From: Oceaniferula marina
Lineage (GTDB): Bacteria > Verrucomicrobiota > Verrucomicrobiia > Verrucomicrobiales > Akkermansiaceae
Assembly: GCF_013391475.1 (NCBI RefSeq)
Contig: NZ_JACBAZ010000001.1
Span: 1,012,377-1,076,376, forward strand
Direction: 5' to 3'
DNA length: 64,000 nucleotides
Both the position numbers and the translations under genes were made by a program. The first letter of the stretch is position 1, and each line of letters opens with the position of its first letter. Shown here in pieces: positions 1 through 64,000 of this stretch. The notes under the pieces are model-generated. The model was given only the letters and a program-made list of their open reading frames with translations, had not been told where the DNA came from and searched no databases.

Positions 1-10
1 GCGGGGTTTT
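1..10 (+). terminator. 3' arm of a terminator cut by the window edge
   Basis: The window opens with GCGGGGTTTT, which is the same 3' arm and T-run as the two complete terminators at 2791-2823 and 3814-3846 (stem CCCCGCA/TGCGGGG then T5). I infer that a + strand gene, perhaps another PEP-CTERM gene, ends just upstream of the window. The 5' arm is not visible, so this is inference from a partial match. Confidence 0.45.
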
Positions 11-315
11 ACTTATCCATCGCTGACCATCAGCCAAACCCATAGAAAATGCCCCTTTCCTGAATCCAGACCGTGCGAAAGCGCAGCACAAACTAAAATA
101 GAGGCATTTCCAAACATCCATAACCCTTGGCTTTTTTATTCTCATGGGCTGCGGCTGCATCATCCTTAGTGACACTCTACATCCGTAGCCCCGGAATACA
201 GCATCGCCACGGTCTTTTCTTCGGGCAAAGAAGGCTATCACACCTACACGCCCCCTCCCCACACAAGAGCTTCCATCCATCTTCTCACGACACATCATCT
301 CAAGCAGCCAATAAC

Positions 316-1854
316 ATGAAACGCCTGGCCCTCATCATCGCTCTAACGCTGCCTCTTCAAGCGGCAAAATACGAAATCACCACCCATACGCTACCCATCC
401 TCAATGATGGCGAGCCTGCCAGAGTTTTTGACTTTACCTTGCATACCGACAAAGCCCGAACCCTAACATCAATTCATTTCGATACATCACACACCAGTGA
501 CATCAGCGACATTGAGGAGATATCGATCATGCATCTGCGCAAGGCGGGTGACCGCCGGTATGCAAACATCAAACCGGATCGTCAACACATGCAGCTCAAG
601 CAGGAGATGAACTTCCCCAAAGGGGGGCATAAATGCCGGGTGTTCGTCAAAGTTAAAAAAGGGTCGAACTTATTAAACCGAATCGGGATCCAGATTTCCC
701 GATTCGAATTTGCCAATGGAGAACACCTCAATGTGGAGTTGAACAAAAATTACAAACCATCAAGGCTAGCTCACCGCATTCATCAACGCGGGGACCACCA
801 ATGCCACACCTTCCGTATACCCGCCATCACCAAAGCCAATGACGGAAGTCTGTTAGCCGTGTATGACATGCGCTACAACTCATCCAGGGACCTCCAGGAA
901 CACATGGACATCGGCCTGTCCCGCTCCACGGACGGAGGACAAACATGGAGCGCCCCCACCCCCATCATGGACATGGGAACATTCGGAGGAAAACCAGAAA
1001 AGGAAAATGGATGCTCCGACCCTGGAATCTTAGTCGACCGCAAAACCGGAGAAATTTTCGTAACCGCTTGTTGGACCCACGGCAAACCCGGCACCCACCA
1101 ATGGCGGGGTAAAGGATCAGAGCCGGGACTGGATATTCTAAAATCAACCCAGTTCATGGTCGTTCGATCCAAGGACAACGGCATCACCTGGTCGAAACCA
1201 GAGAACTGGACCAAACAGCTGAAAGATCCGTCCTGGCAACTCTTCGCACCGGCTCCCGGTAACGGCATCACCCTGAAGGATGGCACTCTCGTCATGCCCA
1301 CCCAGGGTCGTGACGCCAAAGGCACTCCATTTTCTAACATCACCTGGAGCAAAGACCACGGGAAAACCTGGACCGTTTCCAACCACGCTCGCGACAACAC
1401 CACCGAATGCGCCGTGGCCGAACTGTCCGATGGTGCGCTCATGCTCTCGATGCGCGACAACCGGAACCGCAAACTCAAGGGAGACAACAACGGCCGAGCT
1501 GTAGGTCTCACCAAGAATCTGGGGAAAACATGGTCCATACACCCTGCTGACCATGGTGCTCTACCCGAGCCAGTCTGTATGGCCAGTCTAATCAGCCATA
1601 CAACGCAATCAGGCAACAATCTTCTCTTTTTCTCCAATCCACACAACCAACATCACCGCCGTGACATCACCATTCAAAGAAGTTCCGATGACGGCAAGAC
1701 CTGGCCGAAAAAACATCACATCCTGCTCGATCAAGGTGCTGGCTACGGCTACTCGTCACTTGTCATCATCGACAACAAAACGATTGGAATCCTCTACGAA
1801 TCCTCCGCCGCCGATATGACCTTCCAGAAGATTCCTCTCGACGACTTTGATTAA
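316..1854 (+). CDS. Secreted exo-alpha-sialidase (GH33) with N-terminal beta-sandwich domain
   Basis: Releases terminal sialic acid from glycoconjugates, probably in the periplasm or outside the cell. The start at 316 gives a clean signal peptide (MKRLALIIALTLPLQAA); the frame runs upstream to a TTG at 127 but that stretch does not look like protein. Residues about 18-145 resemble the accessory domain that precedes some BNR-repeat neuraminidases. The catalytic propeller begins with FRIP (166-169), carrying the first arginine of the sialidase triad. Asp-box repeats (SxDxGxxW type) follow: RSTDGGQTW, RSKDNGITW, WSKDHGKTW and RSSDDGKTW, with a weaker one at KNLGKTW. Length, about 512 aa, is normal for a two-domain sialidase. 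No Shine-Dalgarno is visible. A second sialidase lies at 6114-7727, so the pair may have different linkage preferences (inference). Confidence 0.9.
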   Translation: MKRLALIIALTLPLQAAKYEITTHTLPILNDGEPARVFDFTLHTDKARTLTSIHFDTSHTSDISDIEEISIMHLRKAGDRRYANIKPDRQHMQLKQEMNFPKGGHKCRVFVKVKKGSNLLNRIGIQISRFEFANGEHLNVELNKNYKPSRLAHRIHQRGDHQCHTFRIPAITKANDGSLLAVYDMRYNSSRDLQEHMDIGLSRSTDGGQTWSAPTPIMDMGTFGGKPEKENGCSDPGILVDRKTGEIFVTACWTHGKPGTHQWRGKGSEPGLDILKSTQFMVVRSKDNGITWSKPENWTKQLKDPSWQLFAPAPGNGITLKDGTLVMPTQGRDAKGTPFSNITWSKDHGKTWTVSNHARDNTTECAVAELSDGALMLSMRDNRNRKLKGDNNGRAVGLTKNLGKTWSIHPADHGALPEPVCMASLISHTTQSGNNLLFFSNPHNQHHRRDITIQRSSDDGKTWPKKHHILLDQGAGYGYSSLVIIDNKTIGILYESSAADMTFQKIPLDDFD

Positions 1855-1886
1855 ACAATCAGGTAAAGGTAATCGCCCCTAAGATG

Positions 1887-1904
1887 TGGTCTAAAAGTTG
1901 ACCA
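1887..1904. promoter_or_regulatory. Candidate operator, TGGTCT-N6-TGACCA type (site 1)
   Basis: The 18-bp sequence TGGTCTAAAAGTTGACCA is an imperfect palindrome (TGGTC/GACCA arms) about 100 bp before the PEP-CTERM gene at 2006. Related sequences occur at 2967-2984 and 3902-3919, each in front of the next gene. The AT-rich centre (TAAAA) could also act as a -10 region, so it may be operator, promoter or both. Confidence 0.45.
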
Positions 1905-2005
1905 AGCGCATCCTTTTGCCGGCGAGCACCAACTCATTGTAATTTCATCTAGCTCAGGCGGCACACACCGCCCCCTCAAGTTAAACAACAGACAAATAAA
2001 ACCAT

Positions 2006-2752
2006 ATGATGAAATACATGACACCCATTCTGCTGCCCCTTGCGGCTACAGCTGGAATCTCGCATGCGGCAACAGTCCTCGCCTCAGCGGACTTCTCAAC
2101 CTTGCCAGATGGCACAGTCACTGACACCACATCCATCTCCGGCATTGGCAGCGGCACTTGGGACGGAGGAACATCCAACGTTTCGGGCGGAGTTGTTGAC
2201 ACGACCACTACAGACGGATACGTCAATTTTACATCGGCCGGATTCAATATGGATCTTGCAGGAGGGAATACCTACACCTTCACGGCAACGATTGATCCAG
2301 GCACATTAAGTGGCCAACGCGGTGGTCTTTTCGGTCAAATCGGCTCTTGGACAAGCAGCACAACCGAGTGGTGGGTACGTATCCAAGATTCCACGAACGA
2401 CACCGTGTTCCTTCTTCGCGATACCTCCGGCAACCAGGTGGTAGCGAACTTCGACACTTCAGCAGCCCTCTCGGCGGACGGAACACACGTCCTGGAATTC
2501 ACCATTGATTCCTCATCCATCTCCGCCACGGTCAACGGCGTTGCCCAATCGGGAACCGCTGACACCTCAAGTTTAACCAACACCATTGGTGATGCTTCCG
2601 GACGCATGGTAATGGGCGCCTACAACAGCACGGACAGCAATCGATTCGATGGACTGGCTAGCAGCTACGTCATCTCCGTTGTCCCGGAACCATCCTCCGC
2701 GGCCCTTCTCGGACTCGGCGGACTCAGCCTGATCCTGTGCCGCCGTAGGTAA
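2006..2752 (+). CDS. PEP-CTERM sorted exported protein, concanavalin/LamG-like
   Basis: An exported protein of 248 aa. It has a signal peptide (residues about 1-22, ending SHA-A) and a C-terminal PEP-CTERM signal: VPEPSSAALL, a hydrophobic helix and a short basic tail (CRRR). Such tails are recognised by an exosortase and usually lead to surface retention or release. The middle is rich in S, T, G and D and has the alternating pattern of a beta-sandwich, including a GGLFGQIGSW stretch like that of LamG/concanavalin folds; no catalytic motif is seen. The cysteine just before the basic residues is unusual, because the sister protein at 3135 has RRRK there. A strong terminator follows. A glycan-binding or matrix role is inferred only from the neighbouring sialidases and hexosaminidase. 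Confidence 0.8.
   Translation: MMKYMTPILLPLAATAGISHAATVLASADFSTLPDGTVTDTTSISGIGSGTWDGGTSNVSGGVVDTTTTDGYVNFTSAGFNMDLAGGNTYTFTATIDPGTLSGQRGGLFGQIGSWTSSTTEWWVRIQDSTNDTVFLLRDTSGNQVVANFDTSAALSADGTHVLEFTIDSSSISATVNGVAQSGTADTSSLTNTIGDASGRMVMGAYNSTDSNRFDGLASSYVISVVPEPSSAALLGLGGLSLILCRRR
2681..2752 (+). repeat. PEP-CTERM tail DNA repeat, copy 1
   Basis: The 72 bp encoding the PEP-CTERM tail and stop match 3702-3773 at 67 of 72 positions. The first 57 bp differ at only one position. The upstream coding parts of the two genes are unrelated, so this is a conserved or recombined 3' cassette and not a whole-gene duplication. Confidence 0.85.
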
Positions 2753-2790
2753 CTCGGAAGCAGACGAACATCGTTCTTTTTTATCATTCA

Positions 2791-2823
2791 CCCCGCACCT
2801 TCTCACGGAGCTGCGGGGTTTTT
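2791..2823 (+). terminator. Rho-independent terminator after PEP-CTERM gene 1
   Basis: Stem CCCCGCA (2791-2797) pairs with TGCGGGG (2812-2818) and is followed by T5. It lies about 40 bp past the stop of the gene ending at 2752. The same stem and T-run recur at 3814-3846. Confidence 0.85.
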
Positions 2824-3134
2824 GAATGAACATCATTGAATGAGCCAAGCTCAGTGATGCCCGCGACGATGTGATACCATTCTCCCAGTTAAATTGGCAG
2901 AATGGTTTGTGTTTAAGATGATGAGTCAGTCAGCAAGCTGATCAAATGGTATGAGACGAGGCCGAGTGGTCTATAATTGAACCTCCTACTTCATTTTGCC
3001 TCCCCCATCCACATAGCCTAATCTCACTTTAAGGATGAGAGGGATCTACGTTGCGGGCAGCAGTCATCGCTAACTAAAACATCTCCCCCCTCAAAAGCAC
3101 CCTAACAAATACAATCACTAAGAAAAATACTACC
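2824..3134. promoter_or_regulatory. Intergenic region with inverted repeat and promoter elements
   Basis: There is no gene here. The region holds an 8-bp inverted repeat, ACCATTCT (2876-2883) with AGAATGGT (2899-2906), which encloses a second short CCA/TGG pair around an AT-rich centre. It also holds site 3 of the shared element at 2967-2984, where a perfect TATAAT (2972-2977) is embedded. Nothing else stands out. Confidence 0.4.
2967..2984 (+). promoter_or_regulatory. Candidate operator/-10 element, TGGTCT type (site 2)
   Basis: TGGTCTATAATTGAACCT aligns without gaps to the elements at 1887 and 3902, with TGGTCTA and CC conserved. TATAAT at 2972-2977 is a consensus -10 hexamer, so the element probably overlaps the promoter of the gene at 3135. 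The right arm is the least palindromic of the three. Confidence 0.4.
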
Positions 3135-3773
3135 ATGAAACACACGACATCTATCTTGCTGGCACTCACCACTACTGTGAGCCTTAGCAGTGCCGCAGTC
3201 ACGGTCATCTCTACAGACCCTACAACATACACAGATGCATCAACAGGAGAAGGGAACTGGCACTACCAGAGCCTTACTCTAAATGACTCTGGCTTCACCG
3301 TTACCGGGGGATCACTGGATGCTAATATGAATCTCGAAAGTGTCACATTTGCACATGATACTGCCAGCACAACAGATGGCCTTTACTTGGTAGCCATGAC
3401 AGACGTCCAAGACACGGCCACAATCGTAGCCCAATCGACCAACTCAATCAACATGACAGGACTCTCTGGCGGAGACCTTCTGACATGGACCTTCGATAGT
3501 GACACGCTTAGCACTTCCACTCAGTACTTTTTCGCCTGGTATCAAGACACTAGCGGAGACGGCATCATTGGTGCCGGAGACACTGACGCTGACGCACGCA
3601 TAGCAATGAAAGGCAACGTGATTGCAGGTCAATTGCGTAATGCACCAACCGGGGGCATTTCCACCAACGACGATGCAATGATGAACATCCAACTCACCGC
3701 TGTCCCGGAACCATCCTCCGCTGCCCTTCTCGGACTCGGCGGACTCAGCCTGATCCTGCGTCGCCGCAAGTAA
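3135..3773 (+). CDS. PEP-CTERM sorted exported protein
   Basis: An exported protein of 212 aa with a signal peptide (MKHTTSILLALTTTVSLSSA) and a classic PEP-CTERM tail (VPEPSSAALL, hydrophobic helix, RRRK). Between them is a beta-rich segment full of T, S, G and D with no motif I recognise. An acidic stretch (DTSGDGIIGAGDTDADAR) has the spacing of a calcium-binding or dockerin-like loop. The tail DNA and terminator are almost the same as those of the gene at 2006, while the bodies are unrelated. It has its own promoter region with a TATAAT. Function is unknown; by family it should be processed by an exosortase encoded elsewhere, since none lies in this window. Confidence 0.8.
   Translation: MKHTTSILLALTTTVSLSSAAVTVISTDPTTYTDASTGEGNWHYQSLTLNDSGFTVTGGSLDANMNLESVTFAHDTASTTDGLYLVAMTDVQDTATIVAQSTNSINMTGLSGGDLLTWTFDSDTLSTSTQYFFAWYQDTSGDGIIGAGDTDADARIAMKGNVIAGQLRNAPTGGISTNDDAMMNIQLTAVPEPSSAALLGLGGLSLILRRRK
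3702..3773 (+). repeat. PEP-CTERM tail DNA repeat, copy 2
   Basis: Second copy of the 72-bp tail cassette described at 2681-2752, with five mismatches, four of them in the last five codons. Confidence 0.85.
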
Positions 3774-3813
3774 TTGAAAGCCTCATCAGGTGTGACCCAC
3801 CTCAACACCTTTA

Positions 3814-3846
3814 CCCCGCAGCTCTTCATTGAGATGCGGGGTTTTT
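3814..3846 (+). terminator. Rho-independent terminator after PEP-CTERM gene 2
   Basis: Stem CCCCGCA (3814-3820) pairs with TGCGGGG (3835-3841) and is followed by T5. Stem and T-run are identical to 2791-2823, but the loops differ. Confidence 0.85.
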
Positions 3847-3901
3847 CTTTGCATACCACCTGCCGATTGATCAAAAAGAATCCAGGCGCTCTCATCCATT
3901 C

Positions 3902-3919
3902 TGGTCTAAAATGAGACCA
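3902..3919. promoter_or_regulatory. Candidate operator, perfect TGGTCT-N6-AGACCA palindrome (site 3)
   Basis: This is a perfect 6+6 inverted repeat with spacer AAAATG, about 90 bp before the hexosaminidase start at 4007. It is the best palindrome of the three related sites and likely controls the 4007-7727 gene pair. TAAAAT inside it resembles a -10 hexamer. TGGT...ACCA arms are common in operators of GntR- and LacI-type repressors, but no such regulator is present in the window. Confidence 0.5.
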
Positions 3920-4006
3920 ATCACTAAGTGATAGTGGTTCGGATGATGCCGGGTATTATGCTCATGCCCAAAGCCCCTGTAACTCCACTGAAATGACACA
4001 CAACCG

Positions 4007-6067
4007 ATGAAGCAGTTCACACAATTACTATGGTTGATTAGCGCAGTCCTCAGCGCTGGTCATCTGACCGCAAACGACCAGCAGGTCAACCCAAGCACCC
4101 CGGCCCTGCTTCCGTCGCCACAGAGTATCGAATGGAGCCGACAGACCATCGAAATCATGAAGGCCGGGCTAACACTCCCCAAAGCCTCGGCCAATCCACT
4201 CAAGCTGGCTCAACTCAAACGAGAAGCCAATGAGCTTTTCAAGCGGAACAACATCACAGCATCACAACATTCGGAACAACAAATCGTTTTCCGCCTCGGC
4301 AAGGTTACGGTTCCCAAGCACTGGAAAGGACAAGAACGAGAAGCCTACGAACTCATTGCTGAAGAGCGGGGTGTTGTCATCACGGCCAATCACATCGACG
4401 GCCTCTACCACGGTCTACAAACCCTCCGTCAACTCATTGTGCACAAAAACGGCAAAACCACTGTCGCCAGCTGCAAAATCACCGACTACCCCGCCTTCAA
4501 AATCCGGGGCTTCATGCACGACGTCGGTCGCAATTTTCAAACCATCGAACAGCTTAAGATGCAAATCGACATCATGGCTGCCTATAAATACAACATCTTC
4601 CATTGGCACCTCACCGACCACTTCGGCTGGAGGCTGGAAAGTAAGATCTTCCCGGATCTCCAATCCAAAAAGGCCTTTGGCCGCCATCATGGAAAATTCT
4701 ACACCCAGAACGAATTCAAGGACATGGTCGACTACTGCTGGGCACGCGGCATCCGTATCATCCCGGAATTCGATTCCCCCGGCCACTCCGAAGCGTTCCG
4801 CCACGGCCTGAACATCAAAAACATGAAAGACCCTCGGGCCAAAGAGTCCATCTGCAAGCTCATCGATGAGCTCTGCACCCTCGCGGACAAAGAACGGATG
4901 CCTTACATTCACATTGGCACCGACGAAGTGCGCCACAAAGATGAATACGTCAATGCCGACTACCTTCCCGCCTTACATCAGGCGGTGCAGAACAACCACC
5001 GTGAAGTCATCGGCTGGTGGAAAGGTATGACGATCAAAGGGGACACCAAACAAATCCAGCAATCCTGGGCTCAATACCGACCGCTTCAGCACCTGCGACA
5101 CATCGACTCACGCTCCAACTACGTCAACCACCTCGAGTCGCTCGACTTCGCCACACGTATGCTCTTCCAGCAACCCTGCCGCGTCCCTCATGGAGACAAA
5201 CAAAACCTCGGTGGTATTCTCGCCCACTGGCCGGACACCCGCGTCGAGGATGAAAAACTGACCCTCACCAACAACCCGGTGATCCCGGCCATGGTCGCCT
5301 ACTCTGAGGCTGTCTGGACAGGCATCAAAAAAGACCAACCCGAGTACTGGGCCTGTGTCCCGGCAAAAGGAACCAAAGAATACGAGGCCTTTGCTGATTT
5401 TGAAAACCGCATCGCCGAACAGCGCGACCGGTTCATGTCCGGTAAACCTTTCCCCATGGTCAAAACACACCAGATCGAATGGCGATTGTTAGGGCCCGTA
5501 TCCAACCATGAAGTTCCAGAACTCGAACGTGGCATCATCAAAGACCTCTACGACGTAAAGGGTAAACCATACCGCTGGACCAAGCCGCTATACGGGGCAG
5601 CGATCCACACCCGGCACTTTTTCAATTTCAGCAGGCACTTGAACCACCACCCGAAAGGCAAGGATATCGTCTGGGGGAACACCCACATCTATAGCCCAAT
5701 GGATCAAGAAGTGGACGCATGGATTGCCTTCAACACAATCTCCTCATCAGACGACCGAGCCGGGGCTGCTACACCTGGAAACTGGGGAGCCCACCCCGAT
5801 TGTAATATCTGGCTCAACGGCAAACGCATCGACCCGCCCAAATGGAAAACCGATGGCAAACGAGGCAAGGAGACCCCGCTTGTCGATCAAGTCTACAGCT
5901 CTCGCCAACCGAGCAAAATCAAACTCAACAAAGGCTGGAACACCCTGTTAGTCAAATCCGCACGTAAATTCAAGTGGGTCTTCTCCTTCAGCCCTATAGT
6001 AAAAGACGGCCAGTCCTACCGCGAAGTGGACAAGCTCCGCTACTCAGCCACCACTCCAACAAACTAA
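4007..6067 (+). CDS. Secreted beta-N-acetylhexosaminidase (GH20)
   Basis: Hydrolyses terminal GlcNAc or GalNAc from glycans by substrate-assisted catalysis. A signal peptide spans residues 1-22. An N-terminal alpha/beta domain (about 30-160) leads into the TIM barrel, where the family motifs are clear: FHWHLTDHFGW (198-208), IIPEFDSPGHSEA (251-263) and the catalytic Asp-Glu pair in HIGTDEV (D306, E307). The residue before Asp is Thr in place of the common Gly. About 686 aa leaves a C-terminal extension with a beta-sandwich look (NIWLNGKRI, GWNTLLVKS), possibly carbohydrate binding. Only 46 bp separate it from the sialidase at 6114, so the two probably form one transcript. Together they would remove sialic acid and then the exposed hexosamine. 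Confidence 0.93.
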   Translation: MKQFTQLLWLISAVLSAGHLTANDQQVNPSTPALLPSPQSIEWSRQTIEIMKAGLTLPKASANPLKLAQLKREANELFKRNNITASQHSEQQIVFRLGKVTVPKHWKGQEREAYELIAEERGVVITANHIDGLYHGLQTLRQLIVHKNGKTTVASCKITDYPAFKIRGFMHDVGRNFQTIEQLKMQIDIMAAYKYNIFHWHLTDHFGWRLESKIFPDLQSKKAFGRHHGKFYTQNEFKDMVDYCWARGIRIIPEFDSPGHSEAFRHGLNIKNMKDPRAKESICKLIDELCTLADKERMPYIHIGTDEVRHKDEYVNADYLPALHQAVQNNHREVIGWWKGMTIKGDTKQIQQSWAQYRPLQHLRHIDSRSNYVNHLESLDFATRMLFQQPCRVPHGDKQNLGGILAHWPDTRVEDEKLTLTNNPVIPAMVAYSEAVWTGIKKDQPEYWACVPAKGTKEYEAFADFENRIAEQRDRFMSGKPFPMVKTHQIEWRLLGPVSNHEVPELERGIIKDLYDVKGKPYRWTKPLYGAAIHTRHFFNFSRHLNHHPKGKDIVWGNTHIYSPMDQEVDAWIAFNTISSSDDRAGAATPGNWGAHPDCNIWLNGKRIDPPKWKTDGKRGKETPLVDQVYSSRQPSKIKLNKGWNTLLVKSARKFKWVFSFSPIVKDGQSYREVDKLRYSATTPTN

Positions 6068-6113
6068 GACCTCCTCAAGCTCCTATTCAATCGCACATCA
6101 TCCTACGATCATC

Positions 6114-7727
6114 ATGAAAATCACCACACTAGCCCTAACCTCACTCATCAGTCTGACCGCGCTTCAGCTCTCAGCAAAAACGCTCTACGTCGTCAAAGAC
6201 GGAAAATTCACCGAACACGCACACCGACAAGGCAACTCATGGAAAGAGAGCGGTCAAGTGGCCATTGGTAAAAACACCGGACAGAGACTCGCGTTCAGAC
6301 ACAAGGTGCAAGGCAACGAATTTTCCGTGAGCACCAAACTTTCCCTAACCAAACTCAACCACACCTCCGCGGGCATCTACATGGGAACCGAATTTTTTGG
6401 ATTCGATGGCCAACGTGGGCTCTTTACGGAAGGTGGCAGTTTTGGTGGTGTAAGCTTCTATAAAGGTCCTGAACTCACCGCAGGAGAACCCTTTACTTTC
6501 GTAGCCTCGGGAAAAGACGGCAAGATCAGCTTCAGCATCAATGGACAGCATATCGTCACCAAACCCTACGATCAGTCATTTGTCCGTGGCATTGCCCTCA
6601 GGCCACATCGAGGGGAAATGAACATTCACGAATTCAAGGTCAGCGGAACTATCAGCGAGCTGGAAAAACTCAATCACCTCTTCGCCTGTGGAACCGAAGG
6701 TTACAAATCTTACCGTATCCCCGCACTCGTCACCACAACCAAAGGCAGCCTACTCGCCTTCTGCGAAGGAAGAAAACATGGTTCAGGCGACCATGGGGAC
6801 ATCGATATCGTCATGAAACGGTCTACCGATGGAGGCAAAACTTGGTCCCCACTCCAAGTTGTCCACGACAACCACAACCACGTCGCCGGCAACCCGGCCC
6901 CTATCATCGACCAGCAATCCGGTCGTATCCATCTACTCTCCTGCACCTCGGCCCACCACGAGTATGCCATCTACCAAGGCAAGGGACGCCGCGGTATTTT
7001 CATCCAACATTCAGACGACGATGGACAAACCTGGAGCTCGCCTCGCGACATCGCCTCCAACATCTACCCCGAAAACTGGCGCTGGTATGCCACCGGACCT
7101 TGTTCCGGCATCCAAATCCGGGAAGGCAAACACGCTGGTCGCCTCGTCTGCCCGGCAAACCACACCTATGTCGAAGAAGGATCGGATAAAAACCACTTCA
7201 GAGCGCACTGTATCTTCTCGGACGACCATGGAAAAACCTGGCAGCTTGGAGGATCTTCGGCCTTCGGAGGGAACGAAAGTTCGATTGCAGAAGCTGGCAA
7301 CGACCTTCTCTATCAAAGTATCCGAATGCAAAGCCACCGAAAAGGGGTGCGAGGTACCCGCTACAGTCGAGACGGAGGAGAGACATGGACCGAACTCAAG
7401 CATGATCAGAACCTTCCCTGCCCGATGTGCCAAGGCGCGGTCATTCGTGACTACTCACAATCCAAGCGCTTGATCCACTCCAACCCAGGCACACGCAACG
7501 GCCGCAACGGGATGACCATCCGCATCTCGGATGACGGAGGACAAAGCTGGCCATTGGCCAAAACCATCCTCAACACCTCCTCGGCATACTCTGACATCTC
7601 CCTGACCAAAGACGGAGACATTGCCATTCTCTTTGAAGGTGGCCACTACGCTTATTCTCAGGAAGGCATTATCTTCAATATCTACCCCCAAAAAGAAATA
7701 AAAGAAAAGCCTGCTGGTCAGAAATAG
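6114..7727 (+). CDS. Secreted exo-alpha-sialidase (GH33) with N-terminal lectin-like domain
   Basis: A second sialidase, 537 aa. A signal peptide covers residues 1-21. Residues about 22-180 form a LamG-like or lectin-like jelly-roll (FSVSTKLSL, SAGIYMGTEFFGFDG, ISFSINGQHI), a layout known from multidomain sialidases. The propeller starts with YRIP (200-203); Asp boxes follow: RSTDGGKTW, HSDDDGQTW, FSDDHGKTW, YSRDGGETW and ISDDGGQSW, all five close to consensus. It differs clearly from the sialidase at 316, whose N-terminal domain is of another type, so the pair is not a recent duplication. It is probably co-transcribed with the GH20 gene. No sialic acid lyase, transporter or epimerase lies nearby, so uptake of the released sugar cannot be shown here. 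Confidence 0.93.
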   Translation: MKITTLALTSLISLTALQLSAKTLYVVKDGKFTEHAHRQGNSWKESGQVAIGKNTGQRLAFRHKVQGNEFSVSTKLSLTKLNHTSAGIYMGTEFFGFDGQRGLFTEGGSFGGVSFYKGPELTAGEPFTFVASGKDGKISFSINGQHIVTKPYDQSFVRGIALRPHRGEMNIHEFKVSGTISELEKLNHLFACGTEGYKSYRIPALVTTTKGSLLAFCEGRKHGSGDHGDIDIVMKRSTDGGKTWSPLQVVHDNHNHVAGNPAPIIDQQSGRIHLLSCTSAHHEYAIYQGKGRRGIFIQHSDDDGQTWSSPRDIASNIYPENWRWYATGPCSGIQIREGKHAGRLVCPANHTYVEEGSDKNHFRAHCIFSDDHGKTWQLGGSSAFGGNESSIAEAGNDLLYQSIRMQSHRKGVRGTRYSRDGGETWTELKHDQNLPCPMCQGAVIRDYSQSKRLIHSNPGTRNGRNGMTIRISDDGGQSWPLAKTILNTSSAYSDISLTKDGDIAILFEGGHYAYSQEGIIFNIYPQKEIKEKPAGQK

Positions 7728-7814
7728 TCCTCGGGGCCATTGATCGGGTAGGCAAGGACCATCTGCCGCCCCTACCTCTCTTCATGTTTCACCTCTCGGT
7801 CAGGTGCTCTTGCA

Positions 7815-10538
7815 CTACGGCATCATGCGGTATCGTTGATCATGTCTCAATTCATAACAGATCACGCTGATCGCATGGGCTTTCTGACTTTTCCACTCCG
7901 CATACCCGAGCGGAAACAGGCGGAACCCGGCACGCCTCAAAATCTTTCCTTTGTGCCTATCCACCGCTTCAAAACTTGACCCCGGGAAGCCGATTAAATC
8001 CAAGCCCATCACCCGCTCTCCATCAACAAGCACCAGGTCAATCCCCACTCCGGCAACATGCCTCATCGGCAAGACCTCAATCCCGCGACGCTCCAACTCA
8101 CCTAGCACCTCCAGGGTGAAAGCATCAGGCTCAGCTTGCTGTGGGGCCGTCACCTTTTTCACACTCGCGCTGTTGAGGTAATCGGCAAGCAAACCTCGCC
8201 TCGGCAAGGACGTCACAGGCAGGGAGTGAAAGACCACTTGCTTCGACTTCGCGCGGGTGATGGAAACATTAAAAACATCCTCGCGCTCGACAAAGCGCAG
8301 GGTCGAGGCCCCCACACCAGGATCAACAGCAAAGGAAAGAAGCATCACATCTCGTTCCTCTCCTTGAAAGCTATGCGCCGTCCCCAGACAAAGGTCATGA
8401 TCGTGAAACAAGGCATTCACCTCATTTGGTTCGAGTTGTTCACCCAGTGCATGCCGAATCGCCTCCACCTGATTTCTAAACGGAGACAACACCCCGATCG
8501 ATGGATGCTTGACTGGAGTCCGGGAAGATGAAGAAACTAACAAAGACTTCAATGCGTCGATCACCGCATCGACCTCAATCTGGTTAACGCCAGTTGCCTC
8601 ATCACGCGTTCCTTCACAGAACCGAACTTCGAGGGCATCACTTTGATCCCCCCAGGGGCGCTCCCGCATCAACTGCAAACCACCTCGGTAAAATTTCTGA
8701 TTACTAAAATCAATAATCCCGGGTCGACTCCTGAAGTGCTCATTAAGAAAACCAATCCGAGATGAGTCGTCTACCATGGCTGATGCCAGATCCATGAGAC
8801 TCACATCCCGGTAATTGTATTGCTCCTTCTCAGCATCCTTGATCCCAGCTTCCACGGCTAACGACTCTTGTCGGTGTCGAGGAAGAAACGACATGTGCCT
8901 TAGCTGCCGTCCGTCGCCGGCGATCACCAGGCGTTTGGCGCGCTGCATAACGGGTAACACACTGGCCAAATCACACTGGCTGGCTTCATCAATGATGGCC
9001 ACATCAAAGAGCTGCTTCTCCATCGGTAGAACCCGGTGCAGGTCACTGAGATTGACTAACCACACAGGCAAAACATCGAGAATAGATCCCAGATCCATCT
9101 TTCGAAACTCCGCTTCCTGCTCGCTCCCCCGATACTTCCGCAGGGCCTTCAGTAAGGTTTTGAAATCTTTACGGACTTCTTTTTGCTGCAATGCCAGATG
9201 CAATAAATGCTTTCGTTGCATTCTGATGTATTTCCCTAAATCCTGCTCACGCTCGACATACAAGTCATTCAAATGAGCACTGAGTTCCATCAAAAGCGGC
9301 CTCCGATAAACAACATGCTCAGTCCAACGTCTCCGAATCCGGTCAAGTATGTTGGGGTCCGATTTTGCCATCAGCTTCCCCCGCCCCAATGCTTTGCACC
9401 ATTCTTCTTCCAAGTCACGCTCATCGCCCAACAGCTCACGCATGGTCCCCTTGACCTTGGAAAACTGCCGGGCCAGACCGGCCTCCGACACGGGGTCCGC
9501 AGTCAATTGCCCGGATAAACAAGCTTCGATAAAACGTTTCAATGAGGATAGGTACCCGCGTCGTCCGGCACGAACCGTCACCTCCTCGCCACCAATCATC
9601 GACTCGATTTTTTCCTGAACCACATCCACCGCATGGTCCATGTGGGAAGCCACCAGAACCCTCTCCCCCCGAGCAACATGGTTCAAGGCAATGGCGGCGA
9701 TCGTAAACGATTTTCCGGTTCCGGGAGGGCCATGACACAGGGTCACCGGGTTCACCCGGGCCGAAGCCAGGATGTTTTCCTGTGACCGACTCAATAAGGC
9801 AGGCACTGCAAAAAAATCATCAGAGCCCGAGTGCTCAGGAAGAACATCGCCCCCCAGCATGAATCTCAAGGGGGCAGACCACCCGCTCTCCCCTGCCTTG
9901 ACCAATCCGCCCAACTCATCAATCACCCCACGGGACGACACCGAACGAGGCAGGATACCGATCCCTGCTGCTGGAAGCAACGATAACTGCAAGCCCTTGG
10001 CTGCCTTCTTCAGCGACTTGGCATCCACAAGATCAGGCCACGACCACAAAGCTTCTGTATCCACACCGTGACGCGCCCCCCACTCCCTCAATGATCCAAT
10101 CACAGCATCATCCAACACCCCTCCCGCCAGCAGTTCATTCGCAGACTCGGCATCTGCATCCAAGATCTCAAGGCAGTTGGGGTTGATTCTCCAGCGACTG
10201 ATATCGATCTCAAAGCGACCGGGGTGCTGCGGATCAAAGCACCCTTGATAAAACAGAAAAGGTGCACACCCGGCACGGCCCTCATGTTGGCCACAGAGAA
10301 ATAAACAAGCATAAACCACCTCCTGCTCTCTACGGTAGAGAGCGGCGTGCTCTGATGCCTTTGCCGCATATTCCGGGGATACCACCACTTCCGGCATCCA
10401 GGCGGTAGCCAACTCCTCTCGACCAGCCAGCAAATGACGGTGCAACACTTTGCCCGAAAAGTAATCATGCACGCCTGTCCGGGAGCGATCTTCACGATAA
10501 CACTCACGCAACCAAGAAACCACACGTTCAACGGACAT
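7815..10538 (-). CDS. SF1 DNA2/NAM7-like helicase with C-terminal nuclease-like domain
   Basis: A 907-aa superfamily 1 helicase related to the Upf1/DNA2 group. Walker A is GPPGTGKS (270-277), Walker B is IIDEAS (515-520), motif III is AGDGRQL (540-546), motif V is GTAHSFQGEE (719-728) and motif VI is VSITRAK (758-764). Residues 310-480 form the charged, partly coiled insertion usual between motifs Ia and II. The last 100 residues (about 805-907) have the pattern of a restriction-nuclease-like module found at the end of some such helicases (GIDLVLVDGERVMGLDLIG, then a basic helix and FRLFPLGYAEW). The expected E-x-K is replaced by L-D-L, so the active site may be altered or inactive. It is a single gene, divergent from the TonB receptor. 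DNA repair and phage defence are both possible. Confidence 0.85.
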   Translation of the reverse strand: MSVERVVSWLRECYREDRSRTGVHDYFSGKVLHRHLLAGREELATAWMPEVVVSPEYAAKASEHAALYRREQEVVYACLFLCGQHEGRAGCAPFLFYQGCFDPQHPGRFEIDISRWRINPNCLEILDADAESANELLAGGVLDDAVIGSLREWGARHGVDTEALWSWPDLVDAKSLKKAAKGLQLSLLPAAGIGILPRSVSSRGVIDELGGLVKAGESGWSAPLRFMLGGDVLPEHSGSDDFFAVPALLSRSQENILASARVNPVTLCHGPPGTGKSFTIAAIALNHVARGERVLVASHMDHAVDVVQEKIESMIGGEEVTVRAGRRGYLSSLKRFIEACLSGQLTADPVSEAGLARQFSKVKGTMRELLGDERDLEEEWCKALGRGKLMAKSDPNILDRIRRRWTEHVVYRRPLLMELSAHLNDLYVEREQDLGKYIRMQRKHLLHLALQQKEVRKDFKTLLKALRKYRGSEQEAEFRKMDLGSILDVLPVWLVNLSDLHRVLPMEKQLFDVAIIDEASQCDLASVLPVMQRAKRLVIAGDGRQLRHMSFLPRHRQESLAVEAGIKDAEKEQYNYRDVSLMDLASAMVDDSSRIGFLNEHFRSRPGIIDFSNQKFYRGGLQLMRERPWGDQSDALEVRFCEGTRDEATGVNQIEVDAVIDALKSLLVSSSSRTPVKHPSIGVLSPFRNQVEAIRHALGEQLEPNEVNALFHDHDLCLGTAHSFQGEERDVMLLSFAVDPGVGASTLRFVEREDVFNVSITRAKSKQVVFHSLPVTSLPRRGLLADYLNSASVKKVTAPQQAEPDAFTLEVLGELERRGIEVLPMRHVAGVGIDLVLVDGERVMGLDLIGFPGSSFEAVDRHKGKILRRAGFRLFPLGYAEWKSQKAHAISVICYELRHDQRYRMMP

Positions 10539-10633
10539 GGCCTCTATTCAAAACCCAGCATCGGAACGCGTCAACCATTCACAGCCAGTCTTGACTCCAG
10601 GGCTCCTACATGAGGGAGAGGATCTCAGTGATT

Positions 10634-10762
10634 CCTGCGGCGCTGACAGGATTCACATGATTGAGGAGGATTTACAGATTTTTTTTAGAAGGTAGCGATA
10701 GGTTTTGGGCAAACCATGACCTTTGAAAATTAAAAATCCTGACAATCCTGTCAGCGCGCAGG
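10634..10762. repeat. MITE/REP-like imperfect inverted repeat
   Basis: GCGCTGACAGGATT (10640-10653) is matched perfectly in reverse complement by 10744-10757. Outer arms CCTGC/GCAGG extend the pairing after a one-base bulge, and inner AGGATTT and AAATCCT segments pair again. The element is about 129 bp, lacks an ORF, and fills the centre of the 378-bp gap between the divergent helicase and TonB-receptor genes. AGGATT/AATCCT-rich hairpins of this kind are dispersed repeats in several bacterial genomes. No target-site duplication was identified. The rest of the gap shows nothing clear. Confidence 0.6.
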
Positions 10763-10916
10763 CTGTTAGCCCCTAGTGTATTCGCTCTGGTCCTGCCCCC
10801 ACACACGCTAGAATACCCATCAAAACATCGACCCATCCATCCCACGTTTTTTTCCTCTGGAAAGATCGCAGCATTCCATTGAGTATTGATGCACGGCTCC
10901 TGAGCTTCTCCACTTC

Positions 10917-13037
10917 ATGCATTTACCTCGGAACATCCTCCACCCCATAGGCCTGCTACTCGCCATTCCAGTAGGCGCAGAGCAGGAATCGATCACGGCA
11001 GATTCATGGAACCAACTCGAGGAATCCGTCATCTCAGCTACGCGACTCGGATCGGATGCCTTTACCTCCCCATACTCGATCCAGACACTCAGCGCTGAGG
11101 AGCTGGAACAGCTCATGGCACGCAACTTGACCGAATCGCTGGAATCCACTCCCGGTGTGATGGTCCAAAAAACGGCCAACGGCCAAGGGTCTCTCTACTT
11201 GAGAGGCTTTACCGGCTACCGCACACTCGCCTTGATCGATGGCGTCCGCTACAATAACTCAGTCTATCGGGACGGCCCCAATGAGTATTTCTCCTTGATC
11301 GACTCCCAGTCATTGTCAGCTATCGAACTTCTTCAAGGACCATCATCGGTGCTCTACGGCAGCGATGCCATCGGTGGAGCCCTCAACTTAAAAACCAAGG
11401 CCTCGGATTACCAACAACGTGAAGGCGACTACTTGTCAGGCTCCCAATGGTATCGTTACTCCAGCGCCGAGGACAGCCACATCACCCGAAGTGAAATCGA
11501 CCTCGGACAAGGAGAACGCTGGGGGCTGCGACTGGGACTCAGCTGGAAGCAATTGGGAGAGGTGGATGCCGCGGACATCGGAGCCCAACGTAAAACCGGC
11601 TACGATGAACTGGCTTGGGACAGTCGCTTCGACCTCCACATCAACGACTGCTGGAACTTCACCTATGTCCATCAGTCATTGGGCCAGGATGATGTCTGGC
11701 GGACCCACTCGACCATTTACGGTGTCAGCTTTGCAGGCAGCAGCATCGGAACCGACTTGCGCCGTGTCAAAGACCAAGAACGAACGCTCGACTACATCCA
11801 GTTCAAAGGCTCCGACATCAACCGCTGGATCGATCGAGCCAGTCTGACCTGCTCATACCAAACGTGGAACGAGGACAGCGATCGACAAAAAGCAAACAAG
11901 GAATCCATCGATGAATTTTTCGATTCCCGGATGTGGGGGCTGGACATTCAACTTGAATCCGAAACTTCGCTCGGGCGCTGGATCTACGGCGTTGATTTTT
12001 ACCGGGATCAGGTTGACTCAGGCCGCAAGGATTTTCTAGCAGACGGGTCTCTGGACTCGATCCGCATCCAGGGCCCGGTTGGAGACGACGCGACCTATGA
12101 TATGTTTGGCAGCTACGTTCAGGGAGAATTCCAGACGTCCGACAGACTCCAGTGTCTCGCCGGTGTGCGCTACAACTACGTTCGAGCTAAGATTGGGGCC
12201 TATGAAGATCCTCTGACGGGGAAAGCCGCCGATTATGACGATCACTGGGACACCCTTGTCGGGTCGCTACGTGCCATCTACGACCTCGATCCGGAAGCTC
12301 ACTGGAAAGCCTGGGGCGGTATCAGCCAGTCGTTCCGGGCACCGAATATTGCCGACATCAGCCGCTATGGAAAAAGCCGGTCCGACGAAATCGAAGTGGC
12401 CGCCACCGATCTCGACCCTGAACATTTTACCACTCTGGAAATCGGCATCAAATCCCAGACCGACACCTCAACATGCTCTGTCTCCTATTACTATACGGAC
12501 ATGCGCGACTACATCACCAGCACTCCGACCGGAAACATTCGTGAGGGGCTACGCGAGGTCAGCAAACAAAACAGCTCGAGCGGCCACGTTCAAGGGCTTG
12601 AAGTAGCCGGACGTTTCCAGCTTTCCCCGGACTGGACACTCTGGGGGAATTTCACTTGGCTCGAAGGAGAGCTGGATGCCTATCAGGCAAACGGCCAGTC
12701 ACTCACCGAACCTCTGAGCAGGGTGATGCCGATGACCCTGAATGCCGGCGTGCGCTGGGATCACCCGAACCGCAAGCTATGGGCGGAGATCTCCTGCACC
12801 ATCGCCGATGACGCCGACCGCCTCAGCTCTGCGGATCAGCAGGACACCGAACGCATTCCTCCAGGTGGGACTCCGGGCTATCAGCTGGTTCATTTACGGG
12901 GAGGGTATCGCTTCAATGAATCATTCGAAATGACAGCAGGGCTGGAAAACATCTTCGATGAAGCCTACCGGGTGCATGGTTCCGGCAGTAATGAACCTGG
13001 TTTTGGCCTCACCCTCGCGCTTAAAGCCCAATTCTAA
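10917..13037 (+). CDS. TonB-dependent outer-membrane receptor
   Basis: A 706-aa outer-membrane, energy-coupled receptor. After a short signal peptide (to about residue 22, GAE), a TonB-box-like stretch (EESVISATR) precedes the plug domain with its usual signatures: TESLESTPGVMVQ, LYLRGF, ALIDGVR and IELLQGPSSVLYGSDAIGG. A 22-strand barrel follows and the protein ends in Phe (KAQF), as outer-membrane barrels normally do. Length is that of siderophore, haem or vitamin receptors, without the extra N-terminal domain of SusC proteins, and there is no SusD partner. Substrate is not evident. It overlaps no gene and converges with the CotH gene, leaving 12 bp between stops. Confidence 0.9.
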   Translation: MHLPRNILHPIGLLLAIPVGAEQESITADSWNQLEESVISATRLGSDAFTSPYSIQTLSAEELEQLMARNLTESLESTPGVMVQKTANGQGSLYLRGFTGYRTLALIDGVRYNNSVYRDGPNEYFSLIDSQSLSAIELLQGPSSVLYGSDAIGGALNLKTKASDYQQREGDYLSGSQWYRYSSAEDSHITRSEIDLGQGERWGLRLGLSWKQLGEVDAADIGAQRKTGYDELAWDSRFDLHINDCWNFTYVHQSLGQDDVWRTHSTIYGVSFAGSSIGTDLRRVKDQERTLDYIQFKGSDINRWIDRASLTCSYQTWNEDSDRQKANKESIDEFFDSRMWGLDIQLESETSLGRWIYGVDFYRDQVDSGRKDFLADGSLDSIRIQGPVGDDATYDMFGSYVQGEFQTSDRLQCLAGVRYNYVRAKIGAYEDPLTGKAADYDDHWDTLVGSLRAIYDLDPEAHWKAWGGISQSFRAPNIADISRYGKSRSDEIEVAATDLDPEHFTTLEIGIKSQTDTSTCSVSYYYTDMRDYITSTPTGNIREGLREVSKQNSSSGHVQGLEVAGRFQLSPDWTLWGNFTWLEGELDAYQANGQSLTEPLSRVMPMTLNAGVRWDHPNRKLWAEISCTIADDADRLSSADQQDTERIPPGGTPGYQLVHLRGGYRFNESFEMTAGLENIFDEAYRVHGSGSNEPGFGLTLALKAQF

Positions 13038-13049
13038 CACAGCTCAACC

Positions 13050-16000
13050 TCACTGTTGGTCGACCACCCACCTGAAGAACTGCGCACTTGTTTCATCGTC
13101 ATGGCTGGATTGCCAGATCAGAGTTGCGGATCCGTCACCATGAAACACGTGACTTTTCAGCGCCACGGCGCCTTCATCCCCTAGCCAAGTCTTCAAATCC
13201 TGCGACCAAAAGACCCCAGCTTGAACATCATCCGCCCCCACTTGATAGGTGAGGTGAAATTCAGGGTAGCGCAAGCCATCGGCAGCGGAAGTTTCGAACT
13301 CGACACGATATTGGCCACGCCCCTCACCCGGGTCCAGATCCGAACTTCCCAAGAAGTGCTCCACCAAAGCGCTCAAGCCATCACCATCATGGTCAGCATG
13401 CGGATCTCCTACAAATGCAGCACGGGCGTCCTCTGCTCCGGGTTCCCCGTCGTGAACCCGGCTGCATCGCCAGTTTTTTGCCAAGCTGTGATCGGGTTCC
13501 CGGTCTGGCCGCATCAAAACAAGAGAGTGGCCGCTACCATCCGCCTGTAATGGCCAGGGAGCATCATCATCATAGGTGAAATGCTGAATATCGATATCCA
13601 GCAACGCATCTCTCAACACGATCAAATCACCGGCATTATTTAAAGCCCCCCGGTATGCTCCCGCCACCACCACCCCCTGTCCATAACGATAGCGAAAGGC
13701 TGCCTCATTGCGAACCACAACCAGACGTTCCCCAGGTGCCAGAATAGTCACGGCAGATCCGGAGAACTCAAACCCAATCCCACCATCAAGAACCAAAGGC
13801 ATAAGATCCGCAGATTGATCCCCTACATTAAGAATCTCCAAAAACTCAAAATCATCCGAGTCATCAAAGCCCGCCAGAATTTCAGCTTCGCTCGGATCTG
13901 CCGGATGGTAAGATATTTCACTCACCACCAGTCTGGGAAGATCGGAAAGCTGGTGATAGTTTCTCTCAATCAAACCACTCCACGCATCTCCATTCTTCAC
14001 GCGAACCAACAAACGTGTCCTTTCCGTGAGTTCAAACACACCATCATAGAGGTGTGCAGCCCCAGACACAGCGCCATCGCGCAGACGAGGGTCCGAGCCG
14101 TCCACGGTATAATAAATGGACCCGGATGAGGCCCCACTCATGGTGACACTCACACTTCCAGCAAATTGTTCAGTTAGAGGCAATACCTCCGGCAGAGGTT
14201 CATACTGACGGTCGAGGTAACGGGCACGATCCACCACCCAGGTCCGCATACTCGCCACCTGGCTTTGCCACGCGGAATAGCTCAGGCCGCTGGCCACGAT
14301 TTGATCTTCTCTCAAGCCCGCTGCTGCGGTATCAATCAGAGCCTCGAGCGCCGTATCGGTCGCCGATTCCTGACGTGTTTTCTGCCAAAGATCCTGATGG
14401 GTTTGCACAAAATATGAATCCTTGAACAGCCCCTTATACCAATCGCGGTCGGCCACGTGCAAGGGGCTGCTTGTCGCCGAGCCATTCTGAGTATACGCCC
14501 GGTCAAAATCCCAGACGGGCCCCATCTTGATTTTTTCCGAAGCCGATGCCTGATAAACGTATGTCGACAACACAATGGCATCCGTGTTTTTAGAAAAATT
14601 GTGGACCGCATACGTGCGGGCCCAACTCTCAAGATCCAGGTGCACGGCGTAGCCTGATAGCGGGTCGTCAAAATCAGGGGCCCAAACCGCAGCATCCATG
14701 GCTCGCACGCTGGACTGCACCGCTTGCCGCTGGGCCGGCAGAATGCCGTATCCGTTGGGGCTGGCAAAATTCAGATACGAGTGATAGTAGGTCGAAATAT
14801 CGTCAACCGACTGACTCCCCCCGGAGTTCTGTTGGTCGTCCGGAATGCTCAGTATACCATCGGGACCGGCCGCATGGAAATTGGGTTGAATCGTATCCGC
14901 CGGCATGTCCTCTGGGATGGCAGCCATCCGATCGACGTTGATCATCCATCCTCCCTGGGTCCCGGTATCGTCCATCTTTTTAAAGTCGAGCCCCATACGT
15001 CCACGCTCCACCTTTTCCATCCAAACATATACCCCTGCGAGATCCTCCCGCTTCACCTTACCGCCATCGGTATTTTGAAACACGACAACCACCCGCCATT
15101 CGGGAGCCAGGGCCCCGATCATCTTGGCAAACTCGAATGACACCGGGTTGTGCAGCAAGGATTTATCATAGGTCGGGTTAGGCGCGTACAGCACCCAATC
15201 GGCCTCTTCCTTCATTCCGAATGGAGACAAGGCCTCATCCTCGTCACGTTCTCCCCAGAACTCCACCGACAACGGTTTTCTTGTGAAATTTGCCGAGCTG
15301 GATCCCCGGACCCTGCACCCGCTTCTGGATTCCAAGGTCGGAACCTGCGCAAACGGCTGGCTGTCACCCGCCGGTTCAAAGATACTCATCACATTCGCCT
15401 GACGTGGCACCTGCTGGACATCACGGCCATCATTGGTGCGACCCTTGTTCGGATAAGCCCCGGCATTAAAATTATCCATCACCACCACCGGAACATCAGA
15501 CAAGTAATTCAACATCTCACTTTCAAGAAATGAGTAGTCGGCCACAGCCACCACACCCCCTACTTTCCCAGCCTGAAATGCCCGGGCACGCAAGCGGGAG
15601 GGGTCATCCAATATCATGGGGCCGCTGTAGAGGGCACTTGCTTCAGTGGGCTCGGAGCCATCCAGCGTATAACGGATGTCAGCATTTACATCCTCAGCAG
15701 TCACCGTAACACGAAGCGCCGAGGTTTTCACCCCGCTGGGTTCGGAAATGACCACGGCACATGAGGGCTCTCCCCTACCGGTGTTATTCACCCAGCCGGG
15801 AGTGGCTTCAGTAAAGTAATCATACTCGCCGGGGGCCGCCGTATCCAGCCGCCCCACATCCAGTCGGGGAATCATCAAAAAATCCGAACTGGTTTTCGTT
15901 CGGTTGAGCCAATGAATTGCCAAGATGTTTTCGCCCTCCACCAGATGCGGGATCAAGGCATCGGCATTCCATGTTTCATCATTGAGGAGGTCCGCCTCCT

Positions 16001-16853
16001 GTGAAGCCGTGGCGGCACTACTCCAAAGCGCCGGAGTCGGGGTATTCACCTTGGTGATGAGCTCTCCATTCAAGTAGGCCAAAAAGCCGTCATCATATTT
16101 TGCAGCAAAACTCAGAGAAGTCAGCTGCGAAAGATCACTCACCTGAAACGGGATACGTAGATACACACTCGAGTTCACCCCAAATACAAAATCTTCCACA
16201 TCGGTGGAAATCCAAGGATCGTAACTGCCGCTGGCATCACGTTCGTAACCAAGCCCCGAGCGTCCGCTGATCCAGCCTGAATCATCAAAGCCCGAAAGCT
16301 CCCAACCTTCGACCGGAGCGGATGGAACGTGAAAAACAAGTTCAGTCCCAGGAGCAATCACGCCCTCGATGATCTCCCCTCCTTGAGGTAGCCCATATGA
16401 AACATCACTTTGCTGTGGTGGGTAGGGATGGAATGCACTTGCCGACGTCACCCCGTCAGGCTGAACCAAAGCAAGGAACTCCCCTGCAGCTGATAGTTTG
16501 AAATTCGTATGCAGTTCCTCACCCGCAACGCTCCGGTTTTTATCCGAAGCAAAAACCAGAATATAACCACCCGGAGGGAGGGTCACCGAAGGAAAAGTCC
16601 ATTTGTTGAGTTCGGTCTCATCATCAGTCAAATGCCAACCGGCAAGATCAACGGCGCTCTCACCCGGGTTATGGATTTCAATCCAATCCGGATAATTGCC
16701 ATCCTCATCCTCAAGGGTGGTATGATTGGATGCCATGAACTCGGAAATCACCGGCCCCGCTGACAATGAGCCAACACACAGACAGCACAAGCCCCAGACA
16801 ACCACACAGGTCATCAGGATCATGTAACGCCTGTTGCTCCAATCTCTGTTCAT
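13050..16853 (-). CDS. Large secreted CotH/lamin-tail-domain protein
   Basis: A secreted mosaic protein of about 1267 aa. The frame opens at 16907, but 16853 is preferred because it has an ACAGGGGG just upstream and starts a signal peptide (hydrophobic MILMTCVVVWGLCCLCVG). Domains in order: a lamin-tail domain (VISEFMASN...DWIEIHNPG, first 110 residues), a sugar-binding-like sandwich (about 180-330), a chitobiase C-terminal-like repeat (IRYTLDGSEPT, about 380-440), a CotH kinase-like region (SGCRVRGSSS, KPLSVEFWGERD, VYVWMEKVERG, GPVWDFDRAY, about 450-820), a second chitobiase-like repeat (YYTVDGSDPR) and a second lamin-tail domain (VVSEISYHP). Related proteins are numerous in Verrucomicrobiota and Planctomycetota. 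CotH in spores is a protein kinase; activity here is unproven. Confidence 0.85.
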   Translation of the reverse strand: MNRDWSNRRYMILMTCVVVWGLCCLCVGSLSAGPVISEFMASNHTTLEDEDGNYPDWIEIHNPGESAVDLAGWHLTDDETELNKWTFPSVTLPPGGYILVFASDKNRSVAGEELHTNFKLSAAGEFLALVQPDGVTSASAFHPYPPQQSDVSYGLPQGGEIIEGVIAPGTELVFHVPSAPVEGWELSGFDDSGWISGRSGLGYERDASGSYDPWISTDVEDFVFGVNSSVYLRIPFQVSDLSQLTSLSFAAKYDDGFLAYLNGELITKVNTPTPALWSSAATASQEADLLNDETWNADALIPHLVEGENILAIHWLNRTKTSSDFLMIPRLDVGRLDTAAPGEYDYFTEATPGWVNNTGRGEPSCAVVISEPSGVKTSALRVTVTAEDVNADIRYTLDGSEPTEASALYSGPMILDDPSRLRARAFQAGKVGGVVAVADYSFLESEMLNYLSDVPVVVMDNFNAGAYPNKGRTNDGRDVQQVPRQANVMSIFEPAGDSQPFAQVPTLESRSGCRVRGSSSANFTRKPLSVEFWGERDEDEALSPFGMKEEADWVLYAPNPTYDKSLLHNPVSFEFAKMIGALAPEWRVVVVFQNTDGGKVKREDLAGVYVWMEKVERGRMGLDFKKMDDTGTQGGWMINVDRMAAIPEDMPADTIQPNFHAAGPDGILSIPDDQQNSGGSQSVDDISTYYHSYLNFASPNGYGILPAQRQAVQSSVRAMDAAVWAPDFDDPLSGYAVHLDLESWARTYAVHNFSKNTDAIVLSTYVYQASASEKIKMGPVWDFDRAYTQNGSATSSPLHVADRDWYKGLFKDSYFVQTHQDLWQKTRQESATDTALEALIDTAAAGLREDQIVASGLSYSAWQSQVASMRTWVVDRARYLDRQYEPLPEVLPLTEQFAGSVSVTMSGASSGSIYYTVDGSDPRLRDGAVSGAAHLYDGVFELTERTRLLVRVKNGDAWSGLIERNYHQLSDLPRLVVSEISYHPADPSEAEILAGFDDSDDFEFLEILNVGDQSADLMPLVLDGGIGFEFSGSAVTILAPGERLVVVRNEAAFRYRYGQGVVVAGAYRGALNNAGDLIVLRDALLDIDIQHFTYDDDAPWPLQADGSGHSLVLMRPDREPDHSLAKNWRCSRVHDGEPGAEDARAAFVGDPHADHDGDGLSALVEHFLGSSDLDPGEGRGQYRVEFETSAADGLRYPEFHLTYQVGADDVQAGVFWSQDLKTWLGDEGAVALKSHVFHGDGSATLIWQSSHDDETSAQFFRWVVDQQ

Positions 16854-17053
16854 CCCCCTGTCCCTGTATTTGCCCCGCAACTCTTGCACGCTTTCAGCGT
16901 AGGTCAAGGGCGAGCGGGTGGTATCATTTACATACCTTTCAGCGCCATCCGATCGATTTCAGGTAAAAATAAAAGTCCTGCAGCGAGCAAGAATCAAAAC
17001 CAAGCCTACACTTCTGACTTGGTTTTTCACGATTCACCTCGTAAAGCAGGCGC

Positions 17054-18457
17054 GTGCTCTTCAACAGCTATGCATTCTGGCTCTTTCTCGCCCTGATCTG
17101 GGCGATCTACCGCCTGCTGCCCCATCGCGGGCAGAATCTGCTCTTGCTGGGGGCGAGTTATTTTTTCTACGGATGCTGGGACTGGCGCTTCCTCCCCCTG
17201 ATCCTCACCACCACGCTGGTCAATTATTTCACAGCACTCGGAATCGAATCCAGTGACGACCCCAAACGCCACCGCATTCTCATGGCGGCATCAGCCACCG
17301 TTTCGCTCGGCCTGCTTGCCTATTTCAAGTACATGGGATTTTTTGCCGACAGTGCCGAAGAGCTCCTGACCTGGCTTGGCTTCAATGTCCACTGGAGCAC
17401 ACTGAACATCATCCTGCCGGTCGGGATCTCGTTCTACACCTTCCAGACGATGTCCTACACCATCGATGTCTTCCGAGGGCAAGTGAAAGCCACCCGATCA
17501 TTGAGCGATTTCGCCCTCTACGTTGCCTATTTCCCACAGTTGGTCGCCGGACCCATCGAACGATCCTCGTCGCTGATGCCCCAGATCACCCACCCGAGGA
17601 GAAAACGAACCGGCGACTTCTCCGAAGGCCTGTACCTGGTGCTGATTGGCTTGTTCCTCAAGGTGGTGGTCGGAGATAACCTCGGATTCATCACCGACGG
17701 GATTTTTTCGGTCGAAGCAAGCAGCCTGAGTGGAACCGAAGCGCTCGTCGGCATCTATTGCTTTGCCTTCCAGATCTACGGTGACTTCGCTGGCTATTCG
17801 TCAATTGCCCGTGGGGTCTCGAAATGGTTCGGCATCGACCTGATGACCAACTTCCGCATGCCCTATCTCGCGCGTAATCCGTCCGATTTCTGGCAACGCT
17901 GGCATATCTCTCTCTCATCCTGGCTACGCGATTACCTCTACATCCCGCTGGGAGGTAACCGGGGAAGCTCCTTCAAGATATACCGCAACCTGATGCTGAC
18001 CATGCTGCTCGGAGGGCTCTGGCACGGCGCCGGTTGGACCTTTATCGCCTGGGGGGCCATACACGGCAGCATCCTCTGCATTTACCGCGCCTGTGGCGAC
18101 CGCTTTACCCTCCCCGGTCTTTGGGGACGCGTCCTGGCAACCGTCGGCTTTTTCCATCTCGTTTGCCTCGGCTGGTTGTTTTTCCGGGCCGATAGCTTTC
18201 CCCAAGCATGGGAGATGCTGATCCAGATCTTCAGTCACCAGGAAATGACCTCCCTTGCCCGCTACGGGTTCGGCATGCTCACCTTCTTCTGTCTACCGCT
18301 GATGGCCTATGAAATCTGGCTCGACCGGTCCGGTTCACTGCGCCGACTCGAGACCGTGGCCTGGGGTTGGCGTGCCGCCACCTACTGCTACATCATGTTC
18401 ATGATTATTGTTTTCCCTCCGCCGGTCTTTGGTCAGTTCATCTATTTCCAATTCTAA
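17054..18457 (+). CDS. MBOAT family O-acyltransferase (AlgI/DltB-like)
   Basis: A 467-aa polytopic inner-membrane protein that moves acyl groups across or at the membrane, usually to acetylate exported polysaccharide. The start is GTG at 17054 ([12 protein letters not shown] is the usual opening of the family). Family motifs: [18 protein letters not shown] (122-139), [11 protein letters not shown] (160-170), [18 protein letters not shown] (279-296) and [11 protein letters not shown] (320-330), where H324 is the expected catalytic histidine. The SGNH-like partner gene starts 3 bp after its stop, the classic AlgI-AlgJ/AlgX or DltB-DltD arrangement. No polysaccharide synthesis genes are nearby, so the acceptor is unknown. 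Confidence 0.92.
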
Positions 18458-18460
18458 GCC

Positions 18461-19492
18461 ATGGCAAAATCACACCACGACTACGACGCACTGCCAACGG
18501 ACGCCCACGCGCCACCGTTTCGCAAGGAAATGCGTGTCGTGGCCACGGTCATCATCTTCATTCTGCTGCTTGAAGTCATTGCCCGGATCATTGCTCCCCA
18601 CCTGGATTACGACCGGGAACACATCCACCGTTTTCCCGAGATCATTGAAAACCTCGAACAGCATGCCAAGGAATCAGCAAAACCTAGAGTCGTTTTTTTC
18701 GGCAACTCTCTGATGATGCACGGACTGAAGGAAGAGATCTTCCACGATGAGTTAAAAAAGCTGAACGGATCCTCCGGAACGACTTCATTCGAAACCTGCA
18801 AAATCACCCCAGTGGGAACCGCCATGCTCGACTGGGTTTACCTCTACCGCCGCTACTTCGAGAGCGAAGGCAGCCACCCGGATATCCTGGTGGTCGGATT
18901 TGTCCGCCACCACATTCACGATCAGGAAGCCATCAAGCTACGCCGTTTGTCCCGTCACTTTGTGGCAGGCCACGACCTGCCCGATCTCTGGGACAAGGAA
19001 CAGCTGGATTTCCACAACATCACCCAGTCAAGCCTCTGCAATATCAGTGCGTTGGAAGGAGACCAACCCGAACACCAACTGGGGATCCTCTACTCCATGG
19101 TTCCCGAATACCAAGAGGGCGTCAAAGCCAACAACCGCATGGTTGCAGAAGGTAAAAAACAAAAAGCCAAAGCCATGGGCATAGCGCCTGCAGCAGAGCC
19201 CGAGGAAAGTTTTCACCGGATGACCCGCTTCATTGAAACCTGTAAGCATCACGGGGTGAAGATCATCTTCGTCCCCATGCCCCAACCCGAAGTCTGGGAT
19301 TTCAACCCGGATGCCGCAGAGCTGGCCAAAAACAACGGCATGGACGTTTACGATGCGCGCCAAATCGACGGCATGCAAGAATCCGATTTCTCAGACGGCT
19401 ACCACCTCGGAGAATCCGGCGCAGACAAGTTCTCCCGCTGGTTGGCGAGAAAAATGCAACAAATTCCCGGACCGTCCGGAGTAGCGCGGTAG
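18461..19492 (+). CDS. Membrane-anchored SGNH-like partner of the MBOAT acyltransferase
   Basis: A 343-aa protein with one N-terminal membrane helix (about 25-45) and an exported SGNH/GDSL-type domain. VVFFGNSLMMHG (77-88) carries GNS in the place of GDS, and DGYHLGESGADKFS (312-325) supplies the expected Asp-x-x-His pair (D312, H315). The gene lies 3 bp after the MBOAT stop and is clearly co-transcribed. By analogy with AlgJ/AlgX or DltD, it would receive the acyl group from the MBOAT protein and transfer it to the exported polymer. Sequence similarity to any named subfamily is not obvious by eye, so the role rests on the motif and the pairing. Confidence 0.78.
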   Translation: MAKSHHDYDALPTDAHAPPFRKEMRVVATVIIFILLLEVIARIIAPHLDYDREHIHRFPEIIENLEQHAKESAKPRVVFFGNSLMMHGLKEEIFHDELKKLNGSSGTTSFETCKITPVGTAMLDWVYLYRRYFESEGSHPDILVVGFVRHHIHDQEAIKLRRLSRHFVAGHDLPDLWDKEQLDFHNITQSSLCNISALEGDQPEHQLGILYSMVPEYQEGVKANNRMVAEGKKQKAKAMGIAPAAEPEESFHRMTRFIETCKHHGVKIIFVPMPQPEVWDFNPDAAELAKNNGMDVYDARQIDGMQESDFSDGYHLGESGADKFSRWLARKMQQIPGPSGVAR

Positions 19493-19544
19493 GGTTGATG
19501 GGCCTCAACCAGCCAGCGATGCCCCCTTCAACGCCCCCCTTCAG

Positions 19545-20381
19545 TTAGACCGCGAGTTGCCCGGCCCACTCTTTGGCCTTTTCAGCGAAGCTCTTGTCCA
19601 TGTCCTTGTAGGTGATGCCGCGTGAAACGTTGACCACATCCGGTGCGGTGCGATTGCGTCCCTGCAAACTCGCCAAATCCCCACCCTGGGCACCCAGGCC
19701 CGGAATCAACAAAGGACTGTCAATGATCCGATCGAGCACTTCCTCACTGGCGTTTGTCAGTCCGACAACATAGCCAACATCGGTTGCCCGACCTTCCTGG
19801 CAGGCCCGCTTACCCAACTCCTGCACCAGTTCAAAAACAAAGCGACCATCGGCCAGTTTCTGGCGTTGAAAATCCTGGCTCCCGGGGTTGGAAGTCACCG
19901 CCAGCAGATAAATCCCCTTGCCCTCCCAATCGAGAAACGGCTCGATCGAATCATAGCCAAGAAATGGATTCAGCGTAACAGCATCCACATTCCAATTTTC
20001 AAAATACGACTTGGCGTAGTATTTCTGGGTCTCCCCGATATCCGAGCGCTTGGCATCCAGGATCACCGGCACCTCGTCCGGCATACCAGCCAACATTTCC
20101 TGTAAAATTTCTATGCCTCTCAGCCCCATTGCCTCGAAGTAGGCCATATTCGGTTTGAATGCCGCAGCATACTCCCAGGTCTCCCCCACCACACGCTTGA
20201 GGAATTCCGGCACCGCGTCAACACCCCCTGACAATTCAGGGCGTGGGTCAATTCCGACACACAGTCGCGAACCGACCGCTGCTATTCTCTGCGCTAGTTT
20301 CTCTCGATAATGGGTGGCTGACATGCCGGCATGTAAAACCGAATCCCCCGCCTTGACCAGCCCAAGATGAGACTTAATCAC
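19545..20381 (-). CDS. pyrF: Orotidine 5'-phosphate decarboxylase
   Basis: The last step of UMP synthesis, OMP to UMP plus CO2, in the cytoplasm. The active-site motif DAKRSDIGET is present (the family usually has DAKRGDIG), with LCVGIDPRPE near the N-terminus and GLGAQGGD at the C-terminal phosphate loop. This layout and length fit the pyrF subfamily of about 270 aa. Two starts are possible. GTG at 20381 follows AAGGAG with 5-nt spacing, one of the few good Shine-Dalgarnos in the window. ATG at 20324 (MSATHYREKLAQRI) matches the usual N-terminus. The other pyr genes are 17 kb away at 36.3-39.5 kb. Confidence 0.93.
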   Translation of the reverse strand: MIKSHLGLVKAGDSVLHAGMSATHYREKLAQRIAAVGSRLCVGIDPRPELSGGVDAVPEFLKRVVGETWEYAAAFKPNMAYFEAMGLRGIEILQEMLAGMPDEVPVILDAKRSDIGETQKYYAKSYFENWNVDAVTLNPFLGYDSIEPFLDWEGKGIYLLAVTSNPGSQDFQRQKLADGRFVFELVQELGKRACQEGRATDVGYVVGLTNASEEVLDRIIDSPLLIPGLGAQGGDLASLQGRNRTAPDVVNVSRGITYKDMDKSFAEKAKEWAGQLAV

Positions 20382-20472
20382 TCCTTCTCCTTAAGAGCAA
20401 TCAGCAAGATCAACGGCTGGGGCCAGGGTGAATGCACTCGGGACGAACAATCTGAGGCGCCCCCCCCCCATG

Positions 20473-21030
20473 TCACGCCTCTTCTTTTTCGGCAACGCGC
20501 TTTTCAAGTTCGGGCCACTGCTCCTGAGTGACGATGTAGCCGACACAATTTTCACTACCGCAGCGACACGGGTGATCTTCATAACACTCGACATCAAACC
20601 CGTAATCAAACGTCAATTCCTCACCGTTCTTGATATCCCGAAGTGAATAAATACAGATCCGGCGACCGATGATCCACGCTTCACAGTTCGGATCACAGGA
20701 ATGGTTGATCAAGCGTGCCGTGTTCCATGGCACATTGCCATCGATATCCCACTTTTCGTCCAAAGTGAAGATATACACAGCGGCATCACCATGCTCTTCA
20801 TGCCGTGCATACTGATCCCATGCCCGGTTCTCACTGATCTCCTTGTTGATCGGCTCACCTACATACTCGATCACTTCCGTTTCCTTCGGAATGTCCTGCG
20901 TAGCATACACCCCACGCCCATGGATCTCCGAGCCTTGAACTTCACACAGGTCACTCTGTGCCCGATCATACAATTTTTTAAATCGACGCACCCACTTGGC
21001 ATCGCGTTCAAGTTTTTGGTTTCTGGTCAT
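20473..21030 (-). CDS. SET-domain protein-lysine methyltransferase with post-SET cysteines
   Basis: A 185-aa protein that should transfer methyl from S-adenosylmethionine to a protein lysine. The SET core is complete: GRGVYA (38-43), RLINHSCDPN (106-115, the SAM-binding knot) and GEELTFDYG (136-144, catalytic Tyr). A post-SET zinc cluster follows as CxCxxxxC (C155, C157, C162); with the Cys of the HSC motif it can bind one zinc, as in eukaryotic histone methyltransferases. Bacterial SET proteins are known, for example in Chlamydia, which belongs to the same superphylum. There is no obvious substrate gene nearby. A run of ten G (on the coding strand) lies just after the stop. Confidence 0.9.
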   Translation of the reverse strand: MTRNQKLERDAKWVRRFKKLYDRAQSDLCEVQGSEIHGRGVYATQDIPKETEVIEYVGEPINKEISENRAWDQYARHEEHGDAAVYIFTLDEKWDIDGNVPWNTARLINHSCDPNCEAWIIGRRICIYSLRDIKNGEELTFDYGFDVECYEDHPCRCGSENCVGYIVTQEQWPELEKRVAEKEEA

Positions 21031-21092
21031 GGACGGCAGCTAGAAAAAACCATTCATCCTGCGATGAAAAGGAAATATTTCACCTGTCTTGA

Positions 21093-21764
21093 CTACTTGA
21101 TCTCCACCGCACTCGGCGCGGGCAAGCCCAAGTCCTCTTCTTTGGGTGGCAACGAAGGAAACAAACTGCGCAAGTCCTGGATCGTCGGCTTCATCCCGGT
21201 TAGAAAATGCCATTCCTGGCTTCCCTTTTCAGAAATAGCCAAGGTGTAGCTTTTCTCTTCCAACACATAGTTCTTTCCTGGCACCTGCTTGTCCGGAATA
21301 CTGACCCGGGTCGTCGTCGGGACCACCACCAACCAATGGTCGACAATGGTTTCGCGCCCGGTCGCGTCCAAGACGATCTCTCCCGTTTTCGGGTCGCGCT
21401 TTTTCGCCCGCCAAACCGTAAACGCAGAAGTGGGCACTCCCGCCTGATAGCCAATCACCCGCATCCCCAACTGGACCTGCTTTTGGGCAGAGGCCTCCAG
21501 ACCTTTTTCCAATCGTTCCATCCCCCCGTAGCGCTTCGCCAAACGGCGCTTCCATCTCGGGTACATATGCTCGTGGCCATACTTAAAATTCCCTTTCATC
21601 ATCTCCACCCCCATTTTCTGAACCGCAGCCTGAGCCGACTGGCCCAACACCGGGTCGATGATCCCCATCGCTGGATTCTGAGCACGTGCTCCTGTAGTCA
21701 AGACCAAGCCAACGGCAACCACCAGCCACAAGGAATTCAAATAGATTATCGTTTTCATCATCAT
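21093..21764 (-). CDS. Secreted protein of unknown function
   Basis: A 223-aa protein with a signal peptide (hydrophobic LWLVVAVGLVLTTGARA, cleavage near residue 29). The start could be any of three successive ATGs at 21764, 21761 or 21758. The mature part has an amphipathic helical stretch (residues about 40-100) followed by a beta-rich part with VDHWLVVVPTTTRV and WHFLTGMKP, a layout seen in small NTF2-like periplasmic proteins, but this is only a resemblance. It ends in a proline-rich tail. Divergent from the YitT gene, with 57 bp between starts. I do not recognise a named family. Confidence 0.7.
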   Translation of the reverse strand: MMMKTIIYLNSLWLVVAVGLVLTTGARAQNPAMGIIDPVLGQSAQAAVQKMGVEMMKGNFKYGHEHMYPRWKRRLAKRYGGMERLEKGLEASAQKQVQLGMRVIGYQAGVPTSAFTVWRAKKRDPKTGEIVLDATGRETIVDHWLVVVPTTTRVSIPDKQVPGKNYVLEEKSYTLAISEKGSQEWHFLTGMKPTIQDLRSLFPSLPPKEEDLGLPAPSAVEIK

Positions 21765-21821
21765 GCTCTGCAGCTATTCATTCCCCCGCGCTTATCAAAA
21801 GTCAAGCCCGCCGATCGATCC

Positions 21822-22670
21822 ATGGAAAGACAATCCCTCCACCCACTGACCCGAGCCAGTATGATCCTCTGCGGAATTGTCATTCTCGCATGGGGGTTCA
21901 ACGCATTGCTCGCCACCAATCGGATCGTGACAGGTGGCCTGCCAGGATTATCCCTGCTGCTCAACATGCTCTGGAACGTCGACCCCTCCATCAGCCAATG
22001 GCTGATTGGTATTCCCATTTTCGGCATCGGTTGGATCTGCCTTGGAAAACGACAAATCCTTAACTCTCTTGCAGGCGCTTGTCTTCTGCCACTGGCGATC
22101 CTTATCACCAAAGACGTATTCCCGCTTTGGGTGGAAAGTCCGATTTTGGCATCCCTCTTCGGCGGGTTTACCTGCGGGATTGGCCTCGGTCTCGTCTTCC
22201 GAGCCAATGCCACCACCGGGGGATTCTCGATCCTTGCACGCATCATCGCCGGCCGGATGGGAATGCCCATCAGCCGCATCATTCTGGCATTCGACGCCGT
22301 GATTGTTCTGGCGACCGGAGCCCTCATCGGAGTGGAAGCGGCCATGCTTGCCATCCTCAGCGTCATTGCCCTGAGTAAGGCCATCGACATTGTGCAAACC
22401 GGCGTTACTTCCGCCAAGTCACTGACCATCATCACCGAGCGCCACGATGCCATCCGCGAACTGCTCCTGCACCATCTCGATTGCGGGGCCACCGAACTCG
22501 ATGCCGACGGCTCCTACAGCGGCACATCGAAAACCGTTTTCCTGACGGTTGTCCCTCTAAGCAAAGTTGGCAGACTGAGGAGAAACATCCGGCAGGTCGA
22601 CCCCGAAGCCTTCACCATAGTCAGTGATGCCTCCGAGGTGCTGGGCTATGGCTTCCAAAACCACGGCTGA
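21822..22670 (+). CDS. YitT family membrane protein with DUF2179 domain
   Basis: An inner-membrane protein of 282 aa with five or six predicted helices (residues about 14-180) and a cytoplasmic C-terminal domain of the DUF2179 type (SLTIITERHDAIRELLLHHL to FTIVSDASEVLGYGF). The family signature TGGLPGLSLLLN and FRANATTGGFSILA are both present. The long frame extends upstream to 21207, but that part is antisense to the previous gene; ATG at 21822 is the sensible start. Function of the family is not settled; transport and quality-control roles have been proposed. Confidence 0.88.
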   Translation: MERQSLHPLTRASMILCGIVILAWGFNALLATNRIVTGGLPGLSLLLNMLWNVDPSISQWLIGIPIFGIGWICLGKRQILNSLAGACLLPLAILITKDVFPLWVESPILASLFGGFTCGIGLGLVFRANATTGGFSILARIIAGRMGMPISRIILAFDAVIVLATGALIGVEAAMLAILSVIALSKAIDIVQTGVTSAKSLTIITERHDAIRELLLHHLDCGATELDADGSYSGTSKTVFLTVVPLSKVGRLRRNIRQVDPEAFTIVSDASEVLGYGFQNHG

Positions 22671-22744
22671 TCTGTAAAATTTTCGCTCCATGCTGTAAAT
22701 TCGCCTTTGCCAAATGGGTCGATCTACGCCTATTCTCCCCGCCT

Positions 22745-23623
22745 ATGGCAAAGAAGGCATTAGGAAAAGGACTCGGGGCATTGATCAAGCAACAACCGAC
22801 TTCAACAGAAACAGCCAAGGAGAACAATGGTTCCCAGGCGAATGCCCAGACTGCGATCGACAACGTCGTTCCCAGCCCACTTCAGCCACGTAAACACTTT
22901 TCTGAAGAACAGCTCGAAGAACTGGTCGACTCCATCCGGCAACATGGAATCATCCAGCCACTCATCGTCCGTAAGGTGAATGGTAAAATGGAACTCATTG
23001 CCGGTGAACGCCGCTGGCGCGCCTCCAAGCAACTGGGCCTGAAGGAAGTGCCCATCCGGGTCCGCGAGGCCACCGACCACGAGGTGCTCGAGATGGCTCT
23101 GATCGAGAACATCCAGCGCAAGGACCTCGACCCGATTGAAGAAGCCCAAGGCTATGTCCGACTCGCCAAAGAGTTTGCTATGAAACAGGACATCATCGCC
23201 AAACGCGTCGGCAAATCCCGGGCCTCGGTGGCAAATGCCATGCGTTTACTCGAACTCCACCCGAGCATCCAGGACCACGTCGCCCAGTCCCGGCTCAGCG
23301 TCGGTCACGCCAAAGCCATCCTGAGCATCAAAGATCACGACACCCAGTGCCTCGCAGCCGACAAAATCCTGAAAAAATCCCTCACGGTCCGCGCCGCCGA
23401 AAAACTCGCACGCGATCTGTCGAAACCGAAAAGTGAAACTCCGAGTCAAACCACCAGCCGTGAGGCGGATGCCGTGATTCAACAAATCCAGAACACCCTG
23501 CGCGAGCGCTTCGCCACGGATGTCAAAATGGTGCACAACTCGAAAAAGGGAAAAATCGAGCTAACCTACTACGGGAACGATGACCTGCAGCGCCTTCTCG
23601 ACCTGCTCGGGATTCAGCTGTAG
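22745..23623 (+). CDS. parB: ParB chromosome-partitioning protein
   Basis: A CTP-dependent DNA clamp that loads at parS sites and spreads, working with ParA and SMC to segregate origins. Sequence: N-terminal ParA-interacting KGLGALI (8-14), the ParB/Srx nucleotide-binding core with GERRWRA (87-93) and ENIQRKDL (121-128), a helix-turn-helix (IIAKRVGKSRASVANAMRLL, about 155-175) and a C-terminal dimer domain ending LLDLLGIQL. Length, 292 aa, is typical. The gene usually follows parA, but the upstream neighbour is yitT and no ParA is in the window. The downstream M28 peptidase starts 36 bp later. Confidence 0.95.
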   Translation: MAKKALGKGLGALIKQQPTSTETAKENNGSQANAQTAIDNVVPSPLQPRKHFSEEQLEELVDSIRQHGIIQPLIVRKVNGKMELIAGERRWRASKQLGLKEVPIRVREATDHEVLEMALIENIQRKDLDPIEEAQGYVRLAKEFAMKQDIIAKRVGKSRASVANAMRLLELHPSIQDHVAQSRLSVGHAKAILSIKDHDTQCLAADKILKKSLTVRAAEKLARDLSKPKSETPSQTTSREADAVIQQIQNTLRERFATDVKMVHNSKKGKIELTYYGNDDLQRLLDLLGIQL

Positions 23624-23659
23624 GCGATCTCCGATATCCCACCCACACCCCCTCACACC

Positions 23660-24607
23660 ATGGCCCTCTCCAAAAAATCCAGAGTTATTGCCATCGCCAT
23701 CGGCCTTATCGCACTGGCTGGCTTTCTCGGCTTTTGTTTATCCAAACAAGATCAGCATCCGCACGGTCAACAAGCCTATGACCACACCGCAGCCATACTC
23801 GCCATCGGCCCCCGCACTGCAGGATCCGAAGGACTGAAAAAAGCCCACCGGTATATCTCGGAAGAATTAAAAAAATCCGGTTGGACCACCGTCACCCAGA
23901 CCGTTGAACGGGATACCCCGGTAGGGAAACGAACCTTCATCAACCTGATCGCCCGCTATGATGCAGCTGGAATCAAAACCTTCGAAGATGCCGCCAAGCT
24001 TCCAGCCAAAGGCATTCTCTCCGCCCATCTCGACTCCAAGGAAATCCCCCATTTACCCAACTTCCTCGGTGCAGATGACGCGGCATCCGCCTGCGCCCTG
24101 ATGATCGTCATCGCAGAAACCTTGGCCAAGGAAAACCCGGAACTTGCCAAACAGCTTGAACTCGTCTTTTTCGACGGAGAAGAAGCTTTTAACAAGGACA
24201 TGAGTCTGGAAACCGGAGACGGGCTCTACGGCAGCCGAGCCTACGCCATCACCCTCTATCAGCGCGACCCCAAACCCAAGTTTGGAATCAACCTGGACAT
24301 GGTCGGCCACCATGACCTCCAAATCGCCGTTCCCGCGGACAGCCCTACCCACCTCTATCACTCACTCCAACGGGCCGCTGCCAAATTCGGAGTCCAAAAA
24401 CATTTCGGCATGGCCGACGGCGGCATTCTGGACGACCACTACTACCTCAATAAAGCCGGGGTCCCCACCATCGATATCATTGGAGCGGACTTCCATGACT
24501 CCCACTGGTGGCATCAGGAAGGCGACACCATGGAGCTCATTTCGGCAAAAAGCCTCGATATCTCCTATCAGGTAACGATCGAAATGTTACGTGAGCTTCT
24601 CCCCTAG
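23660..24607 (+). CDS. M28-family zinc peptidase, glutaminyl-cyclase-like
   Basis: A 315-aa exported protein with an uncleaved or cleaved N-terminal hydrophobic segment (10-30). Zinc-site motifs of the M28 fold are visible: GADDAASACALM (first Asp ligand region), FFDGEEAF (catalytic Glu) and GLYGSRAYA, then NLDMVGHHD and SHWWHQEGDTME for the last ligand. The combination FxDGEEAF plus LYGSR is that of glutaminyl-peptide cyclotransferases, which form N-terminal pyroglutamate, but an aminopeptidase role cannot be excluded. It lies 36 bp after parB on the same strand and may be co-transcribed. Confidence 0.82.
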   Translation: MALSKKSRVIAIAIGLIALAGFLGFCLSKQDQHPHGQQAYDHTAAILAIGPRTAGSEGLKKAHRYISEELKKSGWTTVTQTVERDTPVGKRTFINLIARYDAAGIKTFEDAAKLPAKGILSAHLDSKEIPHLPNFLGADDAASACALMIVIAETLAKENPELAKQLELVFFDGEEAFNKDMSLETGDGLYGSRAYAITLYQRDPKPKFGINLDMVGHHDLQIAVPADSPTHLYHSLQRAAAKFGVQKHFGMADGGILDDHYYLNKAGVPTIDIIGADFHDSHWWHQEGDTMELISAKSLDISYQVTIEMLRELLP

Positions 24608-24701
24608 TTCACCCCGGGCCCGTGCGACCAACCCGCTTGGATTCCTAAATCCAAACTCAACGTGCCCGTAGCCCCCAACTTGGGGTACCCCCTGTCGGAA
24701 C

Positions 24702-24727
24702 CCTTCGTATGTCACCTTCGTATGTCA
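24702..24727. repeat. Perfect 13-bp tandem duplication
   Basis: CCTTCGTATGTCA occurs twice head to tail (24702-24714, 24715-24727), between the M28 peptidase and the tRNA terminator. It may be a slippage product or the trace of an insertion near the tRNA. A CCCCAA/TTGGGG hairpin lies just upstream (24673-24685) without a T-run. Confidence 0.6.
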
Positions 24728-24740
24728 AACACCTGTACAC

Positions 24741-24766
24741 AAAAAAGCCCTTATGGAATAAGGGCT
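24741..24766 (-). terminator. Terminator of tRNA-Phe
   Basis: A perfect 9-bp stem, AGCCCTTAT with ATAAGGGCT (24746-24754, 24758-24766), and a 3-nt loop are followed on the - strand by T5-T6 (24741-24745). It lies 6 bp past the tRNA 3' end. Confidence 0.9.
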
Positions 24767-24772
24767 AAAGAG

Positions 24773-24848
24773 TGGTGGCTCCACCCGGGTTCGAACCAGG
24801 GACACAAGGATTTTCAATCCTCTGCTCTACCAACTGAGCTATGGAGCC
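24773..24848 (-). tRNA. tRNA-Phe (GAA)
   Basis: A 76-nt cloverleaf with the 3' CCA encoded. The acceptor stem is GGCTCCA/TGGAGCC, the D arm contains AGCTCAGTTGGTAGAGC, and the anticodon loop TTGAAAA gives anticodon GAA. The T arm contains GGTTCGAACC. It is a single tRNA, with its own terminator on the - strand. Confidence 0.97.
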
Positions 24849-24960
24849 GTTGACCTTGCGGTGCGGGAGGTGTTTAGTGTTGGATCACCGAATTGACAAT
24901 AGAAAAATAGAGAAAAATGCATTTTTATTGCCTCGGAGGAAGAACAAGCAAGCTCAGGTC

Positions 24961-25000
24961 AAAAAAGTTCCCCAAACCCATCAATTGCAGGTTTGGGGAA
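24961..25000 (-). terminator. Terminator of the lysine-rich protein gene
   Basis: An 11-bp perfect stem, TTCCCCAAACC (24968-24978) with GGTTTGGGGAA (24990-25000), encloses an 11-nt loop. On the - strand it is followed by CTTTTTT. It lies about 40 bp past the stop of the gene at 25038. A short A-run on the other side could also serve + strand transcripts. Confidence 0.88.
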
Positions 25001-25037
25001 AAATGAATCTGGATCTCGTTAAAGGGCACCTCTAAGA

Positions 25038-25385
25038 CTAGCTCTCTTTATCTTTTTTATCCTTCTTGGATTTTTCTTTCTTCGTTTTTTCTTTTTTGGC
25101 CTCACCTTCTTTTTTCTTTTCGCACTTTTTCTTTTCACCTTCGGGCTTCTTTTCCCCGCTCTTCTTCTTAGACTTGGCGGCTTTTTTCATCGCCTTTTTA
25201 TCCTCGGGCGTCATCGCCTTCTTTTCCTTGCCACTAAGTTTGCCATCACCATCCTTATCGTATTTTTTGATCAGGGCGGTCATGTCAGCCTTTTGGGATT
25301 TCTTTTTCTTCTCTTTCCCCTCTTCGGCGTGCACGGAAAATGCAATGCTCAGCAGGGACAACATGGTAATCAGTAAGGTCTTCAT
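25038..25385 (-). CDS. Secreted lysine-rich EF-hand protein
   Basis: A small exported protein of 115 aa. The start at 25385 gives a good signal peptide (MKTLLITMLSLLSIAFSVHA); the longer frame to 25436 adds a non-signal leader. After cleavage there is one canonical EF-hand loop, DKDGDGKLSGKE, and then about 60 residues almost wholly K, E, G, P and S, ending KKDKKDKES. The tail is strongly basic and low in complexity. EF-hand proteins with K-rich tails are frequent in Planctomycetota and Verrucomicrobiota, but a specific role is not known. It could bind calcium plus a polyanion such as a sulfated glycan, which is speculation. A strong terminator follows. Confidence 0.8.
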   Translation of the reverse strand: MKTLLITMLSLLSIAFSVHAEEGKEKKKKSQKADMTALIKKYDKDGDGKLSGKEKKAMTPEDKKAMKKAAKSKKKSGEKKPEGEKKKCEKKKEGEAKKEKTKKEKSKKDKKDKES

Positions 25386-25573
25386 CTTATGGTAATTCTG
25401 GTTTGTTTTTATGGTTTCTGGTTTGGCCCCGTTCATGAGGCCGGGAGAGACTATGCCGAGACATACTCTCTTGTTACCCTGTGATACCGAGACGAGGATC
25501 GGTCTTGGACAACAAAATCAAAAAAAATCCTCTTTCCGGTTCTCGGGATGCTCCACCGTACAATGACGGAGAC

Positions 25574-27376
25574 TTAGCGGTGCATGATCCGCGCATGGTA
25601 AATACTCAAGGTCTCACCACTTTCAGAACGGATGCTTGGTTCAAATTTACATTTACCAGCGGGCAATTCAAGTGCCTCAAACACCCCCATCTTGGTTTCT
25701 GGATCAAAGGGAGCTGTAAACTCTTTGTCGCCAATCTTCAGCCTCGCCGTCCACTTCTTGGACTTGTCGATCTTATGCCCCCAGGCAGCCTCGACACGAA
25801 CATCGAAGCGGCCACTGTGGGCAAAGTCCACTTTGTAGTATCCCACCACGGTCGGCCGCCACGTTCCTTCGATCATATCCTGCCAGGTTAGGACACACGG
25901 GTTTTCCTTTTCCTTGTCGATGACAATATACGGAGGTCCGGGTTGATCTGCTCTTTCCACGCTGACCGATGCATACCAAGCCTCATACTCCTTGATCAGT
26001 TCAGCGGCAAGCTCGGGCTCCGCAGCAAAAAGATTCTTACGTTCTCCAGGGTCTGACTTCAGGTTATACAACTCCCACGCTGGTTGCTCTCCGGTAAACT
26101 TCTCTTTCTGAGTCCCGCTCGGGTGAACCAACTTCCACGCTCCTTTGCGAACGAGGCAACTGTGGTATTTGCTGATTTCATCACCTCGGTGGTATTGAAT
26201 CACCAACGGGCGTTTTTCCAGAGCAGCGTCAGGCTGCTTCAATTTTTGCAACACACTACGTCCATCGAGATTCGCCGGTATCTCTTCGACGCCACAGGCA
26301 TCCAACAAGGTCGGCATCAAGTCGATGTGGGCTGCGACCGATTCCTTGACCACCGTGCCTGCTTTTAACTGGGCTGGCCACTGAATCCAAATGGGGGTGC
26401 GCACACCGCCTTCGTAAACCTCGGATTTTTTCCCTTGGAAACCGGCCACGTAACGCCGCGTGTTCGGGCCATTGTCGGTGAGAAAAATCACGATCGTGTT
26501 TTCAGTCACCCCCATGGAATCCAGCTCTTTGAACAGGCGCCCCATGTTGTCATCGATATTGGTGATCATCGACGCAATGCGGGCAAGCTTGTCGTTTTCC
26601 TTTTTATCCTTTTTCTGTTTTCCTTCAGTGATGATCGAAGCAAAATCCACATTTTTGTAGGATTCATAGAGTTCGGTCGGAACATCGTGAAACGGCGAAT
26701 GCGGAGCATTCAATGCCACATACGCAAAAAACGGTTTCCCCTGCTGCTGACTCTTGCGCATAAACGTAAACGCCCGGTCAAAAAACACATCGGTGCAATA
26801 GCCGACGGTCGGAACCTCACGGTCATTTTCAAACAAGAGGGCATCGGTGTAACGCCCCTTGTTGTCACGAGGATCGGCAGGTTGTCCCAGCCCTCCCCCT
26901 TTGTGAACCAAAGAATACTCAAAGCCCTGATCACTGGGCCGCATCGGGTAATTATCACCGAGATGCCACTTGCCAAAGATACCCGTCCTGTAGCCAGCCC
27001 CCGACAACACTTCAGCAATGGTGACCTCATCCGTAGCCATCATCGAACGACCAAGGAAGGTATCAATACATTTGGTGCGATGGTTATAGCGCCCGGTCAT
27101 CAAACACGCCCGGGTGGGTGAACACACCGGACTCACATAGAATTCCTGCCATGTCGCACTGCGCGCTGCCATCGCATCGATCTCAGGCGTCCGTATCCAA
27201 TCGTTCCCCAAGCAGCCAAAGTCACCATAACCTTGGTCGTCGGTCATCACCAAAACGATGTTCGGACGCTCCTTGTTTGTTGGCCATGGCTCTGCAGCCC
27301 CAAGTGGTCCCATCATCAACGCCGCCCCGGTCAACAATCCGCCCCAGATACTCAACACTTTGAAATTTGTCATCAT
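25574..27376 (-). CDS. Secreted arylsulfatase (type I), sulfatase 1 of 4
   Basis: Hydrolyses sulfate esters, outside the cytoplasm after signal-peptide cleavage. The frame opens at a TTG (27382); ATG at 27376 is preferred, giving about 600 aa. The metal-binding MTDDQGYGD follows the signal peptide, and the formylglycine site reads PVCSPTRACLMTGR (nucleophile C85). GKWHLGD and HSPF supply further active-site residues, and FLTDNGPNTRR is the second metal site. The C-terminal 100 residues form a beta-sandwich-like extension (FDVRVEAAWGHKI, ARLKIGDKEF). It is the last of four sulfatase genes on this strand; gaps of 170-190 bp suggest separate promoters. No formylglycine-generating enzyme is nearby. 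Substrate is not known. Confidence 0.92.
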   Translation of the reverse strand: MMTNFKVLSIWGGLLTGAALMMGPLGAAEPWPTNKERPNIVLVMTDDQGYGDFGCLGNDWIRTPEIDAMAARSATWQEFYVSPVCSPTRACLMTGRYNHRTKCIDTFLGRSMMATDEVTIAEVLSGAGYRTGIFGKWHLGDNYPMRPSDQGFEYSLVHKGGGLGQPADPRDNKGRYTDALLFENDREVPTVGYCTDVFFDRAFTFMRKSQQQGKPFFAYVALNAPHSPFHDVPTELYESYKNVDFASIITEGKQKKDKKENDKLARIASMITNIDDNMGRLFKELDSMGVTENTIVIFLTDNGPNTRRYVAGFQGKKSEVYEGGVRTPIWIQWPAQLKAGTVVKESVAAHIDLMPTLLDACGVEEIPANLDGRSVLQKLKQPDAALEKRPLVIQYHRGDEISKYHSCLVRKGAWKLVHPSGTQKEKFTGEQPAWELYNLKSDPGERKNLFAAEPELAAELIKEYEAWYASVSVERADQPGPPYIVIDKEKENPCVLTWQDMIEGTWRPTVVGYYKVDFAHSGRFDVRVEAAWGHKIDKSKKWTARLKIGDKEFTAPFDPETKMGVFEALELPAGKCKFEPSIRSESGETLSIYHARIMHR

Positions 27377-27551
27377 ATTCAAATTCAGAAATACATCTGC
27401 GTGTAAGAGAAATTACCCCCCCTTCACTGGCGTCATCACCCGATGACGCAAACGACACGCGATGCCCCACTCTACGCAAAAAGCCAGAGCCGCGTAACAC
27501 CTTTCTGCAAGTAACCAAAGGAGACCAGATCGTCCCCCTTCGCCATCCACC

Positions 27552-29036
27552 CTAGGATTTTGGTTGGGCTTTATTTGTCGCCTTTTTCTTTTTCGCCCTT
27601 GGCTTGATATCGAGATCATTATCACGCACCTCAGCGAGCTTCTCCGCGAGATGGGATTGGAACCGCTTCACCACAGGGGTGTATTCCGGGTTCTTGGCGA
27701 GGTTTTTAAACTGTCCGGGGTCCTTCTCCATATCGTAGAGCTGCATCCCACCCGAGGCATTTTCGCCATGCTGAATAAACGACCACTTTGCACTGCGCAG
27801 CAGGAAGGAGCGACCATTCACCGAAAAAGCCATATCCCGCACACTAAACGACGGGTTCTGGATCGTTTTAGCCAGACTCTCACCCTGGATGTGCTTGGGG
27901 ATTTCCAGGCCACAGAGTTCAGCTACCGTTGGATACAAATCAATCAACTCGGTAAACGACTCACATACTCCCGGTTTCTGCCCCGGAACCTTAATGATCA
28001 TCGGCACACGTGAGGATTCATCCATCAGCCCCACTTTCATCCAGAAATCATGCTCACCCAGATGAAAACCATGATCACTAGTGAAAATGACAATGGTTTT
28101 GTCCTCCAGGCCTTCATCCTTGAGTGTCTGCATCACTTTACCGAACTGGGTATCCATGAACGAGACCGATGCATAATAGGCGGCAATCGCCTTCTTCTCC
28201 TGGTCCAGGTTCAATTGCATGCCCTTGCTCGTGCGGTAATTGATTCCCATCTTCGGGATATCGTCCCAATCTCCGTCAACCTTCGGAGGCAGCTTCACAT
28301 CCTGCCACGGGTATGGCTCATAATAAGACTTCGGAGCCACAAAGGGCACGTGGGGACGAACAAAACCGACAGCCAGAAAAAACCGTTTGTCTTTATGCGC
28401 TTTAATCAATTCACAGGCTTTGGCCGCAGTCTTGCCATCGGAATGAACCAGATCATCGCCATCGGCTTTCACATATTCCAAGTGGTTTCTTTTGCCGTAA
28501 GGTTTGCCTCCATTCGGGTTATCCTGTAAGCGTTCACCTTCTCCCGGTGCCATGACTTCGGGGCCCTGACTATTGTAGCGCTCCATCCATGATGCCTCGT
28601 CATCCGCTCCATTCGACCCCCGGACAATATCCCCAGGAACCCCCATATGATAGATTTTACTAACACGGGCAGTGAAGTATCCGTGTTTAGCAAAATACTG
28701 TGACCAGGTGAGACGATCGTCTCCAATCTGCTTCCGTCCGTTCGTGTATCCCATCACTCCGGTTGCATGCGGGTAATAACCCGTCATCAAGGAGGCCCGG
28801 GACGGACCACAAACGGGAAACTGACAAAACGTCCGCGTATAACGTGTCCCCTGTTTGGCTAACGAGTCAATATTCGGCGTCTGGCAGGCATCATTTTCAT
28901 AACACGACAGAGCCGTGGCCGTCAGGTCATCCGAAATAACAAATAAAACATTGTATTTACCCTCTGCCTGTAAAGAGGGGGCAAGAAGAATCCCCCCATA
29001 GAGGGCCGACAACATCCATTTTTTCAGTTTCATCAT
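27552..29036 (-). CDS. Secreted sulfatase, iduronate-2-sulfatase-like, sulfatase 2 of 4
   Basis: A 494-aa type I sulfatase with signal peptide (to about residue 24). It has VLFVISDDLTA as metal site and the formylglycine motif FPVCGPSRASLMTG (C76). Features such as SWSQYFAKHG-like LTWSQYFAKHGY, RVSKIYHMG, FFLAVGFVRPHVPFVAP and SDHGFHLGEHDFWMK match the iduronate-2-sulfatase-like branch, which is widespread in marine Verrucomicrobiota and Planctomycetota and acts on various sulfated sugars. The C-terminal tail is basic (RAKKKKATNK). It lies 49 bp after the sulfatase at 29086, so those two may be co-transcribed. Substrate unknown. Confidence 0.92.
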   Translation of the reverse strand: MMKLKKWMLSALYGGILLAPSLQAEGKYNVLFVISDDLTATALSCYENDACQTPNIDSLAKQGTRYTRTFCQFPVCGPSRASLMTGYYPHATGVMGYTNGRKQIGDDRLTWSQYFAKHGYFTARVSKIYHMGVPGDIVRGSNGADDEASWMERYNSQGPEVMAPGEGERLQDNPNGGKPYGKRNHLEYVKADGDDLVHSDGKTAAKACELIKAHKDKRFFLAVGFVRPHVPFVAPKSYYEPYPWQDVKLPPKVDGDWDDIPKMGINYRTSKGMQLNLDQEKKAIAAYYASVSFMDTQFGKVMQTLKDEGLEDKTIVIFTSDHGFHLGEHDFWMKVGLMDESSRVPMIIKVPGQKPGVCESFTELIDLYPTVAELCGLEIPKHIQGESLAKTIQNPSFSVRDMAFSVNGRSFLLRSAKWSFIQHGENASGGMQLYDMEKDPGQFKNLAKNPEYTPVVKRFQSHLAEKLAEVRDNDLDIKPRAKKKKATNKAQPKS

Positions 29037-29085
29037 ATGCAGTTTCTATCAAATTGGTTTCAATCACAAGTCCGAGGCTGACAGG

Positions 29086-30432
29086 TTAGCGCTTTTTCTT
29101 TGCCTTTTTCTTTTTCCCGGCGGCTTCTCCACGACTCAGCTTTTCTTCGGGGCGGCTCCCCTCGCTTTTCATCTGCTCCACCACCTTGCGAAGCGCCTCC
29201 AACTCCTTGGCTCCACTCTCCGGAGCCTTTTTCAGCGGGCTCTTTTCAAAGTAATCTTCCGCCACATGATACACCGAACCACCACCGTATACTTTATACG
29301 ATTGGTTTCTCGCAAATTGCCCGGTCTCTGGAGTCCCCCACTTCGGGTCATAGTGGCAATAGGTATAAGTTCTGGCCTGATAGCCATCATCACCACGGAA
29401 CAACCCCAGCATGCTTCGACCGTCTACGGTGTAGTCTTTCGGCCCAGCCCCGCCTGTAATTTCCTGAACCGTCGCAAAGAAATCACTAAAATCGACCAAA
29501 TGATCCGAAACCGAGCCCGGCTTCACTTGCTTGTTCCAACGCACGATAAAGGGAACATGGCAGCCGGTATTATCCAACCGACCCTTCCCTCCGGGGAAAT
29601 CCATGCCACGCCAGGTGGAATGCAATCCGCGCATTGTCCCATTGTCGGAGGTGAACATGATCAAGGTGTCATCAGCCAAACCAAGGGAATCGATTTTACG
29701 GACAACCTTACCCACCAACTTGTCGGCATATTGAACCATATCGATATAATATTTTTTATCCTTCTTGGCTTTCGAAACCTTGGGGTCCCAGTCCTTACTG
29801 TCAGGAGTCGCTTCAAACGGGAAGTGAGGCAAAATCATCGGATAATAGAGAAAAAACGGCTTCTCTTTATTGGTATCGATGAATTTCAATGCAAAGTCAT
29901 TGACGATGTCTGGCCCATAACCACCTTTGACCTCGATACTCTTGTTATCGACAACCAATTTGGGGTGCAAGTAGCGCGAACCATAATTCTTGTGGTTGAA
30001 GTACCACAGGCAATGGCTATCAAAACCAAAGTTTTTGGCAAAGCTGCCATCCTGCTCGCCATCAAGTTGCCATTTACCACACACAGCGGTGGTATAGCCC
30101 GCAGACTTGGCCACATGCCCGAAGGTCATCTGACTCGGATCCAGGTGCTTAAACTTCGTGTAATTGCGAAAATTATATCTGCCGGTCATGATTTTGACCC
30201 GCGAAGGCGTGCATAAAGGTTGGGAGTAACAATGGTTGAACTTCATCCCCTGCGCCGCCAGTTTGTCCAGAACCGGAGTCTTGTAGGTTTCAGCACCATA
30301 GGTGCTGAGGCATTCAATCCCCATGTCATCCGTCATAAAAAGGATGATGTTAGGTTTGCGGGCATCGGCAACGGCACAGGATAGGATCGCCAGCCCGAAG
30401 GCCACGGTAAATGGTTTCTTGATATTTCTCAT
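29086..30432 (-). CDS. Secreted sulfatase, sulfatase 3 of 4
   Basis: A 448-aa type I sulfatase, shorter than its neighbours. Signal peptide to about residue 25, metal-site NIILFMTDDMGIE, formylglycine motif QPLCTPSRVKIMTGR (C74), GKWQLDGE in place of the common GKWHLG (His replaced by Gln), and MFTSDNG for the second metal site. The Q in GKWQL is known in one sulfatase branch and suggests a different subsite. The C-terminal end is very basic (KKKKAKKKR). ATG at 30432 is the only sensible start. Located 49 bp before the next sulfatase on the - strand. Confidence 0.92.
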   Translation of the reverse strand: MRNIKKPFTVAFGLAILSCAVADARKPNIILFMTDDMGIECLSTYGAETYKTPVLDKLAAQGMKFNHCYSQPLCTPSRVKIMTGRYNFRNYTKFKHLDPSQMTFGHVAKSAGYTTAVCGKWQLDGEQDGSFAKNFGFDSHCLWYFNHKNYGSRYLHPKLVVDNKSIEVKGGYGPDIVNDFALKFIDTNKEKPFFLYYPMILPHFPFEATPDSKDWDPKVSKAKKDKKYYIDMVQYADKLVGKVVRKIDSLGLADDTLIMFTSDNGTMRGLHSTWRGMDFPGGKGRLDNTGCHVPFIVRWNKQVKPGSVSDHLVDFSDFFATVQEITGGAGPKDYTVDGRSMLGLFRGDDGYQARTYTYCHYDPKWGTPETGQFARNQSYKVYGGGSVYHVAEDYFEKSPLKKAPESGAKELEALRKVVEQMKSEGSRPEEKLSRGEAAGKKKKAKKKR

Positions 30433-30541
30433 CTGAATTTCTCTTCAATAATTAGATTACCTCTATGTCTCCCGGTCAGGGGCAATTGATCGAAAAATCA
30501 TCCGACCCTACCTTCATACCACAGAATCTGCCTCTGATAGC

Positions 30542-30579
30542 AAAAAAACAACCCCACTTCCAAAACAAGACAAGCGGGG
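30542..30579 (-). terminator. Terminator after sulfatase 4
   Basis: Stem CCCCGCTT with AAGTGGGG on the - strand (8 bp with one G-U pair; plus coordinates 30572-30579 and 30552-30559) is followed by TTGTTTTTTT. It lies just past the stop at 30607, so sulfatase 4 probably ends transcription here and sulfatase 3 has its own promoter. Confidence 0.78.
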
Positions 30580-30606
30580 CTGGAATCATTGATTCACGGA
30601 GTCTGT

Positions 30607-32196
30607 TTACTTTTTTTGAGCTTTTCGTTTGGGAGCATACTCCTCGTAAGTCGGAGCCTCATACTGCTTTCTCAACCGATGATACTCCTTGGTCAAAGCC
30701 TTCCGAATTTCAGCATACTCGGGGTCATCATGCACACTTTTCATTTCCTCAGGGTCTTTCACCAGATCGAACATCTGCCACTCATCCGTGCCTGGAAGGT
30801 AGAACAGCTTGTGGGTCTCGGTCCGCACACCAAAGTGCTGCGGCACGGCGTGCTCACCAATTTCATAATAGGCGTAGTAGACGGACTCCCGCCAGTTCTT
30901 TGCTTCCCCCTTGAGCACCGGAACGATCGACTTCCCTTGCACATCCTCTGGAACCGACAGGGCGGCGACATCCAAAAAGGTCGGGGCGTAGTCGATGTTT
31001 TGAATCAACTCTTTGGGCCTGGACCCTGGCTTAACCACTCCAGGCCAACGAATCAGGAAAGGCATTTTGAATGACTCCTCAAACATCCAGCGTTTATCAA
31101 ACCATCCATGCTCACCGAGATAAAACCCTTGGTCCGAGGAATAGATCACGATCGTATTCTCAGCCAGGCCATTCTTCTCAAGGTAATCGAGCATCCGCCC
31201 AACACTTTCGTCAACCGCCTTAACGGTGCCCAGATAGTTTTTCAAATAACGCTGGTATTTCCAACGGACAATCTCCTTGTGACTTAACTTACCCGCCTTG
31301 ACATCGGCAAGAAAGGCTTTGTTCTTCGGACCGAAGTGAGCGTCCCAGACCGCTTTCTGCTTTGGTGTCATCCGATTGTATTCCGCTGGTCCACCTCGAG
31401 GAGCCGGTGGCAGCTTGACGTCACCCACTTCATCCTGTCTGACTTTCACATCGTAGCTCCACCGCAAATGCCGATCGATTTCCATCTCATTTTTTGGCAA
31501 GGTTTTGCTCCGGTTGGCATAGTCGTCAAACAAGCTCGGTGGCTCAGGGATCGTCACTCCATCAAAAGCATTCAAGTGGCGCAGGGCTGGAGCAAAGGTC
31601 CGGTGGGGTGCCTTGTGCTGGCACATCAGGAAGAAGGGTTTGGACTTATCTCGGTTATCCAACCACTTGATGGCCTTGTCCGTTGTAATATCCGTGGCGT
31701 ATCCTTCAAATTTCTTTTTGCTCCCGTCCATCTGAATGAACACCGGGTTATAATAACTACCCTGCCCAGGCAAAATCTCCCAATAATCAAAAGCAACCGG
31801 ATTGGTTTTCAAATGCCATTTGCCGATCACGGCCGTTGTGTAACCTCCCGCATGCAGGGCCTTGGCCACCGTCCACTGCGATTGATCAAAGCCCCTGCCC
31901 GTATTTCGCATGAAGCCATTTTTATGGCTGTGTTTGCCACTCAAAATACAAGCCCTTGAAGGACCACAAATGGAGTTGGCACAGAAGGAGTTCTCAAAGA
32001 TCGCCCCTTCCTTGGCCAGGCGATCAATGTGAGGGGTTGGAGCCACATCTTTCAAATGCCCCCCGTATGCCGAAATCGAATTCAAGGCGTGATCATCAGA
32101 AAAAAGAAAAAGGATGTTCGGCTTATCTGCGGCCTGACTTTTACCTACGCTAACGCTCATTGCGCAGCTGAGTAAAATGGATTGAACGTATTTCAT
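30607..32196 (-). CDS. Secreted sulfatase, N-acetylglucosamine-6-sulfatase-like, sulfatase 4 of 4
   Basis: About 529 aa from the ATG at 32196; the frame reaches 32313 but the extra 39 residues are not signal-like. A signal peptide (MKYVQSILLSCAMSVSVGKSQA) precedes the metal site ILFLFSDDHA, the formylglycine motif ANSICGPSRACILSG (C77), GKWHLKTNP and IYSSDQGFYLGEHGWFDKRW. The stretch FDYWEILPGQGSYYNPVF is characteristic of a sulfatase group that includes N-acetylglucosamine-6-O-sulfatases, so that specificity is plausible and would fit the hexosaminidase and sialidases at the start of the window. A 10-bp direct repeat sits right in front of the gene and a terminator follows it. Confidence 0.92.
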   Translation of the reverse strand: MKYVQSILLSCAMSVSVGKSQAADKPNILFLFSDDHALNSISAYGGHLKDVAPTPHIDRLAKEGAIFENSFCANSICGPSRACILSGKHSHKNGFMRNTGRGFDQSQWTVAKALHAGGYTTAVIGKWHLKTNPVAFDYWEILPGQGSYYNPVFIQMDGSKKKFEGYATDITTDKAIKWLDNRDKSKPFFLMCQHKAPHRTFAPALRHLNAFDGVTIPEPPSLFDDYANRSKTLPKNEMEIDRHLRWSYDVKVRQDEVGDVKLPPAPRGGPAEYNRMTPKQKAVWDAHFGPKNKAFLADVKAGKLSHKEIVRWKYQRYLKNYLGTVKAVDESVGRMLDYLEKNGLAENTIVIYSSDQGFYLGEHGWFDKRWMFEESFKMPFLIRWPGVVKPGSRPKELIQNIDYAPTFLDVAALSVPEDVQGKSIVPVLKGEAKNWRESVYYAYYEIGEHAVPQHFGVRTETHKLFYLPGTDEWQMFDLVKDPEEMKSVHDDPEYAEIRKALTKEYHRLRKQYEAPTYEEYAPKRKAQKK

Positions 32197-32204
32197 AATC
32201 TTTG

Positions 32205-32224
32205 GGAATCTATTGGAATCTATT
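32205..32224. repeat. 10-bp tandem direct repeat in the sulfatase 4 leader
   Basis: GGAATCTATT is repeated head to tail (32205-32214, 32215-32224), with a third partial copy after it. It begins 9 bp upstream of the sulfatase ATG at 32196, so it lies in the 5' untranslated region or over the ribosome-binding region. Confidence 0.6.
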
Positions 32225-32500
32225 GCGAATGCTTGATCCAGCGTTGGTTCAGCGATGTCTGCATCGCCAGCCCAAGTGGAGAGCATTGTCATAGACAAAT
32301 ATGTGATCACCATACACGAGGGCTGCGGCGGTTCTTACAACGATTTTCTGATAAAAAAAACGCTCTTCCATGTTCAAGGGTATGCAGCCAGATGAAGCCG
32401 CAACCTACTCAGCCCAGCGAACGGGCAATACCAATCACTAAAATTGACGCCAAGTTATTTTTTTCTACCCCTCAAACGCAATCACTGGTAGAGCTCGGCC
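32225..32500. other. Intergenic region without a recognisable feature
   Basis: This region separates the divergent sulfatase and M32 carboxypeptidase genes. It must contain promoters for both. I see a TTGACG (32444-32449) but no convincing -10 at the right distance, and no gene, hairpin or repeat beyond the leader repeat. Confidence 0.5.
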
Positions 32501-33982
32501 ATGTCAGCAACCGCCTACCAATCGCTTTGCCAAAAATCCCGCGAAATCGCCCTGCTCGGCAACACCATGGGTGTGCTCGGATGGGACCAGGAAACCTACA
32601 TGCCGAAGGGAGGTGTGCAATACCGGGCAAAACAATTAGCGTGGCTCTCAGGAAAGGTGCATGAGCTAAGCACCAGCTCCGAATTCCAACAGGATTTGGA
32701 AGCTGCTGAAAATGGAACCGACGGCAAAGATCTGATCGAAGCCGCCAATCTCAGAGAGTTCAGACACCAATTCAACCGGGCAACCAAACTTCCCCAATCC
32801 TTGGTTGAACGAGCCTCGGAAGCAGCCTCACTCGCCAAAGTGGCCTGGGCTGAGTCCAGAGAGAAGTCAGATTTCACCCTCTTCGCCCCCCACCTCTCCA
32901 TCTTACTCGACATCGCCAGAGAAAAAGCCGACCGCTGGGGATACGAGGACGAGCCCTACGATGCCCTGCTCTCCAACTACGAACGCGCGGCCAAAACTTC
33001 GGAAGTTGCCGCCATGTTCGATTCCGTTGCCCCTGAGCTGGCAGACATCGCCCGCGAAGCGGTCAAGCGCTCAGCCGAGACCCCGAACCTGATCCCCGAC
33101 ACCGAGTATCCCATCGAACAACAACAGCAACTCAATCGGGAAATAGCCGAAGATATTGGATTCGATTTCAACAAGGGAAGAATCGACACCACGACTCACC
33201 CCTTCTGCACCGGCATCGGACCAAAGGACACCCGCCTAACCACTCGCTATCTCTTAAACGATTTCACATCCTCCCTCTTTGGCGTTTTACACGAGGCTGG
33301 TCACGGGCTCTACGACCAAGGTTTACCCGAAGACCAACACGGGCTGCCGGTTGGAGATTCCAGCTCACTCGGCATCCACGAATCACAATCCAGACTCTGG
33401 GAAAACCACGTTGGCCGCTCCCGCCCCTTCTGGAGCAAGTGGCTGCCACGAGCCCAGGAGATCTTTCCCCAACTCTCGAAACTCGACCTCGACGGTTTCC
33501 TGACCAGCATCAACCGGGCCGAAACCTCCTTCATCCGTGTCGAATCGGATGAAGCCACCTACGATCTCCATATCCTGCTGCGCTTCGGCATCGAACGCGA
33601 AATTCTCAACGGTTCAATCGCCGTAAACGACATTCCTGAGGCCTGGAACAGCCGCTTCGAAAAACTCATGGGGATGACCCCACCAAACGACGGGCAGGGA
33701 TGCCTACAAGACATTCACTGGGCGATGGGCGGACTTGGCTACTTTGCCACCTACACCCTTGGTAATTTCAATGCCGCCCAACTCCACCACCGTGCCATGC
33801 AAGATCAGAAAGTGGCCAGCGCCTTCAATCAAGCCGATTTCATCCCCCTGCTCAACTGGATGCGCACCCACATTCACAACCATGGCTGCACCTACCTTCC
33901 GCAGGATCTTATCGAACGGGCAAGCGGACAAACAACCACCCCCCAGTATCACATCGATCACCTCAAGCAACGATACCTTTAA
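32501..33982 (+). CDS. M32 (Taq-type) metallocarboxypeptidase
   Basis: A cytoplasmic zinc carboxypeptidase of 493 aa that trims C-terminal residues from peptides. The zinc motif HEAGH is at 264-268, within LHEAGHGLYDQGLP, and is followed by the family motif GIHESQSRLWEN, which provides the third ligand (Glu). GWDQETYMPKGG near the N-terminus and the DXRXT-type segment (PKDTRLTTRY) are also diagnostic. There is no signal peptide, as expected. It is transcribed alone, with 114 bp to the convergent methyltransferase. Confidence 0.94.
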   Translation: MSATAYQSLCQKSREIALLGNTMGVLGWDQETYMPKGGVQYRAKQLAWLSGKVHELSTSSEFQQDLEAAENGTDGKDLIEAANLREFRHQFNRATKLPQSLVERASEAASLAKVAWAESREKSDFTLFAPHLSILLDIAREKADRWGYEDEPYDALLSNYERAAKTSEVAAMFDSVAPELADIAREAVKRSAETPNLIPDTEYPIEQQQQLNREIAEDIGFDFNKGRIDTTTHPFCTGIGPKDTRLTTRYLLNDFTSSLFGVLHEAGHGLYDQGLPEDQHGLPVGDSSSLGIHESQSRLWENHVGRSRPFWSKWLPRAQEIFPQLSKLDLDGFLTSINRAETSFIRVESDEATYDLHILLRFGIEREILNGSIAVNDIPEAWNSRFEKLMGMTPPNDGQGCLQDIHWAMGGLGYFATYTLGNFNAAQLHHRAMQDQKVASAFNQADFIPLLNWMRTHIHNHGCTYLPQDLIERASGQTTTPQYHIDHLKQRYL

Positions 33983-34097
33983 AGGACCAAGGCTACGGCT
34001 CACTAGGGCAGCTTTTCAAGCTGTCGGCAGGCTATGGCCCGACACAATACAGACCGTGCTCAAAGCATCGTGAAGGTTGTCGCCGGGAGGAAGTAAG

Positions 34098-34820
34098 CTA
34101 AACCTCCACATGCCCGGAAGCGATCAGGCGTGTTGGCATCGCCAGACCGTGGGTCAGCATCCAGACATGAATCGACTGGGCTTCCTGCTTTAGGCGTTCC
34201 AACTCCTCATATCCTTCAGCCAATTGCAAGCGTTGGTCCACCCGCTCGAGGATGATAGCCATCTCCTGCTGTTCCTGCTCGGCGGTGTATTCCTCGTTGT
34301 AATCCTCCATTTGGCAATCGACCAACCCAAGAGAATCAATGATGGAGACCACCGCATTACGGTTGAGGAAATCGTAATGGTGAATACCACGGTAGCGGTC
34401 CACTTCCGCCAGCCACTGGTGGTAAAACACATAGCCCATCTGGGCATCCCTCTGCTGGTCACTGTACATTTCACAGACCATAAACTCACCTCCAGGTTTG
34501 AGCACCCGCTTCATTTCATTCAGCGTCAACTCGACAAACTCACCCGGAAGATGGTGCAGGACGCGGGCAATACAAACCAAATCAAACGAATCATCGGGAA
34601 ATGGCAGCTGGTGCCCGTATGCCGTCACCCACTCTGCCACCGGATGATTCAATAAATCCTCGGGAACCAAGGTCCGGGGATCGACAATATCCACCCCTAC
34701 CACACGTTTGGCCTCAGGCGACGAAGCAATCAATTGACGCAAAAAACTACCGTCTCCACAACCCACATCCAGAATGCTCTCAACTCGGCTACTCGTTGTC
34801 GTTTCCGCTAATTCTTTCAT
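34098..34820 (-). CDS. Class I SAM-dependent methyltransferase
   Basis: A cytoplasmic methyltransferase of 240 aa with the Rossmann-like fold. Motif I is ILDVGCGDGSF (16-26), the acidic end of strand 2 is VVGVDIVD, motif post-I/II is FDLVCIARVLHHLPGE and motif III is RVLKPGGEFMVCE, all typical of the Methyltransf_11/25 group. The C-terminal half is helical and acidic (EEYTAEQEQQEM). Substrate is not indicated by sequence or context. It lies 99 bp downstream of the lipoprotein gene on the same strand and may be the tail of the pyr operon or have its own promoter. Confidence 0.85.
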   Translation of the reverse strand: MKELAETTTSSRVESILDVGCGDGSFLRQLIASSPEAKRVVGVDIVDPRTLVPEDLLNHPVAEWVTAYGHQLPFPDDSFDLVCIARVLHHLPGEFVELTLNEMKRVLKPGGEFMVCEMYSDQQRDAQMGYVFYHQWLAEVDRYRGIHHYDFLNRNAVVSIIDSLGLVDCQMEDYNEEYTAEQEQQEMAIILERVDQRLQLAEGYEELERLKQEAQSIHVWMLTHGLAMPTRLIASGHVEV

Positions 34821-34919
34821 TCTCTTTAAGCTACAGATTTTTTATTCCAACCCCAGCCAAAAGGAGAAAAAATTTCTCTTTGAAGGAGACCGCATCAGCC
34901 AAGCGCGCGAGGTCCTTAT

Positions 34920-36311
34920 TCAATCTTTATTCATCAAGCTCTCAAGACGCTTGCGGCCGTCCGCCCCCAATGACACCCGTGCCGAATGCCCGGGTCTCAT
35001 CTTCGATTCATCCACAAACAAGATAAAGTCGAAGCTTTCGGGAGCCTCATCCAGCCAGTAGTGAATGATATCATCAGCGCTCAATGTGAGATGCCCGGTG
35101 TGACGGCTCAGCTGAAAATCGATCCCACCCCGACCATTCAGAGCCCGGTAAATAATCTCCGTGCATACCTGCCGACTGGAATCAGCAAAATCGAAACGGA
35201 AATCATACTCCTGCCCGAGGTACGTGAACAGCTGGCCGATAAACTGCAAGCGGTCATGCCCGGAGAGCCGGGGCCGAATCACCACCATCCGGTTCATGTG
35301 GGTGTCCATGATACGATCCAAATTACTGAACTTCACGCCGCTCAAATCGGCCTCGATCACATTGGCTGTTTCACCATCGCTTGTTCGGCCCTGGGAGTAT
35401 TTGGCCTCCACACGTTTACGGGCCGACGCCCCACCAGGAAAATCAAGGCTGCCGGGAACCAAACCCAGCTGCTGTCGCTGCTCGGGCGTGCCCACAAAGA
35501 CCATCGCATGTTTAAATTTCCCGGGGATAAAGACCGTGCTGGCATAACCAGCCGTAAAGGTCAGGATCAGGTCACCCGGCTCGACCCATTCCAGCACCTG
35601 GGCCTTCTGCTTGTCGCTGACGTTCAGCAAATAAGCCGTCGGATTTTTAAACTCTGCCACCCTGAGAATCACTTCTGCTTGCACTCCGTAGGAGGAGTCA
35701 AACCAGTCGTCCCCCATCTTACGACGCATCGCAGCAAAGCGCCGCTGTGCATCGGATCTAAGCATATCCTCCAATCGATCATAGGTGTGACGGGGAATTT
35801 CAGATCGCGGATAGGACTGGTTGAGCTTGGCGATGGCAACCGCATCCTTCGCGAAAACTTCTACGACATAACGGGCCTGTTCCATCTGCAGTTCATGAGC
35901 TTTAGCTGCAATTTCCCGACTACGGACAAGCGAAGCTGACTTCGAGCCATCCACTAACTGATGCCGCTTCGCAACCTCGGACAGCTCATGGTGCATCGTG
36001 TGAAATCGGTAGAGCAAGACCTCCAAGCGATCACTTTCCTGGGCAGAAAAATACCCCCGATCCTGCCAGCGACCAGAATCATGAAAGGACTCGAAGTCAT
36101 CCTTCAAGGCCGCTCGGTTCACCACTAAGTCCTGCAAGAGCTGGTCATCATCGCGCTGAGCTTGGACCAACTCTTCAGCCGAAAGGACACGAACCGTATC
36201 GACCGGGGCACCCGGCTGGCACGCAGACAGGGCAAGCCCCAAAACTAGCGCCATCAGCACAGCAAACGGTGAGCCACCGGCCCCCAAATGACGAAACTCG
36301 GACAGAATCAT
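34920..36311 (-). CDS. Lipoprotein with YiiX/YebB-like permuted NlpC/P60 hydrolase domain
   Basis: A 463-aa predicted lipoprotein: the signal sequence ends in the lipobox LSAC (C31). The N-terminal half (35-220) is helical, with a possible coiled coil. The C-terminal half has the permuted NlpC/P60 (papain-like) layout: PGDLILTFTAGYASTVFIPGKF followed by KHAMVFVG (His of the catalytic pair) and, much later, QVCTEIIYRAL (catalytic Cys). Enzymes of this fold act as amidases or acyltransferases on peptidoglycan or lipids. It begins 11 bp after the pyrC stop, so it is co-transcribed with pyrimidine genes for no clear metabolic reason. Confidence 0.78.
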   Translation of the reverse strand: MILSEFRHLGAGGSPFAVLMALVLGLALSACQPGAPVDTVRVLSAEELVQAQRDDDQLLQDLVVNRAALKDDFESFHDSGRWQDRGYFSAQESDRLEVLLYRFHTMHHELSEVAKRHQLVDGSKSASLVRSREIAAKAHELQMEQARYVVEVFAKDAVAIAKLNQSYPRSEIPRHTYDRLEDMLRSDAQRRFAAMRRKMGDDWFDSSYGVQAEVILRVAEFKNPTAYLLNVSDKQKAQVLEWVEPGDLILTFTAGYASTVFIPGKFKHAMVFVGTPEQRQQLGLVPGSLDFPGGASARKRVEAKYSQGRTSDGETANVIEADLSGVKFSNLDRIMDTHMNRMVVIRPRLSGHDRLQFIGQLFTYLGQEYDFRFDFADSSRQVCTEIIYRALNGRGGIDFQLSRHTGHLTLSADDIIHYWLDEAPESFDFILFVDESKMRPGHSARVSLGADGRKRLESLMNKD

Positions 36312-36322
36312 CGATTCATCCT

Positions 36323-37603
36323 TTAACGTTCCAACAAAACAGCGTCTCCAAGAACAACCAGATCAATACTCCCATCCAAGGTCTTGTCCAGGAAGGGCGT
36401 ATTCTGACTCTTCGAACGCATAAACTCGGAGGTAAAAGTCGTTTGTCCCTCGGGATCAAACAACAAGAACTCGGCAGCCCCGCCCTCCTCGATAGGAACT
36501 GGCTCAAGACTCATCATCCGACGGGGTTCGGCAGAGTAGCGTTTTACGATCAAGCCCCAACCAAATTCACCTGCTTTGATAAAATGATGGTAGAGGGAAA
36601 CCAAGGCCGTTTCCAGGCCTGTAATCCCATTGGGAGAGGTCACAAAATCCTGGGCTTTTTCAAAGGGCGTATGCGGAGCGTGATCCGTGGCAATGATGTC
36701 GAACACCCCTTCCTTTAAACCTTCCAGCAGTGCCTTGTTATCCTCGGCGGTCCGAAGCGGCGGATTCATCTTGTAGTGAGTATCGTAATTCCCGATATCC
36801 TCCTCATTAAACAACAGGTGGTGAGGTGAGACCTCGGCGCTCAGCTTGGCACCCATCGACTTCCACCAACGAATGGTTTCCATCCCCAGCTTACTGGAGA
36901 CGTGCTGGATATGCAGTCGGGCACCAGCAGCATGGGCAAGGCGGATGTCCCGATCCATGCAAATCTCTTCACTGCAGGCTGGAGAGCCCACAATCCCGAG
37001 CCGATGACTCACCACACCCTCGTTCAAAGCTCGTGGCCCGGACAAGTCAAGAACCTCACAATGTGAGGCAAAAAAACAATCGAACTCGGAAGCATACTCC
37101 ATCGCCCGCTTGAGCAGAGACATGTCGGGAACCGCATCCCCGTCATCCGTCAGCATTTTCACACCGAGTTGCAGCATGCCGTCAATCCCGGCCAACTCCT
37201 TGCCTTCTCGCCCTTTGGTAATACAGCCGGAAGTATACACCGGGATTCGGGAGTCCCGTTTGGCAATATCATAGATGGTGCGAACCATCGCAGCCGAATC
37301 AATCGCCGGAGCCGTATTCGGCATAAGAACCACACCGGTTACCCCGCCGTTGATAGCCGCTTCGGTCCCTGACTGAATGGTCTCCTTCGCCTCCTGCCCC
37401 GGTTCCCGCATGTGAATGTGCGTGTCAAACATGCCGGGCAATAAGACCTTGCCGCTGGCATCCACCACCTTGGCTCCCGCCGGAGCTTCCACACCTTTGG
37501 CAATCTTGGAAATGATGCCATTTTCCACCAGCACATCCGCAGGTGTTAGCGTATCGTTTTCTTCGCAGGCAATCTGCGCATTTTGAATAAGTAAAGCGGA
37601 CAT
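36323..37603 (-). CDS. pyrC: Dihydroorotase
   Basis: Third step of pyrimidine synthesis: cyclises carbamoyl-aspartate to dihydroorotate in the cytoplasm. A type I enzyme of 426 aa; the metal motif DTHIHMREPG (60-69, H62 and H64) starts the barrel, HCEVLD and IQHVSSK provide further ligands and IIATDHAPHT the catalytic Asp. SPHHLLF and PPLR are also conserved. The gene follows pyrB by 43 bp and is followed by the lipoprotein after 11 bp. The size indicates an independently folding enzyme, though some type I dihydroorotases complex with PyrB. Confidence 0.95.
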   Translation of the reverse strand: MSALLIQNAQIACEENDTLTPADVLVENGIISKIAKGVEAPAGAKVVDASGKVLLPGMFDTHIHMREPGQEAKETIQSGTEAAINGGVTGVVLMPNTAPAIDSAAMVRTIYDIAKRDSRIPVYTSGCITKGREGKELAGIDGMLQLGVKMLTDDGDAVPDMSLLKRAMEYASEFDCFFASHCEVLDLSGPRALNEGVVSHRLGIVGSPACSEEICMDRDIRLAHAAGARLHIQHVSSKLGMETIRWWKSMGAKLSAEVSPHHLLFNEEDIGNYDTHYKMNPPLRTAEDNKALLEGLKEGVFDIIATDHAPHTPFEKAQDFVTSPNGITGLETALVSLYHHFIKAGEFGWGLIVKRYSAEPRRMMSLEPVPIEEGGAAEFLLFDPEGQTTFTSEFMRSKSQNTPFLDKTLDGSIDLVVLGDAVLLER

Positions 37604-37646
37604 GAGATAAGAATATATGAAAAAATGAACGTTCCGAGTTCCTGGA

Positions 37647-38573
37647 CTATTGATCGGATTCCGGCTTCAACCAGTAAAGGACCGCCATTCGGGCGGCTAT
37701 TCCATTCTCTACCTGCTGGTTGATCAGACAACGCTGGTAATCCATCACAGCATCGCACAACTCAACACCACGGTTCACCGGACCGGGATGCATAATGTAA
37801 GTCCCCTGATCTTCCAAACGTTTGAAGCGCTCGGGCGTTACGCCATACAGCTTCGTGTATTCACGCAGGCTGGGGAAATACGGAGCACTCTGGCGCTCCA
37901 TCTGAATCCGCAAAAGATACACCACGTCCGGCCCCCACTGCATCGCTTCGTCGTAATTGGTGAAGCGCTTAATATCCCTCGGGCCATGTTTGGGAACCAG
38001 AGACCCCGGCCCTAACCAAGCGACCTCCACACCGAGCTTACGCATCAAGGTGGATGTCGAGCGTGCCACCCGACTGTGTAAAATATCACCAACAATCAAA
38101 ATTTTCTTCCTCTGCATTTCGGGAAAAACTTCGCGGAAGGTAAACCCATCCAGCAACGCTTGCGTCGGGTGGGCGTGAGCCCCATCACCGGCATTGATCA
38201 CGCTGGCCTTGGTCTCCCGGGCAATCACCAGGGGCAAGCCAGACATCGAATTACGCACAATGATGTAATCCGTCCTCATCGACTGAAGGGTGTCAATGGT
38301 GTCTTTTACCGACTCCCCCTTGACCACCGAGGAATGCGGCACATCGAAGGTTGTCACATCCGCCGATAAACGCTTGGCCGCCACCTCAAATGAGGAAAGC
38401 GTCCGGGTGCTCGGCTCGTAAAACAAGGTCAGCACCGACTTCCCTTTCAGGGCCGGGACCTTTTTCACCGATCGGGTGAAGAGTTCCTTGAAGGGGCCGG
38501 CCTGGTCGAGCAAATGCTCGATTTCCTCACGGCTGAGAGATTCAATATCTAAGAGGTCCTTGCGCGTCGTCAT
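37647..38573 (-). CDS. pyrB: Aspartate carbamoyltransferase catalytic subunit
   Basis: Second step of pyrimidine synthesis: carbamoyl phosphate plus aspartate gives carbamoyl-aspartate. Start at 38573 (MTTRKDLLDIESLSREEIE), 308 aa. The carbamoyl-phosphate loop is EPSTRTLSSFE (STRT at 55-58); position five, usually Arg, is Leu. VVKGESVKDT and GDGAHAHPTQALLD contain the other conserved substrate residues, and MHPGPVNRG closes the site. No PyrI regulatory chain is present. The start codon lies inside the end of the upstream small gene (32-bp overlap), suggesting translational coupling; pyrC follows. Confidence 0.95.
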   Translation of the reverse strand: MTTRKDLLDIESLSREEIEHLLDQAGPFKELFTRSVKKVPALKGKSVLTLFYEPSTRTLSSFEVAAKRLSADVTTFDVPHSSVVKGESVKDTIDTLQSMRTDYIIVRNSMSGLPLVIARETKASVINAGDGAHAHPTQALLDGFTFREVFPEMQRKKILIVGDILHSRVARSTSTLMRKLGVEVAWLGPGSLVPKHGPRDIKRFTNYDEAMQWGPDVVYLLRIQMERQSAPYFPSLREYTKLYGVTPERFKRLEDQGTYIMHPGPVNRGVELCDAVMDYQRCLINQQVENGIAARMAVLYWLKPESDQ

Positions 38574-38949
38574 GGGGTGCTTGCTCAAACTGTTCAACGT
38601 AATACACAGATCCAAACACCAATACAAGCAATGAAATAATTGCTAGAATCACCGCATGGTGTCGAGACCGTGGTTTTTTCCAAAAGATCCAGAGTGCCAG
38701 CAGGATATTCACCGAGACACAAGCCACGCCGGCATAATAAAGGGTTTCATCTACCAAGCCTAGGGAATCGACAGCTCGGATCATCAATCCAGCGGCCAGC
38801 ACACCAAGGACGTATCCCACGCCCAGAACCAATCGGTTCACCGCCATCTTTTGCAAATGTTGGACGGGAGGCCTGACGGCCATGGCATTGCGCATCCGAA
38901 TTCGTTGCAATTCCTCGCGCTCGTGTTTTTTTTCTGGAAGGGTCGCCAT
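38542..38949 (-). CDS. Small membrane protein embedded in the pyr operon
   Basis: A 135-aa protein with a charged N-terminus (residues 1-35) and three predicted membrane helices (about 40-60, 70-92 and 98-118). I do not recognise a family. Its ATG overlaps the pyrR stop as TAATG, and its last 32 bp overlap the start of pyrB, so it is locked into translational coupling on both sides. That tight packing argues that it is a real gene. A role in pyrimidine transport or sensing is possible but unsupported; it is not a UraA/PyrP-type permease, being far too small. Confidence 0.7.
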   Translation of the reverse strand: MATLPEKKHEREELQRIRMRNAMAVRPPVQHLQKMAVNRLVLGVGYVLGVLAAGLMIRAVDSLGLVDETLYYAGVACVSVNILLALWIFWKKPRSRHHAVILAIISLLVLVFGSVYYVEQFEQAPHDDAQGPLRY

Positions 38950-39485
38950 TAGGCTGGGTTTTTGGTAACCATGACAGCATCCTCACCATCTGTCTGCACC
39001 AAGCGGACATCCACGTAATCCATACGCTCGGTTTCAAGAAACACCCCCGTGTAATCCGGGGCAAAGGGAAGCTCACGATGCCCACGGTCAATCAAAGTCG
39101 CCAGCTCAATCTTGGCAGGACGACCGTAATCCATCAACGCATCAATCGCGGACCGCACCGTCCGCCCTGTAAACAAGACATCATCAACAATGATGATGTG
39201 AGTCCCGTCCACCGGGAAATCGATCTCACTGCTCTGCAACTTCGGGTTGAAGTTCAAATGGGCGAGATCGTCCCGATAGAGGGAAATATCGAGCACCCCC
39301 ATCGGGACCTCGATGCCGCGTGAGGCCAACTGCTCAAGAATGCGCTCGGCAACTTCGTCGCCTCTGCTACGCAACCCGACCAGAGCAAATTGCCCGTCCG
39401 AATTGGCACTGAGGATGGCCGTCACCAGCCGATCCACAGCCGAAGACAAATCCCCGGCATTCAGTTGCATGCTTGAATCTGACAT
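38949..39485 (-). CDS. pyrR: PyrR, pyrimidine operon regulator/uracil phosphoribosyltransferase
   Basis: A bifunctional protein of the phosphoribosyltransferase fold. It senses UMP and controls pyr mRNA, and can convert uracil plus PRPP to UMP. The PRPP loop is VDDVLFTGRT (about 100-109); LVGLRSRGDEVAERI, MGVLDISLYRDD and ATLIDRGHRELPF are typical PyrR segments. Start taken at 39485 (MSDSSMQLNAGDL); a GTG at 39503 would add six residues. Only 26 bp separate it from purE upstream. No PyrR-type attenuator is visible in front of it, so the regulated site may be elsewhere or the protein may act mainly as an enzyme. Confidence 0.9.
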   Translation of the reverse strand: MSDSSMQLNAGDLSSAVDRLVTAILSANSDGQFALVGLRSRGDEVAERILEQLASRGIEVPMGVLDISLYRDDLAHLNFNPKLQSSEIDFPVDGTHIIIVDDVLFTGRTVRSAIDALMDYGRPAKIELATLIDRGHRELPFAPDYTGVFLETERMDYVDVRLVQTDGEDAVMVTKNPA

Positions 39486-39511
39486 CACGCGGAAAGATAA
39501 CACCTTTACGA

Positions 39512-39919
39512 TTAACTCGCGAGCGAGATAATCCGGTGAGCAGCCATGGCTGCGTTCATCGGAGCTTTGGAGTGTAATCCGACGGTCGTCGCGGGAACAC
39601 CTCCGGGAAGCTGACTGATGGAAAGAAGGGCATCCACACCATTGAGAGGGCCTCCGGGAACCGGAACGCCAATCACTGGAAGAGATGTCTTCATCACGAC
39701 CACACCGGGAAGAGCCGCGGCCAGGCCAGCAATCGCAAGGATCACAGCCTTTTCACCGGACTTTTCAAGCTCGGCCAGGAATTCAATCAACTCGCTGAGG
39801 TTACGATGTGCGGAAAGCACTGTTTCTTCGTAAGCAACTTCGTTGTCGGACAGGTATACGCGGGCAGGCTCCATGAACGGTTTGTCGTTCTCACTGCCGT
39901 AAATCATAATAACTTTCAT
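39512..39919 (-). CDS. purE: PurE-like AIR carboxylase/N5-CAIR mutase
   Basis: Purine synthesis at the carboxyaminoimidazole ribonucleotide step. 135 aa from the ATG at 39919 (MKVIMIYGSEND). The family layout is clear: GSEND at the phosphate site (usually GSxSD), LSAHRNL with the catalytic His (usually SAHRTP), AIAGLAAALPGVV (usually AGGAAHLPG) and PVIGVPVPGGPLNGVDALLSI. Several normally fixed positions differ, so it is a divergent member and its exact reaction (class I mutase or class II carboxylase) is uncertain. It is shorter than the usual 160 aa. First gene of the pyrR-pyrB-pyrC operon. Confidence 0.82.
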   Translation of the reverse strand: MKVIMIYGSENDKPFMEPARVYLSDNEVAYEETVLSAHRNLSELIEFLAELEKSGEKAVILAIAGLAAALPGVVVMKTSLPVIGVPVPGGPLNGVDALLSISQLPGGVPATTVGLHSKAPMNAAMAAHRIISLAS

Positions 39920-40104
39920 CGCGCACACTGAGTAAACCTGCCTCGCGACCTTGGCAAGTTTTTAGCAAGTCAGCATGATAAGAATTTATGCACAGTGGCG
40001 AGCCTGCTCGACCATAAAACTCCCGGAAACAAGTGATCCTCCCCAGTCTGGATAATCTAAATCATTTCACTTGAAACTTCGGTGCCGAAACTTGAAACTT
40101 GCCT

Positions 40105-40803
40105 ATGGCTCTTCACGAAACATGGTCGATCAAATCCCGGTCCCACACCTGCTCGATCACCGAGCGAAAATTTGACGACGGCGAATCGTTTTACACCGCC
40201 ATTTTTCCCGACCCTGAATCCAGCGGATACCTACGTAAAGATTTCAGTACTGAGGCATGGAATGACCGAAACGAAGATGAAACGCCCCCCTTCTCTTTCT
40301 GGACCAGCATCTACCACGCCCCGGTCAAGGAAGAAGAAGTCCAAGTCACCGAGGAAAGCCCGGAAAACCTGCTGCGCCGCCTGATCGAAGAAGACGAGGA
40401 GCACACTGAAAACGCGCGGTATATTCTCGCCATCATGCTGGAGCGAAAAAAACAACTGGTCGAAGCCGATTCACAACCAACAGCCACAGGCATCATCCGC
40501 ATCTACGAGCAACGAAAAACCGGAGACGTCTTCATCGTCAAAGACCCGAACATCCCGCTCGATGACATCGAAAAGATCCAGGAAGAAGTATCCGAACTCC
40601 TCGAGCACGGAGGCCGCAAACCCGAGCCTGAAGAAACAACCGACACCGAAAAAACCGATACCGAGAACCCGGATTCAGAAAGTCACGCGCAAGCAGACGA
40701 AGCTGAGCCCCGACAGGATGAGCCCTCACAAAGTGATGAGCCAGCATCAAACACCCCACCCGAACAACAAGCTCCGGGCGAAGACCACATTCCACATTCC
40801 TAA
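40105..40803 (+). CDS. Conserved acidic protein with disordered C-terminal tail
   Basis: A 232-aa cytoplasmic protein (ATG at 40105; a TTG at 40099 is the frame limit). The N-terminal 150 residues look folded: WSIKSRSHTCSITERKFDDGESFYTAIFPD with CSITERKF resembles a short zinc-free beta module, then SPENLLRRLIEEDEEHTENARYILAIMLERKK is a helical hairpin. The last 80 residues are almost only E, D, P, T, S, Q and A and must be disordered. Similar small genes are known in Verrucomicrobiota as hypothetical. It lies 6 bp before dus on the same strand, so it is probably co-transcribed with a tRNA-modification gene. No function can be assigned. Confidence 0.7.
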   Translation: MALHETWSIKSRSHTCSITERKFDDGESFYTAIFPDPESSGYLRKDFSTEAWNDRNEDETPPFSFWTSIYHAPVKEEEVQVTEESPENLLRRLIEEDEEHTENARYILAIMLERKKQLVEADSQPTATGIIRIYEQRKTGDVFIVKDPNIPLDDIEKIQEEVSELLEHGGRKPEPEETTDTEKTDTENPDSESHAQADEAEPRQDEPSQSDEPASNTPPEQQAPGEDHIPHS

Positions 40804-40809
40804 TTCCCC

Positions 40810-41802
40810 ATGCTTCCCTGGTTTACCGACAAGCAATTCCCTCTTTACCTCGCCCCGATGGCCGGGGTCACCGATGTCGTGTTCCGCACTATCTGCAAGG
40901 AGCTCGGCGCCGATGTCATGATCACCGAGTTTGTCGCCACGGAAGGTATCATGCAACAAGACGAGCGGACCCGCAAATATACCGAGTTCACAGATGAGCA
41001 ACGCCCGGTTGGAGTCCAACTTTTTGGTGCCGATGGTGCCCGTATGGGAGAAGCGGCCAAAAAGATCATCGATTGGAAACAACCCGACTTCATCGACATC
41101 AATTTCGGCTGCCCGGTGAACAAAGTCGTTTCTAAAAATGGAGGCTCATCCCTCCTCAAAGACTGCGGCACTCTGGCCAGTGTGGCATCGGGAGTAGCCA
41201 AGGCCGTGGGGCACATCGTCCCGGTCACAGCCAAAATCCGGATCGGCTGGGATGAAAAATCAATCAATGCCCCCGATGTGTGCCACATCCTCCAGGAAGA
41301 AGGCATGCAAGCGATCTCGATCCACGGAAGAACCCGCTCGCAAGGTTACCGGGGGGAAGCCAACTGGCAGGTGATCGGTGAATGCGCCGAATCGGTATCG
41401 GTCCCCGTGATTGGCAATGGCGATATTGCCAGTGGGGCCGACGTTAAAAAACGCCGGGAGCAGACGGCCGTTTCAGGCGTCATGATCGGCCGCGCAGCCA
41501 TGCAAAACCCATGGATCTTCCGCGAAGCCAAACAGTATCTCGAAACCGGAGAAACGCCTCCCCCGGTCCCCATTCAGGAACGCTGGCAGCTGATCACCCG
41601 CCACTGTGACATGGCGGTCAACTCCAACCGCTACGGCAACGAACGCCAAAGTATCATGGCCATGCGCTCTCGACTGATGGCCTACTGCAAGGGCTTCCCC
41701 GGGGCAAAACCCCTGCGCCAACGCCTCTGCACGGTTGCCTCTCTCATGGAAATCGAAGATCTGGCAGCGGAACACTTACAAAGTCTCAGAGCCGAAGAAT
41801 AG
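40810..41802 (+). CDS. dus: tRNA-dihydrouridine synthase (DusB-like)
   Basis: FMN- and NADPH-dependent enzyme that reduces uridine to dihydrouridine in the tRNA D-loop. 330 aa. The barrel start has YLAPMAGVTDVVFR (FMN site), INFGCPVNKVV carries the catalytic Cys (C101), SIHGRTRSQGYRG and PVIGNGDI bind FMN phosphate and MIGRAAMQNPWIF closes the barrel. A C-terminal helical domain (240-330) is the tRNA-binding part. The motif set fits DusB more than DusA or DusC. Downstream is a weak small ORF on the other strand. Confidence 0.94.
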   Translation: MLPWFTDKQFPLYLAPMAGVTDVVFRTICKELGADVMITEFVATEGIMQQDERTRKYTEFTDEQRPVGVQLFGADGARMGEAAKKIIDWKQPDFIDINFGCPVNKVVSKNGGSSLLKDCGTLASVASGVAKAVGHIVPVTAKIRIGWDEKSINAPDVCHILQEEGMQAISIHGRTRSQGYRGEANWQVIGECAESVSVPVIGNGDIASGADVKKRREQTAVSGVMIGRAAMQNPWIFREAKQYLETGETPPPVPIQERWQLITRHCDMAVNSNRYGNERQSIMAMRSRLMAYCKGFPGAKPLRQRLCTVASLMEIEDLAAEHLQSLRAEE

Positions 41803-42027
41803 AGCCCGGATCCACCATTCCCGCCTCATGGCTTCATACCGTGCTGTTGCACCACTGAAAGGCAACCTTAAAATTTTCACGCGACCATCTTGATCGATGA
41901 TCACGTTCGCCCACTGCGCTGCCTCATTGGTATAACAAGGAGAACCCAACCGACGCATTAACTGACAGGACGTAGTAAAAACACTCCGCCCTGCCAGTTG
42001 TTTTCTGTCGTCAAAAAATTCAATCAA
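41776..42027 (-). CDS. Possible small gene after blaR1, unknown
   Basis: An 83-codon open frame that starts with TTG, 11 bp after the blaR1 stop and on the same strand, and overlaps the end of dus by 27 bp on the other strand. The predicted protein (middle part LGSPCYTNEAAQWANVIID) looks more protein-like than a random frame, but I recognise no family and there is no good start codon. It may be a decayed gene or a non-coding stretch. Confidence 0.3.
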   Translation of the reverse strand: MIEFFDDRKQLAGRSVFTTSCQLMRRLGSPCYTNEAAQWANVIIDQDGRVKILRLPFSGATARYEAMRREWWIRALFFGSETL

Positions 42028-42038
42028 GCATCAACACC

Positions 42039-43598
42039 TTACTCAGCGCCGCTCTGGCGCTTCATGAACTCCTTAAGCCTGGCATCGGCTTGTTCTTGGG
42101 TCATTCTACCTGACTTCACAGCTTTGGCATGCGCCCGTTTAACCTCATCAATGCTGGGAGCCTTGTCTAACCTGTCACTTTGGCCCCGCTTCAGCCGCTC
42201 TTGATAGTGCTTCAGCTTGAGATCTGCGTCTTCCTGGCTTAGTTCCCCAGCTTCGACCGCAGCATCAAGCCGCCGCTTGACCTGCTCAATGCTTGGAGCG
42301 GCATAAGCGTCCTTTTTCTTCGAGGCCATGGCAATCCGCTTTTTCATATGCATAAGCTTCTCCTTGGCCTCTTCCTCAGACAACTCTCCGGCAGCGACCT
42401 TCTTTTTGAGTTCTTGTTCATATTCACGGTAGCGGGCACGCATTCCAGATCGTTTACCTTTTTGACCTTGATTTTTTTTGTAATACTCCAGCTTTTGGTC
42501 GGCCTGCTCTTGAGTGAGTTCTCCGGCTTTCACAGCGGCATCAAGTCGTTGTTTGATGACGTCCATCGTAGGTGCCTTGTAGGCATCCTTATAAGCAGCC
42601 TTCTCTTTGCGGTCATCCCCTTCGGCCGTAACGATGCCCATCGGCAAAGTCACGGCAACGCCGGCGAACACGCCAGCACGGATAAGCTTTGAAGTCTTAC
42701 GTATTTTTTCTTGATTCATAATGATGTTTATTCGTTGTTCTAATTGTCCGCCACTGTTCATTTGGCTTGCCATCACCGGTGGGCGGCCCCCGGGAACAAC
42801 AAGTTTTTCGACGACAGAAAGAAGCGCGTGCGCGTAATCTTTTGGCTGGGCCTCCATGACTTCGAGCACTTCGGTATCACAGCACCATTCTTCATAAATG
42901 CGAAGCTGCTTGCGAGCCCACCACATCACAGGATTCCACCAAAACAACACCCCGGCAAAACACTCAAGCCAACGCACGATGTGGTCGCGACGCTTCACAT
43001 GCGTTAACTCGTGCACAAGCACCCAACAGCATTGATCATCACTCATGGTCTCAAACATCGCCTCGGGCAAGATCACACGCACCCTCTTCCCCATCCACCA
43101 GACCATGGGGGATAAATTCGCCGTAGTAACACACAACTCAGGCAATTTACGGAGCCCGATGGCCGAGGCGAGCTGCCGCGCCATTTTATCAACCTTCGGT
43201 GGAACGGGCCTCGTTTCAGCTATCACAAGATGGTGAAACGCTATCGCGCGAACGATGGTCCAGATCAAAACAACGACACTAACAAGCGAAAAAACCATCA
43301 TCAAAGCACTCGACACCCCCAGAGAGGACGCACTCTCCACTGAGACGTTTTCCAATGCAGTAACTTCCATGGGAAGCAACCTACCTGCTTCATCCGATGC
43401 CACTTCGGCTGCTTGGATAGGTTCGATACAAGGGATCGAAACCACCGGAGGGGTTACCAACTTCACAAGAACCAGCAACCACAGTAAGTAACTAAGATGA
43501 GGGCGCTTTGCAAAGCGTCCCACCAGCCAGGCAAACACAGCAAGGACCGAGGCAAAAACCACGTTGCTCACCACTCCTTGTATGATTGCCTCCATCAT
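42039..43598 (-). CDS. BlaR1/MecR1-like M56 membrane metallopeptidase with four C-terminal repeats
   Basis: A 519-aa sensor-type protein: N-terminal membrane helices (about 5-50 and 95-120), a cytoplasmic-loop zinc protease with HELTH (196-200) and the distal EEWCCDTEVLE ligand segment, and another helix near 305-325. In BlaR1/MecR1 the signal triggers this protease, which inactivates the BlaI repressor. The extracytoplasmic part is not a penicillin-binding domain. It consists of four related acidic/basic helical repeats with core AGELTQEQADQKL (about 344-373, 395-420, 435-465 and 482-512). The start overlaps the blaI stop by 4 bp (ATGA). No beta-lactamase is nearby, so the signal is probably not a beta-lactam. 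Confidence 0.87.
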   Translation of the reverse strand: MMEAIIQGVVSNVVFASVLAVFAWLVGRFAKRPHLSYLLWLLVLVKLVTPPVVSIPCIEPIQAAEVASDEAGRLLPMEVTALENVSVESASSLGVSSALMMVFSLVSVVVLIWTIVRAIAFHHLVIAETRPVPPKVDKMARQLASAIGLRKLPELCVTTANLSPMVWWMGKRVRVILPEAMFETMSDDQCCWVLVHELTHVKRRDHIVRWLECFAGVLFWWNPVMWWARKQLRIYEEWCCDTEVLEVMEAQPKDYAHALLSVVEKLVVPGGRPPVMASQMNSGGQLEQRINIIMNQEKIRKTSKLIRAGVFAGVAVTLPMGIVTAEGDDRKEKAAYKDAYKAPTMDVIKQRLDAAVKAGELTQEQADQKLEYYKKNQGQKGKRSGMRARYREYEQELKKKVAAGELSEEEAKEKLMHMKKRIAMASKKKDAYAAPSIEQVKRRLDAAVEAGELSQEDADLKLKHYQERLKRGQSDRLDKAPSIDEVKRAHAKAVKSGRMTQEQADARLKEFMKRQSGAE

Positions 43599-44020
43599 AC
43601 AACCTTCCCCTTTTCGTGTTGGTCTGGTTCAAGGATCGCCCGAATACGATCGATCTCCTCAGCTGTTATTCTGTTCTTCTCCACCAAATGCGTGATCAAG
43701 GGAGCAATCGATCCGGCCGTCAGATTGTTTGCCAGACTTTCTAACTGACCACCACCATACTCTTCTCGACTCAAGGTTGTCGAAAAAAGATTCACAGCCG
43801 TTTCCCGGTCTCGCTGCACACACCCCTTCCCCTCGAGACGTTGGAGAAGTCGCTGTACAGTCCCATTCTGAGAAGCCCCTTGGCCCGGGTAAAGCTGCTC
43901 ACGAATCTGACGAGCCGTCAATGGTTCCTGCTTCCATAGCAGATCCATGACCGCCAGTTCAGCTTTGGCCAGATGAGTGACACTGGGGCTCAGATCAGGA
44001 CTTTCATGTTTCTTCTTCAT
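43595..44020 (-). CDS. BlaI/MecI/CopY-family repressor
   Basis: A 141-aa winged-helix repressor, start taken at 44020 (MKKKHESPDLSPS); the frame extends to 44086 over its own promoter. The HTH reads LAKAELAVMDLLWKQEPLTARQIREQL and the wing NGTVQRLLQRLEGKGCVQRDRE, as in BlaI. The C-terminal dimerisation helices follow. The gene overlaps the protease gene behind it by 4 bp, the usual blaI-blaR1 order. Two palindromes in front of it are the likely autoregulatory operators. Confidence 0.92.
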   Translation of the reverse strand: MKKKHESPDLSPSVTHLAKAELAVMDLLWKQEPLTARQIREQLYPGQGASQNGTVQRLLQRLEGKGCVQRDRETAVNLFSTTLSREEYGGGQLESLANNLTAGSIAPLITHLVEKNRITAEEIDRIRAILEPDQHEKGKVV

Positions 44021-44037
44021 AACACACAGTAGGCTAT

Positions 44038-44077
44038 TACGACAACCTGTCGCAGGTTTACGACTACTTGCCGTAAA
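44038..44077 (-). promoter_or_regulatory. Two BlaI-type operator palindromes
   Basis: Palindrome 1 (44038-44054) reads TACGACA-N3-TGTCGCA; palindrome 2 (44057-44077) has arms TTTACG and CGTAAA around 9 bp. Both resemble the TACGACA/TGTCGTA and TACA/TGTA operators of BlaI and CopY repressors, and lie 18-57 bp upstream of the blaI-like ATG. Confidence 0.7.
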
Positions 44078-44086
44078 CGTCAACAA

Positions 44087-44120
44087 GAAAAATCCCCCGC
44101 TGAGTAATACAACGAGGGAT
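44087..44120 (-). terminator. Terminator of the metK-ahcY operon
   Basis: ATCCCTCG pairs with CGGGGGAT on the - strand (one T-G pair; 44113-44120 and 44092-44099), with a 13-nt loop, followed by TTTTTC. It lies 40 bp past the ahcY stop. Confidence 0.75.
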
Positions 44121-44159
44121 GATGTTGTAGATATTACGATCTATGGCTCTTGAATATCC

Positions 44160-45593
44160 CTAATAGCGGTAGTGATCAGGCTTGTAAGGGCCCTCCTGGG
44201 AAACACCAATGTATTCGGCTTGTTCAGGGGTGAGCACCGTGAGTTTACAACCAATCTTCTCGAGGTGGAGTCGAGCGACTTCTTCATCAAGATGCTTGGG
44301 AAGCACTTTCACCTCACCAGGCTTGTAGCTGTCCCTGTTTTTCCAAAGGTCGATCTGAGCCAGTGTCTGGTTGGCAAAGGAGTTAGACATCACAAAACTA
44401 GGATGACCGGTGGCACATCCCAAGTTGACCAAACGACCTTCAGCAAGCATATACAGGCTATTACCCGTTGGGAAAGTAAACTTGTCCACCTGGGGCTTGA
44501 TGTTGAGGTGGGTAACGCCCTCCGCTTTAGTGAGCGCATCCATCTGGATCTCATTATCGAAGTGGCCGATGTTGCAGACAATCGCCTGATCCTTCATCTT
44601 CTCCATATGCTCAAGGCGGATGATATCGAAGTTACCTGTGGTGGTGACATAAATGTCTCCCCATCCAAGTGTGTCTTCAACCGTCAGAACACGGTATCCT
44701 TCCATGGCAGCTTGGAGTGCACAAATCGGGTCAACCTCCGTGACCACCACCTGGGCGCCTTGTCCACGCAGTGCCTGGGCACATCCTTTACCGACGTCAC
44801 CGTAGCCACAAACAACAGCCACCTTACCCGAGATCATCACATCCGTTGCACGCTTGATGCCATCAACCAGCGATTCACGGCAACCGTAGAGGTTGTCAAA
44901 TTTCGACTTGGTTACGGAGTCGTTCACATTGATCGCTGGGACAAGAAGGGATCCTTCCTTGGCCATCTGATAGAGACGATGCACGCCTGTCGTGGTTTCT
45001 TCGGAAACCCCCTTCCAATCCTTGATAATCTTGGCAAAGACGCCAGGCTGCTCGGCTCCGATCTTCTTGAGAAGTTCTTTAATGACGCCCTCTTCGTCAC
45101 TGGATGCCGGCTGATTCACCCAGTCGGATCCATTTTCCATTTCATATCCTTTGTGGATCAACAAGGTCGCATCCCCGCCGTCATCGACGATCAGTTCAGG
45201 CCCAAGGTCTCCAGGGAATTGAATCGCCTGCCAGGTGCACCACCAGTATTCTTCAAGGGTCTCCCCTTTCCAGGCAAAGACAGGAGTTCCTGACTTGGCA
45301 ATCGCCGCTGCGGCATGGTCCTGAGTTGAGAAAATATTACAGGAAACCCAGCGGACATCAGCCCCCAGTTCAACCAGAGTTTCGATCAGTACAGCGGTCT
45401 GAATCGTCATATGCAATGAACCCATAATCCGGACCCCCTGCAATGGCTTTTCCGGACCATACTTGGCGCGGGTTTGCATCAGGCCGGGCATTTCGTGCTC
45501 AGCAATATCGATTTCCTTCCGGCCGAAGTCAGCCAGATTGATATCTGCGATTTTGTAATCGTTAGTGAGTGGTTTTTCGATCGTTGTTGTCAT
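44160..45593 (-). CDS. ahcY: Adenosylhomocysteinase
   Basis: Cleaves S-adenosylhomocysteine to adenosine and homocysteine and so removes the inhibitory product of methylation. 477 aa, cytoplasmic tetramer. Conserved parts: [17 protein letters not shown] (substrate), [15 protein letters not shown], the NAD site [18 protein letters not shown] and the C-terminal KPDHYRY, whose Lys and Tyr reach the neighbouring NAD site. The insertion before the NAD domain is that of the long bacterial type. It follows metK by 48 bp on the same strand, so one operon supplies SAM and clears SAH. Confidence 0.97.
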
Positions 45594-45641
45594 GGTTTTA
45601 ATTGATTGGTTTAATTGATTAGATCTTATGTCTGCTTTATT

Positions 45642-46817
45642 TTACTGCGAAACAGCCGCTAACAGCTCTGTGACCTTATCGGTATTTTCCCAAGGAAGCT
45701 CTGCATTCTCGCGGCCAAAGTGACCGTAGTTGGTGGTTTTGCTATAGATCGGGCGAAGCAGGTCAAGCTGGGCCACAATGTCAGCGGGCTTGAAGGAGAA
45801 CACCTCTTTGACAGCAGCAACGATAGCCGACTCCTCCACACTCGCCGTATTAAAGGTATCGATATCGATGCTCACCGGTTGGGGGTGACCAATCGCGTAG
45901 GCAACCTGGATTTCCACTTTCTCTGCCAGTCCGGCAGCCACGATATTTTTGGCCACCCAGCGACACATGTAAGCAGCCGAGCGATCTACTTTGGACGGGT
46001 CTTTACCGGAGAAAGCACCTCCACCGTGACGCCCCATCCCACCGTAAGTATCGACAATGATTTTCCGGCCTGTCAGTCCACAGTCACCAACAGGACCTCC
46101 GATCACAAACTTCCCGGTCGGGTTGACGAGGATTTCCGTATTCTCGGTGACCAGTTCAGCCGGCAGCACCTTGTGAATGAGTTTTTCCGTGATGGTTTGT
46201 TTGATTTCCTCATGCTCTACGCCCTCGGCATGCATGGTGGAAACGACCACTGCGGTGATCTCTTTCACCTGGCCGTCAACGTAGCGGCAAGACACCTGGG
46301 TCTTGGAGTCCGGACGGAGCCACTTAATCTCACCATCCTTGCGTAAGCGGGTCAATTCCTCGCCCAGTTGGTGGGAGTAAATCACCGGAGCGGGCATCAG
46401 CTGAGGCGTATCCTTACAAGCAAAACCAAACATCAGCCCCTGGTCACCGGCTCCTTGCTCTTCATGGTCCTTGCCATCCGCACCTTTATCATCCACTCCT
46501 TGGGCGATGTCGCTGGACTGCTGCCCCAGCGCATTGACAAAAACAAAGCGCTCGGCGTGGAAAGCACAATCGTCATAGGTGTAGCCGATCTCCCTGATCG
46601 CCTCGTACACAGCCGATTGATAGTTGAACTGGGAATCCGTGGAAATCTCGCCGGCCAGAACCACCATGTTGTCCTTAACCAGAGTTTCACAGGCTACACG
46701 GCTGTTGGGGTCCCCTTTGAGACATTGATCCAGAATGTAATCGCTGATCGTGTCACAAACCTTATCGGGGTGACCTTCGGTAACAGATTCAGAAGAAAAA
46801 ATAAATTCGCGTGACAT
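45642..46817 (-). CDS. metK: S-adenosylmethionine synthase
   Basis: Makes S-adenosylmethionine from methionine and ATP. 391 aa from the ATG at 46817 ([19 protein letters not shown]); the longer frame to 47009 runs into the divergent gene. The ATP motif GHPDKVCD, the loop [12 protein letters not shown] (usually GYAT), [18 protein letters not shown] and the C-terminal [15 protein letters not shown] are all present. It is the first gene of the metK-ahcY operon. The 76-bp gap to the divergent ArsR-type gene has a perfect palindrome and is too short for a known SAM riboswitch, so control is more likely by the repressor. Confidence 0.97.
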
Positions 46818-46851
46818 AATTTGCTTATTGGTTTTGATTGGCTTCAGATTT

Positions 46852-46873
46852 CGCATCAACAAATCTTGATGCG
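46852..46873. promoter_or_regulatory. Palindrome between metK and the ArsR-methyltransferase gene
   Basis: CGCATCAA (46852-46859) and TTGATGCG (46866-46873) form a perfect 8-bp inverted repeat with a 6-bp spacer. It lies 34 bp before metK and 20 bp before the divergent regulator, the ideal place for an operator acting on both promoters. I infer that the adjacent ArsR-type protein binds it. Confidence 0.75.
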
Positions 46874-46893
46874 TTGATTTAACCCATATTCCC

Positions 46894-47808
46894 ATGCCGT
46901 CAATCCTGAAATCCTTAAAACTTCTCTCGGATCCTACCCGGATCAGGATCCTGCTCCTGCTTGAGAGCGAGTCACTGAATGTGGCCGAGCTGCAGGAAAT
47001 CCTCGGCATGGGCCAAAGCCGGATCTCTACCCAGCTATCTCAGCTGCGCCAAGAAGGGCTGGTCACAAGCTCACGCTCAGGAAAAAACAACGTCTACACC
47101 ATGAGTGCGCCGGATGCCCTGATGCAAGTGGCCCGACAAGCCGCTGATGAAATCCCGGAAGTCGCGGCCGACTCCCAGACACTTGCCCACATTCTTCGCA
47201 AACGCCGAGACGCTGCCCGGTCTTACTTCGACACCTTGGCTGGAAAATTTGGTCGGAGCTACGTCCCGGGCCGGTCATGGAAATCACTGGCCGAAGCGAT
47301 GCTCAAAATCCTCAACTACAAGGTGGTCGCCGACCTCGGAGCGGGAGAAGGCACTCTGGCCCAACTGCTGGCACCTCGGGCCGATCAAGTCATCGCAATC
47401 GACAACTCCCCGAACATGGTCCAGTTCGGCCAGCAACTCGCCAAAGAACACGGCCTCAACAACCTGGAGTATCGACTCGGCGATATCGAAGCCCCGCCCA
47501 TCGATGACGCCAGCATCGACCTCACCATTTTTTCACAGGCACTCCACCACGCCGAGCACCCCGAACGAGCAATCACCTCAACCTACCGCATGCTCAAACC
47601 AGGAGGCACGGTTGTCATCCTCGATCTGCTCCAGCACAGCTTCGAACAGGCGCGTGAACTGTATGCTGACACCTGGCTCGGGTTTTCCGAAGTCGAACTC
47701 TACAAAATGCTCGAAGACGCCGGGTTCAAAAACATCGAGACCACCATCGTCGATAAGGAATCCGAAGCCCCTCACTTCCAAACACTGTTAGCCACTGCTA
47801 CAAAATAG
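46894..47808 (+). CDS. ArsR-family HTH fused to a SAM methyltransferase domain (SahR-like)
   Basis: A 304-aa fusion. Residues 1-75 are an ArsR winged helix ([41 protein letters not shown]). Residues about 135-300 are a class I methyltransferase with motif [16 protein letters not shown], acidic [19 protein letters not shown] and [14 protein letters not shown]. The metal-binding cysteines of metal-sensing ArsR proteins are missing. Its position, divergent from metK-ahcY with a shared palindrome, fits the SahR regulators described in Proteobacteria, in which the methyltransferase-like domain senses S-adenosylhomocysteine. I infer that it is a SAH-responsive repressor of this operon; a true methyltransferase activity is possible too. 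Confidence 0.85.
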
Positions 47809-47913
47809 GGTTTCACCCTGCCTGCGAGCCAAGGAATCATCCATCTCATAGCCAGAGCTTCTAGTCCGCGGACAAATCTTGTTCATCTTTCTAAATCCTA
47901 CTACCTTCCACCT

Positions 47914-48648
47914 ATGGCAACCAAAGAACGCGCCGATGCCCTCCTCGTTTCACGCGGGCTCTGCGACTCCCGGGAGCAGGCAAAACGACTCATCCTCGCT
48001 GGTGAGGTACTTGCCGGAACCAACGTCGTCGCCAAACCCAGCACCAAACTCGCCACCGACACCGAGCTGACCGTCAAGGAACGCCCCAAATATGTCGGTC
48101 GAGGCGGCTTAAAAATGGAAGGAGCTCTCGACGCCTTTGACATTCACCCTGACGGCTACGTTTGCCTCGACGTCGGAGCTTCCACAGGAGGCTTTACCGA
48201 CTGCCTACTGCAGCGCGGTGCCAACAAAGTGCACGCCGTTGACGTTGGAACCAACCAACTTGCCTGGAAACTGCGCAACGACCCCCGCGTCGTCGTGAAG
48301 GAAAAATTCAACGCCCGCCACATGACCCCGGATGACATTGGTGAACGTATCGATCTCGCCGTCACCGATGTTTCCTTTATCTCCCTGACACGCATCCTGC
48401 CGCCCATGTTTGCTACTCTCAAAGAAGAGGGTCAAATTATCTGTCTCATCAAACCCCAATTCGAACTGAGCCGTGAGGATATCAGCAAGGGGGGCATTGT
48501 TCGAGACCCCGCATTGCACCAACGCGCCGTCGATAAAATCCACCACTTTGTCACCGAAGAACTCGGCTACATCTGGATCGAATGCATTGACTCACCCATC
48601 ACGGGAACCGATGGCAATAAAGAGTTCCTCGCCAGGCTTAAAAAATAG
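47914..48648 (+). CDS. tlyA: TlyA-family rRNA 2'-O-methyltransferase (hemolysin A-like)
   Basis: A 244-aa cytoplasmic protein: an S4 RNA-binding domain (1-62, MATKERADALLVSRGLCDSR with GLCDSREQAKRLILAGEV) followed by an FtsJ-like methyltransferase fold. Motif I is CLDVGASTGGFTDCLLQ (about 89-105); AVDVGTNQLAWKLR, VTDVSFISLTRIL and LIKPQFE follow, and Lys-Asp-Lys-Glu-type residues appear in place. In mycobacteria TlyA methylates 16S and 23S rRNA; here the role is inferred from the family. It converges with the GH10 gene, 4 bp between stops. Confidence 0.93.
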   Translation: MATKERADALLVSRGLCDSREQAKRLILAGEVLAGTNVVAKPSTKLATDTELTVKERPKYVGRGGLKMEGALDAFDIHPDGYVCLDVGASTGGFTDCLLQRGANKVHAVDVGTNQLAWKLRNDPRVVVKEKFNARHMTPDDIGERIDLAVTDVSFISLTRILPPMFATLKEEGQIICLIKPQFELSREDISKGGIVRDPALHQRAVDKIHHFVTEELGYIWIECIDSPITGTDGNKEFLARLKK

Positions 48649-48652
48649 GCCC

Positions 48653-49780
48653 TCACTTGGACGGCGAAGTTTTTGCGGCCTGAAGCAACTCCCGCTGGAT
48701 TGAATAATAGGCAGGTTTGGCGGCAAACTGATCATCAAACAAGCACCCCTCATACGCACGATTCCGAATCCATGCTTCACCATCGCTGAGGTTCCAGACA
48801 TTCCAGGTCACCACCCCGGAGGCCCGATGCTCGAGAAGAATACGCAGGATTGCACCAAAGGTGGCCGCCTGCGCTTGGTAATCCTTATCCTTTTTTAACC
48901 AAACATTGTTTTCTGTCACGTGAAACGACAGTCCATTAGCATGTGACCAACGAATCAATTCATGCAAGGCCTCCACATTTCCCGGCTGCTTTTCCCAACC
49001 AACATCGACGTGTGCCTGCCACCCTATGCCATCCACACGAAGACCCTGTTTTCGGAGATAGAGAACGGTGGATTTGACCTTCTCCCACATGGCCTTTTCC
49101 ATACTCCCATGCTGGTTGATGATGAGCTTTGTTTTCGGAGCATGTTTGTCCGCTAATAAAAAAGCCCGCTTGATATAGAGCGGAGGCCTCAATGGATCGC
49201 TGTCATCATAGCCCATTTTGGGCCATGGGTTCTCCCACTTGTCGACACCCGGTTTCGGGCCGAACCATGAACCATCTGTGCTCACCGCCTCATTCACCAC
49301 ATCGATCCACTTGACGTGATCGTAGCGATCGTATCGTTGACACAAACGGGTCATAAACTCATCCAGACATTGCGACAGCTCTTCGGCTGTTCGTTGGTCT
49401 TCTTTTGCCCACCGGGAAACCTGCGGGCTGATCGGCCCGTGCAGCCGCAGCACCTGCTGGCGCTCGGCGCAGCGTTTCACCCAGGCATCCGCATGCTTCC
49501 AGTTCCAGACGCCCGGACGTGGATTGATCATCTGCTGCTTAAAATCGTTTTCAGGAGTCACATACGAAAACTCCCGATCCAAAACAGTGCCGGAGCCGCG
49601 TTCGAGTTTGGCCCACCCCGTGGTGCCGCCGATGTACACATGTCCCTCAGGAAAATGCTTACGCACCAGTGTTCTCAAGCGCTCCCCATCAGGAACCGGC
49701 ATCTCTGCTGCAGACAAAGAGGCGGCACCTGCCACACAGCCAAACCCCAAACAAACTAAAAAACTCCTGTTAGTTTTCAT
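48653..49780 (-). CDS. Secreted GH10-family glycoside hydrolase (xylanase-like)
   Basis: A 375-aa secreted enzyme (signal peptide to about residue 25) with the GH10 barrel. The acid/base Glu is in WIDVVNEAV (E164) and the nucleophile in SFHVTENNVW (E290). The family usually has xITELD at the nucleophile; here the acidic partner after Glu is Asn-Asn. The usual WHSQ motif is replaced by LRLHGPISPQVSRW. So it is a divergent member, perhaps acting on a polymer other than plain xylan. It overlaps the upstream alcohol dehydrogenase stop by 11 bp, an odd operon partner. Confidence 0.85.
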   Translation of the reverse strand: MKTNRSFLVCLGFGCVAGAASLSAAEMPVPDGERLRTLVRKHFPEGHVYIGGTTGWAKLERGSGTVLDREFSYVTPENDFKQQMINPRPGVWNWKHADAWVKRCAERQQVLRLHGPISPQVSRWAKEDQRTAEELSQCLDEFMTRLCQRYDRYDHVKWIDVVNEAVSTDGSWFGPKPGVDKWENPWPKMGYDDSDPLRPPLYIKRAFLLADKHAPKTKLIINQHGSMEKAMWEKVKSTVLYLRKQGLRVDGIGWQAHVDVGWEKQPGNVEALHELIRWSHANGLSFHVTENNVWLKKDKDYQAQAATFGAILRILLEHRASGVVTWNVWNLSDGEAWIRNRAYEGCLFDDQFAAKPAYYSIQRELLQAAKTSPSK

Positions 49781-50777
49781 TACTCAGAACGATACGATAA
49801 TGCGCCTTGCCACTGCGCAGACGCTCGATGGCTTCATTGACTTGATCCATTTTGAATGTTTCCACCACCGGTTGAATCTCATGCAACTTGGCAAACTCCA
49901 ACATGCTCGCAATCGTCGCCGGACTTCCAATCGGTGAACCGGAAACCGATCGCTGCCCCATGATGAGTGAAAACACATTCAAATCAAGAGGCTCCAAAGT
50001 GGCTCCGACAAAATGCAAGCGCCCTTTGGCCTTTAAGGTATTTAAATAGAGGTTCCAGTCGAGCTTCACATTCACCGTCGACAGGATCAAATCGAATCGC
50101 CCTGCGGCAGCCTCAATCTCTGCCGCATCCCTTGAGTTCAGGGTGTCATGAGCTCCAAGCTCAAGCGCTTCCTTCCGCTTCGACTCACTTGAGGTAAATG
50201 CCGTCACCTCACAGCCCCAGGCATTGAGAAACTGTAAGGCCATATGGCCGAGCCCTCCGATCCCGATCACCGCCACCCGATCCGTCGGTTTGACATCAAA
50301 CTGAACCAAGGGGTTGAACACCGTGATCCCGCCACAAAACAAAGGACCCGCAGATTCCAAATCCACCCCGTCGGGGATGGGAACCACCGCATCCACCATC
50401 GCCCTCACCTTGTCGGCAAAACCTCCATGGTGACCGACGATCGTTGCCTGGGATTCTGCACACAGGTTTTGATCCCCGGCATGACAATGGCCACAATCGT
50501 TGCAAAACCCCGACTGCCAACCGAGACCAACCACCTTGCCTAACCACTCTCCTTTCACCTCTTTGCCCACCTTGCCCACGGTGCCCACCACTTCATGCCC
50601 GGGCACCACCGGATACTGGGTCATCCCCCAGGAATCATCGATCACACTGAGGTCACTGTGACAGATACCACAGAACGTTACATCGATCTCCACCTCATGC
50701 GCCCCTAACTCGCCGGGGTCGTATTCAAATGCTTGGAGCTCTCCTTTGGCCTCGTGGGCTGCGTATGCCTTGATCAT
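49770..50777 (-). CDS. Zinc-dependent alcohol dehydrogenase, medium-chain family
   Basis: A 335-aa cytoplasmic enzyme. The catalytic zinc site is FCGICHSDLS plus PGHEVVG; the structural zinc site has the cysteine pattern FCNDCGHCHAGDQNLC. The NADP-binding motif is VAVIGIGGLGHMALQF. The arrangement, including VGLGWQSGFC, is that of the YahK/AdhC or cinnamyl-alcohol dehydrogenase-like group, which reduces a broad range of aldehydes with NADPH. Its stop overlaps the GH10 start by 11 bp. Confidence 0.92.
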   Translation of the reverse strand: MIKAYAAHEAKGELQAFEYDPGELGAHEVEIDVTFCGICHSDLSVIDDSWGMTQYPVVPGHEVVGTVGKVGKEVKGEWLGKVVGLGWQSGFCNDCGHCHAGDQNLCAESQATIVGHHGGFADKVRAMVDAVVPIPDGVDLESAGPLFCGGITVFNPLVQFDVKPTDRVAVIGIGGLGHMALQFLNAWGCEVTAFTSSESKRKEALELGAHDTLNSRDAAEIEAAAGRFDLILSTVNVKLDWNLYLNTLKAKGRLHFVGATLEPLDLNVFSLIMGQRSVSGSPIGSPATIASMLEFAKLHEIQPVVETFKMDQVNEAIERLRSGKAHYRIVLSNEN

Positions 50778-50877
50778 AACAACTAAACTACGGCATCAGC
50801 CCACCCCGTCAACCGGCAATCCACGATTGACAGTCTTCCGATTTTCCGGGTGATAGAGAGAACAGAGCGAGGCTCCA

Positions 50878-51438
50878 TTAAAAACGGCGCAACTCTTGCA
50901 ACACACGCTGCACGGGCAGACCAACGACATTGTCGTAGTCGCCCTTGAGCTGCTCAATGATGAGATCGCCATGCTCCTGAACCGCGTAAGCCCCTGCCTT
51001 ATCCAATACATGCACCTTGGATAAATAGTCATCGATTATCGTCAAACTCAATGGTTTGAACACGACCTCGGTGATCTCATGAAAACAATGACTCTCGCCA
51101 CCACGGGCCAAACACACGCCTGTGCAGACTTTACTCGTTCTGCCTGATAACTGTTGCAACATCTTACGCGCATGCGCCTCATCATCCGGCTTTCCCAGCG
51201 GCATCTGGTCGATATAGACCAGGGTATCCGCCCCCAACACCACAGCCTCAGGAAAATCCTTCGCCACCGCAAGCGCCTTGAGCTTCGCATTCCCTTCGCA
51301 AAGAACAGGCAATGGAATCGACGCATCATGCAACTCTTCCGCCGGAGAAACCAGCACATCAAAATCCAAGCCAGCAGCCGACAACAGTTCACGCCGACGC
51401 GGCGAACCCGATGCCAGAATCAAACGATCTAAACCCAT
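50878..51438 (-). CDS. maf: Maf-like nucleotide pyrophosphatase
   Basis: House-cleaning enzyme that hydrolyses dTTP/UTP or modified nucleotides, linked to cell division arrest. 186 aa. The signature LILASGSPRRRELLSAAGL is at the N-terminus, and GADTLVYIDQMPLGKP, KAGAYAVQEHGD and GDYDNVVGLPV complete the site. The ATG at 51438 is preferred (a GTG at 51441 is just before it). Its start codon lies at the very end of a 7-bp repeat array, so the whole leader is repeat DNA and no Shine-Dalgarno is visible. Confidence 0.93.
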   Translation of the reverse strand: MGLDRLILASGSPRRRELLSAAGLDFDVLVSPAEELHDASIPLPVLCEGNAKLKALAVAKDFPEAVVLGADTLVYIDQMPLGKPDDEAHARKMLQQLSGRTSKVCTGVCLARGGESHCFHEITEVVFKPLSLTIIDDYLSKVHVLDKAGAYAVQEHGDLIIEQLKGDYDNVVGLPVQRVLQELRRF

Positions 51439-51440
51439 CA

Positions 51441-51540
51441 CAAATCACTAATTACTAATCACAAATCACAAATCACCAATCACCAATCACAAATCACAAA
51501 TCACCAATCACCAATCACCAATCACCAATCACCAATCACC
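51441..51540. repeat. Heptamer tandem repeat array between lexA and maf (14 units)
   Basis: Fourteen successive 7-bp units of the form C(A/C/T)AAT(C/T)A run without interruption from 51441 to 51538. Most are CCAATCA (8) or CAAATCA (4 or 5), with CTAATCA and CTAATTA variants at the maf end. Read on the - strand the units are TGATTGG, TGATTTG and TGATTAG. The array begins 6 bp after the lexA stop and ends inside the maf start codon region. The more degenerate units lie at the maf end, as expected if the array grows at the other end. Confidence 0.92.
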
Positions 51541-51546
51541 TGCCCC

Positions 51547-52164
51547 CTATGCCGCCGAACGCAGCAAGGCAACCAGAACGCCTTGGATAACTAACTCTCT
51601 CGCCGGGATCAGGTCGGGAAACTGTTCATTCTCTGCGCGAAGAAACGGTTTCCCATCTTCGATCACGTAGCGCTTCAGGGTTGTTTCTCCATCGATCAGA
51701 GCGGCGACTACATCTCCTTTACGCGGCTCGCGAAACTCCATCACCACAGTGTCTCCATCGCAAATATGTGCATCAATCATCGATTCCCCTCGGACTTTCA
51801 GAGCAAAGGTCCGGGCATTGCCATGCAGCCCCAGTGAAGAAACATCAATCGACAGGCAACCGTCTCGTTCGGAGTCCACGTCCTGGGACATCCCTGCCGC
51901 AATACTTCCGTAAATCGGAATATCCACGATTTCCTCTCGCTCCATTTCCTCGGGAAAGCCGATCCCGCAGGCTTTATTGGCCTTACGCACGATGGCTCCT
52001 TTTTTTTCCAAGGCGCGGAGGTGACTCATTGCCGCCGTCTGGCTGGCAAAGTTAAAGTGCCGTTGAATATCACGGGTCGATGGCATAAAGCCCTCAACCC
52101 GGTGGGTTTCCTTGAGGTAATCGAGAACCTCCTGCTGGCGTTTGGTAAGTGTAATCTGAGACAT
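51547..52164 (-). CDS. lexA: LexA SOS repressor
   Basis: Represses DNA-damage genes until RecA-stimulated self-cleavage. 205 aa: winged-helix N-terminal domain (TKRQQEVLDYLKE, PSTRDIQRHFNFAS), cleavage site Ala90-Gly91 within SIAAGMSQ, catalytic Ser128 in KVRGESMIDA and Lys164 in GETTLKRYV. All residues needed for autocleavage are there. The leader between the promoter and ATG is a 7-bp repeat array (52174-52221) and no Shine-Dalgarno is visible. A perfect TGTTC-N4-GAACA box 180 bp upstream suggests autoregulation. Confidence 0.97.
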   Translation of the reverse strand: MSQITLTKRQQEVLDYLKETHRVEGFMPSTRDIQRHFNFASQTAAMSHLRALEKKGAIVRKANKACGIGFPEEMEREEIVDIPIYGSIAAGMSQDVDSERDGCLSIDVSSLGLHGNARTFALKVRGESMIDAHICDGDTVVMEFREPRKGDVVAALIDGETTLKRYVIEDGKPFLRAENEQFPDLIPARELVIQGVLVALLRSAA

Positions 52165-52173
52165 GGGAATGAG

Positions 52174-52221
52174 TGATTAATGATTAATGATTAGTGATTA
52201 GTGATTAGTGATTAGTGATTG
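52174..52221. repeat. Heptamer tandem repeat array in the lexA leader (about 7 units)
   Basis: Two units TGATTAA, four units TGATTAG and a truncated TGATTG run from 52174 to 52221. On the coding strand of lexA this is (CTAATCA)n, and it ends 9 bp before the lexA ATG at 52164. The unit is the reverse complement of the CTAATCA found in the array at 51441, so lexA is flanked by two arrays of one repeat family in opposite orientation. Confidence 0.9.
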
Positions 52222-52342
52222 TGGGGGGATGGATCACCACGATCGGGCAAAGCGTGACAAGCACAGTGGTTTGTTTTTGGAGCCCCCCATCTACCAGCGG
52301 CATAAGACCAGCGGCATAAGGGTCGGGCAAGCAATTGAACAC

Positions 52343-52356
52343 TGTTCTTTGGAACA
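52343..52356. promoter_or_regulatory. LexA box upstream of lexA
   Basis: TGTTC-TTTG-GAACA is a perfect palindrome with the structure TGTTC-N4-GAACA, the motif that I recall being reported for verrucomicrobial LexA. It lies about 180 bp before the lexA ATG. An additional GAAC just upstream (52337-52340) also pairs with the GTTC. No other such box was noticed near other genes in the window. Confidence 0.8.
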
Positions 52357-52438
52357 ATAAACCAAAAACACACCATGACAAGCGCTAAACTCTCTTTAGG
52401 ACACCTTTAAGAAGAGAATCATCTTCCGACCTTCCAGA

Positions 52439-53824
52439 TCAATCCCCGAGCAAGCCTTTGAGAAGGCCTCCCGCCTTTTCCTTGATAAGTTTTTTTCCGG
52501 CTTCTTCAGCGGATTTGGCAAAATCCGGGATGCCATCGACCAGGCGTATTTTCGGGTCCGACAAGGTTTCTTTTGATTTCACTCGCACCAGAAAACGGTC
52601 ACCGCGAAATAATTGCTTTTTCATATCCTTACCTACCATCGCCCGAATATCTTCCGGCAAATAATCCAAGCCTGAAGCAATCAACCCATAAAGCTTGGCA
52701 CTGGCAGGTTTGGATGCCAGCAACTCGGCCTCGATCACATGCTGGTTGGTTTCCGTATGCACCCAGGAACCATCAATCATAGCTACCTCCCAATCACTGA
52801 CCCAAAGCGACAAATCTTGTAGAACCGTGATTTTACCACGGTGGTAATGCGCTGCCACCGCTTCACTCCGACCAAACACCGCCTTCTCAGGCAAGGGGTC
52901 AATCTCTATCCCTATCTTTTTCAATCGATTCATTTCCTCCCAAGCCTCGGAAATCACGGGAATCCGAGTATTTAACCAGGAAGAATCCGCCAAATCAAAA
53001 TGCCCCAACACATCAGGCTCCAGATCCCCTGACTGCGGGTTGAACAAGCGGGCCTTGGCCTTACCGCTGATATCGAGATTTCCATAATGCCAGCCCTTCA
53101 CGGAATCCAAACGAACATTGACCGACATCTCAAGCTCAGCGGTATCCGTATCCTGAAGTCGCTTGGGGTCAATAGTCAAACGGCCGAGGGACACATTCAG
53201 TGAAGAGCCGCGCACCCGCAAACCGGATTGCTCCAGAGTCAGATCAAAGCGACAGTCGTGCATGAAAAAGCCCCCGAGAGAGGCCACAAAATCGTCGTGA
53301 TCAAAGACGTTGAACCCGCCCGATTTCTCAGGACTATCCTCTTTCCTCCGTCTGGCTTTACCCGAGGTCCCGGGTCGTTCCTCTTTGTCCGGAGATTCAA
53401 ACAAGGCCTCCAAGGAGGCTCCTCCCTCTTCATAGACGGTTCCGACCACATTGGCACCCCGCACCGTCATCCGGGAGATATCGACATGTTTCCGCATCAG
53501 CGACCACAGGCTGACATCCAAATCCACCTGATCCACTTCAACCCGGGCATCCTTCGCCTTTCGGTCATCCGGCAGCCCCGACAACGCAAGATCGTGCAAG
53601 GTGATCCTTGCAGGAGAACGAAGTAAGGATAACTCCAGTTTACCAATACTCGCCTTACACGTCAGGGATGATTCAATTTGCGACTCAAGAAACGACTCAC
53701 TAATCATTCGGTTCACCAACCAACCGACCAGCAAAACCACCACCAGAAAGACACAGGCAATGAGCCCAAATAATTTGATGAGCACCTGCTTCCGGCGTCG
53801 TTGTCGACTCGTTTTCCCTCGCAT
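52439..53824 (-). CDS. AsmA-like membrane-anchored protein
   Basis: A 461-aa protein with a basic start (start taken at 53824, MRGKTSRQRRRKQ), one membrane helix (about 15-40) and a long periplasmic part. The first segment after the helix (LTCKASIGKLELSLLRSPARITLHDLAL...VEVDQVDLDVSLWSLMR in outline) has the repeated beta pattern of AsmA/DUF748 proteins, which are linked to lipid transport between membranes. A low-complexity charged linker (KARRRKEDSPEKSG) follows and the C-terminus is basic and helical (AGKKLIKEKAGG). The exact family is uncertain. It lies upstream of lexA on the same strand with a 274-bp gap. Confidence 0.7.
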   Translation of the reverse strand: MRGKTSRQRRRKQVLIKLFGLIACVFLVVVLLVGWLVNRMISESFLESQIESSLTCKASIGKLELSLLRSPARITLHDLALSGLPDDRKAKDARVEVDQVDLDVSLWSLMRKHVDISRMTVRGANVVGTVYEEGGASLEALFESPDKEERPGTSGKARRRKEDSPEKSGGFNVFDHDDFVASLGGFFMHDCRFDLTLEQSGLRVRGSSLNVSLGRLTIDPKRLQDTDTAELEMSVNVRLDSVKGWHYGNLDISGKAKARLFNPQSGDLEPDVLGHFDLADSSWLNTRIPVISEAWEEMNRLKKIGIEIDPLPEKAVFGRSEAVAAHYHRGKITVLQDLSLWVSDWEVAMIDGSWVHTETNQHVIEAELLASKPASAKLYGLIASGLDYLPEDIRAMVGKDMKKQLFRGDRFLVRVKSKETLSDPKIRLVDGIPDFAKSAEEAGKKLIKEKAGGLLKGLLGD

Positions 53825-53898
53825 GACAATGACCATACACATAAACCTCCACCCTAATCAATCCTTGCATCTGAACGTATCCTAAGAATAATCCGTGC

Positions 53899-54267
53899 AT
53901 GTTTCTGACGATTCTTAATGCCGTGTGTTTGATCATCCTGGGGCTCGCCGGCTTTTTTAAATGGGAAAGCCTGAATGCCAGCGGGACTCCAACCGAAATG
54001 CTGATGCCTGTCTTCTTCGGTGGAGCCTTGCTTATCTGCGCCGGGTTCACCCGGGTTCATTACCGTCACGGACTCTACGGAGGCCTGATCATCGCCCTGC
54101 TCGGCGTCTGCTCCGCTATCTACCGCATCTACCAATACGGAGGCATCAGCAGCCTGAGTGAAGCCAAACCCCGACTGATCGCCGCCATGGGAGCCCTCTG
54201 CATCCTGCAACTGATCGCCGCTTGGAAAGCAGTGCAAGACGACCGAGAAATCGCCCCCCCGATCTAA
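53899..54267 (+). CDS. Small four-helix membrane protein
   Basis: A 122-aa inner-membrane protein with four predicted helices (about 3-20, 34-50, 58-76 and 92-108) and short loops. GGALLICAGFTRVHYRHGLYGGLIIALLG in outline is a conserved-looking core. I do not recognise a family. It stands alone, divergent from the AsmA-like gene by 74 bp and convergent with the ankyrin gene by 19 bp. Confidence 0.65.
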   Translation: MFLTILNAVCLIILGLAGFFKWESLNASGTPTEMLMPVFFGGALLICAGFTRVHYRHGLYGGLIIALLGVCSAIYRIYQYGGISSLSEAKPRLIAAMGALCILQLIAAWKAVQDDREIAPPI

Positions 54268-54286
54268 ACCCCGAGCCCAAACAAAC

Positions 54287-55546
54287 TTAATCCTGAATTA
54301 CCACCCGAGTGCCCGCAGGGGTCAGGCTAAACATCTTTTTCGCCGACTGATAAGGCATGCGGATGCACCCGTGTGATGCCGGGTATCCGGGGACATAGCC
54401 GGAATGGAAACCGATCGCTCCACAGCTGAGTCGTTGAAAAAACGGCATACTTACCCCGTAAATCGTTGACCGGTGGCTCCGATGCTTATCCGTGATCACG
54501 TATTCCCCTTTGGGGGTTCGGTATCCCGCCCGCCCGGTCGATACCCGGGAACTGAAAATCACCCTTTGCTGATCATCGTATAGACGGAGTCGCTGATCAG
54601 ACAAATCGAGCACAATATGTTTGGTTTCCTTAGCCGGGTCGCGCCCCAACATCACCTGCATCGATTTTACATCACTTCGACGCGATGCAAAATTCAACGG
54701 ATACAATCGAAACCGACCGGATCGAATGTATTTTTCAGCGCCATGGTCCAGCAAGGATTTTATGATCGCGAGGTCACCATTGTTAGCTGCCATCATCAAG
54801 GGAGTCAGTCGCCTCTCTTTTTTCAAAAACCACTGCATTGTTTTCGTCTCGGTGATCTCCAACAGCCCATCGGTGACTGGACGTAGGTATTGACGGTTAG
54901 GGTTCGCACCTGCATCCAGTAGGGCTCGAACCATCATGGCATCCCGCATGGCGATGGCCATTTGCAATGGCGTCGCCCCTTCCCAGCCCATCCGCTCAGG
55001 ATCGGCTCCATACTGCAATAACACCACCAACATCTCGAGCTCGCGCTCCCTGACACAATGGGCAAGCAGACCGTCATCTCCGCTTCCCTCCCAGTGCAAC
55101 AAACTGACACCGTCCCGGAGCAAAGATTCCAAACGCGCCAAATCCCTCTGCCTGACCGCTTTATTGAAGGCACTACCAAAACCCAACAAAGCAGGCTCTC
55201 GAAACTCCGATTCCCCAACCGATTCCGCATAGGTCTGGTTCGCCCTCGTGGCCAGGTCTTCAAGCACAGTGACACCCCGGCTTCCATCAACCCCAGTCCC
55301 GTCCGCACGGGCACCTGCTTTTGCAGGCGGAGACACCGATGCCAATTTTAAGTCTGACTGCGCCAAACCTTGCCAAGCAAGCACACACAGAGCTAAAGCG
55401 AGCACCCAAGCCACAGCCCCTCTTTCAGCCTGAACCCAGCGCATTCGGCGTAGGGAGGGTAGCCCCCGCAAGCCACGCAGCCTGAGCCTACGCGCACACT
55501 GATCGCGCTTGGCTGAGACTTGCCGACGTTTGCTTGACATGGCCAT
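54287..55546 (-). CDS. Ankyrin-repeat protein fused to an L,D-transpeptidase (YkuD) domain
   Basis: A 419-aa fusion. A very basic N-terminus (11 of the first 36 residues are Arg) precedes a membrane helix (44-63). Residues about 120-305 contain ankyrin-like repeats (LLQYGADPERMGWEGATPLQ, LLDAGANPN, LTPLMMAANNGDLAIIKSLL). The YkuD domain (309-418) has the catalytic motif HSGYVPGYPASHGCIRMP with H392 and C394. Such enzymes make 3-3 cross-links in peptidoglycan or attach proteins to it, here in the periplasm. Ankyrin repeats on a cell-wall enzyme are uncommon and would give it a protein-docking arm. Start is either of two ATGs, at 55546 or 55540. Confidence 0.88.
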   Translation of the reverse strand: MAMSSKRRQVSAKRDQCARRLRLRGLRGLPSLRRMRWVQAERGAVAWVLALALCVLAWQGLAQSDLKLASVSPPAKAGARADGTGVDGSRGVTVLEDLATRANQTYAESVGESEFREPALLGFGSAFNKAVRQRDLARLESLLRDGVSLLHWEGSGDDGLLAHCVRERELEMLVVLLQYGADPERMGWEGATPLQMAIAMRDAMMVRALLDAGANPNRQYLRPVTDGLLEITETKTMQWFLKKERRLTPLMMAANNGDLAIIKSLLDHGAEKYIRSGRFRLYPLNFASRRSDVKSMQVMLGRDPAKETKHIVLDLSDQRLRLYDDQQRVIFSSRVSTGRAGYRTPKGEYVITDKHRSHRSTIYGVSMPFFQRLSCGAIGFHSGYVPGYPASHGCIRMPYQSAKKMFSLTPAGTRVVIQD

Positions 55547-55654
55547 AGCATAGAAATCTTATCCATGATCATCTAATACGCAAACTGTTTTCTCTGCTCT
55601 GACAAAGGAATCCAACAAGCAGAAGAAACCGGCAGGCCTCACGACTCGGATCAT

Positions 55655-58459
55655 TTACGAAGGAAAGAAAATCAGATGAATCTGCTGCTTGCCTTTGATC
55701 TTCGTTGGGAGCCCTGATGGCCCCCGCTGATCGGCAGCATGAAACTTGGTGCCAATCGCAGGTATGGCGTGCAGAAAGGACACGCCGCCATCGAAGTTGG
55801 CGGTTCGCGTGTGCAAGGGTTCAGTCCCATTACGCGGTTCAAACACCCGGGCAAACAACCCTGATTGATTGGTCACCACGTTCAGGTTTCCTTCATCCCT
55901 TTGAAGTTCCAGCCAATGCATATCAGCGAAGTAGCCTTTGAACTCCGGCAGTGGCCAGTGTTTGCCCGGAACGGCATCGTTGTATTCGCACTGCCACAGG
56001 CCAAACTGTGGCCCCCGCATTCGGTTTTGCCAAACCCGATAAGGCCCCTGCCCCAGCCAACGCTTACCCAGAACCCCTTGCTCCGGAAAATCAAAGGTGA
56101 CTCCGTGAAAAGCATAGGTCTCATCATCCTCATTCCCTCCATAGGAGCACTGCATTTCCAGATACCCTTGCGGATGAATCTTCCAGATCAAACCATTGAG
56201 CCCTCCATTCACGCCCTCCACATCCAAGACAAGGACATCACCATCGTAGCGTTGCCGGATAAGAGTCTGGCTTTCGGGAAGTAATTCCATCAAATGAGCC
56301 AAGCGTGGTCCCCGGCTCAAGGGAATCACTTTTGCCCCCGAAGCCATCCCCATCAGCAGCCCCGTCCGAGGGTCAAAGTCCGCCGTAAAATCTCCCACCC
56401 GAGCCCGTAACCGCCCGGGACTTTCTTCAACTTGCACCGTCTGTTTGTCCCGACCTGCCAGCCCACACAGTGCCAGCGGGTTCGGAGGCTGCAAACTCCA
56501 GCACCAAGTAAACAACTCCTGTTTCTTTCCATTCGTCACCCGAACTCTGAGGGCTTGGGTCGAGCTCCAATCACCGGGCAAAAGCAGCTGCGTTCTTTCT
56601 CCGGGAGCCACTACCGGGCAGTCGAGACGCCCCCGCTGCACCACCTCTTCGCCTGAAATCGTATATCGCAATTTCTCCCATGCTAAAGTGCATGTATCCA
56701 AGTTGGTGAAATCGTAGCGATTCTCCACTTGCACCTTACCGCTGAATCCGGACTCAGCGGTCGACACCATCGACACTTGAACCGGCGACCATATTTCCTT
56801 CACCGTAAAAAAGCTTCCTTCCTTTTCCCGGTGTGGGCCGACCAGTCCGTCTGGCGCTCGGTTACCGGCGAGGTCAATCTCACCATTCCGATCTGTCCGA
56901 ACAATCCCTTCATCAGCAAAAACCCATAAAAATCCCCCTGCGGCATGTTCATGCTGCAAGATGAGATTCCAATAATCATTCAAGCCGGATCCCGATCCGC
57001 CATCATAGAGACCGTGCAAAAACTCCGTAGGCATAAAGACCTGCTCACGCTTCGCCATGCCCTCCAAAAATGAATAATTCGGGTAATGCTTTGTATCAAT
57101 TTCATTAAACAAAGACCACGGGTGAATCACCACCCGGTTTTGCTTATCCCATAGCGCATAGTCGTCGTCCAACTCGGTGTTCCACCCGCCTTCATTGCCA
57201 TTGGCCCAAAACAGAATACTCGGATGCATTTGATCGCGCCGAACCAACTCACCCACCAGGCGCTCACCCACTTCCGTATCGTAAGCTGGTTGACTCCACC
57301 CGCAGAGTTCATTGATCACATACAAACCCAACTCGTCACAAGCTTCCAAAAAATGTTTGTCCGGAGGGTAATGGGACATCCGCACCGCATTCATATTCAT
57401 CTCCTTGATCAGACGAGCATCCTGATAACTCAATGCCCGGCTCACGGTCCTACCAGTTTCGGGCCAAAAACAATGGCGGTTGACTCCCTTGAGACGGATT
57501 TTACGCCCATTGACAAACACCCCCTGCTTCGCCTTCAACTCCACCGTTCGAAAGCCAAATTTCCGCTCAATCCGATGAAGGCAACGGTCTCCGGACATCA
57601 AATCCAACCTCACGGTATAGAGATGAGGCGTTTCAGCTGTCCACGTCTGATGCCCCCGCACCTTGGTCGACACACTCACTTTTTTTACACCTGCACCCAC
57701 CGGGCTGGAAAAGGGCTCACCCAGAGCATCCCCCTGGCTATCGACAATCTGCGCACGAAGACGATCCGCACCTTTGGCACCGACGATAAATACATCGAGA
57801 TCAAACGACCCGTCCGCCTTCGCATCCACCGACGCCCAATCGATATATTCCTGGGGGAGAGCCTCTAAGAACACCGGCCTGAAGATGCCTCCCAGCACCC
57901 AGTAATCCGCCTGCCGCTCCGCCATCTCCACCGTCTTGTTTTTCGACACCTTACAGACATGCACCTCTAACTGGTTCTCCCCTGCTTTGAGCAAAGAGGT
58001 GATTTCATAGGCAAACCGATAAAATCCACCTTGATGAATCGGGCCGGCGAGTTGTCCGTTCACCCTGACCTGGGCATCCGTCATCACCCCTTCAAATACA
58101 ATGCGAACCCGCTTCCCCTTCCACGCCTGAGGTATTTGAAAATTCCTCCGATAGATACCTTCTTCATCGTGATGCTCCACACCTTTCGGCCGGTAGTGAT
58201 GATCATTTCCATAATCGTAATTGCCAAATCCCTGCTGCTCCCACTGAGAAGGAACACCGATCTTGGTCCAAGTGCCGCTCTTACGCCCTTTTGTACAGAA
58301 AAAGTCCCATAGGACAGGATCATCGTTCCCCTTACCCGTGAGATAACGGCTCTGAGTCTCTGCCCCCGATACGCCTCCAACCAAACTCACCATTACGAGT
58401 AGGCCGATAGCGAACCAACCAAACCGAACATTGCTGAACATCATCACTTTCATCTTCAT
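55655..58459 (-). CDS. Secreted beta-galactosidase-like GH2 enzyme
   Basis: About 934 aa from the ATG at 58459 (the frame opens at a TTG at 58483). Signal peptide with hydrophobic WFAIGLLVMVSLVGGVSGA, then the jelly-roll sugar-binding domain (VPSQWEQQGFGNYDY, FEGVMTDAQVRVNG), the Ig-like domain and the TIM barrel. The acid/base Glu is in WANGNEGGWN (about E423) and the nucleophile in MPTEFLHG (about E479); RMSHYPPDKHFLEACDELG and HPSILFW are family signatures. The C-terminal domain (about 640-930) is a beta-galactosidase small-chain-like sandwich. Release of terminal galactose would follow on from sialidase and sulfatase action on the same glycans, though it lies 48 kb away. Confidence 0.9.
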   Translation of the reverse strand: MKMKVMMFSNVRFGWFAIGLLVMVSLVGGVSGAETQSRYLTGKGNDDPVLWDFFCTKGRKSGTWTKIGVPSQWEQQGFGNYDYGNDHHYRPKGVEHHDEEGIYRRNFQIPQAWKGKRVRIVFEGVMTDAQVRVNGQLAGPIHQGGFYRFAYEITSLLKAGENQLEVHVCKVSKNKTVEMAERQADYWVLGGIFRPVFLEALPQEYIDWASVDAKADGSFDLDVFIVGAKGADRLRAQIVDSQGDALGEPFSSPVGAGVKKVSVSTKVRGHQTWTAETPHLYTVRLDLMSGDRCLHRIERKFGFRTVELKAKQGVFVNGRKIRLKGVNRHCFWPETGRTVSRALSYQDARLIKEMNMNAVRMSHYPPDKHFLEACDELGLYVINELCGWSQPAYDTEVGERLVGELVRRDQMHPSILFWANGNEGGWNTELDDDYALWDKQNRVVIHPWSLFNEIDTKHYPNYSFLEGMAKREQVFMPTEFLHGLYDGGSGSGLNDYWNLILQHEHAAGGFLWVFADEGIVRTDRNGEIDLAGNRAPDGLVGPHREKEGSFFTVKEIWSPVQVSMVSTAESGFSGKVQVENRYDFTNLDTCTLAWEKLRYTISGEEVVQRGRLDCPVVAPGERTQLLLPGDWSSTQALRVRVTNGKKQELFTWCWSLQPPNPLALCGLAGRDKQTVQVEESPGRLRARVGDFTADFDPRTGLLMGMASGAKVIPLSRGPRLAHLMELLPESQTLIRQRYDGDVLVLDVEGVNGGLNGLIWKIHPQGYLEMQCSYGGNEDDETYAFHGVTFDFPEQGVLGKRWLGQGPYRVWQNRMRGPQFGLWQCEYNDAVPGKHWPLPEFKGYFADMHWLELQRDEGNLNVVTNQSGLFARVFEPRNGTEPLHTRTANFDGGVSFLHAIPAIGTKFHAADQRGPSGLPTKIKGKQQIHLIFFPS

Positions 58460-58668
58460 GAACACCAAATACGCTAAGCCCAAGATCCTTTCACCATAAA
58501 AATCACCCTGTAAAAAGTAAATTGACCCATTCCTCAGTCAGACCGAACCATCCTGCCCATCATGGGCATTTCGCTGACAGCTTTAAGTCCACACACTCTC
58601 TCTCCGCCCCTTTACATCCCCGCCGAGTCTCGACACCCTGCATCTTTGAAAGAATACTCAAGGGCTCC

Positions 58669-59250
58669 TCAATAGAGAAAACTTTCCCAACTGTCATCCA
58701 TCGTGCCGCCTCGACGAAATCCAAACAGTGGCCGCCAGCGAGGAGCCTCGGGCTGCTTGCGAGGAAACATCTTTGCTTCATGTGGTAGTTTGTTCGCCTT
58801 GCGGTTGTTGCACTGAAAACAAGAAGTCACTATATTCTCCCAAGACATCCTACCACCTCTGGCCCTTGGAATCACATGATCGAGATTCAGTTGATGCTCG
58901 GGCAGGCAATCCCCACAATACTGGCAAGTATGATGATCTCTTAAAAAGACATGCCGCCGCGTGAACCGCACCTCCTTCATCGGCAACTGATCATACATCG
59001 CCAACACAATGACCTTGGGCACACGCATGGCAAAACGCACCGAACGGACAACCCCCTCAGCCAATTTCTCAGCCGAGGATTCCAGCCAGGACCCCAGATC
59101 ATGGGTTTGATACTTCGACGCCCCCTCGGCCTCGACAACCTGCGCATGCCCGAGACAAAGCAGCTTCAACGCCCGTCGTACCGAACAGGTGTGGATTGGT
59201 TGCCACAGTTTATTGAGAACCAATACATTAGAATCGAGAGCACTATCCAT
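58669..59250 (-). CDS. HNH endonuclease domain protein
   Basis: A 193-aa protein of a conserved bacterial HNH type. The C-terminal half contains CQYCGDCLPEHQLNLDHVIP (zinc cysteines plus the catalytic His of the DH pair), SWENIVTSCFQCNNRKANK with the second CxxC pair. The N-terminal half (VLVLNKLWQPIHTCSVRRAL) is the usual leader domain of this group. Unlike homing or restriction nucleases, members stand alone in many genomes without a partner; the role is not established. 149 bp before the divergent DUF4105 gene. Confidence 0.88.
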   Translation of the reverse strand: MDSALDSNVLVLNKLWQPIHTCSVRRALKLLCLGHAQVVEAEGASKYQTHDLGSWLESSAEKLAEGVVRSVRFAMRVPKVIVLAMYDQLPMKEVRFTRRHVFLRDHHTCQYCGDCLPEHQLNLDHVIPRARGGRMSWENIVTSCFQCNNRKANKLPHEAKMFPRKQPEAPRWRPLFGFRRGGTMDDSWESFLY

Positions 59251-59399
59251 AAACTACCTATAATCGTTATCTCCCCACATACCAAAATGTGATGATTCTG
59301 ACAAGTAGTAATTTAAGATCTCTTAACTAACTGCGACAAACACATCCATGCACCACATTTGCATCGCCACTTGGCGAAATCCGATATAATGATCTCTGT

Positions 59400-60461
59400 A
59401 TGGATGCGATCAAACCCCATTCTAAGAAAAACAGCCGCGCCCGATCACGCCTAACACGCATCTTACTCTTCCCTCTGTCCTTCTGCGCGATCACCGCTAC
59501 GGCATGGACCTTTGGAGCGCTCTACTACGATGGCCCGGCCCGGCTGCCGGGTGGCTGGAACCTGATACTCGCGCTCGTCTGGTTGACCTCGGTCTCCATC
59601 ATCGCAGTCAAAGCCCAAATCCTCCGTCTCTGGCAAATCCGTCTACTTGTATGTTGTTTGCCCATCTATATCTATTGGCTGAGCATTCGCCCATCTAACG
59701 ATCGGAACTGGAAACCTGAATTTGCGGAAACGGGTTACGTGGATATCGACGGCGACCAACTCACCTTCCACAAGGTCAGGAACTTCGATTATCGTGCCGA
59801 CGGATCACCGGCAGGCATCATCACCGAGCGATGGGAAACCCGCCAACACCACCTCAGTAAGCTACGAGGTGTCGACCTCCACTTCGATGCATTCGGAGGA
59901 AAACTGATGGCGCACCCGATGCTCAGCTTCGACTTCGGCAAGGAAGGGCATCTGGTGCTCTCCATCGAAACCCGCAGGGAGCAGCATGAATCCTTTTCCG
60001 CAATCGGCGGGATCTACAAAATGTTCGAGCTTCAATATATTTTCGGAGATGAGGCCGACCTCGTCCGGGTAAGAAGCAACATCCGGGACGAGCCGATGTA
60101 TCTCTATCGAACCATCACCAATCCGGAACAAGCACGCCAACTCCTGCTGGAGTGCGTCAGAACCCAAAACCAACTCAAAGATCACCCTTACTGGTACAAT
60201 GCCATCACCGCTAATTGCACAACCAGTTACCGGGCCCAGACGCCGAGCGACCAACGCAACCCTTTTGACTGGAGACTGCTTGTCAATGGACAGTTAGACC
60301 AGATGCTCTACGAAAAAGGAGCCTTCGCCACCGACGGACTCCCCTTCGAAAAACTACGCGCCCAGGCCTTGATCAACGAAGTTGCCCAACAACACGCCAA
60401 AGCGGAGGGATTCAGCCAAGCCATCCGCAAAGGACGGGCCGGATTCACGGACAAAAAATAA
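59400..60461 (+). CDS. DUF4105 (Lnb-like) membrane protein
   Basis: A 353-aa inner-membrane protein with three helices (about 20-42, 52-72 and 78-96) and a large periplasmic domain. The domain contains H172 in MAHPMLSFDFG and C273 in YWYNAITANCTTSYR, the likely catalytic pair of the DUF4105 family. A family member named Lnb in Bacteroides has been reported as a lipoprotein N-acyltransferase, so a role in lipoprotein maturation is an attractive inference. The stop codon lies within the hairpin of the convergent guaA terminator. The gene is alone on its strand. Confidence 0.8.
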   Translation: MDAIKPHSKKNSRARSRLTRILLFPLSFCAITATAWTFGALYYDGPARLPGGWNLILALVWLTSVSIIAVKAQILRLWQIRLLVCCLPIYIYWLSIRPSNDRNWKPEFAETGYVDIDGDQLTFHKVRNFDYRADGSPAGIITERWETRQHHLSKLRGVDLHFDAFGGKLMAHPMLSFDFGKEGHLVLSIETRREQHESFSAIGGIYKMFELQYIFGDEADLVRVRSNIRDEPMYLYRTITNPEQARQLLLECVRTQNQLKDHPYWYNAITANCTTSYRAQTPSDQRNPFDWRLLVNGQLDQMLYEKGAFATDGLPFEKLRAQALINEVAQQHAKAEGFSQAIRKGRAGFTDKK

Positions 60462-60482
60462 CCCGGCTGGATGGCCGGGTTA
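60453..60482 (-). terminator. guaA terminator overlapping the convergent gene's stop
   Basis: A perfect 9-bp stem (TAACCCGGC with GCCGGGTTA, 60459-60467 and 60474-60482) with a 6-nt loop is followed on the - strand by T6. It is a - strand terminator for guaA. The TAA stop of the DUF4105 gene forms the foot of the stem, so the two convergent genes share this DNA. Confidence 0.88.
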
Positions 60483-60520
60483 TACGATCTCATTGTTCGA
60501 ATCAAAGAAAGAGATCCCTG

Positions 60521-62044
60521 CTATTCCCACTCGATACTTGCCGGTGGTTTGGTGGAAATATCATAAAGCACCCGGTTGATCCCATCCACCTCATTGAGGA
60601 TTCTGTTACTCGTTTCCCGCAGCAAGGCCGGTGGTAGCTCCACCCAGTCTGCGGTCATAGCGTCTTCACTCACAACAGCACGCAGGCTAATCGCCCACTC
60701 GTAGCTTCGCTCATCACCTTTGACTCCCACTGTTTTCACCGGGATCAGTCCGGCATAAGCCTGCCATACCTTATCATACCATTCATAATCCTTCAGACGA
60801 CCAATAAAGATATCATCACACTCACGAATGATGCGCAGTTTCTTTTCTGTAATATCACCAGGGCAACGAACCGCCAGGCCTGGACCGGGGAACGGGTGAC
60901 GGTTCAGAATATCACTCGGGATACCAAGCGACACCCCCAACTCCCGCACCTCATCCTTGAACAACTCTGCAAGGGGCTCGAGAACCTTCCCCTGCTCCTG
61001 CAATTCAAGAATCCGGGCAACCCGGTTATGGTGGGTTTTAATCACAGACGCCTTGGACTTGGCATTCGAGGCGGACTCAATCACATCCGGATAGAGCGTT
61101 CCCTGAGCCAACATCTCGGCATTCCCCACCGTATTCCAAAAGACATCAATAAAGAGATTCCCGATAATTTTGCGTTTTTCCTCAGGGTCCGCGACACCTG
61201 CCAGCTTACTCATAAACAACTCGGAGCAATCGACCGTTTCAATCTCCACACCCATCCGGTGAAAGTTGTTACGCACTTCGTCGCCTTCATCGAGACGCAT
61301 CAATCCATGGTCGACAAAGATCGCGCGGACATTCACCCCGGCCTCTTTCAATAAAACGGCAAGCACCGTACTGTCGACCCCACCGCTCACACCACAAACC
61401 ACCTGCTTGTCTCCGACTTTTTCACGGATGCCATCGATCAACTCACGCTTAAAATCTTCAATATGAAACTCCTCAAGCTCACCGGCCTGAAGCAGGAAGT
61501 TATGAAGGATACGCAATCCCTCGTGGCTATGGGTAACTTCCGGGTGAAACTGAATCCCGTAATAGCGCTCTCCCCACTTCAAAGAAACAGGAACATCCTC
61601 ACGGTTCGAGGCAAGAACCACTGCATTGTCCGGCAGTTCACTGACGGTATCCGAGTGACTCATCCAGACCTGCGATTCATGCGAGATCCCCTCATACAAA
61701 CCTTCACTCACAAGAGGCAACAATCCGGCCGGTCCATACTCACGACGGTTACTCGCTTTCACAGCCCCACCAAATTTAATGTTCAGCAACTGCATACCGT
61801 AACAAACCCCGAGAACCGGAACGCCAAAGGCATCGAGCTGATCAAAATCAATATCCGGAGCATCTTCGTCACTGGTACTCTTAGGTCCGCCCGATAGAAT
61901 AATCGCCCCCGGTTTTCCTATCTGGGATAAGTCTTCCGGCTCATACAACTTGGCAAAGAAACCCAGTTCGCGCACCCTGCGGACGATCAACTGAGTGTAT
62001 TGGGAACCGAAATCTAAAACGGCAACATGATTGTTTTCTGTCAT
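60521..62044 (-). CDS. guaA: GMP synthase (glutamine-hydrolysing)
   Basis: Converts XMP to GMP with glutamine and ATP. 507 aa from the ATG at 62044 (MTENNHVAVLDFGSQYTQLI); the frame extends 21 codons upstream into the leader. The glutamine amidotransferase domain has GVCYGMQLLN (catalytic Cys) and GIQFHPEVTHS; the ATP pyrophosphatase P-loop is CGVSGGVDSTVLA, and the C-terminal dimerisation part ends TKPPASIEWE. It follows guaB by 102 bp on the same strand, so guaB-guaA probably form one operon with a hairpin between them. Confidence 0.97.
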   Translation of the reverse strand: MTENNHVAVLDFGSQYTQLIVRRVRELGFFAKLYEPEDLSQIGKPGAIILSGGPKSTSDEDAPDIDFDQLDAFGVPVLGVCYGMQLLNIKFGGAVKASNRREYGPAGLLPLVSEGLYEGISHESQVWMSHSDTVSELPDNAVVLASNREDVPVSLKWGERYYGIQFHPEVTHSHEGLRILHNFLLQAGELEEFHIEDFKRELIDGIREKVGDKQVVCGVSGGVDSTVLAVLLKEAGVNVRAIFVDHGLMRLDEGDEVRNNFHRMGVEIETVDCSELFMSKLAGVADPEEKRKIIGNLFIDVFWNTVGNAEMLAQGTLYPDVIESASNAKSKASVIKTHHNRVARILELQEQGKVLEPLAELFKDEVRELGVSLGIPSDILNRHPFPGPGLAVRCPGDITEKKLRIIRECDDIFIGRLKDYEWYDKVWQAYAGLIPVKTVGVKGDERSYEWAISLRAVVSEDAMTADWVELPPALLRETSNRILNEVDGINRVLYDISTKPPASIEWE

Positions 62045-62074
62045 AGCAATAAATAATAATAGGAAATAATAAAA

Positions 62075-62106
62075 TGTTACGGGTAGCGGCAGCAACACCC
62101 GTAACA
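62075..62106 (-). terminator. Hairpin between guaB and guaA
   Basis: TGTTACGGGT (62075-62084) and ACCCGTAACA (62097-62106) form a perfect 10-bp stem with a 12-nt loop. On the - strand it is followed by TTTTATTATT. It may be a terminator after guaB or an attenuator that sets guaA expression from the guaB promoter. Confidence 0.7.
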
Positions 62107-62146
62107 CACAGGATCTATCCGACCCTCAAAGAAGAAACAAATGAGA

Positions 62147-63601
62147 TTAACTCAGTGGTTGGTAATTGGTAGGTTCCTCGGTGATCACAATATCATGGGT
62201 ATGACTTTCTTTAAGTCCACCGGCTGTGATCTGCGTAAAGATCGCGCGCTCACGCAGCTCATCCAAAGTCGACGCTCCAACATAACCCATTCCGGAACGA
62301 AGGCCACCCATCAATTGGAAAACAACATCCGCAAGCGGTCCTTTATAGGGAACCCGGCCTTCTACACCTTCCGCGACGAGCTTCCCGGAGCTATTCTGAC
62401 CATAGCGGTCACCCGATCCCTTACGCATGGCTCCTAAGGATCCCATTCCGCGGTAGGACTTGAACCGGCGTCCCTGGTAGCGAACCATCGCACCGGGGCT
62501 TTCGCGCGTTCCTGCGAGGATCGACCCCAGCATCACAAGATCAGCACCAGCGGCAAGCGCTTTCACAATATCGCCGGAGTAACGGATTCCACCGTCGGCA
62601 ATCAGAGTTACTCCACGCTCACGGCAATACGATGCCGCATTCTGAATGGCGGTAAACTGAGGCATCCCCACACCGGAAATCACACGGGTGGTACAAATCG
62701 ACCCGGGGCCGACGCCGACCTTGACGGCGGCCGCTCCGGCATCGGCCAGATCCTTGGCACCTTCAGCCGTTACGACATTACCCGCAATCACGGGAACGTC
62801 ACCAAGCTCACGCAATTGACGAATCACATCCACAACCCGCGTCGTATGCCCGGTAGCGGCATCAATAAACAAGGCATCCACGCCGGCCGCAATCAATGCT
62901 TTCCCCCGGTCGATACAATCAGGCCCCACTCCAACAGCTGCACCACAGCGAAGTTGCCCGTTCGGGTCCTTGGCGGCATTGGTAAAGGTGATACGTTTCT
63001 CAATGTCCGCTCCGGTGATCAAGCCAGCAAGCCGACCTTCGGCGTCGACCAAAGGCAATTTTTCAATCCGGTTTTCATAGAGAATACTGCGGGCTTCACT
63101 CTGGCATGTGTGCTCAGGCATCGTCACGAGCCTTTCGAGAGGAGTCATCACCTCACTGATTTTAGCATCATCATCGGCCATGTGACGAACGTCACGCCCG
63201 GTCACCATCCCTTCAAGCTTACCCGCGGCGTTCACCACCGGGAATCCAGAATACCCGTGCGTGAACATAATTTCACGCAGATCGGCCACCGTCTGATCTT
63301 TGGAAACGGTAAACGGATCACTAATCACCGCACTCTCCGAGCGCTTGACCTTGAGAACCTCAGCCGCTTGTTCCTCGATCGTGTTATTCCGGTGAATCAC
63401 TCCGATTCCACCTTCACGAGCCAGAGCAATTGCAAGCTCACTCTCAGAAACGGTATCCATCGCTGCAGACACGACAGGAATATTTAATCCGATCTTGTCC
63501 GTCAGAGAAGTTTTCAAATTGGCCTCGCCGGGCAAAATGCCACTCATCCGCGGGGTCAGCAATACATCATCAAATGATAGTCCTAGGGAAATCTGCGCCA
63601 T
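62147..63601 (-). CDS. guaB: IMP dehydrogenase
   Basis: NAD-dependent oxidation of IMP to XMP, the first step of guanine nucleotide synthesis. 484 aa from the ATG at 63601 ([17 protein letters not shown]); the frame extends 29 codons upstream. Two CBS domains (about 95-215) interrupt the barrel, and the catalytic loop [15 protein letters not shown] holds the active Cys. GMGSLGAM (flap) and YKGPLADVV also fit. Upstream gene of the guaB-guaA pair. Confidence 0.97.
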
Positions 63602-64000
63602 GGCAAAGTCAAGAGAACCGAAGCCCCGATGACAAGCGTGAAATGCGCCCTCGGTGATTTTTTTCCAACAACGACCAAACACCCGCACAAACAGCCAAAT
63701 CGAATTTCCATCTCCCCCTTACTTTACCAAGCCTCCCAGCCCCAAGAGATCGAGAAAAATAAGTTTTTCCTGCCTCGACAAAATAAATCCCCCCTTTAGT
63801 TTCGCTAAGTCCACAACAGCTGCACTCATGGCATCGCAAACTGCCACGAAATAGCCACCAAACCGACGGCAACAACCCGTCATCAGCCAGTCCCCCAGTT
63901 TCCAGTTCCCCATCTCCCATACGCTTACCCACTGACTCACATCTCAGCCCAACCTAGCATTTCACCCCAGTTACTATCCGTCACCATGGACACACCTTCT
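63602..64000. other. Unassigned region up to the window edge
   Basis: About 400 bp upstream of guaB. Frames here have poor codon pattern and I support none as a gene. It must hold the guaB promoter. An ATG at 63986 (MDTPS) could open a + strand gene that continues outside the window, but five codons are not enough to claim it. Confidence 0.4.

Follow-up and report, generated by a model that had tools for sequence, protein, structure and literature searches.

The lexA gene of Oceaniferula marina lies between two tandem arrays of one heptamer family in opposite orientation, a layout noted in the initial annotation of a 64,000-nt stretch of this genome (the window) and confirmed here from the sequence, by Tandem Repeats Finder and by shuffles. 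We find that the outstanding property of such arrays is their period of 7 rather than the CTAATCA sequence, the family being one of dozens of heptamers, and that the mirrored lexA arrays fit, as one case, a wider tendency for the G-rich strand to read away from the nearest gene end. We interpret the arrays as heptanucleotide simple sequence repeats that would have grown by slippage and been filtered for orientation by the adjoining genes, the G-free strand suiting a G-poor leader, and we give this reading a probability of roughly 0.7. A single unusual locus thus leads to two general questions, namely why the period is 7 and why it is so often the G-rich strand that reads away from genes.

Arrays and layout of the lexA–maf locus

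On the transcript strand the locus reads LexA box, leader with CTAATCA-type units at its end, lexA ATG, lexA stop, TGATTNG units and maf start (Table 1), in agreement with the earlier statement that the arrays form the lexA leader and the lexA–maf junction; the two arrays of one family are ~0.6 kb apart. The head-to-tail 7-bp units by which heptanucleotide simple sequence repeats are recognized occur here beyond chance, the pattern CHAATCACHAATCA giving 14 matches in the window against a mean of 0.00 in 100 shuffles. The initial annotation had counted 14 and 6–7 units, and we likewise find 14 heptamers in array 1 and, in array 2, six TGATTA[AG] units followed by a terminal TGATTG. Tandem Repeats Finder delimits array 1 as 51433-51540 (period 7, 15.4 copies) and array 2 as 52172-52220 (7.0 copies). 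The gaps of 6 and 9 bp reported earlier also hold: array 2 is 9 bases from the lexA ATG, and array 1 is 6 bases from the lexA stop codon if its end is set at 51540 and 8 if it is set at 51538.

Table 1 Features of the lexA–maf locus, in window coordinates
Feature	Position	Strand or placement	Description
Array 1	51441-51538	+	(C[ACT]AATCA)14; transcript strand (TGATTNG)14, between lexA stop and maf start
Array 2	52174-52221	-	Seven CTAATCA-type heptamers; final ~50 nt of lexA leader
lexA	51547-52164	-	205 aa; TIGR00498 154 bits, cut-off 110.95
maf	50878-51441	-	187 aa from listed GTG; TIGR00172 149.9 bits, cut-off 117.15
LexA box TGTTC-N4-GAACA	52343-52356	-	192 nt 5′ of lexA ATG
14-bp tandem duplication	52293-52320	between LexA box and lexA ATG	Tandem Repeats Finder, 2.0 copies, 100%

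The variable base of array 1 reads, unit by unit, A T T A A C C A A C C C C C, and unit 2 (CTAATTA) carries the sole further deviation from C[ACT]AATCA. Array 1 is also detected at period 28 (3.7 copies at 93%), which corresponds to a repeated internal block of four units. We dropped the idea that one hypervariable unit position reflects templated addition, because the search pattern had let only that position vary and other positions vary beyond the seeds; the concentration of variation at one position still holds for array 1. The GTG listed as the start of maf falls on the boundary of array 1 (51441) and an ATG follows directly at 51438, which may be the true start. The motif TGTTC-N4-GAACA, which we take to be a LexA box, matches the window once, against 0.01 times on average in shuffles. 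It is overlapped by a promoter-like match, one such match being found where shuffles give 1.0 on average, and the lexA–maf junction yielded no terminator-like site.

Distribution in the genome, the genus and the phylum

The arrays are confined to the O. marina lineage and do not represent a device conserved at lexA. We detected lexA in 12 of 14 genus genomes; an array 5′ of the gene is present in none of the 10 relatives with a readable leader (an eleventh has an assembly gap), and an array 3′ of it in none of 11 relatives, in which ~145 nt behind lexA were read. The suggestion that the CTAATCA sequence forms a conserved tuning device finds no support in these 10 leaders and 11 junctions. Any family 21-mer occurs in two of the 14 genus genomes, O. 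marina included, and a family 28-mer in 10 of 387 genomes of the phylum.

The O. marina genome (5.07 Mb, 88 contigs; G000 in coordinates below) has six sites marked by a family 21-mer: both lexA flanks, three that precede or separate other ORFs, and one internal to a DNA ligase gene. The initial annotation had asked whether such arrays favour leaders or are scattered at random, and the six sites lean towards leaders, random scatter being only partly borne out; the link to the SOS response that it drew extends to none of these sites beyond lexA. At the intragenic site (G000:C3:261674; L023, L311) the array runs in frame through a gene that we take from its sequence to be an NAD-dependent DNA ligase, within a 25-residue extra segment that is absent from all 10 aligned genus relatives. 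In a relative, a short family array (L025; G007:C379:2148) is likewise in frame, translated SQITNQ, in a queA-like ORF.

Arrays of other units also occur. Counting at least three units, 1.57 Mb of the O. marina genome holds 9, 9 and 4 arrays of periods 7, 8 and 9, respectively, against 0 in one random sequence, and its other heptamers include AACTTCC, AACTAAT/AACCAAT, AACCGAT, AACCCAG, AAAACTG and the TAACTGA class. Long octamer arrays lie at C1:635246, C1:941584, C2:606442 and C2:954189, for example AACACCTC spanning 151 bases; the genome therefore gathers units of 7 to 9 bp. On contig C1, positions 1-1,000,925 are free of period-7 arrays (repeat match over at least 12 positions) and several lie at 1.00-1.11 Mb.

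Heptamers in other organisms

A 28-mer scan of species genomes returned at least 116 stretches, 80 of them listed with titles, and among these 80 listed matches the family heptamer is found sporadically, in ~14 phyla (Lentisphaeria counted with Verrucomicrobia). The 80 listed loci (596 kb) contain 141 exact runs of period 7 against 0 to 6 for periods 4-6 and 8-12, and 62 of the 141 differ from all three family units. Across the 116 listed loci there are 195 arrays, of which 130 differ from the family by at most one mismatch and the remaining 65 fall into 47 other classes. The same dominance of period 7 is seen in 800 kb of Sphaerospermopsis (270 runs, compared with 0-7 for periods 5, 6 and 8-12), in which 241 arrays form 51 classes and the family unit AATCACC is the commonest (27 arrays); this bears out the kinship with cyanobacterial heptamers supposed earlier, although that genome and the 116 loci were both reached through the family and are thus uninformative about its frequency elsewhere. 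In Sphaerospermopsis tiles L327-L366, many intergenic regions consist mostly of different heptamer arrays, with G-rich ones to the left, C-rich ones to the right and often a short AT-rich middle between them.

Counts of four exact units in viral contigs gave 3 stretches for CTAATCA, 9 and 5 for two permuted heptamers, and 30 for TAACTGA, the permuted-unit control covering viral contigs rather than bacterial genomes. A sequence-specific pan-bacterial family is weakened by these counts, in which permuted units outnumber it, and by the commonness of other heptamers in the flanks. A repeat family that is mobile or spreads horizontally, through an insertion mechanism or binding protein of its own, would accord with a unit found in so many phyla among the matches listed and with an in-frame array in a ligase segment that relatives lack, and MacGregor (PMC4679880) made a case for the horizontal spread of TAACTGA; however, the other heptamers flanking these loci (47 classes), the 51 classes in Sphaerospermopsis and the excess of both permuted units over CTAATCA all speak against it, and we consider this explanation highly improbable.

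Strand orientation relative to genes

Relative to lexA, the G strand of both arrays is non-coding upstream and coding downstream; relative to maf, array 1 is an exception, with its G-rich strand in the maf leader. The wider tendency was counted with gene ends from a simple ORF caller. Among 132 family arrays in the 116 listed loci (32 of them without a usable gene end within 150 bp outside), the C strand reads into the gene in 29 cases and away in 10 at starts, and into the gene in 44 and away in 17 at stops, where array-masked composition predicts 57% and 56%. Five of the 10 exceptions at starts have the start called within the array, and 15 of the 44 arrays on the stop side touch or contain the stop codon, which itself favours that orientation. 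Solitary unmasked units close to gene ends show the same lean in these loci (16:6 and 20:6), which is absent from the O. marina genome (14:12 and 10:23). For the 65 other heptamers of the 116 loci, the G-poor strand reads into the gene by 11:2 at starts and 19:8 at stops.

In Sphaerospermopsis the ratios are 26:2 at starts and 43:8 at stops for arrays 1-30 nt from the gene, with 22:11 and 14:20 at 31-200 nt and 4:3 and 24:2 at a distance of 0 or less; skewed windows without arrays give 58% at starts and 63% at stops, and 37 of the 241 arrays lie inside ORFs, 15 lie far from genes and 10 have equal G and C. Arrays that are single in their intergenic region and within 30 nt still give 19:5 at starts and 29:10 at stops. 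Of 50 pairs of neighbouring arrays sharing an intergenic region, 44 have the G-rich array first and the C-rich second, and 2 the reverse order; in the 116 listed loci the corresponding figures are 18 and 3 of 30. In O. marina 8 of the 13 period 7-9 arrays conform, a number too small to judge against null windows at 69% (starts) and 34% (stops).

This orientation tendency has already been published for quadruplex heptamers, and the present counts extend it to many classes of heptamer that have no GGG tract: arrays lacking both GGG and CCC exceed the skewed-window null both at starts (18:2, p 0.003) and at stops (34:8, p 0.016). Quadruplexes are therefore not its only cause. We also rejected stop codons on the G strand as the sole cause of the tendency at stops: they explain arrays at a distance of 0 or less (15 outward, 1 inward, in the listed loci), but Sphaerospermopsis arrays without a stop on the G strand still give 17:1 at 1-30 nt from stops.

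lexA leaders of the genus

In O. marina, a four-base Shine-Dalgarno core precedes 61 of 722 ATG ORFs of at least 150 aa, and G drops to 15-16% in the final 20 nt of leaders before the ATG. The 11 readable lexA leaders (O. marina and 10 relatives) contain 0 to 7 G in their final 40 nt, and all 11 carry the box TGTTC-N4-[GA]AACA, 45 to 192 nt before the ATG. Five of them contain a tandem repeat (score of at least 14, with 0 of 500 base shuffles as good), at lags of 7, 12, 12, 15 and 9. These are the five longest leaders, a link that is partly trivial because the repeats themselves lengthen leaders. Among other leaders such repeats occur in 4 of 467 in O. marina, two of the four matches being two sides of one array, and in 1 of 55 in relatives (5 of 522 together). 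The excess in lexA leaders (Fisher p 3e-7; 0.0014 without O. marina; 8e-6 with two close relatives counted once) is post hoc, with a threshold chosen after the scores were seen and starts taken from ORF calls, and the 90-nt stretch tested extends past the box in short leaders. In other genera, represented by 23 among 30 listed lexA loci (57 family genomes have lexA), 18 of the 23 carry the box, at a distance of 24 to 34 nt from the ATG, whereas none has a tandem repeat in the lexA leader.

These data bear on a slippage tuning device, in which a change in unit number or repeated lengthening of the leader would set LexA synthesis under selection. The excess of repeats over other leaders and the greater box–ATG distance in the genus than in the listed loci of other genera are consistent with such a device, but the units differ between lexA leaders, six of the 11 have none, the test was post hoc with its threshold set after seeing the scores, and array 2 lies outside the lexA reading frame, downstream of the LexA box and before the ATG. 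We judge it unlikely. What persists of the link to lexA proposed earlier is a weaker form, the recurrence in genus lexA leaders of tandem repeats with differing units. A broader version, which we also hold to be rather unlikely, makes the lexA leader a recurrent selected target: lineages would independently have lengthened the G-poor box–ATG stretch with differing units, repeat number would set the strength and timing of LexA resynthesis without a conserved sequence and, in O. marina, the complementary array behind lexA would add an RNA clasp. Should the excess in lexA leaders hold in a larger sample, it would mean that a stress-response regulator has repeatedly acquired a leader of variable length.

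The called start of a Y-family polymerase-like gene (L405; G000:C2:286265) is preceded by a LexA box at 2 nt; a long leader is therefore not common to all box-bearing genes. Loss of mismatch repair was rejected, mutS being above cut-off in 14 of 14 and mutL in 12 of 14 genus genomes, O. marina in both. A control with recA leaders was discarded, as the start had been set ~50 codons too far in (four loci read) and the lone recA match was coding sequence. The O. marina recA (L400) encodes a RecA N-terminal extension with a 12-bp coding repeat, EKPTEKPTEK.

Possible RNA pairing between the arrays

In a lexA–maf transcript the complementary arrays could pair as an RNA clasp, which would place lexA in a loop and close off both its leader and the start of maf. 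The predicted array–array duplex has an energy of -67.5 kcal/mol, compared with -26.2 on average when array 1 is shuffled, and the predicted 931-nt fold has 46 expected inter-array pairs (z -4.82, 20 shuffles). Among bracketing pairs in the 116 listed loci, the unit is exactly complementary in 3 of 7 (permutation mean 0.86, p 0.02), and at L177:4928-5567 a pyrR-like gene is bracketed as lexA is, by CCAATCA units that end 1 nt ahead of its ATG and TGATTGG units that lie 3 nt past its stop codon. In Sphaerospermopsis, however, none of 10 brackets is exactly complementary (mean 0.39) and four reach 6 of 7 matches (mean 1.87, p 0.09), no pair among 44 within single intergenic regions is exactly complementary (permutation mean 3.7), and the clasp arrangement is absent from the relatives read. 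The general pairing data are thus mixed and mostly against selection for array–array pairing, and a clasp at lexA seems very unlikely. Hairpin selection was rejected on the same 44 pairs, 11 of which match at 6 of 7 (mean 9.0).

Origin of the arrays

To the observed arrays, their lineage restriction, the orientation counts and the leader composition we attach the following mechanism. Both arrays would have grown in the O. marina lineage by slippage or unequal exchange, and the adjoining genes would limit the sites and orientations in which arrays survive, so that a selective filter may be the cause of their orientation. In front of lexA, the transcript would carry the G-free, start-codon-free CTAATCA strand, in keeping with genus leaders that are G-poor and lack a Shine-Dalgarno sequence; behind the lexA stop, it would carry the TGATTNG strand. 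Slippage, which the initial annotation had invoked, is plausible in this genome on the basis of the four-unit duplication in array 1 and of a unit gain in Helicobacter pylori, in which a non-coding TGATTAG array is reported to have lengthened from 24 to 25 units when passed from one spouse to the other (PMC3858298). Any influence on expression would probably be minor and independent of conservation of the CTAATCA sequence. Slippage alone leaves unexplained the gathering of repeats in lexA leaders and the closeness of two arrays of the same family.

Comparison with known repeat systems

We found no description of a CTAATCA-type heptamer at lexA in the open-licence literature; as a kind, the lexA arrays are bacterial repeats already described. 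Rehm et al. 2015 (PMC4692102) describe the heptamers GGGAATC in Xanthomonas and GGGGA(T/C)T in Nostoc, mostly intergenic and near gene ends, with the G strand non-coding upstream and coding downstream in two Xanthomonas strains and Nostoc, along with shorter or mutated forms; inverted pairs occur in Xanthomonas, and a role was not found. The lexA arrays share with them the period of 7, the placement near genes and the orientation of the G strand. In contrast to them, TGATTNG has few copies in O. marina and has no GGG tract, and it is therefore unable to form quadruplexes of that type. A GTGATTA heptamer is also cited in the same source (PMC4692102).

MacGregor 2015 (PMC4679880) reports TAACTGA repeats in Beggiatoaceae, Cyanobacteria and Bacteroidetes, with 169 sets in one genome, which mostly point to start codons, end just before them and replace the Shine-Dalgarno sequence. 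Array 2 resembles these sets as a heptamer ending just 5′ of a start codon, in one orientation and with occurrences in distant phyla. It differs in its unit, and related heptamers are rare as repeats there, according to that text, whereas other heptamers are common here (PMC4679880). The O. marina genome itself has a TAACTGA-class array (AACTGAT) at C2:846958. The H. pylori array is the identical heptamer, but it is described as one long array at genome position 164, without lexA context (PMC3858298). Long simple sequence repeats with units of 5-11 nt, heptamers being the commonest, and with slippage proposed as their origin, were described by Mrazek and co-workers (as cited in PMC4679880 and PMC4692102), and, as far as these citations describe them, they match the lexA arrays both in unit length and in proposed origin.
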